IMG/VR virus record: IMGVR_UViG_3300049847_000331
Location: 1-43,818 of that record
DNA from: a virus
Reading direction: 5' to 3' (one strand)
DNA: 43,818 bases
Shown here: positions 1 to 43,818 of the stretch, piece by piece
How the letters are laid out: each line of letters begins with the position of its first letter
Position numbering within the stretch: the stretch's first letter is position 1
Program-made: the position numbers and the translations under genes
The notes under the pieces: generated by a model
Told to the model about the DNA's origin: nothing
Database searches by the model: none
Seen by the model: only the letters and a program-made list of their open reading frames with translations

Positions 1-52
1 CAATAAACTAAATCAATAAACTAAATCAATAAACTAAATCAATAAACTAAAT
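1..52. repeat. Four tandem 13-bp repeats in the terminase leader
   Basis: The window begins with four exact copies of CAATAAACTAAAT (1-13, 14-26, 27-39, 40-52), ending two bases before the small terminase start codon. They contain no G and therefore no Shine-Dalgarno sequence. Similar short tandem repeats lie in front of several other genes here, so this belongs to a genome-wide pattern. The number of copies may vary between isolates; that is inference. Confidence 0.9.
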
Positions 53-54
53 TT

Positions 55-588
55 ATGAGAGACGAAGCACTCCAATTACTTTCTCAAAATTATTCTCCTG
101 CCCAAGTTGCGTCCAAATTAGGCGTAACCGAATCTTATATTTCGCAATTTATGGCAGAAACAGAATTTGCGAGTAAAGTTGCACAAGCCAAACTACAGAC
201 TCTACAATCTTACACTAATAGAGACCAAGCTTACGACGAAATAGAAGACCTATTGCTGGCTAAATTAAGAAAATCCATAACTACAGTATACAAACACCAT
301 GACATATTAAAAGCCCTATACATGGTAAATAAAGCTGAACGGCGAGGTGCGTCTTCACATGAAATTGTCAAAGCATTTAATACGGACAGTGCTGCGGTGG
401 TTGCCTTGGATCTTCCGGCAATAGTAAAAACTAAATATAAAGTTAATTCTAATAACGAAGTAATTGAAGTAGAATCTCGCCCTCTAATTACTGCCGACTC
501 CCGAGTAGTATTGACAGAACAGCTAAATAAATCGCTACAAAAACCGCGCACACAAATTCCTAACCCCAAATTGGAGGTAGACTTATAA
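55..588 (+). CDS. terS: Terminase small subunit
   Basis: This 177-residue protein has an N-terminal helix-turn-helix (about residues 5-40, with SPAQVASKLGVTESYISQF as the recognition region), followed by a mainly helical body and a polar tail. In tailed phages a protein of this size and layout directly before the large terminase recognises the packaging site and hands DNA to the motor. Identification rests on the HTH and on gene order; small terminases diverge strongly. The start follows a repeat leader with no visible ribosome binding site. The stop overlaps the next start (TAATG), so the two are probably translationally coupled. Confidence 0.8.
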   Translation: MRDEALQLLSQNYSPAQVASKLGVTESYISQFMAETEFASKVAQAKLQTLQSYTNRDQAYDEIEDLLLAKLRKSITTVYKHHDILKALYMVNKAERRGASSHEIVKAFNTDSAAVVALDLPAIVKTKYKVNSNNEVIEVESRPLITADSRVVLTEQLNKSLQKPRTQIPNPKLEVDL

Positions 589-770
589 TGACTCCACTAC
601 TCAATCCAATATTAGTTCCAAAAACTCCAACATCTTTGCGTGTATCCTTAGCTAAAGTATCCTTAAGCCTACTAACTAGAGTCGAGCAAATGAATAAAAA
701 TAAAGAAGGACAGTCCCTTCTTTTGAATTTATACGCTCCTAATAGTAAAAATGACAACCACATTCAATAA
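588..770 (+). CDS. Small hypothetical protein between terminase genes
   Basis: This 60-residue protein is not recognised. Its ATG overlaps the stop of the small terminase (TAATG) and has a strong GGAGG ribosome binding site at 573-577. Its 3' end overlaps the first 20 bases of the large terminase in another frame. It is rich in Leu, Ser and Lys and has no clear motif. Translation through it may help ribosomes reach the large terminase, whose own start lacks a good binding site. The binding site makes it credible as a gene despite its size; its function is unknown. Confidence 0.6.
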   Translation: MTPLLNPILVPKTPTSLRVSLAKVSLSLLTRVEQMNKNKEGQSLLLNLYAPNSKNDNHIQ

Positions 771-2223
771 AGAAGAAATAATACAGCTTTGTAAGCAGGA
801 TATAAATTTCTTCGCTGCTTTATGTCTTGGAGATATCTACAAAGCTGAGTTTCCAGACGAGTACAAACTAGTATTTGAACTTATTTCTTCTTGTGGAGAA
901 AATGTGGCCCGAGAAGATTTTAAATTTGACATTGGATTTCCACGGGGGCATGCAAAAACTACTTTCATGAAAGTATTATTGGCCTGGCTTCTACTATTTA
1001 CCCATCGCAAATATGCTTTGGTTGCTTGTTCTAACCAAGGAAAAGCAAATTCTTTTATTTCTGATGTAATTAGAATGTTTGAGGCTCCCAATGTAGCAGC
1101 AGTTTTTGGTAGATGGAATGTAGACTGTGAAAAAGATACATTGGATTTAAAAATATTTAAATTTCATAGAAAGATAATGGTACTTCATGCTGTTGGAGCG
1201 GGTGGAGATCCACGAGGCTATAACGTAGCATCTTCCCGTCCAGATATTCAAATATGTGATGACTTACAATCTAGGGATAATGCAAAATCTGAAGTAGAAT
1301 CTCCAGCATTAATGGAATGGTATGCCTCTACTTATATGCTAACTAAATCCCCCGATGGAATGCTGCATGTTTATATTGGAAACATGTATCCGTATGAAGG
1401 ATGTATTCTTGCTAAGTTAAAAACTAACCCGGATTATATTTCTTTTATTGTTGGCGCTATTTTGGCAGATGGACATGCTCTCTGGGAAGAGGTATATTCT
1501 AAAACTAGAATATTGGCTGATTTACAATCTGCAATTAATTTGGGAGAAACAGAAACCTTTTTTTCTGAATTAATGAATGATTCCAATTCCGTAGCTTCTC
1601 TAGGATTTGACTATTCTAAACTACGTAAGTGGGACAAAGATGACTCAATGATGGCAGATTCGGGATTTATTGTAGTTGACCCTTCTGGTTTTGGAAAGAA
1701 CTCAGACAATACGGCGATTGGGGCATTTCTAGTATATGACGAGATTCCTCATTTTAGAAAATGTATTGCCACTATACTCGATCCCAAGCAAATGATATTA
1801 AAAGCAGTAGAGCTGGCAATAGAATTTAATATTTCTACCGTATTTATTGAAGGAGTTGCATACCAAAAAACCGCCTCCTTTTGGTTTAATAAGATTATCC
1901 AAGACGAACACATAGACGGAGTAAGAGCACTTCCAGTTCAACCAAGACCAGGCTCTAAAAATGTTAGAATATCCGATTCTCTCAGAGCACTACAAAATAA
2001 TAAAATAATTTTACATCCAGATGTTATTTCTTATGTGCTCTCAGAAATTAAATCTTTCGATCCAACAAAATCTAATAATCGTGATGACGTTCTAGACTTA
2101 TTAGATTACAGCATGGAAATTCCAGTGAAGTTTCCATATGACATTAATTTAATTCTATTGGACTGGTCAAATAATCCAGTAACAACAGTCCAAAAAGCAG
2201 ATTGGGAACTAGCCCCAGTTTAA
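751..2223 (+). CDS. terL: Terminase large subunit (packaging ATPase/nuclease)
   Basis: This 490-residue motor protein drives DNA into the prohead and cuts the concatemer. The N-terminal ATPase has a Walker A variant GFPRGHAKTT (residues 62-71) and a Walker B IQICDD (166-171). The C-terminal RNase H-like nuclease shows VVDPSGFGKNSDNTAI with Asp310, then FIEG with Glu367, and a late Asp pair in RDDVLDLLDY (about 445-453). The order and length are normal for terminase large subunits. It overlaps the end of the small 60-residue gene and has only a weak ribosome binding site, so coupling is likely. Confidence 0.95.
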   Translation: MTTTFNKEEIIQLCKQDINFFAALCLGDIYKAEFPDEYKLVFELISSCGENVAREDFKFDIGFPRGHAKTTFMKVLLAWLLLFTHRKYALVACSNQGKANSFISDVIRMFEAPNVAAVFGRWNVDCEKDTLDLKIFKFHRKIMVLHAVGAGGDPRGYNVASSRPDIQICDDLQSRDNAKSEVESPALMEWYASTYMLTKSPDGMLHVYIGNMYPYEGCILAKLKTNPDYISFIVGAILADGHALWEEVYSKTRILADLQSAINLGETETFFSELMNDSNSVASLGFDYSKLRKWDKDDSMMADSGFIVVDPSGFGKNSDNTAIGAFLVYDEIPHFRKCIATILDPKQMILKAVELAIEFNISTVFIEGVAYQKTASFWFNKIIQDEHIDGVRALPVQPRPGSKNVRISDSLRALQNNKIILHPDVISYVLSEIKSFDPTKSNNRDDVLDLLDYSMEIPVKFPYDINLILLDWSNNPVTTVQKADWELAPV

Positions 2224-2260
2224 TTCCAATTTAATTCGTGTACCCTGTATTTTCAATTAA

Positions 2261-2284
2261 CCTATTTATTAACCTATTTATTAA
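2261..2284. repeat. Two tandem 12-bp repeats in the portal leader
   Basis: CCTATTTATTAA occurs twice in tandem (2261-2272 and 2273-2284), eight bases before the portal start codon. It lies in the 69-bp gap after the large terminase. No terminator or sigma-70 promoter is evident in this gap. Confidence 0.8.
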
Positions 2285-2292
2285 GATCAATA

Positions 2293-4224
2293 ATGGCCAC
2301 CACAAATACTCCTCCCACTCTTACTGGGTCTGTAGATATAACTACATCTATGTCTCAAGAATCTCTTGATTCAATTGGTAAGTATGTAAAAAATATAACT
2401 ACTCAATCTTCCTTTCTTTCTTCTCATAGAGCTAGACTAGAAAATGTAGATAGATTAATTGTTCGGTCTATAAATCCATTTCACCGGGATGCATGTAAAG
2501 ATGGAAAGAAAGATTCCTCTATTACTAAAGATGGAAAGGAAATTCCAGATGAAGAAAATGTATCTATTCCTGTAATTGCACCTCAGTTAACTACCTTAAC
2601 TTCTGAATTGGCAAAGATATTCCTTGCAGAAGATCCTCCATTGCAAATGGTGACAGTTCCAGGACTAGATGAAATATCCAACAAATATAATTTGTTGTAT
2701 TCTAAATATGCTAGAGAATTCCAGTGGCGCCGAAATCTATTATTATGTTTCCAGGATGCAGCACGATACAATATCTGTGCCGCAGAAGTAGGTTGGATTT
2801 CAAAGAAAGGAAGACGCGCCTCTGGAGAAGTAGATACAAAAACAGGATTTGCCAAAGGAGTTGACGTTATCTCTGCAGGAGAACAAATAAAACATCTCGA
2901 TATGTACAATACATTTTGGGATACTAGTGTAATTCCAGCAGAAGTACAATCCAGTGGTGCATATATTGGATACATAAAAACCTATACTTCCATTAATTTG
3001 GCCAAGTTCCTATCTGAAGAAAGTATAATTTTAACTACTGAACAGACTAAAGATATATTTAAACGAGCTGGCGAAATATCTACAACTTCCAATGTCCTAC
3101 GGCATTATACTCCTGCAATAAATGGAATTTCAAATCTATCAAATATTACAAACTATGATTCCCTATTTGATGGAACAGACAAAGTAATTAAGACTTCTAC
3201 TACCCAGCACGAAGTGATTACTATTTACATTCGAGTGCTCCCAATAGACTTTGATATAGTAGATGGGCTGGATTCTATAGTTCCTCAAATATATAAAGTT
3301 CTGTTAGTAAATAACGCTCATGTTGTCAAAGTAGAACAACAAACAAACCTGCATGATTCTTTTCCAATTATTTTGGGCCAACTGCGAGAAGACTCACTGG
3401 GCTTAAATGCCCTTACTTTTGCAGAAGAAATGGAGCCAATACAGAATACAGCAACTAAATTATACCAAGCTGATTTGGCTTCTTCTCGTCGTTTAATTGC
3501 AGATCGACTAGTATATAATCCAAATAAAGTACACCAAGCAGACATTGAATCTACTTCGCCAGTATCCAGAATTAAAACAAAAAATCATACTGGGTCTATA
3601 AATGATGTAATTCAACAATTGCCGTATTCCGACCCAACTCTTGGTGCTAGAATATCACAGGCAAATCAATTGTTGCCATTAGCCGGTCAAATAACTGGGG
3701 CTAACCAAGCAATGAATGGCCAATTTGTGAAAGGAAATAAAACTACAGCAGAATATCAGAATGTCGTTGGTAATGCAGTGTCCAAGATTCAATTGAATGC
3801 AATTTTCTTAGATGATCAATTCTTTTCTCCTTTGCGAAAAATTCTAGTTTCGGATACGCTCCAGTATCAATCTAATATTACAATATATGATAGACATTCT
3901 GGCCAGCAAGTAGCAATTGACCCTGTAGAATTGAGAAATAATGAATTAGAATTTGATATTGCAGCTGGGCTACTTCCTGCTGACCAGTTATTGTCTACTG
4001 AATTCTTCCAAGTTCTATTGCAATCTGTTGCTTCTAATCCTCAACTATCTCTTGAGTTTAAAACAATGGAAGCTATTTGCTATATGGCGTCTCTTAAAGG
4101 AGTTCGATACTTTAAACGATTCCTGAAAACAGATCAAGAGAAACAAGCAGAACAACAACAACGCATGCAGGAACAGCAAGCAATGCTAAAAGCACAAAAA
4201 CAAGCACAGCAGCCACAGCAATAA
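2293..4224 (+). CDS. Portal protein (head-tail connector)
   Basis: This 643-residue protein follows the terminase and precedes the scaffold and capsid, the usual place of the portal, the dodecameric ring at the packaging vertex. The length fits podovirus portals. The region ITGANQAMNGQFVKGNKTTA (about residues 470-490) and the following helical segment fit the portal clip and stem. The C-terminus is a Gln-rich helix that probably extends into a barrel or lies inside the head. I assign the role from position, length and composition; there is no single diagnostic motif. The leader carries a duplicated 12-bp repeat and lacks a clear ribosome binding site. Confidence 0.85.
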   Translation: MATTNTPPTLTGSVDITTSMSQESLDSIGKYVKNITTQSSFLSSHRARLENVDRLIVRSINPFHRDACKDGKKDSSITKDGKEIPDEENVSIPVIAPQLTTLTSELAKIFLAEDPPLQMVTVPGLDEISNKYNLLYSKYAREFQWRRNLLLCFQDAARYNICAAEVGWISKKGRRASGEVDTKTGFAKGVDVISAGEQIKHLDMYNTFWDTSVIPAEVQSSGAYIGYIKTYTSINLAKFLSEESIILTTEQTKDIFKRAGEISTTSNVLRHYTPAINGISNLSNITNYDSLFDGTDKVIKTSTTQHEVITIYIRVLPIDFDIVDGLDSIVPQIYKVLLVNNAHVVKVEQQTNLHDSFPIILGQLREDSLGLNALTFAEEMEPIQNTATKLYQADLASSRRLIADRLVYNPNKVHQADIESTSPVSRIKTKNHTGSINDVIQQLPYSDPTLGARISQANQLLPLAGQITGANQAMNGQFVKGNKTTAEYQNVVGNAVSKIQLNAIFLDDQFFSPLRKILVSDTLQYQSNITIYDRHSGQQVAIDPVELRNNELEFDIAAGLLPADQLLSTEFFQVLLQSVASNPQLSLEFKTMEAICYMASLKGVRYFKRFLKTDQEKQAEQQQRMQEQQAMLKAQKQAQQPQQ

Positions 4225-4230
4225 ATAATA

Positions 4231-4279
4231 GCAATAATTAATAATAAGGAATAACAGCAATTATTAATAATAAGGAATA
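4231..4279. repeat. Duplicated 23-bp leader with two ribosome binding sites
   Basis: Two 23-bp copies (4231-4253 and 4257-4279) differ at one base. Each ends in AATAATAAGGAATA, so the ribosome binding site AAGGA is present twice. Only the second copy is suitably placed, about 11 bases before the GTG at 4288. This looks like a recent tandem duplication of a translation leader. Confidence 0.85.
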
Positions 4280-4287
4280 TTATCATT

Positions 4288-4494
4288 GTGAAAATTTCAT
4301 TGGATTTTGAACTTACATGCGTAGAAGATGGGCCAGAGATGACCCATATCACTCATGGTATAGTTAAGAAGTTAATAGCAGATTCTATCTTGCGTCAATT
4401 AGATTCTATTTCTATAGAAGACAAACTAAAAGAGCAAGGGTATCGTTCTGCATTAATAGAATTACTTGAATTGCATAAGCAAGTAATTTTGTAA
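4288..4494 (+). CDS. Hypothetical protein between portal and scaffold
   Basis: This 68-residue protein is not recognised. It starts with GTG behind AAGGA. It is acidic at the N-terminus and has two predicted helices (about 25-66), with no Cys pair, membrane segment or known motif except a single Cys at residue 11. Its place between portal and scaffold suggests a role in head assembly, but this is inference from position only. Confidence 0.65.
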   Translation: MKISLDFELTCVEDGPEMTHITHGIVKKLIADSILRQLDSISIEDKLKEQGYRSALIELLELHKQVIL

Positions 4495-4546
4495 CCCAAG
4501 CGCTTATGCTTATTTATGTATTTATTAATTTATATTTGGAGAATTT

Positions 4547-5293
4547 ATGTCAGTTTTTGACTCTTTATTGAAATCGTTTACGTCCCCTCCTGCATCAACA
4601 ACCGCGTCTCCCGGCTCGAATTCGGAAGATAGTTTGGATCAACCTAATTCGGGTGCAGGAGGGGGCACCAATATTCCTAATTCAGGAAAAGCAGCTGCAC
4701 CAGTTCCTCCACCAAAATCTCCTACAGATTTATTGGATGATATTTTTAAACCAGATGAACCAAAAATGGGAGCAGATGGAAAACCGGAAACTCCAGCAGC
4801 ACCCAAACCATTGATTGATTTGGATAATAAAACCATTTTTGAGAATGCATCAAAGATTGATTTTTCTGCTGCAATAACTGATGATGAAGTTACTGCGGCT
4901 CAAAGTGACCCTAAACTATTTAGAGCTATGCTAAATAAAGTTGGTGCAATGGGTTCTGCTGTTTCTCTAAGACAAAGTGCATCAATGATTGAAGATGCAG
5001 TTAATCGGAGACTTGAAGGTTATAAAACCGAAGTGCAATCTACAATTAAAGATTCTAACGTAGAGTCTGTTATTTTCTCTGATTCTAGGTTTAATTCTCC
5101 TGCAATAAAACCAATGGTATCTTCTATTGTGAAGCGCATTATGGAAAAAGATCCAACTGCAACTCCACAAAAAATTAAAGATGCATTGCCTCAATTAATG
5201 GCTGCACTAGCAAATAAAATGCAACCAACAGACACAAAAAGTAAAAAAGAAACTGGCCCCGTTAATTTTGATGCTCTGTGGGATGACGCATAA
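4547..5293 (+). CDS. Scaffolding protein
   Basis: This 248-residue protein lies directly before the major capsid gene. Residues 1-85 are disordered and rich in Pro, Gly, Ser and Asn. Residues 95-230 are charged and mostly helical, and the C-terminus is polar with Lys and Asp. Low-complexity N-terminus, helical body and charged tail are typical of scaffolds that template the prohead and then leave. There is no protease motif. The start has a good GGAG site. Identification is from position and composition, since scaffolds share little sequence. Confidence 0.75.
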   Translation: MSVFDSLLKSFTSPPASTTASPGSNSEDSLDQPNSGAGGGTNIPNSGKAAAPVPPPKSPTDLLDDIFKPDEPKMGADGKPETPAAPKPLIDLDNKTIFENASKIDFSAAITDDEVTAAQSDPKLFRAMLNKVGAMGSAVSLRQSASMIEDAVNRRLEGYKTEVQSTIKDSNVESVIFSDSRFNSPAIKPMVSSIVKRIMEKDPTATPQKIKDALPQLMAALANKMQPTDTKSKKETGPVNFDALWDDA

Positions 5294-5344
5294 AATAGTA
5301 TAAAATTTATTTCTGTTCCATCTATTTATTTATATTTGGGTGGA

Positions 5345-5377
5345 ATGGAAATCAATTTAGTTCTAATTGATTTCCAT
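5345..5377 (+). other. Perfect 13-bp hairpin between scaffold and capsid genes
   Basis: ATGGAAATCAATT (5345-5357) and its exact reverse complement (5365-5377) flank a 7-base loop in the 125-bp gap between scaffold and capsid. There is no run of T after it, so it is not a standard terminator. It could be an RNA processing site or a stabilising 5' structure for the capsid message. An upstream TTCCAT (within 5310-5340) could compete for the left arm. Confidence 0.7.
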
Positions 5378-5418
5378 GTTTGGGTTTATTTTATTTAATT
5401 TATTTTTAAGGAATTATC

Positions 5419-7023
5419 ATGTCTACTGTAGGTATTTTTAATACTTCTAACTTTGCGAAGCGAGAAGTTAAACCTTCTTTCTTCTCCACCATACATAAAA
5501 AGATGCCACGGGGCTCTGCTCCGCTAACTGCAATCATGTCTCAAGTTAAATCTGAAAATATTTCTAATACAGAAATTACTTGGTTTTCTGAGCGTCCCGT
5601 GTTTCCAATGTTGGCTTTGGCTGTTAACCTCCCTGCGGCTGCTCCCAATTCCATTACTCAAATTGAAATAGTGAGTTCTGAAAATATCATAGAGAAAATG
5701 GTATTTGAAATTGAAGGTACATTTGAGCAAATTCTAGTTACTGCTGTAATGGGCAATGTAGTTGCAATTAAGCGTGGAGTTGGAACTGTTCCTCCTTCTG
5801 CTGTTCCAGCTGGAACTCGTGCAATGCAAATTGGAACTGCATTTGAAGAATCTAGTATTTGTCCTTTGCCAATGTCTCGCTCTTTTGAAAGTGCGCGAAA
5901 CGTAACTCAAATTTTCCGCAATAGTTGGGGTATTTCTGGTACTGCTACTGCCGTTGCTACACAAGTTGGCGGAGATCGCAGCGCAAAGAACAAAAAAGAT
6001 ATGATGGAATACCACGCTATTGATATGGAAAAATCAATGTTGTTCGGTCAAAAAACTGAAACCGTGCTAAATGGTCAACCATTCCGTAAAATGGATGGAA
6101 TTATTAGTATGATTCGACAGTACGCCCCACAGAATATTAAATTCGCCGGGGATACTGTAACCTATGATCAGTTTGACGAAATGACTGATTCGTTGTTTGA
6201 TGTGATCACTGATAACTCCGAAGCCAATGACCGTGTTATCTTCACGGACAAAACCGGAATGAAAGTAGTTAATGACCTAGGTCGTAATTTTGGCGTACTC
6301 CAGACCACTATGGGAGAAACTAAATTTGGTATGCAATTCCGCGAGTTTAGTACCACTCGTGGCAATTTTAAAATGGTAGAGCATCCACTATTTAACGTAT
6401 ATCCTTCCCTTGTAGGTATGATGCTAGTTCTGGATTTGTCTCCGTTGATTCGTCATCCTCTGAATGGACGAGATTCTGTATATAAAGATATATATGTGGA
6501 CGATTGCCAAGATTCAAAAGGTGGAACAATCTTGACTGAAATGACTATTTCTAATTCTAACTTGGAATCTAGTGGAGTTATTTACGGAATGAAAAATGCA
6601 GCCTGCGCTCCTTGCCGTGTTCCAGTTTCTACTCATATGGCTTACTTGTCATGTGATAAACCTTGCGGTTCTGGTGAAGTTGCTCCTGGTTCTACGATAA
6701 CTTTGTCTATTAATAGTGCAAAACCATCGCAGAACGTAATCGTTAAATGGGCAGGTGCAAATATTACCGTAACTATTGACGCTGCTGGTAATGGAACTGC
6801 AACTGCAGTAGTTGGAACTTTGCCAGTATACACTTTTAGTGTAGTTCCAAATACTGACGGTCAAACTATTTGGGCTGCCGGTGTAACTAGTGTATGCGTT
6901 ACCCAGCCTTGCGATAATGGTGATGCTGTAAATGATTCTCATGGTGTGGATTTGGTAGTTACTCAGGCTCCTCCATTTGTTGGTTCTAACCCTGATGCAA
7001 ATCAAGGAAACGTACCACAATGA
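5419..7023 (+). CDS. Major capsid protein, SU10/DUF5309 type, with C-terminal Ig-like domain
   Basis: This 534-residue protein forms the icosahedral shell. The first 390 residues or so resemble the SU10/DUF5309 HK97-fold capsid family: a conserved N-terminal arm region, the ARNVTQIFRNSWGISGTA segment (about 158-175), and a helix near 200 with HAIDMEKSMLFGQ. From about residue 408 to 505 a further beta-rich segment with four Cys (YLSCDKPCGSG and VCVTQPCDNG at its ends) looks like an immunoglobulin-like domain. The C-terminus is Gly/Asn/Pro-rich. Such domains usually project from the capsid surface. AAGGA precedes the start. The stop overlaps the next start (ATGA). Confidence 0.9.
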   Translation: MSTVGIFNTSNFAKREVKPSFFSTIHKKMPRGSAPLTAIMSQVKSENISNTEITWFSERPVFPMLALAVNLPAAAPNSITQIEIVSSENIIEKMVFEIEGTFEQILVTAVMGNVVAIKRGVGTVPPSAVPAGTRAMQIGTAFEESSICPLPMSRSFESARNVTQIFRNSWGISGTATAVATQVGGDRSAKNKKDMMEYHAIDMEKSMLFGQKTETVLNGQPFRKMDGIISMIRQYAPQNIKFAGDTVTYDQFDEMTDSLFDVITDNSEANDRVIFTDKTGMKVVNDLGRNFGVLQTTMGETKFGMQFREFSTTRGNFKMVEHPLFNVYPSLVGMMLVLDLSPLIRHPLNGRDSVYKDIYVDDCQDSKGGTILTEMTISNSNLESSGVIYGMKNAACAPCRVPVSTHMAYLSCDKPCGSGEVAPGSTITLSINSAKPSQNVIVKWAGANITVTIDAAGNGTATAVVGTLPVYTFSVVPNTDGQTIWAAGVTSVCVTQPCDNGDAVNDSHGVDLVVTQAPPFVGSNPDANQGNVPQ

Positions 7024-7268
7024 TAAGGTCAACTTCCCCAAATAAACGATTTGACGATATAATAAATCATAAAATTGCTAATGGGGAGTTGGTGGCTCAC
7101 AATCTAATTGGTATAAAATTAATGAGTCCACGAATATGGAATGATATGTATAAAGGTAGAATGTATCATTCTTTAGGTGGATTCATTAATGGAAAATTCT
7201 ATTCTTGGCCTATGTGTGGATGTGGAGCCAAGTTAGAATTGGTAGTAACCGAGCCAAAAACTAAATAG
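7020..7268 (+). CDS. Hypothetical protein after the capsid gene
   Basis: This 82-residue protein is not recognised. Its ATG overlaps the capsid stop (ATGA), so it is probably translated by re-initiation, with AGGAA nearby. It is basic near its N-terminus and has CGCGAKLELV at 67-76, a Cys pair that by itself is too little for a zinc site. A terminator follows at once, so it closes the capsid transcript. It could be a minor head protein. Confidence 0.7.
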   Translation: MIRSTSPNKRFDDIINHKIANGELVAHNLIGIKLMSPRIWNDMYKGRMYHSLGGFINGKFYSWPMCGCGAKLELVVTEPKTK

Positions 7269-7271
7269 CGA

Positions 7272-7303
7272 AAGCCCCAATATTAATTTATTGGGGCTTT
7301 TTT
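7272..7303 (+). terminator. Rho-independent terminator after the capsid module
   Basis: AAGCCCCAATA (7272-7282) pairs perfectly with TATTGGGGCTT (7289-7299) around a 6-base loop, followed by a T run to 7303. It ends the packaging/capsid transcript and would allow capsid messages to exceed downstream tail messages. Its ATTGGGGC-T-run arm resembles the other two terminators in this window. Confidence 0.93.
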
Positions 7304-7349
7304 GTGAGACCAACCCTCATTATTTGTTATTCATGTTACGGAGAATTTA

Positions 7350-7763
7350 ATGGCCCAATCCACCCTAAGTCGTAGAGAAGAAATACTAGCCCAACTTAAA
7401 GCTAAAAATGCTTCTATTCCAGAATCGACTACAGAGCAAAAATTACAGGTATCGGCTCCAATTCCATTCGATAGAATAGCTGATATAGATAACCTACTTA
7501 ATTCCATAAATGGCTCTTCTGGAGACAATATTTCTGGCACTAAAAGTAGAAATCTATCTAGCCAGCCTGCTGCAGCAATGGAAGACATGACGGGCGCAGT
7601 TACTTTTTATACATCCTTTGGGGGTGGTTCTATTTATCCTCCTTCGGGGGGAGTAATTAAATTACCATATACAACTAAGGACGTGGCAATGATTGCTTTA
7701 ATAAAATCCACATACGCAATTGGTTCATTAACTTGCCCAATAAAAATGAAAGTTCTTGGCTAA
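7350..7763 (+). CDS. Hypothetical virion-module protein
   Basis: This 137-residue protein is not recognised. The N-terminal 30 residues are charged and helical (SRREEILAQLKAKNAS), the middle is Ser/Asn-rich, and the C-terminal 55 residues (about 83-137) are beta-rich with FYTSFGGGSIYPPSGG. It has a good GGAG site and lies just after the capsid terminator and before the adaptor. That place suits a head decoration or completion protein, but nothing in the sequence proves it. Confidence 0.7.
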   Translation: MAQSTLSRREEILAQLKAKNASIPESTTEQKLQVSAPIPFDRIADIDNLLNSINGSSGDNISGTKSRNLSSQPAAAMEDMTGAVTFYTSFGGGSIYPPSGGVIKLPYTTKDVAMIALIKSTYAIGSLTCPIKMKVLG

Positions 7764-7764
7764 T

Positions 7765-8376
7765 ATGAATACTGCATTATATGACTCAATCCGCACGGAT
7801 GTAATAGTTAATACTAACCGTCCCCACCAAATAGCGGAAACTGACAAGGCAATAAGAGATGCCACATTGGAACTACACTCAAAAGACTTTTTTGATTTAG
7901 ATGTAGAGACAGTAGTGCTTCGAGCCACTTCTCCTCCAGCAAATTCCCTAGAATTTACTACTCCAGCTGGAGTTCTAATTAGAAAAATTAAAGATATTAC
8001 TCCAATCCTTCCAAACGGACAATTGGGTGCCCCATTGCTAAATAAAGCTATTGGTTCTCGGTTTAATGATTTATCTGTTTTAGGATATGGAGGCTGGTAT
8101 TCTAATATAGGTAAAAAGTTAGTTATATCCGTTGCGTCTCCAACTAACGCATTCCAGCTATCGTATTACTCTATGCCTTCTGTTGCTTCAGAAGTATATA
8201 AATCTTGGATAGCACAGACATACCCGTACATGGTTACGGATTTAGCTACAGCAAAACTATTCCATCAGAATGGAATGGAAGCAGAAGCCCGTATGTATTT
8301 TGCACGAGTTGGAAGCCAGGAAATACGAGACTCTCATGTGCATATTTTAATTTCTGAACACTCGGACAGGAATTAA
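7765..8376 (+). CDS. Probable head-tail adaptor (tail tubular A-like)
   Basis: This protein has 203 residues from the ATG at 7765; an upstream TTG at 7756 is less likely. It has an N-terminal helix with KAIRDATLELHSKDFF, a beta-rich middle, and a C-terminal helical region (YPYMVTDLATAKLFHQNGMEAEARMYFAR). A helix, a sandwich and then long helices, in a gene between capsid and tail genes, match the layout of T7 gp11-like and P22 gp4-like adaptors that sit under the portal. This is inference from layout and position. The start lies one base after the previous stop. Confidence 0.6.
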   Translation: MNTALYDSIRTDVIVNTNRPHQIAETDKAIRDATLELHSKDFFDLDVETVVLRATSPPANSLEFTTPAGVLIRKIKDITPILPNGQLGAPLLNKAIGSRFNDLSVLGYGGWYSNIGKKLVISVASPTNAFQLSYYSMPSVASEVYKSWIAQTYPYMVTDLATAKLFHQNGMEAEARMYFARVGSQEIRDSHVHILISEHSDRN

Positions 8377-8377
8377 T

Positions 8378-9166
8378 ATGACTACTAAGTCCGCTTTTAA
8401 GTATATTAGTCTGCTAGAAAGTAAGATAGACTCTCCATATTCCTCTGCTTCTATAGTACGGTCTACTTCGGGCAATATTTTAAAAGTCACAGGTACTAAT
8501 TATACTGAATTTAAATTAGATAAACAATACGCGGGCAAGCATATACAAGTTGTACTACGCAATACTAGCTTAGAGTCAGGAAAATACTCTTTTGGTATTT
8601 CAAATAAGTTAACATTAAACTCGGCATTGGCCATTGGAGTAGTATCGGGGTTTGAAACCAAGGTACTGCTTATGCCTTGCCCGTTAAATTTTGATACACT
8701 ATCCTACTCTGCCTCTCCCTCAGTAGAGATAATTGGCTTACATGTAGTTACCGCGGATTTTGAAAAAGAATTAAAGCTGCTAACTCCAGAATCATTTGTT
8801 ATCTTAGATCTACTATCTCGTAATTATATATCTTCTACAAAAGAAATTACCCTTGGTTCCTCTTTTCTATTATCAGAGGGTAATTTCGCGTGTAAAACTG
8901 GGGCTCAATACAATAAAGATGCCAGACTATCACTGCAAATAACATCAAAAAAAGTTAATATATACATTGGAACCGATGCATTTTTAATAAATGGGGCTGC
9001 TACATTTTGTGTAGATATTCCAGCCCAGGAAATGGACATAGTAATAACTCCATATTCTCTTACCTCCATTGTTCCTTCCTTAATTTGGAATGAACAAAAA
9101 CACACAGGGTATGTACTACCTAACATTCCAATATGGACATTAGAAAATCATGCAGAAAGAAATTAG
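8378..9166 (+). CDS. Putative tail structural protein
   Basis: This 262-residue protein is not recognised. It is almost entirely beta-strand in character, with alternating hydrophobic and polar residues, few charged helices and no signal peptide. It starts one base after the adaptor stop, behind AGGA. Its end overlaps the next gene by 17 bases, so adaptor, this gene and the next form one translation unit. It is probably a virion protein of the short tail. Confidence 0.6.
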   Translation: MTTKSAFKYISLLESKIDSPYSSASIVRSTSGNILKVTGTNYTEFKLDKQYAGKHIQVVLRNTSLESGKYSFGISNKLTLNSALAIGVVSGFETKVLLMPCPLNFDTLSYSASPSVEIIGLHVVTADFEKELKLLTPESFVILDLLSRNYISSTKEITLGSSFLLSEGNFACKTGAQYNKDARLSLQITSKKVNIYIGTDAFLINGAATFCVDIPAQEMDIVITPYSLTSIVPSLIWNEQKHTGYVLPNIPIWTLENHAERN

Positions 9167-10748
9167 ACTCAATTTAACTGCCGCATATATTCCATTATGT
9201 GTGTCTTTTTCTGGTCAACAAACAGTAGTACGCAATGTAGAAGATACTAATTATGTAATAACTAATGCATACTCCGGAGAAGGAGCAGATAAAGATCTTG
9301 GGATACCAATGGTAATATATGGAGAAAACATATTGCCTACTATTCAGGGAATGCAATCAATCTCATATAAGCAGCAAACCCAGCCATTAGGAAATGGACA
9401 GATATCTAATTTCAATGAGGCCATAATTCTTAGAGATAAGAACGAGTCTCGTACCCTTTTCTGTCCGGCCAACGGAACTAATTATATTTTAAATAATGGT
9501 GCATGGCTATCTTTTCCATTTCCTTTGAAAAACTCAGGAATGGTAACACATGCATATTCAAACCAGCGGACATTTATATTTTATGCCAATACCGGGGCGT
9601 ATGAATATACCATAAATGGATTCTCTAGGGTAACACTCGCTGGCCTGGAAGTGGCAAATATAAGTGGAATAACTAATGCGAATAACTATCTAATCGCATG
9701 GGACTCCAAACGCATTTATTATTCTTCTGCAATTAATCCAACTGACTTTATTCCTTCTCTTTCTTCTGGAGCAGGGTCTGAATTTGTGACTAAAGTTAGG
9801 GGCGCTATTGTTTGTTGTTTACCAACAGCAGATGGATTTATAATATATACAACCGCTAATGCAGTTCTGGCCACGTATACGGACAATATTCGGTATCCTT
9901 GGAGATATAAAGAAATTGAAGGGTCTGCTGGAATAAATAAACCTGAACACGTTTCCTATGATGCTAACTATAGTGGACATTTTGTATGGACAGAATCTGG
10001 GCTAATGATGTATTCGCAAGGAAAAGCATCAATTATATTCCCTGAAATAACAGATTTTATTTCAAATAAGTTAGTAGAAGAATACATAGGAGAAACTGGA
10101 AAGCAAAATCACGTAAATGAAGCCGCTGTATTTTCTTCTGAAACTCAGGATTTTCATTCTCGTCCATACGGGGATAATGGAATTGTTGAATATCATCTAT
10201 TAAATCAAGCCCATGTCAAGTTAACTTTTGTAGGCTCTAGGTATTTTGCTTTCTCCTATGGCTACAGAAATAAACACTATGATTGGGTAATAGTATACGA
10301 TTTTGGCCTACGGAGATTTGGTAAATTAAAAATACACCATAGTGACTGCTTCCATTCTGTGCCAACCCCAGGGTCAGAACTAGTTCCAAAAGAAATATTT
10401 GGGTTTTTGCAGCCAAATGGAGCTGTAGTATTAGTTGATTTTTCTGACATGGCAACAGATGGAGGAGTTCTGCTACTTGGTAGAATCCAGCATACTAGGG
10501 GAAAACTATTAGAAGTACAAGAGACTGAGTTATCTTCTTCCCGTCCTTCTGATATTACATTGCATATTCTTCCTTCCAATGATGGAAAGAATTTTCTACC
10601 TGCTGTGCTTCCGCAAGAAGCAATCAAAGAAAGAAACTATAGTAGGTGGCACTCCCGTGTCACAGTTAAAAACTGCGTTCTTGCAATTAAGGGAACATTC
10701 AATCTAGTTGACACACTACTAAAAGTAGTAGTAAAAGGAGTAAAATAA
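9150..10748 (+). CDS. Putative tail tube/hub protein (tubular B/nozzle-like)
   Basis: This 532-residue protein is beta-rich with repeated hydrophobic strands separated by Gly/Asn turns, for example about 145-255 and 320-400, reminiscent of beta-propeller nozzle proteins of short-tailed phages. It follows the adaptor, as T7 gp12 follows gp11, and is of a size expected for a nozzle. The role is inferred from layout, since no diagnostic motif is visible. It overlaps the previous gene by 17 bases and its stop overlaps the next start (TAATG). Confidence 0.55.
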   Translation: MQKEIRLNLTAAYIPLCVSFSGQQTVVRNVEDTNYVITNAYSGEGADKDLGIPMVIYGENILPTIQGMQSISYKQQTQPLGNGQISNFNEAIILRDKNESRTLFCPANGTNYILNNGAWLSFPFPLKNSGMVTHAYSNQRTFIFYANTGAYEYTINGFSRVTLAGLEVANISGITNANNYLIAWDSKRIYYSSAINPTDFIPSLSSGAGSEFVTKVRGAIVCCLPTADGFIIYTTANAVLATYTDNIRYPWRYKEIEGSAGINKPEHVSYDANYSGHFVWTESGLMMYSQGKASIIFPEITDFISNKLVEEYIGETGKQNHVNEAAVFSSETQDFHSRPYGDNGIVEYHLLNQAHVKLTFVGSRYFAFSYGYRNKHYDWVIVYDFGLRRFGKLKIHHSDCFHSVPTPGSELVPKEIFGFLQPNGAVVLVDFSDMATDGGVLLLGRIQHTRGKLLEVQETELSSSRPSDITLHILPSNDGKNFLPAVLPQEAIKERNYSRWHSRVTVKNCVLAIKGTFNLVDTLLKVVVKGVK

Positions 10749-11293
10749 TGAGAAATTATTCATTTAGGTACTATTCTCCCTATGCTATTAGGGGAGCGCA
10801 CGGAGAAGTTATTCCAATTCCTGAAGTGCAATCTGCTCTCGATGACTTAGCTGATTTTATCAGTATATCTGGTGATGGAATTCCTACACACGAAGGAACT
10901 GAGATAAATTCCAATGTATACTCAAATAATGTAATACAAACTGCTCGGGCCCAGGAACCAATATTTACTGGGGCTGCATTAAATGTATATTATAGAAATG
11001 GAGTAGTAAATGCTAGGTTAGCTATTAATAGTGATCCAGCGCGATATTGTAATGCCATTAGTTTTTCTGATTCAGCAGAGGGAGAACCTGTAAAAATAAA
11101 AACAGGCACTGTGTATACACCATTTGGTCTGCATCCTGTAGTTAGTAATGGAATTATTTGGCTATCTTCTACGCCTGGTTCCTTTACTAGCAACACTGGA
11201 AGTGCACTGGGTGCCATTGTTCAGCCCTGTGGATATTCCTTATCTAATAATTCCATATATTTTCAGTATAATAACCCTACCCTAACATCATGA
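10748..11293 (+). CDS. Virion protein with DUF2190-like C-terminus
   Basis: This 181-residue protein is coupled to the preceding gene (TAATG) and has an AAGGAG site. Its last 50 residues, IIWLSSTPGSFTSNTG and then GAIVQPCGYSLSNNSIYFQ, resemble the strand pattern (LS..PG..T..........VQ..GY..S...I.F) found at the C-terminus of DUF2190-type and related phage surface proteins. That suggests a small beta-barrel structural or decoration protein. The N-terminal 45 residues are unlike anything I recognise. It probably belongs to the tail or fibre base. Confidence 0.6.
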   Translation: MRNYSFRYYSPYAIRGAHGEVIPIPEVQSALDDLADFISISGDGIPTHEGTEINSNVYSNNVIQTARAQEPIFTGAALNVYYRNGVVNARLAINSDPARYCNAISFSDSAEGEPVKIKTGTVYTPFGLHPVVSNGIIWLSSTPGSFTSNTGSALGAIVQPCGYSLSNNSIYFQYNNPTLTS

Positions 11294-12648
11294 GCACTCC
11301 TATTGTTTGGAATATATCTCCTTCGGTTCCAACTCCAGGGAGTACAATTAAAATAAATTTTACATCTTTACCCCCAAGTATTGAGTTCTATATTAATATT
11401 GTTCTACCATCTGGGGGAATATATAAATTACTTGTAACTGGAATGATTGATGGCACAGCAACGGAGTATGTTGTATTAGATTCAGGAATAGGTATATATG
11501 TATTAACTCCTCAAATACCGGGAGAACTGTTGCCTACATTAAATGTAACAGTGCAGGCTGCAGATACTATTGTTCCGTCAATTATTTCTAATATAAAAAT
11601 AACTGGAGAGCCAGTACTTTTGGTGGGAACAGAAATAAATTTACAAATTTCAGGTCTACGGCCAGCTGTACTAACCAACATAACATATACTACTTCGGAC
11701 AATACATCAACAATTGATTCTATTATTTCTGGAATTGATGGAACTATTACCGTAGCGCGTAGTCTTTTTATTCCTGATCGCTATACAATCCTAGCTTCTG
11801 ACGGATATGGAACTTCCCAACCATTCTATTTGGATATAGTAGAATCAATTAATATTCCAGGAGTCATTATTGGAGGTGAATTATCCTGTGACAATTCTCT
11901 AGTATTAACTTCTGTTTTTGATAGACAGGAATATCGACCTGGGTCTTCTGGTGTTTTATCCGTTTCTATTTGTAGTAGAGGGTTAGCTCCATCTAATATA
12001 GTTGTAAATCCGCCTCTGTTGCCTACGAATATTACATTTACTGTTCCTCCCCTTATTGGAGCTATTGTTCTCCCAGTAGCTAATGGAACTACTAATACTT
12101 GCGTAGAGTTTGCATTTCCATTTACAGTATCTATAGCTGGGAATATGGTAGTGGATTATTCTGGAACATATAGGTGTGATGGAGACGAGTATAAAATAAA
12201 TGCCAGTTCCGCTTTAGCTCTAGCCACAGCTGGGATAGATATTGTATGTTCGGCTGGGGTTTTTGCTCTGGCTTCTATTTTCCCTATTGGTTTCGAGTCT
12301 GAACAATGGGGAAGTCTACAAGTTAATATAGTTAATACAGGAACACAGATAATTACTGGCATAAACTTATCTCCAGTTGCGCTTCCTGGCCCTCTTTCTA
12401 CATCAGACGTAGTAAGAATAACAGATATAACCTTGTTGCCTGGCGCAAGAGGAGACTTTAATTTCACAATTAGAGGCAGAGGAAATATAATAATTCCAGG
12501 AAATCCCCCTCCTGCTAATATAACAAGTACTATTATGATTCCTGCGGGCTCAATTACTGGAATATGTGGTGGAAATACTATACAAATAAATGAAGAGAAT
12601 TTATTTGCCACCTACACTATTCTACCCCGCCCTGCTGCTATTTCATGA
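11290..12648 (+). CDS. Multi-domain Ig-like virion protein
   Basis: This 452-residue protein begins by ATGA overlap with the previous stop. It is built from strand-rich segments separated by Pro/Gly linkers. Two Ig-like repeats (about 8-95 and 98-187) each start with a P-G-x-x-I or G-x-x-I motif. A Cys-containing part (about 195-450) resembles CARDB/DUF11-like sandwich domains (EYRPGSSGVLSVSICSRGL and NIVNTGTQIITGINLSPVAL). Such stalks usually display or extend surface attachment domains. It ends 94 bp before the fibre-like array. Domain names are pattern-based. Confidence 0.65.
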   Translation: MSTPIVWNISPSVPTPGSTIKINFTSLPPSIEFYINIVLPSGGIYKLLVTGMIDGTATEYVVLDSGIGIYVLTPQIPGELLPTLNVTVQAADTIVPSIISNIKITGEPVLLVGTEINLQISGLRPAVLTNITYTTSDNTSTIDSIISGIDGTITVARSLFIPDRYTILASDGYGTSQPFYLDIVESINIPGVIIGGELSCDNSLVLTSVFDRQEYRPGSSGVLSVSICSRGLAPSNIVVNPPLLPTNITFTVPPLIGAIVLPVANGTTNTCVEFAFPFTVSIAGNMVVDYSGTYRCDGDEYKINASSALALATAGIDIVCSAGVFALASIFPIGFESEQWGSLQVNIVNTGTQIITGINLSPVALPGPLSTSDVVRITDITLLPGARGDFNFTIRGRGNIIIPGNPPPANITSTIMIPAGSITGICGGNTIQINEENLFATYTILPRPAAIS

Positions 12649-12665
12649 TAGGTAGATGTATATCT

Positions 12666-12689
12666 ATTATGGGACTTTTTACCCATAAT
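12666..12689 (+). other. Hairpin in the gap before the fibre-like array
   Basis: ATTATGGG (12666-12673) and CCCATAAT (12682-12689) form a perfect 8-bp stem around an 8-base T-rich loop, in the 94-bp gap after the Ig-like protein. No T run follows the stem, so I do not call it a terminator. It may be an mRNA processing or stability element. Confidence 0.55.
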
Positions 12690-12742
12690 GGTATGCACTT
12701 TAGACTGTAGCTTACTTAGTTATTATTTGACGAGAGATTTAT

Positions 12743-13567
12743 ATGGGAATAAATAATATGTGGATTAGAAATAATTCTAAGTCAAAGGGAGTTCCTTTTG
12801 ACCGCTTTATTGTTCCTACTGTTAGAGTTAATGGACACACAATAGATATGCCACTTGGGGAAAAATTCGATTGTGCTGTAATTCCTGATTGTACTATTCC
12901 ATATTCGCCTCCATCGCTAATAATACTTGATGTTCCTTTACATTTTCCACCGTATGAAGGAGTTCCAATTCCTTCCATTGGCGGAATTCTAGCAAGAGCT
13001 GATAACTTTACTCCCGAGGCACTTTCCCTTGGAGTTCTAATTAGAGCAAAACTAGACACAGTAAGTAATAACCTTATTAATGTAGGAGAAATAACTATAT
13101 TCCAAAATGGCGAATTTGTTATTCCAATTGACTTTAGTAAGGCAGGGGAAGAAATATCTTATTTAGTTCCATTTCCTGATTCAGCAATTAGTATTGCTAC
13201 TATCGATAATCTAATTATTTCTCCCTTATTCTCGGTAATAATTGATCCTCTGCCTGTACATACACAGTTTCAATTATCTTGTACTACTAGCGCAGCTCCT
13301 GATTTTTGGATTAACTTATTTGTGTTTTCCCGGGCTCCAAGTGGAATTTACGCTATACTAGACGGAGATGATAATCTAGTAGATTTTGGTGCCAATATTC
13401 TACCTAATCCGTATTTACACGAAAAGGGAGGCCCCGATTATGGATTTGGAACAGGCACAGCATTTTATGCTACTGTTCCTCCTAGTTCTAAAATACCGGG
13501 AACTATATGGAAAGTAACACATGACAATGATGTTATACACACTGCCGTAGTTCCCAATTGTACATAA
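12743..13567 (+). CDS. Fibre-like virion protein A, shared N-terminal anchor module
   Basis: This 274-residue protein is the first of four genes that share an N-terminal segment of about 40 residues. Here it has Gly16, Pro18, FIVPTVRVNGH (22-32), a Gly39, and an IPD ending near 47-49. The rest is beta-rich and unlike the other three. A constant N-terminus with a variable C-terminus is typical of fibres or decoration proteins that dock to a common virion site. AGAG lies before the ATG. The body (about 70-270) shows no known catalytic motif. Confidence 0.7.
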   Translation: MGINNMWIRNNSKSKGVPFDRFIVPTVRVNGHTIDMPLGEKFDCAVIPDCTIPYSPPSLIILDVPLHFPPYEGVPIPSIGGILARADNFTPEALSLGVLIRAKLDTVSNNLINVGEITIFQNGEFVIPIDFSKAGEEISYLVPFPDSAISIATIDNLIISPLFSVIIDPLPVHTQFQLSCTTSAAPDFWINLFVFSRAPSGIYAILDGDDNLVDFGANILPNPYLHEKGGPDYGFGTGTAFYATVPPSSKIPGTIWKVTHDNDVIHTAVVPNCT

Positions 13568-13590
13568 ATTTATATTTATAGGATACTATA

Positions 13591-14199
13591 ATGTCTTCCC
13601 TATCTAATTTTTTCCATAGTACACATGCCACGCCTGGTATTCCTATGCAGCAGTTTGTAACTCCGCTAGTTCGTGTTAACGGGCACGAACAAGAAATGAA
13701 GCATGGAATGAAAATAGATCCAAATTTCATTCCGAATACTAATACTCCTGCCCCTACAAATTCAATAGTGGCTCCCAAAATGCATTGGGTAGTTCAGGAC
13801 GGTGATGTTGCGGAAGAAGGAATGCTAGTAGAAATATTTCCTACAACTGGCGTAATTCCCCTGCATTTTAAGATAGTAGATGTACCTGCTGGCGCAATAG
13901 CTACTTATCAAACCATCATAAATAGAACACTTTCATACTCTGGAGGGGAATGGAGTTTTGATGTAAGTGACGCGGCTATCTTAAATAGTGTAAATTTTGG
14001 ACCAAATGAATGGCTACTTGCTCTTAGTACTCCACAAGATGTAAATAGTAATTATGTACTTAATGCTGCAGTTACTATTTATTTACTAGTAAATGGAGTT
14101 CGCGCAGGGTATATTCGAGTTTCTCCCTCTTACATAACGGAAGATGGAACAATTCGTGCACTCTACAATTTTGCACCCTTTGTTTTTCTACCCGCATAA
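13591..14199 (+). CDS. Fibre-like virion protein B, shared N-terminal anchor module
   Basis: This 202-residue protein has the same N-terminal module as its neighbours, aligned without a gap to protein A: Gly16, Pro18, FVTPLVRVNGHEQEM (22-36), HGMKI (38-42) and FIP (46-48). After a Pro/Thr linker, residues 60-202 form a single beta-rich domain. AGGA lies before the ATG. The role is inferred as a virion surface or receptor-related protein from the shared module and its place among tail genes. Confidence 0.7.
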   Translation: MSSLSNFFHSTHATPGIPMQQFVTPLVRVNGHEQEMKHGMKIDPNFIPNTNTPAPTNSIVAPKMHWVVQDGDVAEEGMLVEIFPTTGVIPLHFKIVDVPAGAIATYQTIINRTLSYSGGEWSFDVSDAAILNSVNFGPNEWLLALSTPQDVNSNYVLNAAVTIYLLVNGVRAGYIRVSPSYITEDGTIRALYNFAPFVFLPA

Positions 14200-14253
14200 A
14201 ACAGTTTAGTTTTTAGTTAGTTTATTTTATTAATTTTATTTTAAGGATTTATT

Positions 14254-14613
14254 ATGTCAATCAAACCCAACTGGACAGTTACTCGCAACGTTGTTCCTGG
14301 AGTTCCAGAAGAACGCTATGTTGTACCTATAGTCCGTGTGAATGGAATGGAAACTGAAATGGGCCATGGAATGAAAATTCCTCACCAATTTCTTCCTGAC
14401 CAACTAGCTGGTGGACTGTCTCCAGCACAAGCAGTACAAGCTGTAGTTGATTCTTTGGATACTTCTGCTACTCCACCCGCAGTACTAGATAATCCACAAA
14501 TTCCCACTGTACATACTGGAACCAATACTATGTATATGGGAAAGCCAGATGTATTTATTGAAATAACTACACCAGCTGGAATTTTCAAAGTCCCAGGTTA
14601 CGCTGTAGTTTAA
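14254..14613 (+). CDS. Fibre-like virion protein C (short), shared N-terminal anchor module
   Basis: This 119-residue protein has the shared module at residues 16-48 (Gly16, Pro18, RYVVPIVRVNGMETEM, HGMKI, FLP), with Met in place of the His seen in the other three. Only about 70 residues follow, including a short strand region (TPAGIFKVPGYAVV) at the end. It is either a minimal member or a remnant that lost its distal domain; no frameshift is visible within it. A strong AAGGA site is present, which favours it being expressed. Confidence 0.7.
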   Translation: MSIKPNWTVTRNVVPGVPEERYVVPIVRVNGMETEMGHGMKIPHQFLPDQLAGGLSPAQAVQAVVDSLDTSATPPAVLDNPQIPTVHTGTNTMYMGKPDVFIEITTPAGIFKVPGYAVV

Positions 14614-14654
14614 ATCTTTAAACCCCAATCTAAATTTAAATATTGGAGAATATC

Positions 14655-14930
14655 ATGGATAGTAATTCAGATCATTCTGGTTGGGGAGCCCTAAAAGAAT
14701 TAGCAAAGAAACCGAAAGAGAATGAAGCAATGATAATCAAAGTATTATTGGCAGCATTAACAGCTTCAGCAGGAGCAGGAGCTAGCATGCTTCTTTCTCA
14801 TGATAGGGAAATAGCTGTTATCTCTGCACAAAAGCAAGAAGATAAAGAAAAATATAATAGGATTTTATCTAAGCTGGATATGCTAGATATAACCGTTAAG
14901 GAGCTGTCCATTCGCATGGGCGTGAAATAA
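14655..14930 (+). CDS. Small membrane protein with coiled coil, inside the fibre array
   Basis: This 91-residue protein starts at the ATG at 14655, with GGAG just upstream; an in-frame TTG at 14643 is unlikely. One hydrophobic segment (about 26-47, MIIKVLLAALTASAGAGASM) follows a charged N-terminus. The C-terminus (50-88) is a charged helical coiled coil. This could be an inner-membrane spanin, a holin accessory or a pinholin, but no partner outer-membrane lipoprotein is visible. Its place between fibre-like genes C and D is odd for a lysis gene. Confidence 0.65.
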   Translation: MDSNSDHSGWGALKELAKKPKENEAMIIKVLLAALTASAGAGASMLLSHDREIAVISAQKQEDKEKYNRILSKLDMLDITVKELSIRMGVK

Positions 14931-14934
14931 TATC

Positions 14935-16167
14935 ATGACTACACCTTCTCGTTTTTTGGATTCTAGTAAATTTAATGGGCTACCGGAAGGCCGATATGTA
15001 GTTCCTGTTGTCCGTGTAAATGGACATGAAACTGATATCGGGCAAGGACAAGTAATTCCAGCAGAATTCCTAGAGCCACATCAATTAACTTTCGACCAAG
15101 CCACTGGTATATTAACTATTGGTGGGCGCTCTATTGATCTGGGAGAACAAGATCGTTTTTACATAGACTGTAAAAGCGCCCCTATTTTGAATATGACCAA
15201 TTTGGTAACATGTTCAAACCTAACTGAAATAATAGATGCATCCACTGACCCAGAAATAGATTCTGGATTAAAATTGCAAACTCCAGGAAATATGTTCTCT
15301 GGTATAAAAATAAGACTACATTCAACTGCTAATACACCAAGTGGTTTACGGTTAAGTGCAGAAGGAATAGCAATTGCCTCTCTGGATGTATTTAATTTAC
15401 TTAAGCAATATCTGGATATAGAATACACTACTCCTACCAGTGTAGCTACTATAATAAATTCTATCGTTCCTGCTATAGTAACCAATCAGCTGGAGACTAA
15501 ATTAACGGCAGGAACTAATATACAAATAACATTAGCTCCTGGAGGGGAAATAGTTATATCGTCAACTGCTCCAGTAGGAACAGTAACGTCCGTAACCCTT
15601 ACAGCAGCTCCAAGTACGCCAGATCTTATACCTGGGACTTTTACTTCATTCCAGAGTAAGCAAATCAATTTAGTTGCTTTTGTTAATGGAGTACAGGGAA
15701 CTTTACCAATATTAGAAATGAATAGTATTTTCAAGGATAATGCTATTCTTTACTCTCTAATGGGGCTGCCTATGTTCTATAGGAACTTAGCTCCAAATAC
15801 ACTTCCTGGCCCGGGGACTATTGTATTTTTAGGACAACCAGATAGTATATATAGATTTGGTAGTGGAAATACAGCGGGCCCATTTACTCCTGATGCAACC
15901 TACGGTACTATAGTTACTAGCGCAGGAGCTGTAGATGATTATACTGGGCCATTTACAATAGGAAGAAGTCTTCTTGCTGTAACAGCACTAGAATATCCAA
16001 TTCTATTCTCTGCATTAATTTCTCCTGCTGGAGTTGCAGTATATCGTAACGGAATTCTAGTTAAAATAGCTAGACTAGTTGTGCTTAATGAAGAAGGATT
16101 AACATTGAACTATGTTAATGTTCCACTAGCTAGACTCGTTGGTGGCGTAACCATCCCAACAGTATAG
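14935..16167 (+). CDS. Fibre-like virion protein D (longest), shared N-terminal anchor module
   Basis: This 410-residue protein carries the module shifted by one residue: Gly15, Pro17, RYVVPVVRVNGHETDI (20-35) and GQGQVIPAEFLEP (37-49). It continues with a strand region (51-140), a helical stretch (about 145-185), and GTNIQITLAPGGEIVISSTA (194-213), a repeat seen in phage tail fibres, then a beta-rich C-terminus. It is the best candidate in this array for a tail fibre or spike. No ribosome binding site is obvious; it starts 4 bases after the previous stop and may be coupled. Confidence 0.7.
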   Translation: MTTPSRFLDSSKFNGLPEGRYVVPVVRVNGHETDIGQGQVIPAEFLEPHQLTFDQATGILTIGGRSIDLGEQDRFYIDCKSAPILNMTNLVTCSNLTEIIDASTDPEIDSGLKLQTPGNMFSGIKIRLHSTANTPSGLRLSAEGIAIASLDVFNLLKQYLDIEYTTPTSVATIINSIVPAIVTNQLETKLTAGTNIQITLAPGGEIVISSTAPVGTVTSVTLTAAPSTPDLIPGTFTSFQSKQINLVAFVNGVQGTLPILEMNSIFKDNAILYSLMGLPMFYRNLAPNTLPGPGTIVFLGQPDSIYRFGSGNTAGPFTPDATYGTIVTSAGAVDDYTGPFTIGRSLLAVTALEYPILFSALISPAGVAVYRNGILVKIARLVVLNEEGLTLNYVNVPLARLVGGVTIPTV

Positions 16168-16213
16168 TAATATATCTAGTCAAGATTATCAATTTTAATA
16201 GAAAGAAACTATC

Positions 16214-16876
16214 ATGGCTCTCTTAGCAATTACCGAACTAGTTAAGTATAATGCTGCTAGTTCAAAACATTTACCATTTATTGGTGCAGATTTAATTCCA
16301 GGGGCTGCCCTGCAATTATCTGTTACTGCAAACAATGGACTGTCCGTAAATGGAACTGGCCTCTTTGCGGCCAAAGCTGCATCTGCAACATATAATGGAG
16401 TAACTAACGTACTCACCATTACTAACTCAGATGCATCTACTGTCACTGTTAACTTAGGTGTTCTGGCAGCAGACAAGTTTCTGACTTCTACATCATATAA
16501 TGCAGTGACAAAAGAGATTACTCTGACAATGTCGGATGCGTCTACTTTTGTTATTCCACTAGCAGACCTGATTCCAGTAGTTACTGCAAGTTCTACCTCC
16601 ATTACCGTTTCCGGTAATGGACAAACAGGAACTCCAATTACTGCAGCTGCAATTATATCTCCAAACCCAGGAAATGGACTTAGTATACTGGCAAACGGAT
16701 TATTTGTAGCAACTACTACACCGGCATTAGCAGGTACGCCGCCCGCTACAGTAAATGATGGTAGTATTTCTACTGTAATATTTGGAACAAATACTGCAAC
16801 ATTGGGCAATCCAGTAGCATGGGAAGCAATAACTATTTTGGGTGTACCATATAAGCGGCCACTGTACGCGGGTTAA
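16214..16876 (+). CDS. Fibre-like virion protein E, second anchor motif
   Basis: This 220-residue protein has N-terminal SKHLPFIGADLIPG (17-30), sharing K-H-x-P-x-x-G-A-D-x-I-P with the next gene. The rest is Thr/Ala/Ser-rich with tail-fibre type repeats (GNGLSILANGLF, NNGLSVNGTGLF) common in phage fibre shafts. AGAAAGAAA lies before the ATG. It may use a different docking site from proteins A to D. Assigned to tail fibre or decoration proteins by pattern. Confidence 0.65.
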   Translation: MALLAITELVKYNAASSKHLPFIGADLIPGAALQLSVTANNGLSVNGTGLFAAKAASATYNGVTNVLTITNSDASTVTVNLGVLAADKFLTSTSYNAVTKEITLTMSDASTFVIPLADLIPVVTASSTSITVSGNGQTGTPITAAAIISPNPGNGLSILANGLFVATTTPALAGTPPATVNDGSISTVIFGTNTATLGNPVAWEAITILGVPYKRPLYAG

Positions 16877-16910
16877 TCTTATATTAGTCTAACAAATAAG
16901 GAAATCAATA

Positions 16911-17273
16911 ATGGCCGCAGTAGCTCCAATTATTTTTAGTGTAGATAAGCACACGCCAATGACAGGGGCGGATACTATTCCTATTGCTAATGTGCCGTTG
17001 GAGCCCTTTCAATCTGGTACAGCAGCATTAACTTTGACGGCTTTAATGAATGTATTAATTCATACTGGAGCTGCTGTTACCTACACCTTACCTGCCGCCA
17101 ATGCAGCAGGAATTCCAGGAAAACAATTTACTATTGTAAATCATGGAAGTGGAACTATTACATTTTCTCTTCCTATTCGTACTGCAACAGCTACTACTAT
17201 AACAACACTATTAGTTGCTACTACGATGACTATAATATCAGATGGAACGCAATGGCGTAGGTTAGGCACTTAA
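16911..17273 (+). CDS. Fibre-like virion protein F, second anchor motif
   Basis: This 120-residue protein has DKHTPMTGADTIPI (12-25), matching the motif in the preceding gene. Residues 55-120 (TYTLPAAN..., GKQFTIVNHGSGTITF, and DGTQWRRLG at the end) match the small beta domain often found at the tips or shafts of phage fibres. AAGGA lies before the ATG. The stop abuts the next start directly, with no gap. It is probably a short accessory fibre. Confidence 0.65.
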   Translation: MAAVAPIIFSVDKHTPMTGADTIPIANVPLEPFQSGTAALTLTALMNVLIHTGAAVTYTLPAANAAGIPGKQFTIVNHGSGTITFSLPIRTATATTITTLLVATTMTIISDGTQWRRLGT

Positions 17274-17654
17274 ATGAAAGTAGCACATCTACAAAGAAAG
17301 TATAGGACGGAGAAGCCTACACTTTCTGTACTTTCTTTCTATGAGAATAAGACTTATATTCTAGAATTGCCCTATAAGGATAATAAACAAAGTATAAGTT
17401 GCATTCCAGAGGGGCAGTACTTATGTACTTGGGTATTATCTCCTAAATTTGGATGGACTTACCAAGTAACTAATGTCCCAAATAGGGGAAATATTTTAAT
17501 TCACTCTGGTAATTCGGCTATAGATACTCATGGCTGTCTATTACCAGGATTAAGTACTGATTTAGATTTACATGTTTGGGGTTCCAAGCCTGCTTTATCT
17601 AGAATACAAAGTTTCTTTAATAGAGACAACTTTAAATTAATTATTAAAAGTTAG
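17274..17654 (+). CDS. DUF5675 family protein, candidate endolysin
   Basis: This 126-residue protein fits the DUF5675 family in length and core pattern: SCIPEGQY (42-49), then IHSGNSAIDTHGCLLPG (76-92). His77 followed by Gly87-Cys88 recalls the His...Ser/His-Gly-Cys signature of L,D-transpeptidase (YkuD) folds. That would make it a peptidoglycan-acting enzyme, but the comparison is from memory. Its gene starts on the base after protein F and lies 9 bases before the holin, so it probably supplies the wall-degrading half of lysis. No other endolysin is visible in the window. Confidence 0.75.
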   Translation: MKVAHLQRKYRTEKPTLSVLSFYENKTYILELPYKDNKQSISCIPEGQYLCTWVLSPKFGWTYQVTNVPNRGNILIHSGNSAIDTHGCLLPGLSTDLDLHVWGSKPALSRIQSFFNRDNFKLIIKS

Positions 17655-17663
17655 GAACATAAA

Positions 17664-18122
17664 ATGTTTACAGGCGTAATTGGAACCGTAGCTGGATTAC
17701 TTGGAACCCTTCTGTCTAAGTACTTTGAAGCACAAGAAAAGAAGACTGCATTTGAAATGCAAAAAGAAATTAATAGTTCTAATGAACGAATTGCTGCTTT
17801 AGAAATAGAGAAAGTAAAACTGTCAGTGGAAGCTAATAAGTCTATTGCACAAACAGAAGCTGATTCTAAGGTAGTAATGGCCTCATTTGCACATGATTCA
17901 GAATTAGGTCAAGAAGAAGAAGGAGTCGTCTCTACTATTCGTAGACTCATTCGCCCCTACTTAACAATTGCATTTTCTACAATATTCTTATATTGGGTTA
18001 TTTATTTAATGTCCCCAACTGTAGCTAAAGAATACATTGGGGCATTTATTGCATCATTTATAGAACTCACGGTTGCTATAGTTCTTTGGTGGTTTGGCAT
18101 TCGCCCCCCACAGAAGAAGTAA
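17664..18122 (+). CDS. Holin, GTA three-segment (3TM) type
   Basis: This 152-residue protein has an N-terminal hydrophobic segment (about 2-18), a long charged coiled coil (20-75), and two C-terminal membrane segments (about 98-116 and 124-146), ending in the basic tail GIRPPQKK. Length, IRPYL before the second segment, and the charged middle fit the GTA_holin_3TM family, which makes pores in the inner membrane at lysis. AGGAA lies before the ATG. It is immediately downstream of the DUF5675 protein, a lysis pair. Confidence 0.75.
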   Translation: MFTGVIGTVAGLLGTLLSKYFEAQEKKTAFEMQKEINSSNERIAALEIEKVKLSVEANKSIAQTEADSKVVMASFAHDSELGQEEEGVVSTIRRLIRPYLTIAFSTIFLYWVIYLMSPTVAKEYIGAFIASFIELTVAIVLWWFGIRPPQKK

Positions 18123-18146
18123 ATATTAATTTTATTGGAGAAAAAT

Positions 18147-18740
18147 ATGCCCTCATATTATGAAGCTGGTAATCCTTTAGGATATAATCCATCAACCAAT
18201 TCTAATACTTTCCTCGGACTTGGAGGTCAGGAATTAGGCGGACTTGCTGGAAGTCTATTTGGATTATTTAGTGACGACAATAACACACCCAAGGATAATT
18301 CCTCAGACTTTGATAGGCGTTTATTATCTATTATAGATGCATCTGCTGGTGGATTTCTGCAACAATCTCAAGAAGGTTTTAGTAAAGATGCGGCTATTCG
18401 AGACTCGCAAGGTGTGGTTTCTAATATATTTCGTGACTATAAAAATACTGCGCTACCTCAAATATTCAATGCGCAAAATTCCGCTGGTGGTTATGGTTCT
18501 AGTACTGGTCAACTTTTGGCCAATGATGCATTTGGTGCGGCTACTTCTAAAGCGTCAGATGCTGTACTGAAGAATATAGTAGACTACCGTAAAATTCAAC
18601 AACAAGATTACGGCGCATTGGCTGAATTATTTAAAGGAAAGTCGGCACGTCCTACTCCAAAAGCTGCGGCAGCAGGGGGCTCTGATTCAGATATGTTTGG
18701 TGATATACTAGGAACTGCGGCTAAGTTTCTTCTACTTTAA
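18147..18740 (+). CDS. Internal virion (DNA ejection) protein, small
   Basis: This 197-residue protein starts at the ATG at 18147, behind GGAG; an in-frame TTG at 18135 lies at the binding site itself. It begins with a Gly/Asn-rich segment containing a hydrophobic stretch (24-40, LGGQELGGLAGSLFGLF), then a long helical, Gln/Ala-rich body (about 55-165). This matches small ejection proteins of short-tailed phages (T7 gp14-like in role), and it directly precedes two much larger ejection proteins. Function is from layout and order. Confidence 0.65.
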   Translation: MPSYYEAGNPLGYNPSTNSNTFLGLGGQELGGLAGSLFGLFSDDNNTPKDNSSDFDRRLLSIIDASAGGFLQQSQEGFSKDAAIRDSQGVVSNIFRDYKNTALPQIFNAQNSAGGYGSSTGQLLANDAFGAATSKASDAVLKNIVDYRKIQQQDYGALAELFKGKSARPTPKAAAAGGSDSDMFGDILGTAAKFLLL

Positions 18741-18772
18741 TCAATTTAAAGTTTATTATTTGGAATATAAAA

Positions 18773-20917
18773 ATGGCAACCTCTCCCTACTCTGATGCAA
18801 GAAATAATCCATCCACATATAGTGGAGAAACAGAAGCGCCTACGCCTAATATTCCAACTAAAAGGGGATCCTTTGATCAATATGCTGAGTATGTAAAACA
18901 AGTAGAAACAGAATTTGAATTACCTCCTGGATTACTTAAAGCAATGATGGGACAGGAATCAGGATTTAATGCTCAGGCTGTTTCTCCAAAAGGAGCAGCA
19001 GGATTAATGCAATTAATGCCAGCTACTGCAAAAGAACTCGGAGTTACTAACGTATTTGATATTAATCAGAATATCAAAGCTGGGGCAAAATATATTAAAA
19101 ATCAGATAGTAGCAGAGGGCGGAGATATAGAAAAAGGACTACAGAGATATAATATGGGGCCTACCGCATTTAAAGAATATCAGGCAGGTAAGCGGAGTCT
19201 ACCAAATGAAACCAAGAATTATACTGCAAAGATACTACCTAATGTTCCACAGGAATCCATAATTGAACATAATGCAAAATGGGGAATTAATCAATCCTCC
19301 ACTCCAACTGCACAAGGCACACCTCCAGATTCTCTAATTAATAACCAAGCAGGAATTACTACTCCTTCTATTCCAGATGACGAGTCGAAGTTAAATGCAA
19401 TGGTTGCACAGAATGCAAAAGCGTATGACAATGCTTATGCAGAATTGCAAAAAGTAAATACTCAATCTAATCAAGCAGCCAACGTAATACTAGATACGTA
19501 TGGCTCTAATCCTGCTGGAGTATATTCTGCTTTAGATCGTTCTGCTCAGGCAGCTAAACAACTTGAAGAATCCATAATAAGAAAACAGGCTATCATTCGA
19601 GGTGAATATCAGCCGTCTAATCCTAATCCAATAATGGCAGCATTGGAAAATTTTGCAGTTCTGCGCTCAGCAAGAAAAACAATAAAAACAGATATTGCGG
19701 ATTTGACTGCACTCGCTAAAGCCCGCAATGAAATTAATAAGAACATAAATGATTCTCAAGTGAATTCAGCACGGGGAAATACCTCATTAGCTGATGAAAT
19801 TAATATTCGTTCTTCCGCTCGCGCCACTGCATCACAAACAACGGGAATTGATTTGAAAGTAGAAGGAATGCGTGCATCGCAAGACAGGGTTGCACAAAAT
19901 ACGGAATTCAAAGAAAGAGTTCAATCTGCAAAAGAAGCAGAAGCTAGATTTAATCAGAAGTATAGAACAGCCCTCCAAGCAGAAAAAGTTGGAAATGCAG
20001 AGATACAAAATAAAATTAAAGAAGTAGAGCTGGAAAGGAAAAAGCTTCAGCTAGAAGCCGAGAATCTAAAGATAGCGAAAGCCCTTGCCGGCATTGATAG
20101 TGTTGATGCTTTCAACGAAGCAGCATTAAAAGTTCATATATCTTCTGGTTACCCAGCCTCCAATTTTACACCTGTAAATAGTCTTGCAGATATACAAAAG
20201 ATATATCCAAAGGATGTTATTGAGAGAATCAAAACTACGGTTTCTGGCTCTCCTGCTGTTGCTCCTTCAATTACCGAAGCTGTTTCCAATATAAATAATG
20301 TACCTGGAGTTACAGAAGAACAACTACTTACTAGTAAAAAAGTACTTGATAGATTGGCAGCTAGTGAAGTAACTACCATTGGAAAAACTACTGTTCCAAT
20401 GTCAGAAAAAGAAAAAATGCAAACAATAAAAAGTAGAGAAGCCAAAGTACGAATGGAAGTAGTACAGAGCCCTACTCTAGATACGGATTTTAATAAAGAT
20501 ATTAAAAATGCTCTGCCATTTAATAAGGCGCTAGAGTTGTCTGGAACTCCAATTAGAGAAAAATTAAAGAGTGCTGGAGTCGATCCTACCAAAATCATGT
20601 CAGATTCACATCTTGCATTTGAGTCTGCAAAGTTAGTTACTTCTGGTCAATTTAGCCGAACTGACATAGTAAATGACTTAGCTGTGTTTTATAAAACATA
20701 TGCGCAGAAACGAGGGATGGAATCTGGCCTAGATAAATTAGGAATTAATTTAATACCTGATAGATATTTAGTAGTCAGAAAAGGACAAGAGAACCAACCC
20801 TATGATTTGACAAAGCCTGCGGCAATATCAAACTATTTGGATGGTTACTTACAAGACGCAAAGAAAGCCACTGAGATTAAATCTAATTTTATGGATTTTG
20901 GGCAGGTCAGTAATTAA
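18773..20917 (+). CDS. Ejection protein with lytic transglycosylase (SLT) domain
   Basis: In this 714-residue protein, residues 35-170 form a Slt-type transglycosylase domain: the catalytic Glu62 in GQESGFN, then SPKGAAGLMQLMPATAKELG (71-90), INQNIKAGAKYI (98-109) and ALQRYNMG-like YNMGP (126-130). It would cut peptidoglycan during genome ejection. In T7 this domain is on gp16; here it is on a separate protein. Residues 200-714 are long, charged and helical, with Ala/Lys/Glu-rich heptads. TGGA lies before the ATG. It is followed by the 1822-residue gene. Confidence 0.9.
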   Translation: MATSPYSDARNNPSTYSGETEAPTPNIPTKRGSFDQYAEYVKQVETEFELPPGLLKAMMGQESGFNAQAVSPKGAAGLMQLMPATAKELGVTNVFDINQNIKAGAKYIKNQIVAEGGDIEKGLQRYNMGPTAFKEYQAGKRSLPNETKNYTAKILPNVPQESIIEHNAKWGINQSSTPTAQGTPPDSLINNQAGITTPSIPDDESKLNAMVAQNAKAYDNAYAELQKVNTQSNQAANVILDTYGSNPAGVYSALDRSAQAAKQLEESIIRKQAIIRGEYQPSNPNPIMAALENFAVLRSARKTIKTDIADLTALAKARNEINKNINDSQVNSARGNTSLADEINIRSSARATASQTTGIDLKVEGMRASQDRVAQNTEFKERVQSAKEAEARFNQKYRTALQAEKVGNAEIQNKIKEVELERKKLQLEAENLKIAKALAGIDSVDAFNEAALKVHISSGYPASNFTPVNSLADIQKIYPKDVIERIKTTVSGSPAVAPSITEAVSNINNVPGVTEEQLLTSKKVLDRLAASEVTTIGKTTVPMSEKEKMQTIKSREAKVRMEVVQSPTLDTDFNKDIKNALPFNKALELSGTPIREKLKSAGVDPTKIMSDSHLAFESAKLVTSGQFSRTDIVNDLAVFYKTYAQKRGMESGLDKLGINLIPDRYLVVRKGQENQPYDLTKPAAISNYLDGYLQDAKKATEIKSNFMDFGQVSN

Positions 20918-20935
20918 TAGTAAGTAAGGCATTTT

Positions 20936-23900
20936 ATGACACAAGAATATCTGGCAACAGTAGCAAATCCTGGACTTAATTCGGAGGATGATGACACTAA
21001 ATTAGCTGCACTATATGCAGCTAATACGTACTCTCCTTTTACTACTTCTAGTACTTATAGTCCACAAAAAGATGAAGAACCTATATATAAGTCCGCCGCT
21101 AAATGGGTTGCTAATGGGCTACCTTTGGCTACTGCCTCGGCATTAACTGGTCTGTATAATACAATTCCTTTAATTGGCAATCAATTCTCTCCTAATACAT
21201 TTCAGTATTTAAAAACTCTAAGTCTTGCAGAAGGACTAGATTCTGTGGTTGACTTTGGTTCTTCTTTTGCGGACTATTATAAGCAACATGAAACTGGAGT
21301 CGAACTAGGAGGTGCTATTGTTGGTTCTATTCTTCCAGGGGCATATGCATTAAAGGGAATGCAAGCAATAACAAAAGGAACAACTGCGCTTGCACAAACT
21401 AATATAGTAGGCGGAGTTGTTGGACAATCAGTAACTTCAGCCAATAGCGTTGGCGCCATTTCTCGTGTTGCGTCTACATTTAATGCCTTAAATCCAACGC
21501 AAGCTAGAAATAATATACTATCTACAGCTTACTCAAAATTATTGAGTGGGCAGAATACGTATACTAATCTATTTTCAATGGAACGAGCTGCTGTCGTTGG
21601 TTTAACTGCGGCAAAATGGGGAATTGAAGGAGCAGCAATGGAAGCCGCGGCTATTGCAACTCAACTAACTAACCCTACCTATTCTGATATTAATAGTGTT
21701 CGAGACTTTATTGGCCATGTTGGCCAAGCTGCTGTACTTGGAGCTGGGATTGGTTCCATAGTTGGGGCTGCTGGATTTAAATCAATTAAATTCATAACTG
21801 ATGGCCAACAAACCACTCTCAGAACTGAGGGAAATCGACTTGGTAAAATAAAAACATTAGTAAATGAAGTAGAAGATTTTGGGCAGTCTCTAGACTCCAT
21901 TCCCTCTGGCTCTAAACTGGCAATGCTATTTGACGACGTAGCTAAAGGACTAGAGCAATTTAATGCAAAAATAGATCCACACTTAAAAGACCTTACGCCA
22001 GAATTCGCTAATAGAATTAAAGAACAAGCTAGTACTTTCTATGCAAATAGAACTACTTTCTTGGATGGCCTCATGTCTTCTGAGTTATTGAATATCGCAG
22101 AGACCAAAACAGATATAGGTTTGTCATTGCAGAAACTAATTAAGTCTACAGGAAAGACAGGTGATGAACTCCTAGACTCCGAAAATAGACGGGAGCTAAT
22201 TACAATTCTTGACGGTATGGTGTCTGCAAGGAAATTAAATAGCGAATCCCTGATTACTTCTGGAACTTCTACAATTCATGAAAAGACTATCTTGTCTTCA
22301 ATCATACAATCTTCTGTATATCGTAGGGTAACAAAAAATGCCAAAGATAAAGCAGATATAGAAGCCAAGATGGAGGCCACAGGAATTTCCGTAAAGGATT
22401 TTGCAAATGATGCAAAAACTTCTTATGCTGTAAATATCCCAGCTGGAGCTTCCAAAGAAATTATTGATTTATTTACTCGGTATAGAATGGTTAATACTCC
22501 AATAGCAGAGGCTGCTATCTTGGAGAAAGCTTTAAGTGACCCTAAGTCTATTACAGTGGATATGGCACGAGCTCTAGGAATAAGTGATAAAAATAGAAAA
22601 GCCATAATAGACTCTGCAGCATTTGAAACCCAAAAAAGGAATACTTTTTTCTTTGACTTGGAGCAAGGAAAGATAATAGAAAATCCCGCAATTAAATTGG
22701 GAGACTACATCAATAGAGGTGTTAATTCTAAAATAACTGTGGAACTCGATGGGGCAATTCGTGCCGACGGAGAACAAATAATTGCTGGAGTAAATAGTGT
22801 TATTCTAGGTATAGACAAGCCAGACTTGCTTACTTCTCAGGCTGCTTGGGCATTTACTGGCGAGTTCATGAAAAAAGAACTATTACCAATTAGATCACTA
22901 AGTAAAGATAATCCATACCAATTGGCCGAAGCAATAAAACAGACCCTTGAAATGGGAGAAACTATAATTGATTTTGGGGGTAAAGTAGGTAAATACGATC
23001 TAGCTACTATGGTTGAAACTTTAAATGCAATGAAAAAGAAAATGTATAAGGAGGCCATTGGTAGACTAGAAATGGACGAGCATTCTGCCGCTTATTTTGC
23101 AGATGTTCCATTGGGCTTCAATCCGAAAAAGCCAAAATACTTTGAAGTGGTCGATAAGAATGGGGTTAAAAGTTTGGATGGTCATGATTTTATTAGCCGC
23201 AGGAATGTGGAAGTACAATATAAAGCAGAACAGCCTCTGAGTGATTTTCAGTTAAAATCAATTAGCGCAATCAAGGGGCTGGTTGACTCCGCTAATGCTC
23301 AGGCAGCAAACGAGACTTTGCAAGTATTGACGAAGCTATCTCCAAATATAATTAAAGATAAGTCGCTGGCTATAATGGATGATCTGAGAAATGCAGAACT
23401 TCCTAATATGGAAATTAACTATCCTGATCGGTCAAATGCAGGATTATTTACTAATGCTACTTCGCGTATAATGACTCTTACGTCTCAAGTATTAGTTGCT
23501 GCGAGTAAAGTACAGCAAATGCTGACTACAATTAAAAAAGAAACGGCGGATGTAATATCTAGTCCCATTCAGTTTTTACTGTCCTCTCCTAGCCGAGTAA
23601 ATGATTTAAACTATTTGGCAACCGTACATAGAAAAATTCAGACTTCTAATGTCCCATATGTTCTACTGTCAAAAACAGATGATGAAGTTGTTCAAGTAGC
23701 TCAAGCTATTGGGCTAAAAGGAAACGAACTTATTTCTTCTGATATGTGGGGGAAATTAAAGGCTGTAACTCTTGCAAAAAATCAAGTTAAAATGGGGGAA
23801 GCCGCCGAAGAAGCAAAGCTATTTCTAGGTGATATAACTCATGTTACTCCTCTTGAAAATAGAAATGTACATCAAGTGCTAGAAGCCTATACGCAAAGAG

Positions 23901-26404
23901 AGTCTCTATTACGGGAATCTAAAATTGGGCTAATGACTGCCCGGGGTGTAAATGCTACTGCTCATATAAAAGGACAAGTTTATTTTCCTCCAATAGACAA
24001 AGCAAAGACACCACATTTTATTTATGTTGTTGATGATACCAATGTAGCTTTAGGTGGATTTAGTTCTACATCCATGATACATGCAACTACCGCAGAGAAG
24101 TTACTAGAAAAGAAAGAATTGATTCTTAAAGCATTCCCAGATATGCAAATATATGATCGGTCTGCCCTGGAAGCTAATAAAAAACTAATGGGTGAATTCG
24201 ATTATAATCAAGCATTCTCTGCTTACACCCTAGATACAACTCTACGCCGTAAAGGTATAATGTCCGAATTTAATATTCGGGATGGACAAGACATTCTAAC
24301 TGAAATGGTAAGTCACTTGGATAAATCCGCTCTTGGTACGGTGAGAGCAGCAACTAAAAATATGACTGGGGATTTTGCATACAATTTAGATAGGCTTGCA
24401 AAAGCCGCTGACCCTCTTTTAGCTTCTAAGTATGGGAATGTCTCTTCTAAGGCTGGAGTATCTACTGGAATTAAACCACCAGATAATGTTTATTCTCAAA
24501 TGAATAAAAATTTAATGTTGGCTGGCCCTGATGAATTCACGGAAGGCTTCATTGGTTTCTGGATTAGAGAACAGAAAAACCTAACTACTTCCATTGACAC
24601 TGCATTTAGTAAAGTGCGGGATTGGAATATAGAAAGAAAACAAGTATCTAATAATCCAATAAAACAAAAAGAATTAGATGCAAAAGTAGATGGGGAAATT
24701 GACAAGTTAATGCAGAGTGCTGCAGAACTCGGAGTTAATATTCCTCAAATGACTCAAGCAATGGTTGGGCATACTATTGATAAGGTCAGAGAAACTTACC
24801 GAGCTTCCAAGCTTCCATTAAATGATTCCGCTGTAATTGCAGGAATTGGAAGAACTATAAATAGCGTAGCTGTGTCCCTTACTCTTGGTTTAGATGCAGC
24901 AAACGCCGTACTTCAAACAATATCATTGCCAATAACAATTAATGCCTCACTAAAAGCAGCATTAAAAGATGCTCCTGAAAATGTAAAAGCTGGACTAACT
25001 GGAGCAACCTTGCCAATGACAGTTGCCAAGCATTCGGCTATGGTAACTAAAGAATATTGGGGCTCCTTGCCATCTATTGCTAATGCAGAAAGAATACTAT
25101 ATCCTAAAGCTGGTCAGAAAATTACGCAAGAAATGCAAAATAAGCTGGCTGAATTTTCAAATACCGCAGAAGGAAAATTCTATTTGGAAATGCAATCCAA
25201 GGGCTTAATGACATCTAGTGATCGTCAACTAATGATGGAGATAGATACATTGAGTGATATGACCTCAATACTTCCATCTACATTTAGACAAAAACAAGAT
25301 GCTGTAATTAATTTTCTGTCTACTCCGACTAGAGTATCTGAGAATTTTACAAGGTATGCAGCCTTGCGTTTTGCGGATAAAGTAGCAGAGGCCGCTGGAA
25401 TAGTTGGCTCAAATAGAGATTCATTTATTTTAACTTTTGCAAATCAATCTAGTGGAGTAATGATTGCTTCCCAGCGTCCTGCTTTATTTCAAGGAATAAT
25501 TGGTTCTGCGTTAGGACTGTATAAATCCTACGCACTAAACATGATGCAATCGTTAAGTCGCCACATTGAAGATGGAAATGTAAAAACATTAGTATCTTTG
25601 GCTGCAACGCAAGGAGCTCTATTCGGGGCTACGTCAATTCCTGGAATGGGAATGATTAATTCTTATATTCATAGGCAGAATAAGGATACCAATAGAGACT
25701 TATTCCAGACTACTAATGACTTACTAGGAGATGATGTTGGAAACAATTTTATGTATGGATTACCTTCTATGTTTTTACATACTGGGTTGTATTCTCGTGG
25801 AGATTTAAATCCTAGAAGTGTACTCGGGCCAGTAGGTAATCCATTTTCAAATGAAGCGTATCCTGCTTTTAACCAATTTGGACAGGCATTTAGCGCAGTA
25901 ATGAATGGAGTTTCTAAAGCAGCAAAAGGAGCTCCAGTAATGGATGCTGCATTGGACGCATTAGCTCACCAATCTTTAAATAGACCAATTGCTAGATTGT
26001 CAGAAGCTATGCTAGGGGCTCAAACTACTTCAAAGGGTAACCTAGTACAAGAAATTGATCCTGCTAAATATATGGGAATTGGAATGTTAATTCGTGCAGC
26101 TGGCGCTAGAACAGCCGACGAAGCAATTCTCGCAGACTTATATTATAGAGAGAATCAATATAAACGGGATGACTCTGTAGCTAAAACTAAATTGGGCGAG
26201 GCAGTAAAACTGAGTATACAACAAGGAAAAGACATAGACATGGACGGGGTACTGAAGGACTATATTCAATCGGGAGGAGATGTTAAGGGATTCAGAAAAT
26301 GGTACTTAGGACAGATAAGAACTGCTAATGAGAACCAAGTACAAAAACTAAAAAGTAGCCTCAAGAATTCTACATTAGCAAATCACTTCCAGCAAGTCGA
26401 ATAA
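20936..26404 (+). CDS. Giant internal virion (DNA ejection) protein, 1822 residues
   Basis: This 1822-residue protein is the longest gene product in the window and the last of the late block. Hydrophobic Gly/Ala stretches (about 55-75, 122-150, and late ones near 1300-1340) alternate with long charged helices. That composition suits a protein ejected through the tail to form a channel across the envelope, as T7 gp16 does. No enzymatic motif was found; its transglycosylase counterpart is the previous gene. AAGG precedes the ATG. A bidirectional terminator follows its stop. Confidence 0.8.
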   Translation: MTQEYLATVANPGLNSEDDDTKLAALYAANTYSPFTTSSTYSPQKDEEPIYKSAAKWVANGLPLATASALTGLYNTIPLIGNQFSPNTFQYLKTLSLAEGLDSVVDFGSSFADYYKQHETGVELGGAIVGSILPGAYALKGMQAITKGTTALAQTNIVGGVVGQSVTSANSVGAISRVASTFNALNPTQARNNILSTAYSKLLSGQNTYTNLFSMERAAVVGLTAAKWGIEGAAMEAAAIATQLTNPTYSDINSVRDFIGHVGQAAVLGAGIGSIVGAAGFKSIKFITDGQQTTLRTEGNRLGKIKTLVNEVEDFGQSLDSIPSGSKLAMLFDDVAKGLEQFNAKIDPHLKDLTPEFANRIKEQASTFYANRTTFLDGLMSSELLNIAETKTDIGLSLQKLIKSTGKTGDELLDSENRRELITILDGMVSARKLNSESLITSGTSTIHEKTILSSIIQSSVYRRVTKNAKDKADIEAKMEATGISVKDFANDAKTSYAVNIPAGASKEIIDLFTRYRMVNTPIAEAAILEKALSDPKSITVDMARALGISDKNRKAIIDSAAFETQKRNTFFFDLEQGKIIENPAIKLGDYINRGVNSKITVELDGAIRADGEQIIAGVNSVILGIDKPDLLTSQAAWAFTGEFMKKELLPIRSLSKDNPYQLAEAIKQTLEMGETIIDFGGKVGKYDLATMVETLNAMKKKMYKEAIGRLEMDEHSAAYFADVPLGFNPKKPKYFEVVDKNGVKSLDGHDFISRRNVEVQYKAEQPLSDFQLKSISAIKGLVDSANAQAANETLQVLTKLSPNIIKDKSLAIMDDLRNAELPNMEINYPDRSNAGLFTNATSRIMTLTSQVLVAASKVQQMLTTIKKETADVISSPIQFLLSSPSRVNDLNYLATVHRKIQTSNVPYVLLSKTDDEVVQVAQAIGLKGNELISSDMWGKLKAVTLAKNQVKMGEAAEEAKLFLGDITHVTPLENRNVHQVLEAYTQRESLLRESKIGLMTARGVNATAHIKGQVYFPPIDKAKTPHFIYVVDDTNVALGGFSSTSMIHATTAEKLLEKKELILKAFPDMQIYDRSALEANKKLMGEFDYNQAFSAYTLDTTLRRKGIMSEFNIRDGQDILTEMVSHLDKSALGTVRAATKNMTGDFAYNLDRLAKAADPLLASKYGNVSSKAGVSTGIKPPDNVYSQMNKNLMLAGPDEFTEGFIGFWIREQKNLTTSIDTAFSKVRDWNIERKQVSNNPIKQKELDAKVDGEIDKLMQSAAELGVNIPQMTQAMVGHTIDKVRETYRASKLPLNDSAVIAGIGRTINSVAVSLTLGLDAANAVLQTISLPITINASLKAALKDAPENVKAGLTGATLPMTVAKHSAMVTKEYWGSLPSIANAERILYPKAGQKITQEMQNKLAEFSNTAEGKFYLEMQSKGLMTSSDRQLMMEIDTLSDMTSILPSTFRQKQDAVINFLSTPTRVSENFTRYAALRFADKVAEAAGIVGSNRDSFILTFANQSSGVMIASQRPALFQGIIGSALGLYKSYALNMMQSLSRHIEDGNVKTLVSLAATQGALFGATSIPGMGMINSYIHRQNKDTNRDLFQTTNDLLGDDVGNNFMYGLPSMFLHTGLYSRGDLNPRSVLGPVGNPFSNEAYPAFNQFGQAFSAVMNGVSKAAKGAPVMDAALDALAHQSLNRPIARLSEAMLGAQTTSKGNLVQEIDPAKYMGIGMLIRAAGARTADEAILADLYYRENQYKRDDSVAKTKLGEAVKLSIQQGKDIDMDGVLKDYIQSGGDVKGFRKWYLGQIRTANENQVQKLKSSLKNSTLANHFQQVE

Positions 26405-26424
26405 ATTATTTACTTCGTGAATAC

Positions 26425-26460
26425 AAAAAAGCCCCTTTCCGTATTGGATTGGGGCTTTTT
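26425..26460 (+). terminator. Bidirectional terminator between convergent blocks
   Basis: AAAAAAGCCCC (26425-26435) and GGGGCTTTTTT (26451-26461) form a stem with inner TCC/GGA pairing. An A run on one side and a T run on the other make it work in both directions. It separates the late plus block from the early minus block; the nearest genes end at 26404 and 26465. The arm GGATTGGGGC with a T run is nearly the same as at the terminator before the polymerase. Confidence 0.9.
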
Positions 26461-26464
26461 TATT

Positions 26465-26677
26465 TTAGACTTTAGTCTTGTTTGGGCAAACTATTTCTAT
26501 TTTTACAGTCACCTCTGGATTTATTGGAATGCGAATATGGCCTACTCCAACTAATGTACCGCACTCTATTTTATGATCAAAGGTATGTGGAATTAATGGA
26601 GCAGCTGCAATTCCAACAACTAGACTAAGTAAAATAATTGATATGAATATTTCAAATTGAGTAGAGAGGGTTTTCAT
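26465..26677 (-). CDS. Small membrane-anchored hypothetical protein, last early gene
   Basis: This 70-residue protein starts at the ATG at 26677, with AAGGA upstream, 19 bases past the ligase stop. A longer frame extending into the ligase is an artefact. Residues 8-28 (EIFISIILLSLVVGIAAAP) form one N-terminal hydrophobic segment, probably a signal anchor. The rest is beta-like with two Cys (39 and 64) that could form a disulphide outside the membrane. There is no lipobox, so it is not an obvious spanin. Function unknown. Confidence 0.65.
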   Translation of the reverse strand: MKTLSTQFEIFISIILLSLVVGIAAAPLIPHTFDHKIECGTLVGVGHIRIPINPEVTVKIEIVCPNKTKV

Positions 26678-26696
26678 GATATTTAGTCCTTGTAGT

Positions 26697-27698
26697 TTAG
26701 ATAAATCTTTGAAATACTGGATGCCGTGGAAGACCTTTGGATGCAATGCCAGAATATTTATATGTAAATTTTGTTTCCATGTACTCCTTGGCATTTGTAT
26801 ATATGTCAAGTAAATCCTTATCTTGTAGATTTTCAAATGTTCCAATTGAAAATTGTCTGTGGTAGAATGGAGACTCAGGATTAATATCTATGCAGGTAAT
26901 TGTTCCCAGAGTTCCATTGCCCCGCTTTCCTGCCATATGACTAGACCGCTTAGTTAGCCCAATCTCATTTTTCTTTTTGGTATTTAAATTTACTTCCCCT
27001 TCATGAAGACCAATTATAAGTGCTTCCGAATCAAATGAAGGCTTGACTTTAAAATACATTGCCTCTTGTAGTGTGGCTCTCCCAAATTTATAATTAGATT
27101 TCTTTTTGCGAATCATTATTCCTTCGTGTCCAATAGTTAGGAGTGCATCATATATATCCTTAGTAAGAGATAGTACTTCATTACTACTAACAAAATAAAA
27201 AATACCTGGAACGTCCATACAATGTACATAAATATGATGTATTTCTCTGTCTGTATATGGTGCATATGCGTCTCTAGGGCCAGCATAGCCAAAAGAATCA
27301 AATATATATATTTTTAATTTTGTAATGTCATGTAATAAATCAAAGGTTTGTATTGCCTTATTGGCTTCTGGAAATCCTCTCGTGTGTATTAGCTCGCAAT
27401 CCAGAGTGGCGGAAAAATCTTCTATACCTAAAATAGGGAACTGCTTTAATATGATTTCAGCCAGTGCGCGATTTTGAATGGGCTTCATATTTCGCGTGTA
27501 TACTTCATCTTTTGTAATTAATAATCGTACCCCATCATATTTTATAGAGTATGTATACTGTTGTTTCTTTTCCTCTGGCCAAGCTAGTACTTCATCAATT
27601 GAAATAGCACAAGAAAGAAAAGGGCGAAAGCCCGGACATAGATAAGGTGTAGTGGGTGTAGTGGGTGTAGTGGGTGTAGTGGGTGTAGTGGTAGTCAT
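26697..27698 (-). CDS. ATP-dependent DNA ligase
   Basis: This 333-residue protein seals nicks in replicated phage DNA. Motif I is KYDGVR, with the adenylated lysine at Lys53. The motif IV-like EGIMIRKK lies at about 194-201 and motif V MYFKVKP at about 215-221. A C-terminal OB-like part contains GTLGTITC (about 265-272). The length is typical of small phage ligases. The first 18 residues are Thr and Pro from a 9-bp tandem repeat (27646-27690), probably a disordered tail not found in other ligases. It starts 3 bases after the helicase stop. Confidence 0.95.
   Translation of the reverse strand: MTTTTPTTPTTPTTPTTPYLCPGFRPFLSCAISIDEVLAWPEEKKQQYTYSIKYDGVRLLITKDEVYTRNMKPIQNRALAEIILKQFPILGIEDFSATLDCELIHTRGFPEANKAIQTFDLLHDITKLKIYIFDSFGYAGPRDAYAPYTDREIHHIYVHCMDVPGIFYFVSSNEVLSLTKDIYDALLTIGHEGIMIRKKKSNYKFGRATLQEAMYFKVKPSFDSEALIIGLHEGEVNLNTKKKNEIGLTKRSSHMAGKRGNGTLGTITCIDINPESPFYHRQFSIGTFENLQDKDLLDIYTNAKEYMETKFTYKYSGIASKGLPRHPVFQRFI
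27646..27690. repeat. Five tandem 9-bp repeats inside the ligase 5' end
   Basis: GGTGTAGTG occurs five times in tandem (27646-27690) and, on the minus strand, codes for Thr-Thr-Pro-type triplets in the ligase N-terminus. Since each unit is a multiple of three, gain or loss of copies keeps the frame. It is the only leader-type repeat here that lies inside a coding region. Confidence 0.93.
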
Positions 27699-27701
27699 GA
27701 T

Positions 27702-28973
27702 TTAGTTCCCAGTTAATATGGTAGCGAGCCAATTGAAGTCGGTATATTTTTCAAATTCGGGTGATACTTTTATTGGTACATCTGCGACAGAATGATTTCC
27801 ATGTTCGTCAGATATTATCCTACCCGCGGTTCTAAGAATATTAAGAACCCCATTTAGTTCATCTAATGATCTAACGTCGCGATGAACTAAATTAGAAAGT
27901 TCGCCAATATTCATTCCGTCATGTTTGGTTTTTAATGTGTTCAAGATTAAATTGATTAGTACTGCATGGGGGCCCCTTCCCATTTCTCCAATAACATCAG
28001 GCATCAATAGTTCAGTGTGAGTTAAGAGAGTATTTGCTTGGATTACTGAACTGACTGTTATTGTGTCTAATTTTGCAACACATGTAAATATGGTTATTAA
28101 TTTTAGTAGATGCGTAAATCGTCTTGAGGCATACCCTGCATATCTAGAATCGAAAGGACTTTTCCAGATTTCATATATTTCCTCTAGCATTTCTTTGGCG
28201 GTTGGGTCTATACTTAGTGGGCCAGGTGGGGTATCTAATAAGGAAGTCAAGTGATCTGTAATGTAGGCTTTATCAATCTCGCAAGGAACAGGAGGAAAAG
28301 CTAGTTTTCTCCTTACTCCTACTACGGGAATTAGAATAACCCTAGATAAAAATCCTTGTTCTAGGGAACTCATTGGAAAATACGTGGCAAAGTGACTTGG
28401 AGTCATGCCACCTAATACTGTAATGTATGGTTTTGGAAATGTAACTATGCCTCCTTTTGCTGTCCTATGTTCATAATCTCTATCTCTATCCCAAAGACTA
28501 CCTAGTGTAGTTAAAAAGTCAGAGTTAGAATGCCCAATGAATTCCGTGAATTCATCTGAGCAAATAAAAGAATGGGTTTCTCCATCTATCAAATTAAAAT
28601 CTAAGTCATCAATGTCTACTTTAGTTTTTATGTCTTTATTCTTTTGTGCCATATGATCAAAGAATCCAGCTTTAGACCCAGACTCAAAAGCAAAATCAGT
28701 GTATCCCGAGCTCTGAGAATATTTCTGGGCTTCTTTGATTGCAGTAGACTTTCTAGTGCCTGTTGCACCAACTACCATAACATATAAATTAGGATATATG
28801 TTTGATGTTCCAAAAGGAAAGTATTTACGTCTACCTATTATGGCTGAACAAGCAGTTAGTATACTCCATAGGTGAATTAAATTTTTAGCCTCTGTATAAG
28901 ATGAAACCAATTTAATATAATTACCGAGAAAATCACTGGGGTTTTCCTTGGAGTGCAGGAGAGTTTTGGACAT
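27702..28973 (-). CDS. DUF3987-type replicative helicase/ATPase
   Basis: This 423-residue protein has a Walker A GATGTRKST (69-77) and a Walker B-like ICSDEF (about 136-141), in an AAA/RecA-like domain typical of the DUF3987 group common in phage replication modules. Residues 215-330 are helical, and the C-terminus (about 350-420) resembles a winged-helix region. It probably acts as the replicative helicase. A TOPRIM or primase motif is not visible in it. Its start overlaps the MazG-like gene by 41 bases, and no ribosome binding site is evident, so it may be coupled. Confidence 0.75.
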   Translation of the reverse strand: MSKTLLHSKENPSDFLGNYIKLVSSYTEAKNLIHLWSILTACSAIIGRRKYFPFGTSNIYPNLYVMVVGATGTRKSTAIKEAQKYSQSSGYTDFAFESGSKAGFFDHMAQKNKDIKTKVDIDDLDFNLIDGETHSFICSDEFTEFIGHSNSDFLTTLGSLWDRDRDYEHRTAKGGIVTFPKPYITVLGGMTPSHFATYFPMSSLEQGFLSRVILIPVVGVRRKLAFPPVPCEIDKAYITDHLTSLLDTPPGPLSIDPTAKEMLEEIYEIWKSPFDSRYAGYASRRFTHLLKLITIFTCVAKLDTITVSSVIQANTLLTHTELLMPDVIGEMGRGPHAVLINLILNTLKTKHDGMNIGELSNLVHRDVRSLDELNGVLNILRTAGRIISDEHGNHSVADVPIKVSPEFEKYTDFNWLATILTGN

Positions 28974-29409
28974 TTGATTCTGCGTTCTGTTCGTTTAGTA
29001 GTCCAGTGTAATTATATGGTTTATTTATTCTATTGGCTAGATCATCTAAGTAGGGAAGAATGAACGAATCAGGCTTGAATATTTTTCCATCCGCTCGTTT
29101 GGTTGCTTTAGATTGTCCCGATGGAATTTTTGAGGCATTTGAAATATCAACTCTGGCTTTAATTATTTCGGGGTCTACGCCTAGAGAGAGAGCGAGTCCT
29201 TCTATAACAACCATAGAGTCTCCAATTGCATCTAATAACTCTACTGTATTTTCGTGCGTTTGGGATTGAATGAATTTGTCAAAGGCTGGGAATAATTCCC
29301 GGACTACTTCCTCTCGGATTAGCTCAATGTATAAAGTCGCTTGATTGTAATTAACAACCGAGACCGTTTGGTCGCAAGCAGACATGAATTGTTTCTGTAA
29401 AAGAGACAT
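28933..29409 (-). CDS. MazG-like nucleotide pyrophosphohydrolase
   Basis: This protein has 158 residues from the ATG at 29409, with GGAAA upstream; a longer frame lacks a good start. The MazG/PRA-PH pattern is visible: EVVRELFPAFDKF and ENTVELLDAIGDSMVVIEG (about 33-73), with acidic residues for metal, then VDISNASK (about 88-95) and KADGKIFKPD-like ADGKIFKPD. It would hydrolyse nucleoside triphosphates and alter the cell's nucleotide pool or alarmone signalling. Neighbours are replication genes. Confidence 0.8.
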   Translation of the reverse strand: MSLLQKQFMSACDQTVSVVNYNQATLYIELIREEVVRELFPAFDKFIQSQTHENTVELLDAIGDSMVVIEGLALSLGVDPEIIKARVDISNASKIPSGQSKATKRADGKIFKPDSFILPYLDDLANRINKPYNYTGLLNEQNAESNVQNSPALQGKPQ

Positions 29410-29420
29410 GATATTTCCAG

Positions 29421-29756
29421 TTACGATTTTATAATTAAAAGTAATAACACGATAGCTATTGCTATCCAGAGTGTAGTTAGAAGCCCGAGTATTAGACCAC
29501 GCCAAAATACACAGCAAGAACAATCAATTGTTCCTGCCATATAATTATATAGTTTCCATGCCCATGAATGGGGAGGCGTACATATTTCAGATAAAGAAAT
29601 AGGAGAGGGTTCTATCATTGTAACGGCTTCCCACTCACCAGCTTTAACTGGTATGAGCGCACTGGGGCTAACTGGTTTAGCTGATTCATCTAGAAATTTT
29701 ATATTAGCTAATAGCCTAGCTTTCTTTTCAGCTGCTGTTTCTTTTTTATGCATCAT
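29421..29756 (-). CDS. Tail-anchored small membrane protein
   Basis: This 111-residue protein has a strong AGGAGG site 9 bases before the first of two ATGs. The N-terminal 80 residues are soluble, with a charged helix at 5-25, and residues 81-86 hold a Cys cluster (DCSCC). A C-terminal hydrophobic segment (about 88-109, LILGLLTTLWIAIAIVLLLL) ends close to the stop, so it is probably tail-anchored in the inner membrane facing the cytoplasm. Function unknown; it sits between two nucleotide-related genes. Confidence 0.7.
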   Translation of the reverse strand: MMHKKETAAEKKARLLANIKFLDESAKPVSPSALIPVKAGEWEAVTMIEPSPISLSEICTPPHSWAWKLYNYMAGTIDCSCCVFWRGLILGLLTTLWIAIAIVLLLLIIKS

Positions 29757-29768
29757 GAGTGGTTCCTC

Positions 29769-30056
29769 CTATTTGGTAGGGTCTTCATTATTAGTTATGA
29801 TATCATAACATCCAATGTACCCTGCAATGTCCAAAGCCGAATCTCTATGCAATGGGGATGCGCATAGCCTTGCTATTTTTAATTGTATCATGCACAGAGC
29901 TACTTCCTGAGGGGTAATAACTTTACCGGGAATTAGTTTATCTTTTAGAACCAGATTCCAACCATCGGCAATTCGGGAGAAATTAGCTGTTTTATCTCCG
30001 TACTCTTTTTGTCGTTGGCCGTGGATAAGTTCATTAGCGTGTAGTAAAATATTCAT
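29769..30056 (-). CDS. DUF6378-like protein
   Basis: This 95-residue protein fits DUF6378 in layout: ANELIHGQRQKEYGD at 8-22, NFSRIADGWNLVL at 25-37, PQEVALCMIQLKIARL at 49-64, and ALDIAGYIGCY at 74-84. This family is common in phages, and related all-helical folds are NTP pyrophosphohydrolase-like; an enzymatic role is inference. It lies directly after the polymerase and before the tail-anchored protein, in one transcript. Confidence 0.7.
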   Translation of the reverse strand: MNILLHANELIHGQRQKEYGDKTANFSRIADGWNLVLKDKLIPGKVITPQEVALCMIQLKIARLCASPLHRDSALDIAGYIGCYDIITNNEDPTK

Positions 30057-30085
30057 AGTGTTTCTTTCTCAAAAATTAAATTAAA

Positions 30086-32368
30086 TTATTCTTCCATATT
30101 CCACTCTTTATTTTCTTTCCAATATATCGATGGACGAGAAATAGCAGAGGGAATAAATAAGTGACGTCCGTGTACTTCTATGTGTGAGGTTTCATCGTAA
30201 ATTCTCTGGGCTTCCTTTATTAAATGTAAGTGGTCTTTATGTACTTGAAATAAAACTGAATCGTGTATCTGAGCTTTTATTCTAAATATTTTAGGGTCTT
30301 CTAGTTCATACCATATGCGAAAGAATCCCTCATTAACTAGAGCAATGTTTAAGTGCTGTGGACTGTGGGCAACTAGTGCGTTCAAGTCATTTTTATTTTC
30401 GCCTGGTGATAAGAATGTACGACGTGTCCATCCATCTGGGGTAACAAGCATCCCAGTTGTAGACACCTCATTTATTATTTCCGCTTGCCACTCATTCCTA
30501 ATTCTGGGATACGTAATATCAAAGCGGTTTAATAAATAATCTCCAACATCTGTAGCTGTGAAACTACCCGGTAATTTAAGTAGTGCCTTAGCTTTATATA
30601 TATTTTTCTCTCCCATTGTATTTACTAATTTCCAAGAGCCCATATTATAATTGGCACCGTGGTTAGTTCTTTTGGAGAGCTGGCGAATTTCCTTATTTAA
30701 AACCTTACCAGTGTTAATATCATACATTGCTTCAAATGGAATTCCAAAAAATAAAGAAGCATTGGTACAGTGAAAGTCAGGAGACGTCTCAACTACTCTA
30801 ATTAAATTAGTATCTTGAGATTGGTATGCGGTACACCTAGATTCCGCTTGGGATTTATCCATTTCTACTAATAGAAAATCTGGGTCAGCTCTCAAACATT
30901 CCTTGAAGTACGGTGGGATATTTTGTACCTGAACCCCATAGCGAATGTAAATATCATTGTCCTCTGAATTGTTTTTCTTTTCATAGAATGAGGAAGCTCT
31001 GCACGCACTGCGTCCTGTGTCTGTTCCAAATGGGTCAATCGAATAAGTTACTCTATTATTCCACAATGTTGCATCTATGTAAGTAGAAAACATTTTCAAT
31101 GATTTTCTATAGCTAGTCATCTTACCTAGAATTACAGCGTTCAATGGATGACGATCTGCAATCTTTGTAACTGCTGTAACATCAGAGGATTCTATCTTTT
31201 GATTTGGAGCTAGGAATTTTAGTAGTGACTTTACTTGTGGAGGAGAGGCGGGATTAAAGAATTTAGTTCCGAGAATGTAGTTCAAGTCTTCATATTCTTT
31301 TTGAATTATTTTCCTTTGGTTATTCTCCATCTGTACTCGGACATTAGAATCAACCAGGATTCCCTCAAATTCACAGCTCAATGCTGGAAATACAATTTTA
31401 AATAGTTTATAATAATTGTTCTTTGCATACTGTGGCATATGTTCGATCATCCACAGGAAACATAATAGAGTACAGTGGGTATCCTTTGCATTGTATAGTA
31501 AAATATCCTCTGCTGATTCATCTTTCCAGTATAGAATATCTCTAATGCAAAAAGAAGATATATAATCTAAAGAGCGGGGTAGCTCCGCATATATTGCAGA
31601 GAACATTCCATAGGTATCCCAGTACCAGTTCTTTACTGGAATATCCCAATGCAATAAATGCAGCACATCGAAGCGTCCATTCTGAAAAATCTTAGAAACC
31701 GAATTACCACAAATGAGTCTAACAATCTCATACTTAGCTTCGTCATCTAGCATGAATCCAAATGTACGAATAACTGGGTCTACCTTGTGTAGGCCAGAGA
31801 AAGAAATACATTTAATTTTCTGATTAATTCCTGTCTCAATATCCACTGCAATTACTGTACAATTAAATAAAAATGATATACATGCAGTGAATTCATCCTT
31901 GGCGTCTGGAGTTTCTAATTTGAAATCCCCAAAAGGAATGAACTTATTGGGCTTGTACAGTTTATCCAAGTAATGATTCAATAGAAACTTACCCTCGGGC
32001 ATTGAGAACAAATGCTTTAGAGGAAACAGAATTAAAATTGGTCTGTTCTTTATAGAGTATATTAGATTGCCTTTGAAGTCTGCAATAGATAGACCGGGGC
32101 CATCTACTCCGGATTCTTTTATTTTCTTATTGGGGAATAAAATTTTTAATATTGACTTATCCGAGATAACAACATTGTCGCATGTATGTTGTTCCATCAA
32201 TAAGTCTAATTCTGATAGAAGAGAAATGGTTTCTCCAATTAAAATCTTTCCTTTTATTTGGAATGATAGGGAGGATTTTAATAATGGCACGTAAGGTGCA
32301 TCAGCTTTAGATAGAAAAAATAGGGTTCTCATACAAAAAGGCCCCAATCCTTGTGGGACTGAGGCCAT
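30086..32368 (-). CDS. Family A DNA polymerase with 3'-5' exonuclease
   Basis: This 760-residue phage replicase is numbered from the ATG at 32368; the ATG at 32332, residue 13, is an alternative start. The exonuclease has VDIETG (Asp176, Glu178), NGRFD (Asn230, Asp234) and YNAKD (Tyr292, Asp296). Polymerase motif A is MDKSQAESR (Asp504), motif B RQLSKRTNHGANY (Arg562 to Tyr574) and motif C IHDSV (Asp703). Compared with E. coli Pol I, motif A has Lys for Tyr after Asp, motif B has His570 at the Phe762 site, and motif C has Ser for Glu. A terminator-like hairpin lies between the two possible starts. Confidence 0.95.
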   Translation of the reverse strand: MASVPQGLGPFCMRTLFFLSKADAPYVPLLKSSLSFQIKGKILIGETISLLSELDLLMEQHTCDNVVISDKSILKILFPNKKIKESGVDGPGLSIADFKGNLIYSIKNRPILILFPLKHLFSMPEGKFLLNHYLDKLYKPNKFIPFGDFKLETPDAKDEFTACISFLFNCTVIAVDIETGINQKIKCISFSGLHKVDPVIRTFGFMLDDEAKYEIVRLICGNSVSKIFQNGRFDVLHLLHWDIPVKNWYWDTYGMFSAIYAELPRSLDYISSFCIRDILYWKDESAEDILLYNAKDTHCTLLCFLWMIEHMPQYAKNNYYKLFKIVFPALSCEFEGILVDSNVRVQMENNQRKIIQKEYEDLNYILGTKFFNPASPPQVKSLLKFLAPNQKIESSDVTAVTKIADRHPLNAVILGKMTSYRKSLKMFSTYIDATLWNNRVTYSIDPFGTDTGRSACRASSFYEKKNNSEDNDIYIRYGVQVQNIPPYFKECLRADPDFLLVEMDKSQAESRCTAYQSQDTNLIRVVETSPDFHCTNASLFFGIPFEAMYDINTGKVLNKEIRQLSKRTNHGANYNMGSWKLVNTMGEKNIYKAKALLKLPGSFTATDVGDYLLNRFDITYPRIRNEWQAEIINEVSTTGMLVTPDGWTRRTFLSPGENKNDLNALVAHSPQHLNIALVNEGFFRIWYELEDPKIFRIKAQIHDSVLFQVHKDHLHLIKEAQRIYDETSHIEVHGRHLFIPSAISRPSIYWKENKEWNMEE
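32334..32366 (-). terminator. Terminator/attenuator at the 5' end of the polymerase gene
   Basis: On the minus strand GGCCTCAGTCC and GGATTGGGGCC form an 11-bp stem with two mismatches around CACAA, followed by TTTTTG. It lies after the 162-residue gene (ending 32401) and just before the polymerase ATG at 32332. If translation starts at 32368, the hairpin is inside the gene and ribosomes would disrupt it. The 3' arm is almost the same as that of the terminator at 26451. Confidence 0.75.
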
Positions 32369-32400
32369 TCTAATTATCCAAAAGTCAATAGGTTAGTAGC

Positions 32401-32889
32401 TTACAGAACTGCCAGCCGCTTAATATCCAGATTAGTATATTCTTTTTCTGAACCATCAGGCTGCGCGACCTTAGAAGTACGAGAAGAAACAATTACACTT
32501 ACGTGTACATCTTTTACTTCAGATACAATGTCGTTCAATTTTCCACTTTCAATTTTCAATCCAGCACGGAGAACATCAATTAGTGGTTTAGCCATACGCA
32601 ATCCACTTGGCTGCGTTGCATTTTTTGCTTTTTCTTTTTCAGAAATAACCAATGAAAAAGCTGTACGCATCAAGTCTCCTGCCGTTGCTTCGCCTTTACG
32701 CAATTCAACAATCTCAGTGATCTTAAAATCAAAAATCAAACGATCAGTTCCTGCTACTTTGTCGGTGTCTCGGGATAGATTCAAAATAGCTTTGACGCCA
32801 CCATTAATGTCATTGACATACTGGGGCATTGCATCAATTTTTTCAATATCGAAATCGTCAACAATTTCAAAGTCGGTAGTTTGTGTCAT
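32401..32889 (-). CDS. Probable ssDNA-binding / replication accessory protein
   Basis: This 162-residue protein is rich in beta-strand patterns after residue 40. Strands near the end (VHVSVIVSSRTSKVAQ, then YTNLDIKRLAVL) resemble the last strands of an OB fold used by phage ssDNA-binding proteins. A long acidic N-terminus (DFEIVDDFDIEKIDAM) could occupy the DNA site or bind partners. The gene looks richer in G and C than its neighbours, as expected for high expression. It sits between recombination genes and the polymerase. Identification is by layout only. Confidence 0.5.
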   Translation of the reverse strand: MTQTTDFEIVDDFDIEKIDAMPQYVNDINGGVKAILNLSRDTDKVAGTDRLIFDFKITEIVELRKGEATAGDLMRTAFSLVISEKEKAKNATQPSGLRMAKPLIDVLRAGLKIESGKLNDIVSEVKDVHVSVIVSSRTSKVAQPDGSEKEYTNLDIKRLAVL

Positions 32890-33058
32890 AATAAATCCAA
32901 GTTAGTAAAGTTAAATGATTAGTTAATTGAGGTATTAATAATCGGGTTGAGGAAAATAATCCCAGTTTAACTCAGGGATAATGAGTAAGTAAATATAATT
33001 TATAACAACGAATAATTCTAAAGGTCGCTACTTATTATATTTAAATTCTTTTACACTT
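32890..33058. other. 169-bp leader between exonuclease and ssDNA-binding gene
   Basis: No gene fits here on either strand. A 7-of-8 bp hairpin (32956-32963 with 32975-32982) lies in the 5' leader of the minus-strand gene starting at 32889. I see no good sigma-70 promoter. The start of that gene has a weak TTGGA site. Confidence 0.5.
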
Positions 33059-33631
33059 TTATAGAATATTGAATGGGCGTGTGCCGTATGGGTAATAGTT
33101 ATTAAGCTCTATTAAGTACTCTGCTTGATTAATTGCATCGCCTCTCCCTGTGTGGGAGGTTTTTTCATTAACTATATAATCAAATCCACTAGGAGCACCT
33201 AGTATGCTTTTGATTGTTCGGAAGCAGCGATGATTTTTAGGGTTAAAAGGATATGGCTGCCTTGCTTTATTGAAAAGATTTCGTAATATAACTAAATCAA
33301 AATCTGGCCCATTGCCCCAAACAACTAGTTGTTCATTGTTTGCATGTTTAATGGCTAGACTATGAATCACCTTTGCAGCTATAACAACAGCGTGCTTTAC
33401 CCCTGGTGGATTCATAAGGCGCATAAATTTTTCTGGTGACTGAGTTTGCCACCAATTCAGAGTGTCTATTTCAATTTCAAATTTCAATTCTTGAGAACTT
33501 GTCGCGTCAATAAAAATAGAATATGATTCATTTATTTTTGTGGCATTAAAGAAACATAATCCAACTTCTAATATCATAGAATTCGGCCCTGTTCCCAGTG
33601 TCTCTAGGTCGATCATTAAATGAGTCTGCAT
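33059..33631 (-). CDS. DexA-like DEDDh 3'-5' exonuclease
   Basis: This 190-residue nuclease has the RNase H-like DEDDh set: MIDLETLG with Asp8 and Glu10, VVWGNGPDFDLVIL with Asp110 or Asp112, and SHTGRGDAINQAEYL with His160 and Asp165. The motif spacing, and DTLNWW (56-61), are those of the T4 DexA/Rv2179c-like group. It would digest DNA or RNA from the 3' end, in recombination or host DNA breakdown. AGGA lies before the ATG. It is 3 bases from a small basic gene. Confidence 0.85.
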   Translation of the reverse strand: MQTHLMIDLETLGTGPNSMILEVGLCFFNATKINESYSIFIDATSSQELKFEIEIDTLNWWQTQSPEKFMRLMNPPGVKHAVVIAAKVIHSLAIKHANNEQLVVWGNGPDFDLVILRNLFNKARQPYPFNPKNHRCFRTIKSILGAPSGFDYIVNEKTSHTGRGDAINQAEYLIELNNYYPYGTRPFNIL

Positions 33632-33634
33632 GAT

Positions 33635-33811
33635 TTAATATCCTAAACAGAAGAATCTTATTGCCGCCCTGTGTGCTTCTTTACCTTTAAATTTTTTTAT
33701 TAATTTAAATCCGGCGGGATTTGGAACATGAAAAGCCCCTCTTTTAGTAGAGTCTCCCCTATCAGCATGTCGGTTTTTAATTATAGGGCGGTCTGTATTG
33801 ATTGCATTCAT
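33635..33811 (-). CDS. Small basic protein between Sak4-like and exonuclease genes
   Basis: An open frame of 58 codons on the minus strand starts at the ATG at 33811 (MNAINTDRPIIKNRHADRG), 3 bases after the Sak4-like gene stop, and ends with TAA at 33635, 3 bases before the exonuclease start. It fills the gap exactly. It is strongly basic (many Lys, Arg and His) and may bind nucleic acid. No motif or membrane segment is visible. The exact fit makes it a likely gene; the function is unknown. Confidence 0.7.
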   Translation of the reverse strand: MNAINTDRPIIKNRHADRGDSTKRGAFHVPNPAGFKLIKKFKGKEAHRAAIRFFCLGY

Positions 33812-33814
33812 GAT

Positions 33815-34654
33815 TTATTTTATTCTCAGTTCAGGATTGAATAGTGCTTTTAGCGCTTCTCTTGGATCTTTATATTTTGATGTATCAAAATTAGAACGGT
33901 CTTTTGATAGAACCGTAGTAGATGCCATAGAAGATGATTGCATTCTATGTGACTTATTCATGACAGTGCAATAGTATGCTCCATCAAAATAACGAGAATT
34001 GTTTCTTGCAAAAGAACGAGTACCTCCAGCTGGGCCAATTTTCTGGGGTGCATCTTCTGAATCAACTACACCTGCCGAAGTAACTTCGCCTTCATGAGAA
34101 ATAATAATTATAGAAAAATGGTCGAGTAATTGAATTCTACCAAGAGAGCGGGATAAATGCAAACCCAATAGCCTATAGTATTCAAATTCTTTCTTTGCAT
34201 CTGAGTTGGCATTTGGAGTTAGTCGGTGGGAAATAGATTCAACCCACTGAGTCAGAGAATCAATTACTAGAATATCTTTAGCTGTGAATTTAGAGAAATC
34301 AATAACTGAAAATCCGCTAGGATTATCTTTCTTGCACAGAGAGCAATCATGTCTACCATGATAATCACACAGATTGGCATTACCCTTTAGGAATAAGTAA
34401 TCCAACGATGCAGCAGCAATTGGAGTCTCTGGAGAATCTAACATTTTATATATGTTAACATTCTTTCTGGCTTCCAGTTTGACACATTCAGGATTCAATA
34501 ATGTCTTGTGCCCATTCTCTAATGAGAGATAATGGAGTGTATGGGTTTCCGCTAGACCCCCTATTGAGTATGTTTTTCCAGAACCGGGGGCTCCGTAAAT
34601 AATAATACGGTGAGTTTGTGGATTGTCAATTAGAGTAGCAAGAGTTAATGGCAT
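33815..34654 (-). CDS. Sak4-like RecA-fold ATPase (recombinase) with zinc-binding insertion
   Basis: In this 279-residue protein, the Walker A GAPGSGKT (21-28) and Walker B ILVIDS (128-133) mark a RecA-fold ATPase of the AAA_24/Sak4 type, which phages use for single-strand annealing or strand exchange. An inserted segment CDYHGRHDCSLC (96-107) holds Cys96, His99, Cys104 and Cys107, a likely zinc site. Its neighbours are an exonuclease, a possible ssDNA-binding protein and a PD-(D/E)XK nuclease, a recombination set. The start has a weak binding site and the preceding gene ends 7 bases upstream. Confidence 0.8.
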   Translation of the reverse strand: MPLTLATLIDNPQTHRIIIYGAPGSGKTYSIGGLAETHTLHYLSLENGHKTLLNPECVKLEARKNVNIYKMLDSPETPIAAASLDYLFLKGNANLCDYHGRHDCSLCKKDNPSGFSVIDFSKFTAKDILVIDSLTQWVESISHRLTPNANSDAKKEFEYYRLLGLHLSRSLGRIQLLDHFSIIIISHEGEVTSAGVVDSEDAPQKIGPAGGTRSFARNNSRYFDGAYYCTVMNKSHRMQSSSMASTTVLSKDRSNFDTSKYKDPREALKALFNPELRIK

Positions 34655-34660
34655 GATAAT

Positions 34661-34945
34661 TCAATCTTCATTTACGTCAGAATCAGATTCAGGCTCAGTA
34701 CTATTATCTTCCATTAAAGCAGCTAAATCTATGGTATCCTCTTGTACTGTGAGGTATGGGAGGTATTCAGCATCGGCGGATTCCATGTCGAAATCAACTG
34801 GTCTCTTTATTTTATTTGTAACTGTATCAACTACAGTAAAGGTTCCTATTGCCTCAGCGTAGTACTGTGCAATTTCTTCGTCATTAGTCCCTGTAACTTT
34901 TGGGATATCTTCGAGGTGAATGATTAGGAATCTAAAAGTGGCCAT
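34661..34945 (-). CDS. Small acidic protein upstream of the Sak4-like gene
   Basis: This 94-residue protein has residues 1-60 with mixed strand and helix and a very acidic tail (70-94, with EPESDSDVNED at the end). The tail resembles those by which ssDNA-binding proteins bind partners or DNA mimics, but there is no OB fold evident. No Shine-Dalgarno site is visible; the leader carries a duplicated 10-bp repeat. It lies directly downstream of the tRNA gene and upstream of the Sak4-like gene. Function unknown. Confidence 0.65.
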   Translation of the reverse strand: MATFRFLIIHLEDIPKVTGTNDEEIAQYYAEAIGTFTVVDTVTNKIKRPVDFDMESADAEYLPYLTVQEDTIDLAALMEDNSTEPESDSDVNED

Positions 34946-34950
34946 GATAT

Positions 34951-34970
34951 ATAAAGGTTAATAAAGGTTA
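34951..34970. repeat. Two tandem 10-bp repeats in the acidic-protein leader
   Basis: ATAAAGGTTA occurs twice in tandem, and then ATAAA again, five bases upstream of the minus-strand ATG at 34945. On the coding strand it reads AACCTTTAT, so no ribosome binding site is formed. Confidence 0.8.
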
Positions 34971-35009
34971 ATAAAAAATTGATGGGAGGGGAAATGATTT
35001 TAAATTTAT

Positions 35010-35086
35010 TGGTGCATTCTATTGGATTTGAACCAATGACCAAAGGATTATGAGTCCTCTGCTCTAACCAACTGAGCTAAGAATGC
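35010..35086 (-). tRNA. tRNA with CAU anticodon, probably tRNA-Ile2 (reads AUA)
   Basis: The 77-base minus-strand sequence folds into a full cloverleaf. A perfect 7-bp acceptor stem GCATTCT/AGAATGC is followed by A and an encoded CCA. The D stem is GCTC/GAGC, the anticodon stem GAGGA/TCCTT has one G-T pair, and the T stem ATTGG/CCAAT is perfect. The loop CTCATAA gives anticodon CAT (35050-35052). A paired first base and no GGG/CCC anticodon stem exclude an initiator. The variable loop TGGTC matches what I recall of E. coli tRNA-Ile2 more than elongator Met. ATA codons are abundant here, so Ile2 would be useful. Met remains possible. Confidence 0.92.
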
Positions 35087-35094
35087 AATTTTAT

Positions 35095-35451
35095 TTATGG
35101 CGAATTATTTGGGTTTTGATTATCTTCTATGATTCTATTACTCACAATTGATTGTAGAGTTGTTGGCTCTATGAATGGCACATCTTCAATTGGATTTGAA
35201 ACTGGACTTGGAATAGTCTCAAACCATGCTCCATCTATTCCACATTTAGAATTATCTTTGCGGGTATTGACACAAGAATCAAATGATTCCTGCCCGGTTA
35301 TTAACTCAATACTTAGATTGGTGCTTTGTGCACAGACAGAGGCCATTAGAATAGCGAATTGCTGATCTTTGTCAGTGACTTCTGTAATTCTGGACTGAAC
35401 ACGGGAATGTATACAGTTCAAACAGATAGGTCGTTGTGGGGAATGGGACAT
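35095..35451 (-). CDS. Cys-rich small protein, likely zinc-binding
   Basis: This 118-residue protein has a strong AAGGAG site. The N-terminus has CLNC (10-13), and Cys occur again near 40, 60 and 69 (SCVNTRKDNSKC). This spacing could bind one zinc ion. A charged helix (about 18-35) and a Pro/Glu/Asn-rich C-terminus follow. It is the first gene after the tRNA in the upstream direction. Small zinc proteins are common in early phage regions; the target is unknown. Confidence 0.7.
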   Translation of the reverse strand: MSHSPQRPICLNCIHSRVQSRITEVTDKDQQFAILMASVCAQSTNLSIELITGQESFDSCVNTRKDNSKCGIDGAWFETIPSPVSNPIEDVPFIEPTTLQSIVSNRIIEDNQNPNNSP

Positions 35452-35460
35452 ACTAACTCC

Positions 35461-35478
35461 TTAAATAAATTAAATAAA
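35461..35478. repeat. Two tandem 9-bp repeats in an early-gene leader
   Basis: TTAAATAAA occurs twice in tandem (35461-35469, 35470-35478), about ten bases upstream of the minus-strand ATG at 35451. It lies in the 51-bp gap before the next gene. Confidence 0.7.
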
Positions 35479-35502
35479 CTAACACGAATAAAAATAAACA
35501 AA

Positions 35503-35832
35503 CTAACTTTTATAGTATTTGAATCGTAAGTAGAACCCGGCCTCATATTGAAAGGCCCATTCTACTAATAGAGAATTTGGGTTAAATGTAACATCTTTAA
35601 AGATTGAATTACTCTTATCCAATTTTTCCATTATGGTATTTATAATTTCTCCTGTATCTCCTTTCAAGCCAAGAGTCTTTTTTAGTTTAATAAATGCTGG
35701 ATCTTTGTAATGCAGATCAGTAAAGCACTTATGCATGGAATGAAATAATATTATTTCTTTCTTTCCATAGTTCGGAGCAACTTCAATTAGAGAACACATT
35801 GGATTGATTTTTAGGTCTGCTGAGGTAGTCAT
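35503..35832 (-). CDS. Hypothetical early protein
   Basis: This 109-residue protein is not recognised. It mixes short strands and helices (IIEV-type strands near 15-30, a helix at 45-75) and ends in aromatic residues (YEAGFYLRFKYYKS). It has no membrane segment. Its ATG follows an A-rich leader (GAAAGAAA) 28 bases after the PD-(D/E)XK nuclease stop. It is in the recombination gene group and may be part of it. Confidence 0.65.
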   Translation of the reverse strand: MTTSADLKINPMCSLIEVAPNYGKKEIILFHSMHKCFTDLHYKDPAFIKLKKTLGLKGDTGEIINTIMEKLDKSNSIFKDVTFNPNSLLVEWAFQYEAGFYLRFKYYKS

Positions 35833-35860
35833 TTATTTCTTTCTATTATTTCCAGTTAAT

Positions 35861-36793
35861 TCAGGAGGTAGTCCTAATCTGCTCTTTGATGTTGGTAGAT
35901 TGATTTCTAACGAGATCAGAATAATCGAATACAAAATCAAAAGTGGTAGGGTCAAATTCTTCTTCGGTGCTGGTAAACCCCAGAAATAATGTATCATTTG
36001 ATATATCGCATGTTTCATAGTATTTGCATGGTCGCCCGAAAGAAAAACAAGAGTCTCCATTTTGAGGAAACCGGCCTACTCTTTTATATAAAGCTATCAT
36101 ATCAACGGATAATAATAGATCATGTAGCCAGTTAATTCTGTGAGAAATTAATTTAAGAAATGGCATTTCCTCAAATGTTCTACTTGCTGTTTTATACACT
36201 AAATATAATACTTCGTAGTCTGATACTACATTCATTTGAGTAGATATTGAATCTAGGATAATTGAATACCCTACACCTTGAAATGATTTACCATACATAG
36301 ATTCATGCACAGTAAAGGCTCCGGTACTTTTCAATTCTAGTACACGTAAAGCACCAGTTTTTTTATGCTTTAAAACTGCGTCAACAAAACCACGATACCA
36401 GAAATTCATTGGCAATCTAATTGCAAAACCTAATTCAATTGCAGGTTTACCATCCTTTAAATAAGCTAGCTCCCACTCGTCCATTAGGGGGAATTGAGTT
36501 ATGTAGAATTTCTCTATTGCAATCATTGCATCAAAAAATGATTTCTTTTTACCGGGAATATCGTCAAATAGATCACAACTCCAAGCATTAAATGCTTCAA
36601 ATAGTGCAATGTCTAAATCCCCTTTATGAAATAGAGATTGAATTCCCGCTCCGAGTGCGTGTCCAAATGCAGTATGTGCAGTTCCCGCGTCTCTTGGTTG
36701 ATATTCTAATCTATCTAATTCAAACTTGCGGGGACAGGAGCGTAATGTTTGCAATGCAGAGTGACTTAGCTTACCTAAATTGGAAGTATTCAT
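35861..36793 (-). CDS. PD-(D/E)XK (Cas4/RecB-like) nuclease with likely Fe-S cluster
   Basis: This 310-residue nuclease shows the full superfamily set: the helix with SCPRKFE (19-25), FGHALG with His45, the strand YRGFVDAVL with Asp138, VLELKST with Glu153 and Lys155, and QGVGYSIIL with Gln172 and Tyr176. Cys20 with Cys249, Cys256 and Cys262 (SFGRPCKYYETC) form the one-plus-three pattern of 4Fe-4S clusters in Cas4 and AddB. It probably acts as a DNA end-processing exonuclease for recombination. AGGAGAG precedes the ATG. Confidence 0.88.
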   Translation of the reverse strand: MNTSNLGKLSHSALQTLRSCPRKFELDRLEYQPRDAGTAHTAFGHALGAGIQSLFHKGDLDIALFEAFNAWSCDLFDDIPGKKKSFFDAMIAIEKFYITQFPLMDEWELAYLKDGKPAIELGFAIRLPMNFWYRGFVDAVLKHKKTGALRVLELKSTGAFTVHESMYGKSFQGVGYSIILDSISTQMNVVSDYEVLYLVYKTASRTFEEMPFLKLISHRINWLHDLLLSVDMIALYKRVGRFPQNGDSCFSFGRPCKYYETCDISNDTLFLGFTSTEEEFDPTTFDFVFDYSDLVRNQSTNIKEQIRTTS

Positions 36794-36808
36794 TTATTAC
36801 TCTCCTAT

Positions 36809-37105
36809 TTAAAGGTCTAAATCATCAGCGGAATACGAATTCTTTACAGACTTGCGGCCTTTTCCTTCTAGGATTGCAGATAGTTTTAAGGAGTTTAATC
36901 CTTTTACCTGCTTCATTATATCTTCACGGGAAAGTAGACCAGCAAGTTCTGGAGTTTCTTTTAATTTTCTATGTATACGTAATACACAATCCCCTAAGGG
37001 GGCATTGCCATTCAATAGAATTTCCATTTCAGATATTTCTAAACGGATTTCAGATAGCTTTTCTTCTATTGATTTTTCGGGTGTGGTAGGTAGTGTATCT
37101 AACAT
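36809..37105 (-). CDS. Small coiled-coil hypothetical protein
   Basis: This 98-residue protein is not recognised. It has a charged coiled coil (about 10-35, EKSIEEKLSEIRLEISEMEI) followed by two helices and an acidic end (SADDLDL). No ribosome binding site is visible before the ATG. It directly precedes the PD-(D/E)XK nuclease, 15 bases away, and might be a partner of it. Confidence 0.65.
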   Translation of the reverse strand: MLDTLPTTPEKSIEEKLSEIRLEISEMEILLNGNAPLGDCVLRIHRKLKETPELAGLLSREDIMKQVKGLNSLKLSAILEGKGRKSVKNSYSADDLDL

Positions 37106-37165
37106 AGGGAGTAAATGGAATTAAAATTAAAGCTAAAGAGGAGAGGGAAAGGAATGAAATGAAAA

Positions 37166-37414
37166 TTAAAGATCAAAAAATTCGTTTGACTTTCTAATAG
37201 AAGTAACCAATGTGAATACTATTTGAATACGGCCATCAGGTCTAACAACCCGTTCCGTTTTAATTCTCTCTTTTGGGTCTTTATTAGGGTCATCTTTTTT
37301 CTTTTCGGTTATAGCATCTTTGATTGTTTTTTCTGAGAGGGCAGAATTCAAGAGTATGGTAATACTCTTAGTTCTCTTTAAAATTTCCCATGCTTTTTTA
37401 TATTCAGATGCCAT
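37166..37414 (-). CDS. Hypothetical early protein
   Basis: This 82-residue protein is not recognised. Helical with a Lys/Asp-rich middle (KKKDDPNKDPKERIKTERV), it is likely cytoplasmic. The C-terminal strands (GRIQIVFTLVTSI) could be part of a small alpha/beta fold. No ribosome binding site is evident. It follows a 200-bp gene-free gap that carries a hairpin. Confidence 0.55.
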   Translation of the reverse strand: MASEYKKAWEILKRTKSITILLNSALSEKTIKDAITEKKKDDPNKDPKERIKTERVVRPDGRIQIVFTLVTSIRKSNEFFDL

Positions 37415-37614
37415 TAAGAGGACTCAATAATTAGGTAAAATACATACCAAACATCCAATGATTTTTGATTATTGAATGTTCAGTATAGACTTTAAAATTG
37501 TGAAATAGTTTATCTATATATTTATCTACATTTAACCTTGCAGCTTAGGTGGTAATATGAGTTTGCAAACGTGGGCCTCATACTACCAATATAGGGAATG
37601 CCCAATTAAATTGA
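37415..37614. other. 200-bp gene-free stretch with a 12-bp hairpin
   Basis: No gene of useful size fits. TGGTAATATGAG (37550-37561) pairs with CTCATACTACCA (37577-37588) at all but one position around a 15-base loop containing TTTGCAAA. There is no T run after it in either direction. It is just downstream of the strongly expressed-looking 229-residue gene, where a 3' stabilising structure would fit. Confidence 0.55.
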
Positions 37615-38304
37615 TTATTCAAAATCAATCAAAGTCTTCTCTGCTTTCTTAGCCAAAGTCTTCAAGCGTTTATCGTACATGGCCGCAGATACTTCATAAA
37701 TATCTACCATTGATTCACCTTCGGGTTTATTGCCCACATAAGTGAACCATGCATCCAATTGCGCTTTAACTTTTTCCAGTTTATTCTGCTCATTGCGAAT
37801 GTCACGGAAACCAGTTGCAATAATTTCTGACATATTGCGAACGATAACTTGTGCTTTTGCATTAGCTGCTGGATCGGGTCGTTTGTGAGTCTCTGCACCC
37901 CAGGCAATAAACGAATCAGTAAACAATTTCCAATCTTCTTCAGTGATTTCAGCCAATTCAGTAGAGCGAGAGCGAGTACGCAATTCTGCTAACTTAGCAA
38001 TATCTAGTTCTGCAAAATCAATCAGACTAACATCAATCTCGGAATCTACTGGGAACAATTCATCATCTGCCAATTGGGCACGCAAAGCCAATTCAGCATC
38101 TGCATTAACCAGACGAGCTACGTATTCCAGATATGGGATATTATTATTTTCTACAAAGCCAACAATATCAGCGGGTTCGTATTTTGGAATTTTAACAGTA
38201 AATGCAGCCTTTTGAATTGGCTTTGGTTTTCCCTCTGCTGCTGCACGAGTAATTGCAGTTGCACGAGGGGCACGCGGTTTAATAGTTAGTTCGACTTGGT
38301 TCAT
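37615..38304 (-). CDS. Abundant-looking early protein of unknown function
   Basis: This 229-residue protein starts from the ATG at 38304 behind a good GGAGA site. The N-terminus is basic and Ala/Pro-rich (KPRAPRATAITRAAAEGK), then acidic helices (about 65-130) and a charged helical C-terminus (AMYDKRLKTLAKKAEKTL). It is visibly more G/C-rich than its neighbours and has its own strong promoter (38446-38473), so it is probably made in quantity. DNA-binding or host-takeover roles are possible. I do not recognise its family. Confidence 0.75.
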   Translation of the reverse strand: MNQVELTIKPRAPRATAITRAAAEGKPKPIQKAAFTVKIPKYEPADIVGFVENNNIPYLEYVARLVNADAELALRAQLADDELFPVDSEIDVSLIDFAELDIAKLAELRTRSRSTELAEITEEDWKLFTDSFIAWGAETHKRPDPAANAKAQVIVRNMSEIIATGFRDIRNEQNKLEKVKAQLDAWFTYVGNKPEGESMVDIYEVSAAMYDKRLKTLAKKAEKTLIDFE

Positions 38305-38386
38305 ATAAAATCTCCGGTTCAATTAAAATGCACGGAATGTGCGGGAGTGCGGAATGCACAGGGAAAGTAACTAACAATTCAATAAA

Positions 38387-38426
38387 ATTTCTTAGTAGGA
38401 TTTCTTGCGATTTCTTAGTGGGATTT
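38387..38426. repeat. Two 17-bp direct repeats downstream of an early promoter
   Basis: ATTTCTTAGTAGGATTT (38387-38403) and the same with one change (38410-38426) lie 23 bp apart, about two DNA turns, just downstream of the -10 box at 38446-38451. A third, partial ATTTCTT is at 38400. Such spaced repeats look like an operator. Confidence 0.75.
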
Positions 38427-38445
38427 TTTACGGATTGTTAGATAC

Positions 38446-38473
38446 AGTATACCACAAAAAAGCTACTTGTCAA
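38446..38473 (-). promoter_or_regulatory. Sigma-70 promoter upstream of the 229-residue gene
   Basis: On the minus strand TTGACA (38473-38468), a 16-bp spacer and TATACT (38451-38446), with the AAGT following the -35 as in the right-end promoter. The -35 lies in the 3' end of the upstream gene. The transcript would have a leader of about 135 bases carrying two 17-bp direct repeats. Confidence 0.85.
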
Positions 38474-38687
38474 GTGCCCCTTGGGATTGATTCTCTGGGG
38501 ATTGTTTGTATGATTCTATTGTGGCTCTATTCTTTAGATATAAAGCATTTTTAATTATGGATAGAGATAGACCTTGATTGACCATTCTCTTAGCTTCATG
38601 ATAATCCAATGGTATAGTTACCCACGTTTCCGTACTCGTAGATGCTTGATAATTATATCTATATAAGGAGGGATGTAAATTGCTCAT
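38463..38687 (-). CDS. Hypothetical early protein
   Basis: This protein has 74 residues from the ATG at 38687, with a perfect AGGAGG site; a longer upstream frame is rejected. It has a Tyr/Ser-rich N-terminus and a short helix with a VNQGLSLSIIKNAL pattern (36-50), like a small HTH fragment. Its 3' end contains the -35 of the promoter for the next gene. Function unknown. Confidence 0.7.
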   Translation of the reverse strand: MSNLHPSLYRYNYQASTSTETWVTIPLDYHEAKRMVNQGLSLSIIKNALYLKNRATIESYKQSPENQSQGALDK

Positions 38688-38691
38688 ATTA

Positions 38692-38931
38692 TTACCTCCT
38701 ATTTCCATATAGAATACGATTCTTGCCGCAATGCCGACATGGAATTTGAGCACTTCCATATTTATGATTTGCAATAAAAATATGTTCTATTTCTTCTGGA
38801 GAATATTCCAGAATTAGCCTATTTGAATTGAGGGGTGGGCGATGCTTAAATTCTTGTAATAGAACCAATAGGGAAGTGGATTGAGAATTTAATGCAAGCT
38901 GTAATACTGGGATTAGTTCATTGAATGTCAT
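38692..38931 (-). CDS. Small Cys-pair hypothetical protein
   Basis: This 79-residue protein has a helical N-terminus (ELIPVLQLALNSQSTSLLVLLQ), a middle with SPEEIEHIFIAN (45-56) and a C-terminal CRHCGKNR (65-72), one half of a possible zinc site. Its start overlaps the previous gene by 14 bases. The stop is 4 bases before the next start. Function unknown. Confidence 0.65.
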   Translation of the reverse strand: MTFNELIPVLQLALNSQSTSLLVLLQEFKHRPPLNSNRLILEYSPEEIEHIFIANHKYGSAQIPCRHCGKNRILYGNRR

Positions 38932-39106
38932 TTTTTATTTCTTTCTCTAGCTCTTTGCGTTTGGCTGCCATTGCATCGTGTACTCGGCTTTGGGCTTCGT
39001 ATCCATCTCGGCAGAGTTGATTTGCTTTTGCTGTGTTATATTTATAATGATCTATTACGGCCACCAAGCCAGCCATAGATAGTTCGTTCATTTGTGCGTT
39101 TGTCAT
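38918..39106 (-). CDS. Small helical hypothetical protein
   Basis: This 62-residue protein is not recognised. It is charged and helical throughout (residues 8-58), with AKRKELEKEIKND at the end, and has one Cys. AAAGGAAA precedes the ATG, a good ribosome binding site. The end overlaps the next gene. A regulatory or inhibitor peptide is possible, but not shown. Confidence 0.65.
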   Translation of the reverse strand: MTNAQMNELSMAGLVAVIDHYKYNTAKANQLCRDGYEAQSRVHDAMAAKRKELEKEIKNDIQ

Positions 39107-39155
39107 TTGAGTTTCCTTTAGATTAAGATAGGTGAATGCTGCGATTACTATTAAG

Positions 39156-39476
39156 TTACGATGATTTATGTTTACGAATTAAGATCATTGGTGGAATTCC
39201 AAAGTCTCGAAAATCTCTTATGGAAAAATCTACAGTGTTGGAGATACATTCCTCTGGAAAATCCAACCAAATAATATTGTATTTATCGTGGCCATATAAG
39301 TACTGTCCCTCTTTAATATCGGATTCACATAGTAGTACATTACATTTCTTATGTTCTGATACTCCTGTTTCCTCCTTTAATGAATTAGGTAATGTAAAAG
39401 AAGAATAAATGAATTGCTTTTCCATTCTATTCAATCGTACTTTATTTCCATTTTGGAATGGTAAAATATAAGGCAT
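39156..39476 (-). CDS. Hypothetical early protein
   Basis: This 106-residue protein is not recognised. It has a basic N-terminus (KVRLNRMEKQF), SEHKKCNVLLCESDIKEGQY (39-58) and strands later (NIIWLDFPEECIS). It has several Cys and a Lys/Arg-rich tail. It begins directly after the stop of the 370-residue gene with GGAGA upstream, so the two are probably co-translated. Confidence 0.65.
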   Translation of the reverse strand: MPYILPFQNGNKVRLNRMEKQFIYSSFTLPNSLKEETGVSEHKKCNVLLCESDIKEGQYLYGHDKYNIIWLDFPEECISNTVDFSIRDFRDFGIPPMILIRKHKSS

Positions 39477-40589
39477 TTAGTTCTCCAGAATGGTAAAAGA
39501 ATTGGAAGGAAAGACCACATCTAGGTCTTCGGCATGGACTATTGAGAATTGTGGAGTATTAGCTTTCTTGGCTGCAATCTTAGCTCGCAATTTCTCTAAT
39601 TGGTCTTTAGCTAATACTGCCAATGCTTCACGTTCCCCTTTCTGGTACTCGTGTTCTTTATTTGATTCAATAATAAAGGTTGCATGGGATTTAAATGCCT
39701 CATGTTTGGGAGTTGAAATAGAATAATCTATTATGAGGTCTTCTAGTGTAGGTTCCCATACAACCCATTCGCCCATTTTCTTTTTGAGCCATTTAATAAC
39801 CCACATGGTTACAGTATTTTGGTAATCAGATTGTTCAAGATGATCTACACATTCTAATAGACTCCAGAATAAATCAATTGATTCAGTGGAACGTGGTCTA
39901 TTTTTCATATATAATTCCGCTCCAGATATTGTAAAGAAATCTTCCCATTCATGCTTTAATGAGGTTGGAATACTAGCACATTCCCAAATATATCTCTTTA
40001 CTTTCTGGGGTAATTTATACTCTTTATCGGATTTCATTTTCCACAAAGATAGAATTCGATTTATTGCAATAAACTTTTCATCATATGTTACGGACTCTTG
40101 CTTTCTCTTTTGTTCACCTAACCGTTGAACGCAATAGTTAATCCATTCCTTGAATGACCCTATTTGAGAGCCTGTTATTCTGAATGTAGGAATATTTAAT
40201 GTCTTCTCATGGGAATGAAAGTACAATTTAGGCAATATAAAGAATAACTTTGCAATGAATTTCTTATCATCAAAGAAAGCATAATCTAGCTTTAAGTGAT
40301 TGAATTCATGAAAAGATAATACCTTCGCCTCTTTTAATTGAAATAATAGAACACCAAATACTAGTTTCTTTTGTTCTAGGGAGCAATGCTGTGGGTTATC
40401 ATTGAGGATTTCTTTTGCAATTTTATATACTACATCAAAGGATTCAGAGTATAGTGGATGGATTGCTATCTTGGTTTGTAATTCAAATCCGTAATTCATT
40501 ACAAATTTAAACCCGGAAATTGGGTCACGGAATACTTGTAATGTAGAATTTTTCATCATACCAACTTTATGAGTATGGATATTTAACAT
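39477..40589 (-). CDS. Large uncharacterised early protein (370 residues)
   Basis: This 370-residue protein is not recognised. It has mixed alpha/beta character in residues 1-130, helical stretches (about 150-300) with many Lys, Trp and Glu, and a charged helix (EHEYQKGEREALAVLAKD) near 310. No nucleotide-binding loop, zinc pattern or membrane segment is visible. It is long for an unknown early phage gene and sits between the helicase and small early genes, so a replication initiator, helicase loader or host-modifying role is possible. This is inference. Confidence 0.75.
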   Translation of the reverse strand: MLNIHTHKVGMMKNSTLQVFRDPISGFKFVMNYGFELQTKIAIHPLYSESFDVVYKIAKEILNDNPQHCSLEQKKLVFGVLLFQLKEAKVLSFHEFNHLKLDYAFFDDKKFIAKLFFILPKLYFHSHEKTLNIPTFRITGSQIGSFKEWINYCVQRLGEQKRKQESVTYDEKFIAINRILSLWKMKSDKEYKLPQKVKRYIWECASIPTSLKHEWEDFFTISGAELYMKNRPRSTESIDLFWSLLECVDHLEQSDYQNTVTMWVIKWLKKKMGEWVVWEPTLEDLIIDYSISTPKHEAFKSHATFIIESNKEHEYQKGEREALAVLAKDQLEKLRAKIAAKKANTPQFSIVHAEDLDVVFPSNSFTILEN

Positions 40590-40657
40590 ATTGTTTCTTC
40601 AATCTTAAAAAATAATGATTGGTTAATTGATGTGAGAAGGAAAGAATGGTTTGTATT

Positions 40658-40891
40658 TTATGTTCGTGATATTCCTTGTAGTTTGATTTCCATTTCTAGT
40701 TTTCTTGCTAGCCATTTGAATCTATTTTCTAATTCAGAATGGAATTCAATTTTTTCTTGTTCGGTGGCATCATTATCTAAATGATATATTGTAGTATCGA
40801 GTCTTGATTCAACTTGCATTTCTTTATGCACATTGAATCCCTTGTATTGTTTATCTTGTGGTTTCTTTGCAATTACACGATAAGTAGGCAT
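40658..40891 (-). CDS. Small hypothetical protein after the helicase
   Basis: This protein has 77 residues from the ATG at 40891, with AGGAA upstream; an in-frame ATG at 40912 lies in the helicase end. It has a strand start (PTYRVIAKK), a central part with acidic residues and a charged helix (50-75, ATEQEKIEFHSELENRF) and no known motif. It ends 68 bases before the 370-residue gene start. Function unknown. Confidence 0.65.
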   Translation of the reverse strand: MPTYRVIAKKPQDKQYKGFNVHKEMQVESRLDTTIYHLDNDATEQEKIEFHSELENRFKWLARKLEMEIKLQGISRT

Positions 40892-40901
40892 AATATATTT
40901 C

Positions 40902-42776
40902 CTATTTTCCATTTAAAGTTAAAGATAATTGTTTGGCAATTTGTTCGGGTGTATTGAGTTTTGTAATAAAGAATTGTTTTTTCTCCTCTAATGTTGTTCC
41001 AGTAATTCTAGGGTTTGCTATTCCCTTGCTAAATGTTTCAGGGTCACAAATAATTCGCAAGTATACTTGTGCTCTGGTAATTGCAGTATAAATTAGTTCT
41101 CTATATGATTGTATTGCGTTTGATTTATGCAAGAAAAAGAATACTCTTTTCGCTTGTAGGCCTTGAGCTTTATGTGCAGTAATTGCATAAGAAAGAAATA
41201 ACTTTGCAAATTCCCCTACAGAATCAATTATAATTTCTCCTGTTGTGGTTTCTAATTCTGATTGATTATTTTTTGTTTCTTCTTCATCCAATAGAGGACG
41301 CAATTTAATTTTGTGTGAAAGTACATTGAATTTATCATCATCTGTTTTCAGAATTTGAAGGTTTGCAAACCCTTCCATGTCATTATGATCTAATGCTCCA
41401 AAGTCTATATCCTGTTCCTCCATTGGAGCTGTATCTATTATATCGGATACAGATACTAATACCTTCTCTATGTTTCTTGACATCATTCCATGCCGGTCTA
41501 ATTTATTAGATTCCAATTGTGGTTTGACTCCACGATAGGAGATATTGGATTCAATAGAAACTATTTCATAATCGTCTGAATTGTATAGAATATGGTCTCC
41601 TACAGCATGATATGCTTTTTGGAATCCTGCAATGATTTCATATACAACAGAATTGGATTCAGTATCTAGCATTGTTGCTATTTCATGGTTGAATATCTCT
41701 GTTCCGAATTTCACATTGAAAGGAACTAATACCATGTCCAATTTAGGATTGTATTCTTTCTTTTCATATAGGGATTTCAATAGATTAGTACATGCGTAAG
41801 CAGAGGATTCCCAATCGCCCTTGGGAATGGCTGCGAATTTTAATTTATCTCCATCTGAATACTTTGCCCAATCATTACGGCGAATAGGTATACCATCTTT
41901 AATATCAGTAGCAAGTCTAATAATTGGGGATTCCAATGCCTGACGATAAATGTGAGTTAATTCAACTCCTGGTAATTCAGTTAATTTGGGGCCAAATATA
42001 GATAATCCCATTACTGGTGGAATCTGTTGAATATCACCAACAAATATAAATTGAGTTTCTTTTGGATACGGTAATGCATCCCAAACTATTTGGAATAGTT
42101 CACGAGATACCATAGAAGATTCATCAAATATAATTGTTTCTATGTGAGGCAATTTACGTACCCTATTATATTTAGGTTCAAACCGCATTGTCTTTTTGCC
42201 AGTGGGTAATTCATAATAGACAGGCCCAAATTCCACCAATTTATGAATGTTGACGCATGTGATTGTAAAATCATTTATTGCGTTTTTCATGTTTTTAGCA
42301 GCTCTGCGAGTAAATGCAGTTCCTACAATAGAAGGATTACCGGCATTCAAATATGCGGTGGACATTGTGAATTTATCAATGTTCCGCTCTTTATGCTCTT
42401 GTTTTAATGCTTTTACAATTTCTTTTGTAGTTGTTGTCTTACCAGTTCCGGCAGAACCACAGAATACAAAAGATCGTCCGCTTAAAGCTAATTCTACAGC
42501 AGCGGATTGTTCTTTATTTAATTGTATTTTAGGTTCAATTGGAATTATTGGTTCAATTGGTTCAGTAATTTTAATTGGGGTAGCTTTTAAGTCTGCAAAA
42601 GCCAGTGCATCAATAAATCCATCGCCGGATTTAATTATGGTATTATTTGGTTGGGTTGCAATTCCATTATTTAGTCTTTTGGCTTTTAATTTTGCCAACA
42701 TTTCTTTTGCACTTAGGGCAATTGAAGGTTCTATATTTGGGGTAATGGAAGGTTCTACTATTGTAGTTGTCGTCAT
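40902..42776 (-). CDS. RecD/Dda-type SF1B DNA helicase
   Basis: This 624-residue protein has the SF1B motif set: Walker A CGSAGTGKTTTT (106-117), the DEAD-box-type IIFDESSMVS, VGDIQQIPPV, and near the C-terminus SYAITAHKAQGLQAKRVF and YTAITRAQVYLRII (motifs V and VI). It would unwind DNA 5'-3' during replication or recombination. The first 85 residues are Pro/Thr/Ile-rich and disordered. The ATG has GAAAG before it. Its leader carries three overlapping 9-bp repeats. Confidence 0.93.
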   Translation of the reverse strand: MTTTTIVEPSITPNIEPSIALSAKEMLAKLKAKRLNNGIATQPNNTIIKSGDGFIDALAFADLKATPIKITEPIEPIIPIEPKIQLNKEQSAAVELALSGRSFVFCGSAGTGKTTTTKEIVKALKQEHKERNIDKFTMSTAYLNAGNPSIVGTAFTRRAAKNMKNAINDFTITCVNIHKLVEFGPVYYELPTGKKTMRFEPKYNRVRKLPHIETIIFDESSMVSRELFQIVWDALPYPKETQFIFVGDIQQIPPVMGLSIFGPKLTELPGVELTHIYRQALESPIIRLATDIKDGIPIRRNDWAKYSDGDKLKFAAIPKGDWESSAYACTNLLKSLYEKKEYNPKLDMVLVPFNVKFGTEIFNHEIATMLDTESNSVVYEIIAGFQKAYHAVGDHILYNSDDYEIVSIESNISYRGVKPQLESNKLDRHGMMSRNIEKVLVSVSDIIDTAPMEEQDIDFGALDHNDMEGFANLQILKTDDDKFNVLSHKIKLRPLLDEEETKNNQSELETTTGEIIIDSVGEFAKLFLSYAITAHKAQGLQAKRVFFFLHKSNAIQSYRELIYTAITRAQVYLRIICDPETFSKGIANPRITGTTLEEKKQFFITKLNTPEQIAKQLSLTLNGK

Positions 42777-42793
42777 AATTTGCTTTCAGTGAA

Positions 42794-42830
42794 TTATGGT
42801 AATTAAGGATTATGGTAATTATGGTAATTG
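42794..42830. repeat. 9-bp-period repeats in the helicase leader
   Basis: TTATGGTAATTA or a close match appears at 42794, 42810 and 42819; the last two overlap with a 9-bp period. They lie in the 42-bp gap between the first early gene and the helicase. Confidence 0.75.
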
Positions 42831-42839
42831 TTGCGTCAA
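42812..42839 (-). promoter_or_regulatory. Possible weak promoter before the helicase
   Basis: TTGACG (42839-42834), 16-bp spacer, TACCAT (42817-42812). The -10 matches at 4 of 6, but the spacer length and the CAC in front of TTGAC agree with the stronger promoter at 38468. It is inside a repeat region, so the -10 may be fortuitous. Confidence 0.35.
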
Positions 42840-43529
42840 GTGTGGAAAATAAGATTGAAACTTATTTATATCAATTGATCTTGAATAGAATAAAGAAATG
42901 GCACGGGATGCATTTTCTATTGTAATGTTCATTGGGTTATCTTTGGGTTGCAATAGAATTGCTCTTTTTATTTTATTAAAAATGAGTAAGTCCGCATCCC
43001 TATTAGAAGTGGCAAGGTCTGGATTTGCAATTGTAGTAGCAAAATTCATTCTCTTATTGTAATCTGGGTCTAGTACAAAGCCCATTAGAATGGAATATAT
43101 TTCCTCTGATGCAGTCTTGTACATTGGAATGTTGGCTACTGTTTGAATTGGGTTTAAAGCAGAGAAATCTAATTCAACTGATTTTGATTGTGGAATTCCA
43201 ACATTTTTGGATATTCCACTAATAAATGGATGCGAGGAGTCTATTTCATCCGAACGTATTTGGGATTTTGTTTTATGCTTTAATGGCCCAATGCTTAAAT
43301 CGGGGAACGAATGACAATCCGTTGAATACTTAAATGTATTATCATTCATTGGAGAGAATAATTCTAATACATTTAAAGGTACTATTGTAAATAAAGCCAA
43401 TGGAATGTTATTGGCTATTCCATAAGAACGAACGAATGCCGTCGCTATTTCTAGCGAAGGCAATGGGAATTTAGATATTACTTTGAAACCAGTATAGGTT
43501 ACTTGTAATGGGAGGAATTTATTTGACAT
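42819..43529 (-). CDS. First early protein, function unknown
   Basis: This protein has 236 residues from the ATG at 43529; the TTG at 43538 is a less likely start. It is not recognised. Residues 5-60 are hydrophobic with strands and helices (VTYTGFKVISKFPLPSLE, FVRSYGIANNIPLALF), 85-135 polar and Ser/Lys/Pro-rich, and 140-236 helical. It is the first gene behind the strong early promoter (43653-43680), a usual place for host-takeover or anti-defence genes. That is inference from location. Confidence 0.7.
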   Translation of the reverse strand: MSNKFLPLQVTYTGFKVISKFPLPSLEIATAFVRSYGIANNIPLALFTIVPLNVLELFSPMNDNTFKYSTDCHSFPDLSIGPLKHKTKSQIRSDEIDSSHPFISGISKNVGIPQSKSVELDFSALNPIQTVANIPMYKTASEEIYSILMGFVLDPDYNKRMNFATTIANPDLATSNRDADLLIFNKIKRAILLQPKDNPMNITIENASRAISLFYSRSIDINKFQSYFPHLTQQLP

Positions 43530-43600
43530 ATAGTTCAAAGTTATTTAATTGTCGTTCTATTCATTGGGTTTGTAGTATTCATAATTGAATTTCCTCTTAG

Positions 43601-43636
43601 GTTAGTTAGGTTAGTTAGGTTAGTTAGGTTAGTTAG
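43601..43636. repeat. Four tandem 9-bp repeats between early promoter and first early gene
   Basis: GTTAGTTAG occurs four times in tandem, then GTTAGG. It lies in the 5' leader of the early transcript, downstream of the minus-strand -10 box at 43653-43658. It could be a binding site array (iteron-like) or slippage repeat; neither is shown. Confidence 0.9.
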
Positions 43637-43652
43637 GTTAGGTTTAAACATA

Positions 43653-43680
43653 ATTATACACTCTTTTTTCCACTTGTCAA
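43653..43680 (-). promoter_or_regulatory. Perfect-consensus early promoter (minus)
   Basis: On the minus strand TTGACA (43680-43675), 16-bp spacer, TATAAT (43658-43653): all twelve bases match the sigma-70 consensus. It points into the early block. Its -35 overlaps the -35 of a plus-strand promoter, and its -10 lies in a 12-bp inverted repeat. Confidence 0.93.
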
Positions 43681-43701
43681 GCGGGTGTGAGAGTGTATAA
43701 T
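43674..43701 (+). promoter_or_regulatory. Mirror-image plus-strand promoter
   Basis: TTGTCA (43674-43679), 16-bp spacer, TATAAT (43696-43701); 11 of 12 bases match consensus. It points off the right end of the window, and into the terminase genes if the molecule is circular. The -35 boxes of the two promoters overlap and the dyad centre is at 43677. A second weaker plus-strand candidate, TGGATA and TATAAT, is at 43733 and 43756. Confidence 0.88.
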
Positions 43702-43765
43702 TATATTGTTAATGTAAATAGAATTATTATACTGGATAACTAAATAGAGTATAGATATAATTGAC

Positions 43766-43810
43766 GTATGGTATGTATGGTATGTATGGTCTATAGGGTA
43801 TATAGGGTCT
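43766..43810. repeat. Five degenerate 9-bp repeats at the right end
   Basis: GTATGGTAT twice exactly (43766-43783), then three copies with growing change (GTATGGTCT, ATAGGGTAT, ATAGGGTCT) up to 43810. It is next to the end of the window. With the GTTAGTTAG array, it flanks the double promoter on the other side. Confidence 0.85.
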
Positions 43811-43818
43811 AGGAAGGG

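Follow-up and report, generated by a model that had tools for sequence, protein, structure and literature searches.

A short N-terminal segment common to four tandem genes of a short-tailed phage is a putative docking peptide for unrelated virion proteins

Introduction

Secondary receptor-binding proteins with an N-terminal "conserved peptide" have been described in Klebsiella phages of the KP32, KP34, JD001 and Menlow groups and in K1-5/SP6 (PMC6872550). In the Klebsiella phages, an anchor protein holds the secondary receptor-binding proteins by means of these short peptides (PMC6872550). The branched fibres of CBA120 and RaK2 are assembled via conserved N-terminal domains (PMC10253068), and in SU10 the short tail fibre gp16 docks on the nozzle protein gp17 via Tyr23-Ile24-Tyr25 (PMC9509320). 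A common N-terminus is also found on the T4 internal proteins IPI-IPIII, which carry a capsid targeting sequence of ∼10 residues that is cleaved by the prohead protease (PMC9026906).

The receptor-binding parts of one large, little-studied environmental group of short-tailed phages are hard to detect by homology, and their attachment parts are little characterised. Shared N-termini within one genome flag appendage genes that lack any database match. Here, we describe a putative case of this kind in a 43,818-nucleotide viral sequence (IMG/VR record IMGVR_UViG_3300049847_000331, positions 1 to 43,818), referred to below as the window. If our interpretation is right, the segment common to four of its genes, module A, would be a short, sequence-defined docking tag for this phage group.

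Results and Discussion

A conserved N-terminal core in four tandem genes

Four open reading frames (ORFs) of the window, each with an ATG start and, like all features cited here, on the plus strand, begin with module A and continue into unrelated distal parts. These are p12743 (12743..13567, 274 aa), p13591 (13591..14199, 202 aa), p14254 (14254..14613, 119 aa, the smallest of the four) and p14935 (14935..16167, 410 aa). The core of the module occupies residues 16-48 of p12743 (12788..12886; GVPFDRFIVPTVRVNGHTIDMPLGEKFDCAVIP), residues 16-48 of both p13591 (13636..13734) and p14254 (14299..14397), and residues 15-47 of p14935 (14977..15075). Given in the same ORF order, the cores read GVPFDRFIVPTVRVNGHTIDMPLGEKFDCAVI, GIPMQQFVTPLVRVNGHEQEMKHGMKIDPNFI, GVPEERYVVPIVRVNGMETEMGHGMKIPHQFL and GLPEGRYVVPVVRVNGHETDIGQGQVIPAEFL, with the consensus G-x-P-x-x-[RQ]-[FY]-[IV]-x-P-x-V-R-V-N-G-x4-[MI]-x2-G-x2-[IF]. 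An earlier, sequence-only reading of this DNA had reported a common N-terminal segment in the four genes, which was borne out by leave-one-out profiles built from three cores and used to find the fourth (E 2.5e-9, 4.3e-13, 3.7e-17 and 4.8e-13). It had aligned the segment without gaps in three of the four; the core of 32-33 residues (∼45 including the leader) is in fact gapless in all four, and the shift sits in the leader, where p14935 differs by one residue from the other three.

Core identity ranges from 13 to 21 of 32 residues between pairs of the four ORFs, with BLOSUM z-scores of 7.7-10.6 and none of 20,000 shuffles attaining any observed score. A search of the window with a degenerate DNA pattern for the core gave four matches, one in each of the four ORFs (no match in 100 shuffles), and the leave-one-out profiles found no further ORF above threshold in the six frames of the window. 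Conservation by column sets in at G-x-P, reaches its maximum at P-x-V-R-V-N-G and is lost ∼22 residues from the start of VRVNG. The leader, comprising the first 14-15 residues before G-x-P, shows a weak likeness and is nearly unconserved except for an aromatic residue near position 7-8. Downstream of this segment, none of the pairwise alignments among the four sequences scored clearly above its own shuffles. The total divergence after the segment that had been claimed earlier thus holds among the four proteins, but the C-terminal half of p14254 matches the end of a further protein, p16214, discussed below.

The distal parts of p12743 and p13591 are without match; that of p13591 is probably beta-rich according to a low-confidence model, and the long distal part of p14935, likewise without database match, looks fibre-like to us. 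No fibre, tailspike or depolymerase domain was recognised in the distal part of any of the four proteins with PHROGs, Pfam, NCBIfam, PDB sequences or INPHARED.

Codon usage indicates that the core is old. Among identical core residue pairs (n=91, M and W excluded), the same codon was used in 42, where codon usage in the structural genes of the phage predicts 39.6. Synonymous sites in the core are therefore saturated, implying that the copies split long ago and that their amino acids have been held by selection. The genes lie in tandem and the DNA of three copies aligns (61-73% over 49 nt), as would be expected if the segment were a relic of recent duplication, or a shared regulatory DNA element, with no function in the protein. 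Codon saturation speaks against both as the source of the core, promoter-like sites are no commoner in the region than in shuffles, and we regard such an origin as scarcely credible. To our minds, the combination of an old, strictly kept start with unrelated remainders is the strongest evidence for one function common to the four proteins.

One mark of phages whose multiple receptor-binding proteins share a conserved docking peptide is a set of at least two neighbouring genes that start alike and then become unrelated, and the window has such a set. Like the Klebsiella phages, it has adjacent putative virion genes with one short conserved N-terminal segment followed by divergence. The Klebsiella proteins differ in being depolymerases of large size, which in most groups have a partner anchor of T4 gp10-like type, whereas those of the window range from 119 aa to 410 aa and have no recognised enzymatic domain or anchor. 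No T4 gp10-like anchor was recognised in the array by Pfam, PHROG or NCBIfam, searches that divergent anchors would escape. The tailspikes of CBA120 and RaK2/phiK64-1, assembled on one virion, likewise have unrelated distal domains behind N-terminal domains that are conserved (PMC8825819, PMC10253068); the N-terminal domains, D1 and D2, are larger and folded, occur in myoviruses and were not detected in the window.

Phage affiliation and gene context

The portal, capsid, terminase, nozzle-like and large internal virion proteins of the window have distant homologues in Pseudomonas phage PaP2/119X (Fredfastierviridae), and further distant homologues of these structural proteins occur in Polaromonas phage Tiera, EBPR podovirus 3 and Aeromonas phage P5. 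The block order of the structural genes is the same as in PaP2. Since identity to PaP2-type phages is low (portal 27% over 81% and capsid 31% over 73% of the query), we rank the phage as a distant relative of the Fredfastierviridae (PaP2/119X), which does not imply membership in the family. The capsid protein matches the solved phage VP1 capsid (PDB 9in6) with an E value of 1.3e-59, and the structures of VP1 available for capsid and portal (PDB 9in6, 8zkk and 8zkm) match the family of the window.

There are also likenesses to SU10, in that the capsid protein matches Pfam SU10_MCP and the product of the nozzle-like (tail tube B-like) gene at 9150..10748 has a local match to the SU10 nozzle protein gp17. 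The latter match had an E value of 1e-4 in a ten-protein search, and a profile comparison with gp17 gave E 0.0025 but a probability of 12%; the same product matches a PHROG of virion structural proteins (E 9.7e-11). This gene lies outside the array of module A genes and encodes a candidate docking platform. The array is found downstream of it, with two genes intervening, and upstream of lysis-like and internal virion genes, which places it inside the morphogenesis block as laid out in Fredfastierviridae-like phages.

Search for module A in other phages

Neither the four proteins nor the module matched an annotated family in PHROGs, Pfam or NCBIfam, matches to PDB sequences and INPHARED phages were at chance level at most, and two DNA patterns of the module had no match among IMG/VR viral contigs. 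A tblastn match to the major tail protein of Lactobacillus phage LfeSau (E 0.03) was rejected as chance: it extends no further than the leader and one half of the core, lies in the tail tube gene of an unrelated siphovirus, and weakens to E 0.9 with a longer query. Matches of the module to Klebsiella and plasmid sequences (E 4-9) and to a chitosanase in the PDB (E 2.1), and of p14935 to AhlC in the PDB (E 0.16), were likewise attributed to chance.

The capsid query identified at least 547 confirmed relatives in IMG/VR; the loci examined were 80 obtained with the capsid profile and 27 more obtained with two nozzle profiles. A profile of module A was run against 110 loci, comprising 106 of these 107 IMG/VR loci and four phage records, and none scored above threshold; for the last IMG/VR locus, the N-termini were inspected by eye. 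L012 and L093, the contigs closest to the window, stop short of the array position. The next closest (L013) has a 67-aa ORF at the corresponding place with the sequence V-R-Q-N-G-x4-M-P-x-G-x-x-I (E 0.07, not significant alone). The earlier impression that the module lies outside named families was not contradicted by Pfam, PHROGs, NCBIfam, PDB sequences, INPHARED or the IMG/VR relatives. Judged by these comparisons, the arrangement is known from other phages and the sequence of module A is new within the collections searched. The record of the window and its near copies may be missing from these collections, outside which close relatives with the module may therefore exist.

Shared N-termini of other sequence were found when pairs were surveyed in the 45 loci that have four or more ORFs past the nozzle gene (293 ORFs), never with more than one pair per locus. 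The first two genes after the nozzle gene in L039 are 47% identical over 60 N-terminal residues (E 7e-13) and differ in their remainders, and L032/L033 have a weaker N-terminal pair after the nozzle gene. These pairs, being of different sequence, indicate that shared N-termini are recurrent but uncommon in the group, of which the window, with four, is the extreme case.

A putative docking peptide and alternative functions

We consider it fairly probable that module A is an N-terminal docking peptide that seats four unrelated small appendages on one virion site. The core (∼33 residues) would attach each protein to a common site on the particle of this short-tailed phage, and the distal parts would be short fibres or decorations, alternative or co-assembled, with a receptor-binding or decorating role. 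The docking site would most likely be on the tail, at or beside the nozzle-like protein, the tail being favoured because of gene position. A constant anchor with varied distal domains on the virion was also the proposal of the sequence-only reading, and it gives the best fit to the old core, the unrelated distal parts, the gene position downstream of a nozzle-like gene and next to fibre-like ORFs, the N-terminal pairs after the nozzle gene of relatives and the precedents from other phages; the presence of the four proteins in the virion, their attachment by module A and their role as appendages are what we infer.

SU10 is instructive for the proposed docking on the tail. The [FY]-[IV]-x of module A falls at residues 22-24 in three of the proteins and at 21-23 in p14935, close to the Tyr23-Ile24-Tyr25 of gp16, a positional likeness that spans three residues, may be due to chance and is suggestive only. 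SU10 differs in having a single short-fibre gene where the window has four module A genes. Homology of the module to the SU10 short tail fibre was considered and rejected: its N-terminus shows no similarity to the gp16 docking segment. This dissimilarity counts against docking, as do the absence of the module above threshold from the 110 related loci and the lack of recognised fibre, tailspike or depolymerase matches in the distal parts.

The same appendages might instead be seated on the head. The C-terminal extension of the capsid protein, which is common to close relatives of the phage, implies an elaborated capsid surface, and the sequences of the four proteins themselves carry no sign of tail over head. 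Module A could in that case dock decorations or fibres of the head in place of appendages of the tail. The genes follow the nozzle-like gene, however, and not the capsid gene, and we hold docking on the capsid to be rather unlikely. Among explanations other than docking, the chief competitor is that module A is a head-targeting leader which loads unrelated proteins into the capsid, their distal parts being ejected or internal. The T4 internal proteins show this very pattern of a short N-terminal segment on unrelated proteins (PMC9026906), and the absence of any distal part recognisable as a fibre would be in keeping with it. Against it, the core has 33 residues where the T4 targeting sequence has 10, none of the genes searched was recognisable as encoding a prohead protease, the module A genes sit in the tail block, and T4-type internal proteins are described as basic (PMC9026906) whereas D+E exceeds K+R in the composition of all four module A proteins. 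On account of the protease, the acidic composition and the gene position, we regard this leader as unlikely.

Structure models bear on whether the module needs a common partner at all, since it might instead be a small beta-hairpin cap that helps several fibre-like chains to fold or trimerise from their start. AlphaFold2 models of two of the four proteins, p14254 and p13591, were built on few alignment rows and have mean pLDDT values of 41 and 40. In both of these low-confidence models two short strands occupy the same residues, 26-29 and 32-35, forming a hairpin around V-R-V-N-G that is the best-scored part of the p13591 model, with a confidence too low for a claim about the fold. Such a cap would agree with the paired strands, but G-x-P, [RQ]-[FY]-[IV]-x-P and N-G-H are kept at saturated codons, beyond what a generic hairpin would seem to need, and we find it an improbable explanation of the module.

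A C-terminal module and neighbouring fibre-like genes

Sharing of ends in this region extends beyond module A. Residues 71-117 of p14254 (14464..14604) match residues 173-219 of p16214 (16730..16870) without gaps over 47 residues (Smith-Waterman score 78 versus 31.5 +/- 5.3 for shuffles, 0/2000; tblastn E 6.9e-5). The small p14254 is thus nearly just the module A core, a short linker and the C-terminal module that it has in common with p16214, and would be a natural entry point for structural work if the docking interpretation is right. The ORF p16214 itself (16214..16876, 220 aa) is without module A and instead has a short motif near its N-terminus, K-H-x-P-x-x-G-A-D-x-I-P-x-A (16265..16312), which recurs at 16947..16994 near the N-terminus of the adjacent ORF p16911 (16911..17273). 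The two short N-terminal motifs align with a Smith-Waterman score of 47 versus 23 +/- 4.5 (1/2000 shuffles). The C-terminal part of p16911 has a weak, sub-threshold likeness to Phage_depo_C, and both p16214 and p16911 look fibre-like.

With module A, the short motif and the C-terminal module, shared ends recur over six genes (12743-17273), and the C-terminal module common to p14254 and p16214 suggests that ends may have been swapped as units at both termini. A more far-reaching version, to which we give only a slight chance, would make module A a new virion-loading leader, carrying several unrelated proteins into or onto each particle, which, together with an exchangeable C-terminal module, forms a two-ended kit with p14254 as the bare adaptor.

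A small ORF of 91 aa without module A (14643/14655..14930) lies between p14254 and p14935. It has one hydrophobic stretch, a charged tail and a weak match to a PHROG of spanins (E 0.076), and may be called holin-like by appearance only. Its position within the array is a further likeness to SU10, whose lysis genes are interspersed with fibre genes close to the gene for the nozzle.

The arrangement of a common N-terminus with varied distal parts is not confined to the window: the related IMG/VR locus L039 contains an independent instance, comprising two genes that follow the nozzle-like gene (L039:12208-13638) and match at 47% over 60 N-terminal residues, the remainder being divergent. The place corresponding to the array in L013, another related locus, holds a 67-aa ORF (L013:12708-12911) with V-R-x-N-G-x4-M-P-x-G-x-x-I (E 0.07), possibly a stand-alone form of module A, the ∼33-residue core common to the four array ORFs.

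Beside the array, ORFs 16214-16876 and 16911-17273 have the appearance of fibre proteins, the latter with a sub-threshold match to Phage_depo_C. Both carry a short N-terminal motif, KHxPxxGADxIPxA, distinct from module A.

The DUF5675 protein (17274-17654; Pfam E 1.9e-26), encoded between fibre-like and membrane-protein genes and also found in several relatives, is probably associated with lysis. Situated between two module-bearing genes, the ORF at 14655-14930 encodes a small hydrophobic product whose tail is charged, holin- or spanin-like in appearance. Towards its N-terminus, the large product of 18773-20917 has a region of transglycosylase type (E 5e-36 to a PHROG lytic tail protein); it is probably an ejected protein that cuts peptidoglycan.

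Relative to the distantly related PaP2-like phages, the capsid protein (5419-7023) is extended at its C-terminus by ∼135 residues. This extension, which looks like a putative Ig-type decoration domain, is at least partly common to L012 and L013, the closest IMG/VR relatives among the matches listed. Like EBPR podovirus 3, a distant relative, the window phage has a tRNA-Met gene (35010-35086, minus strand).
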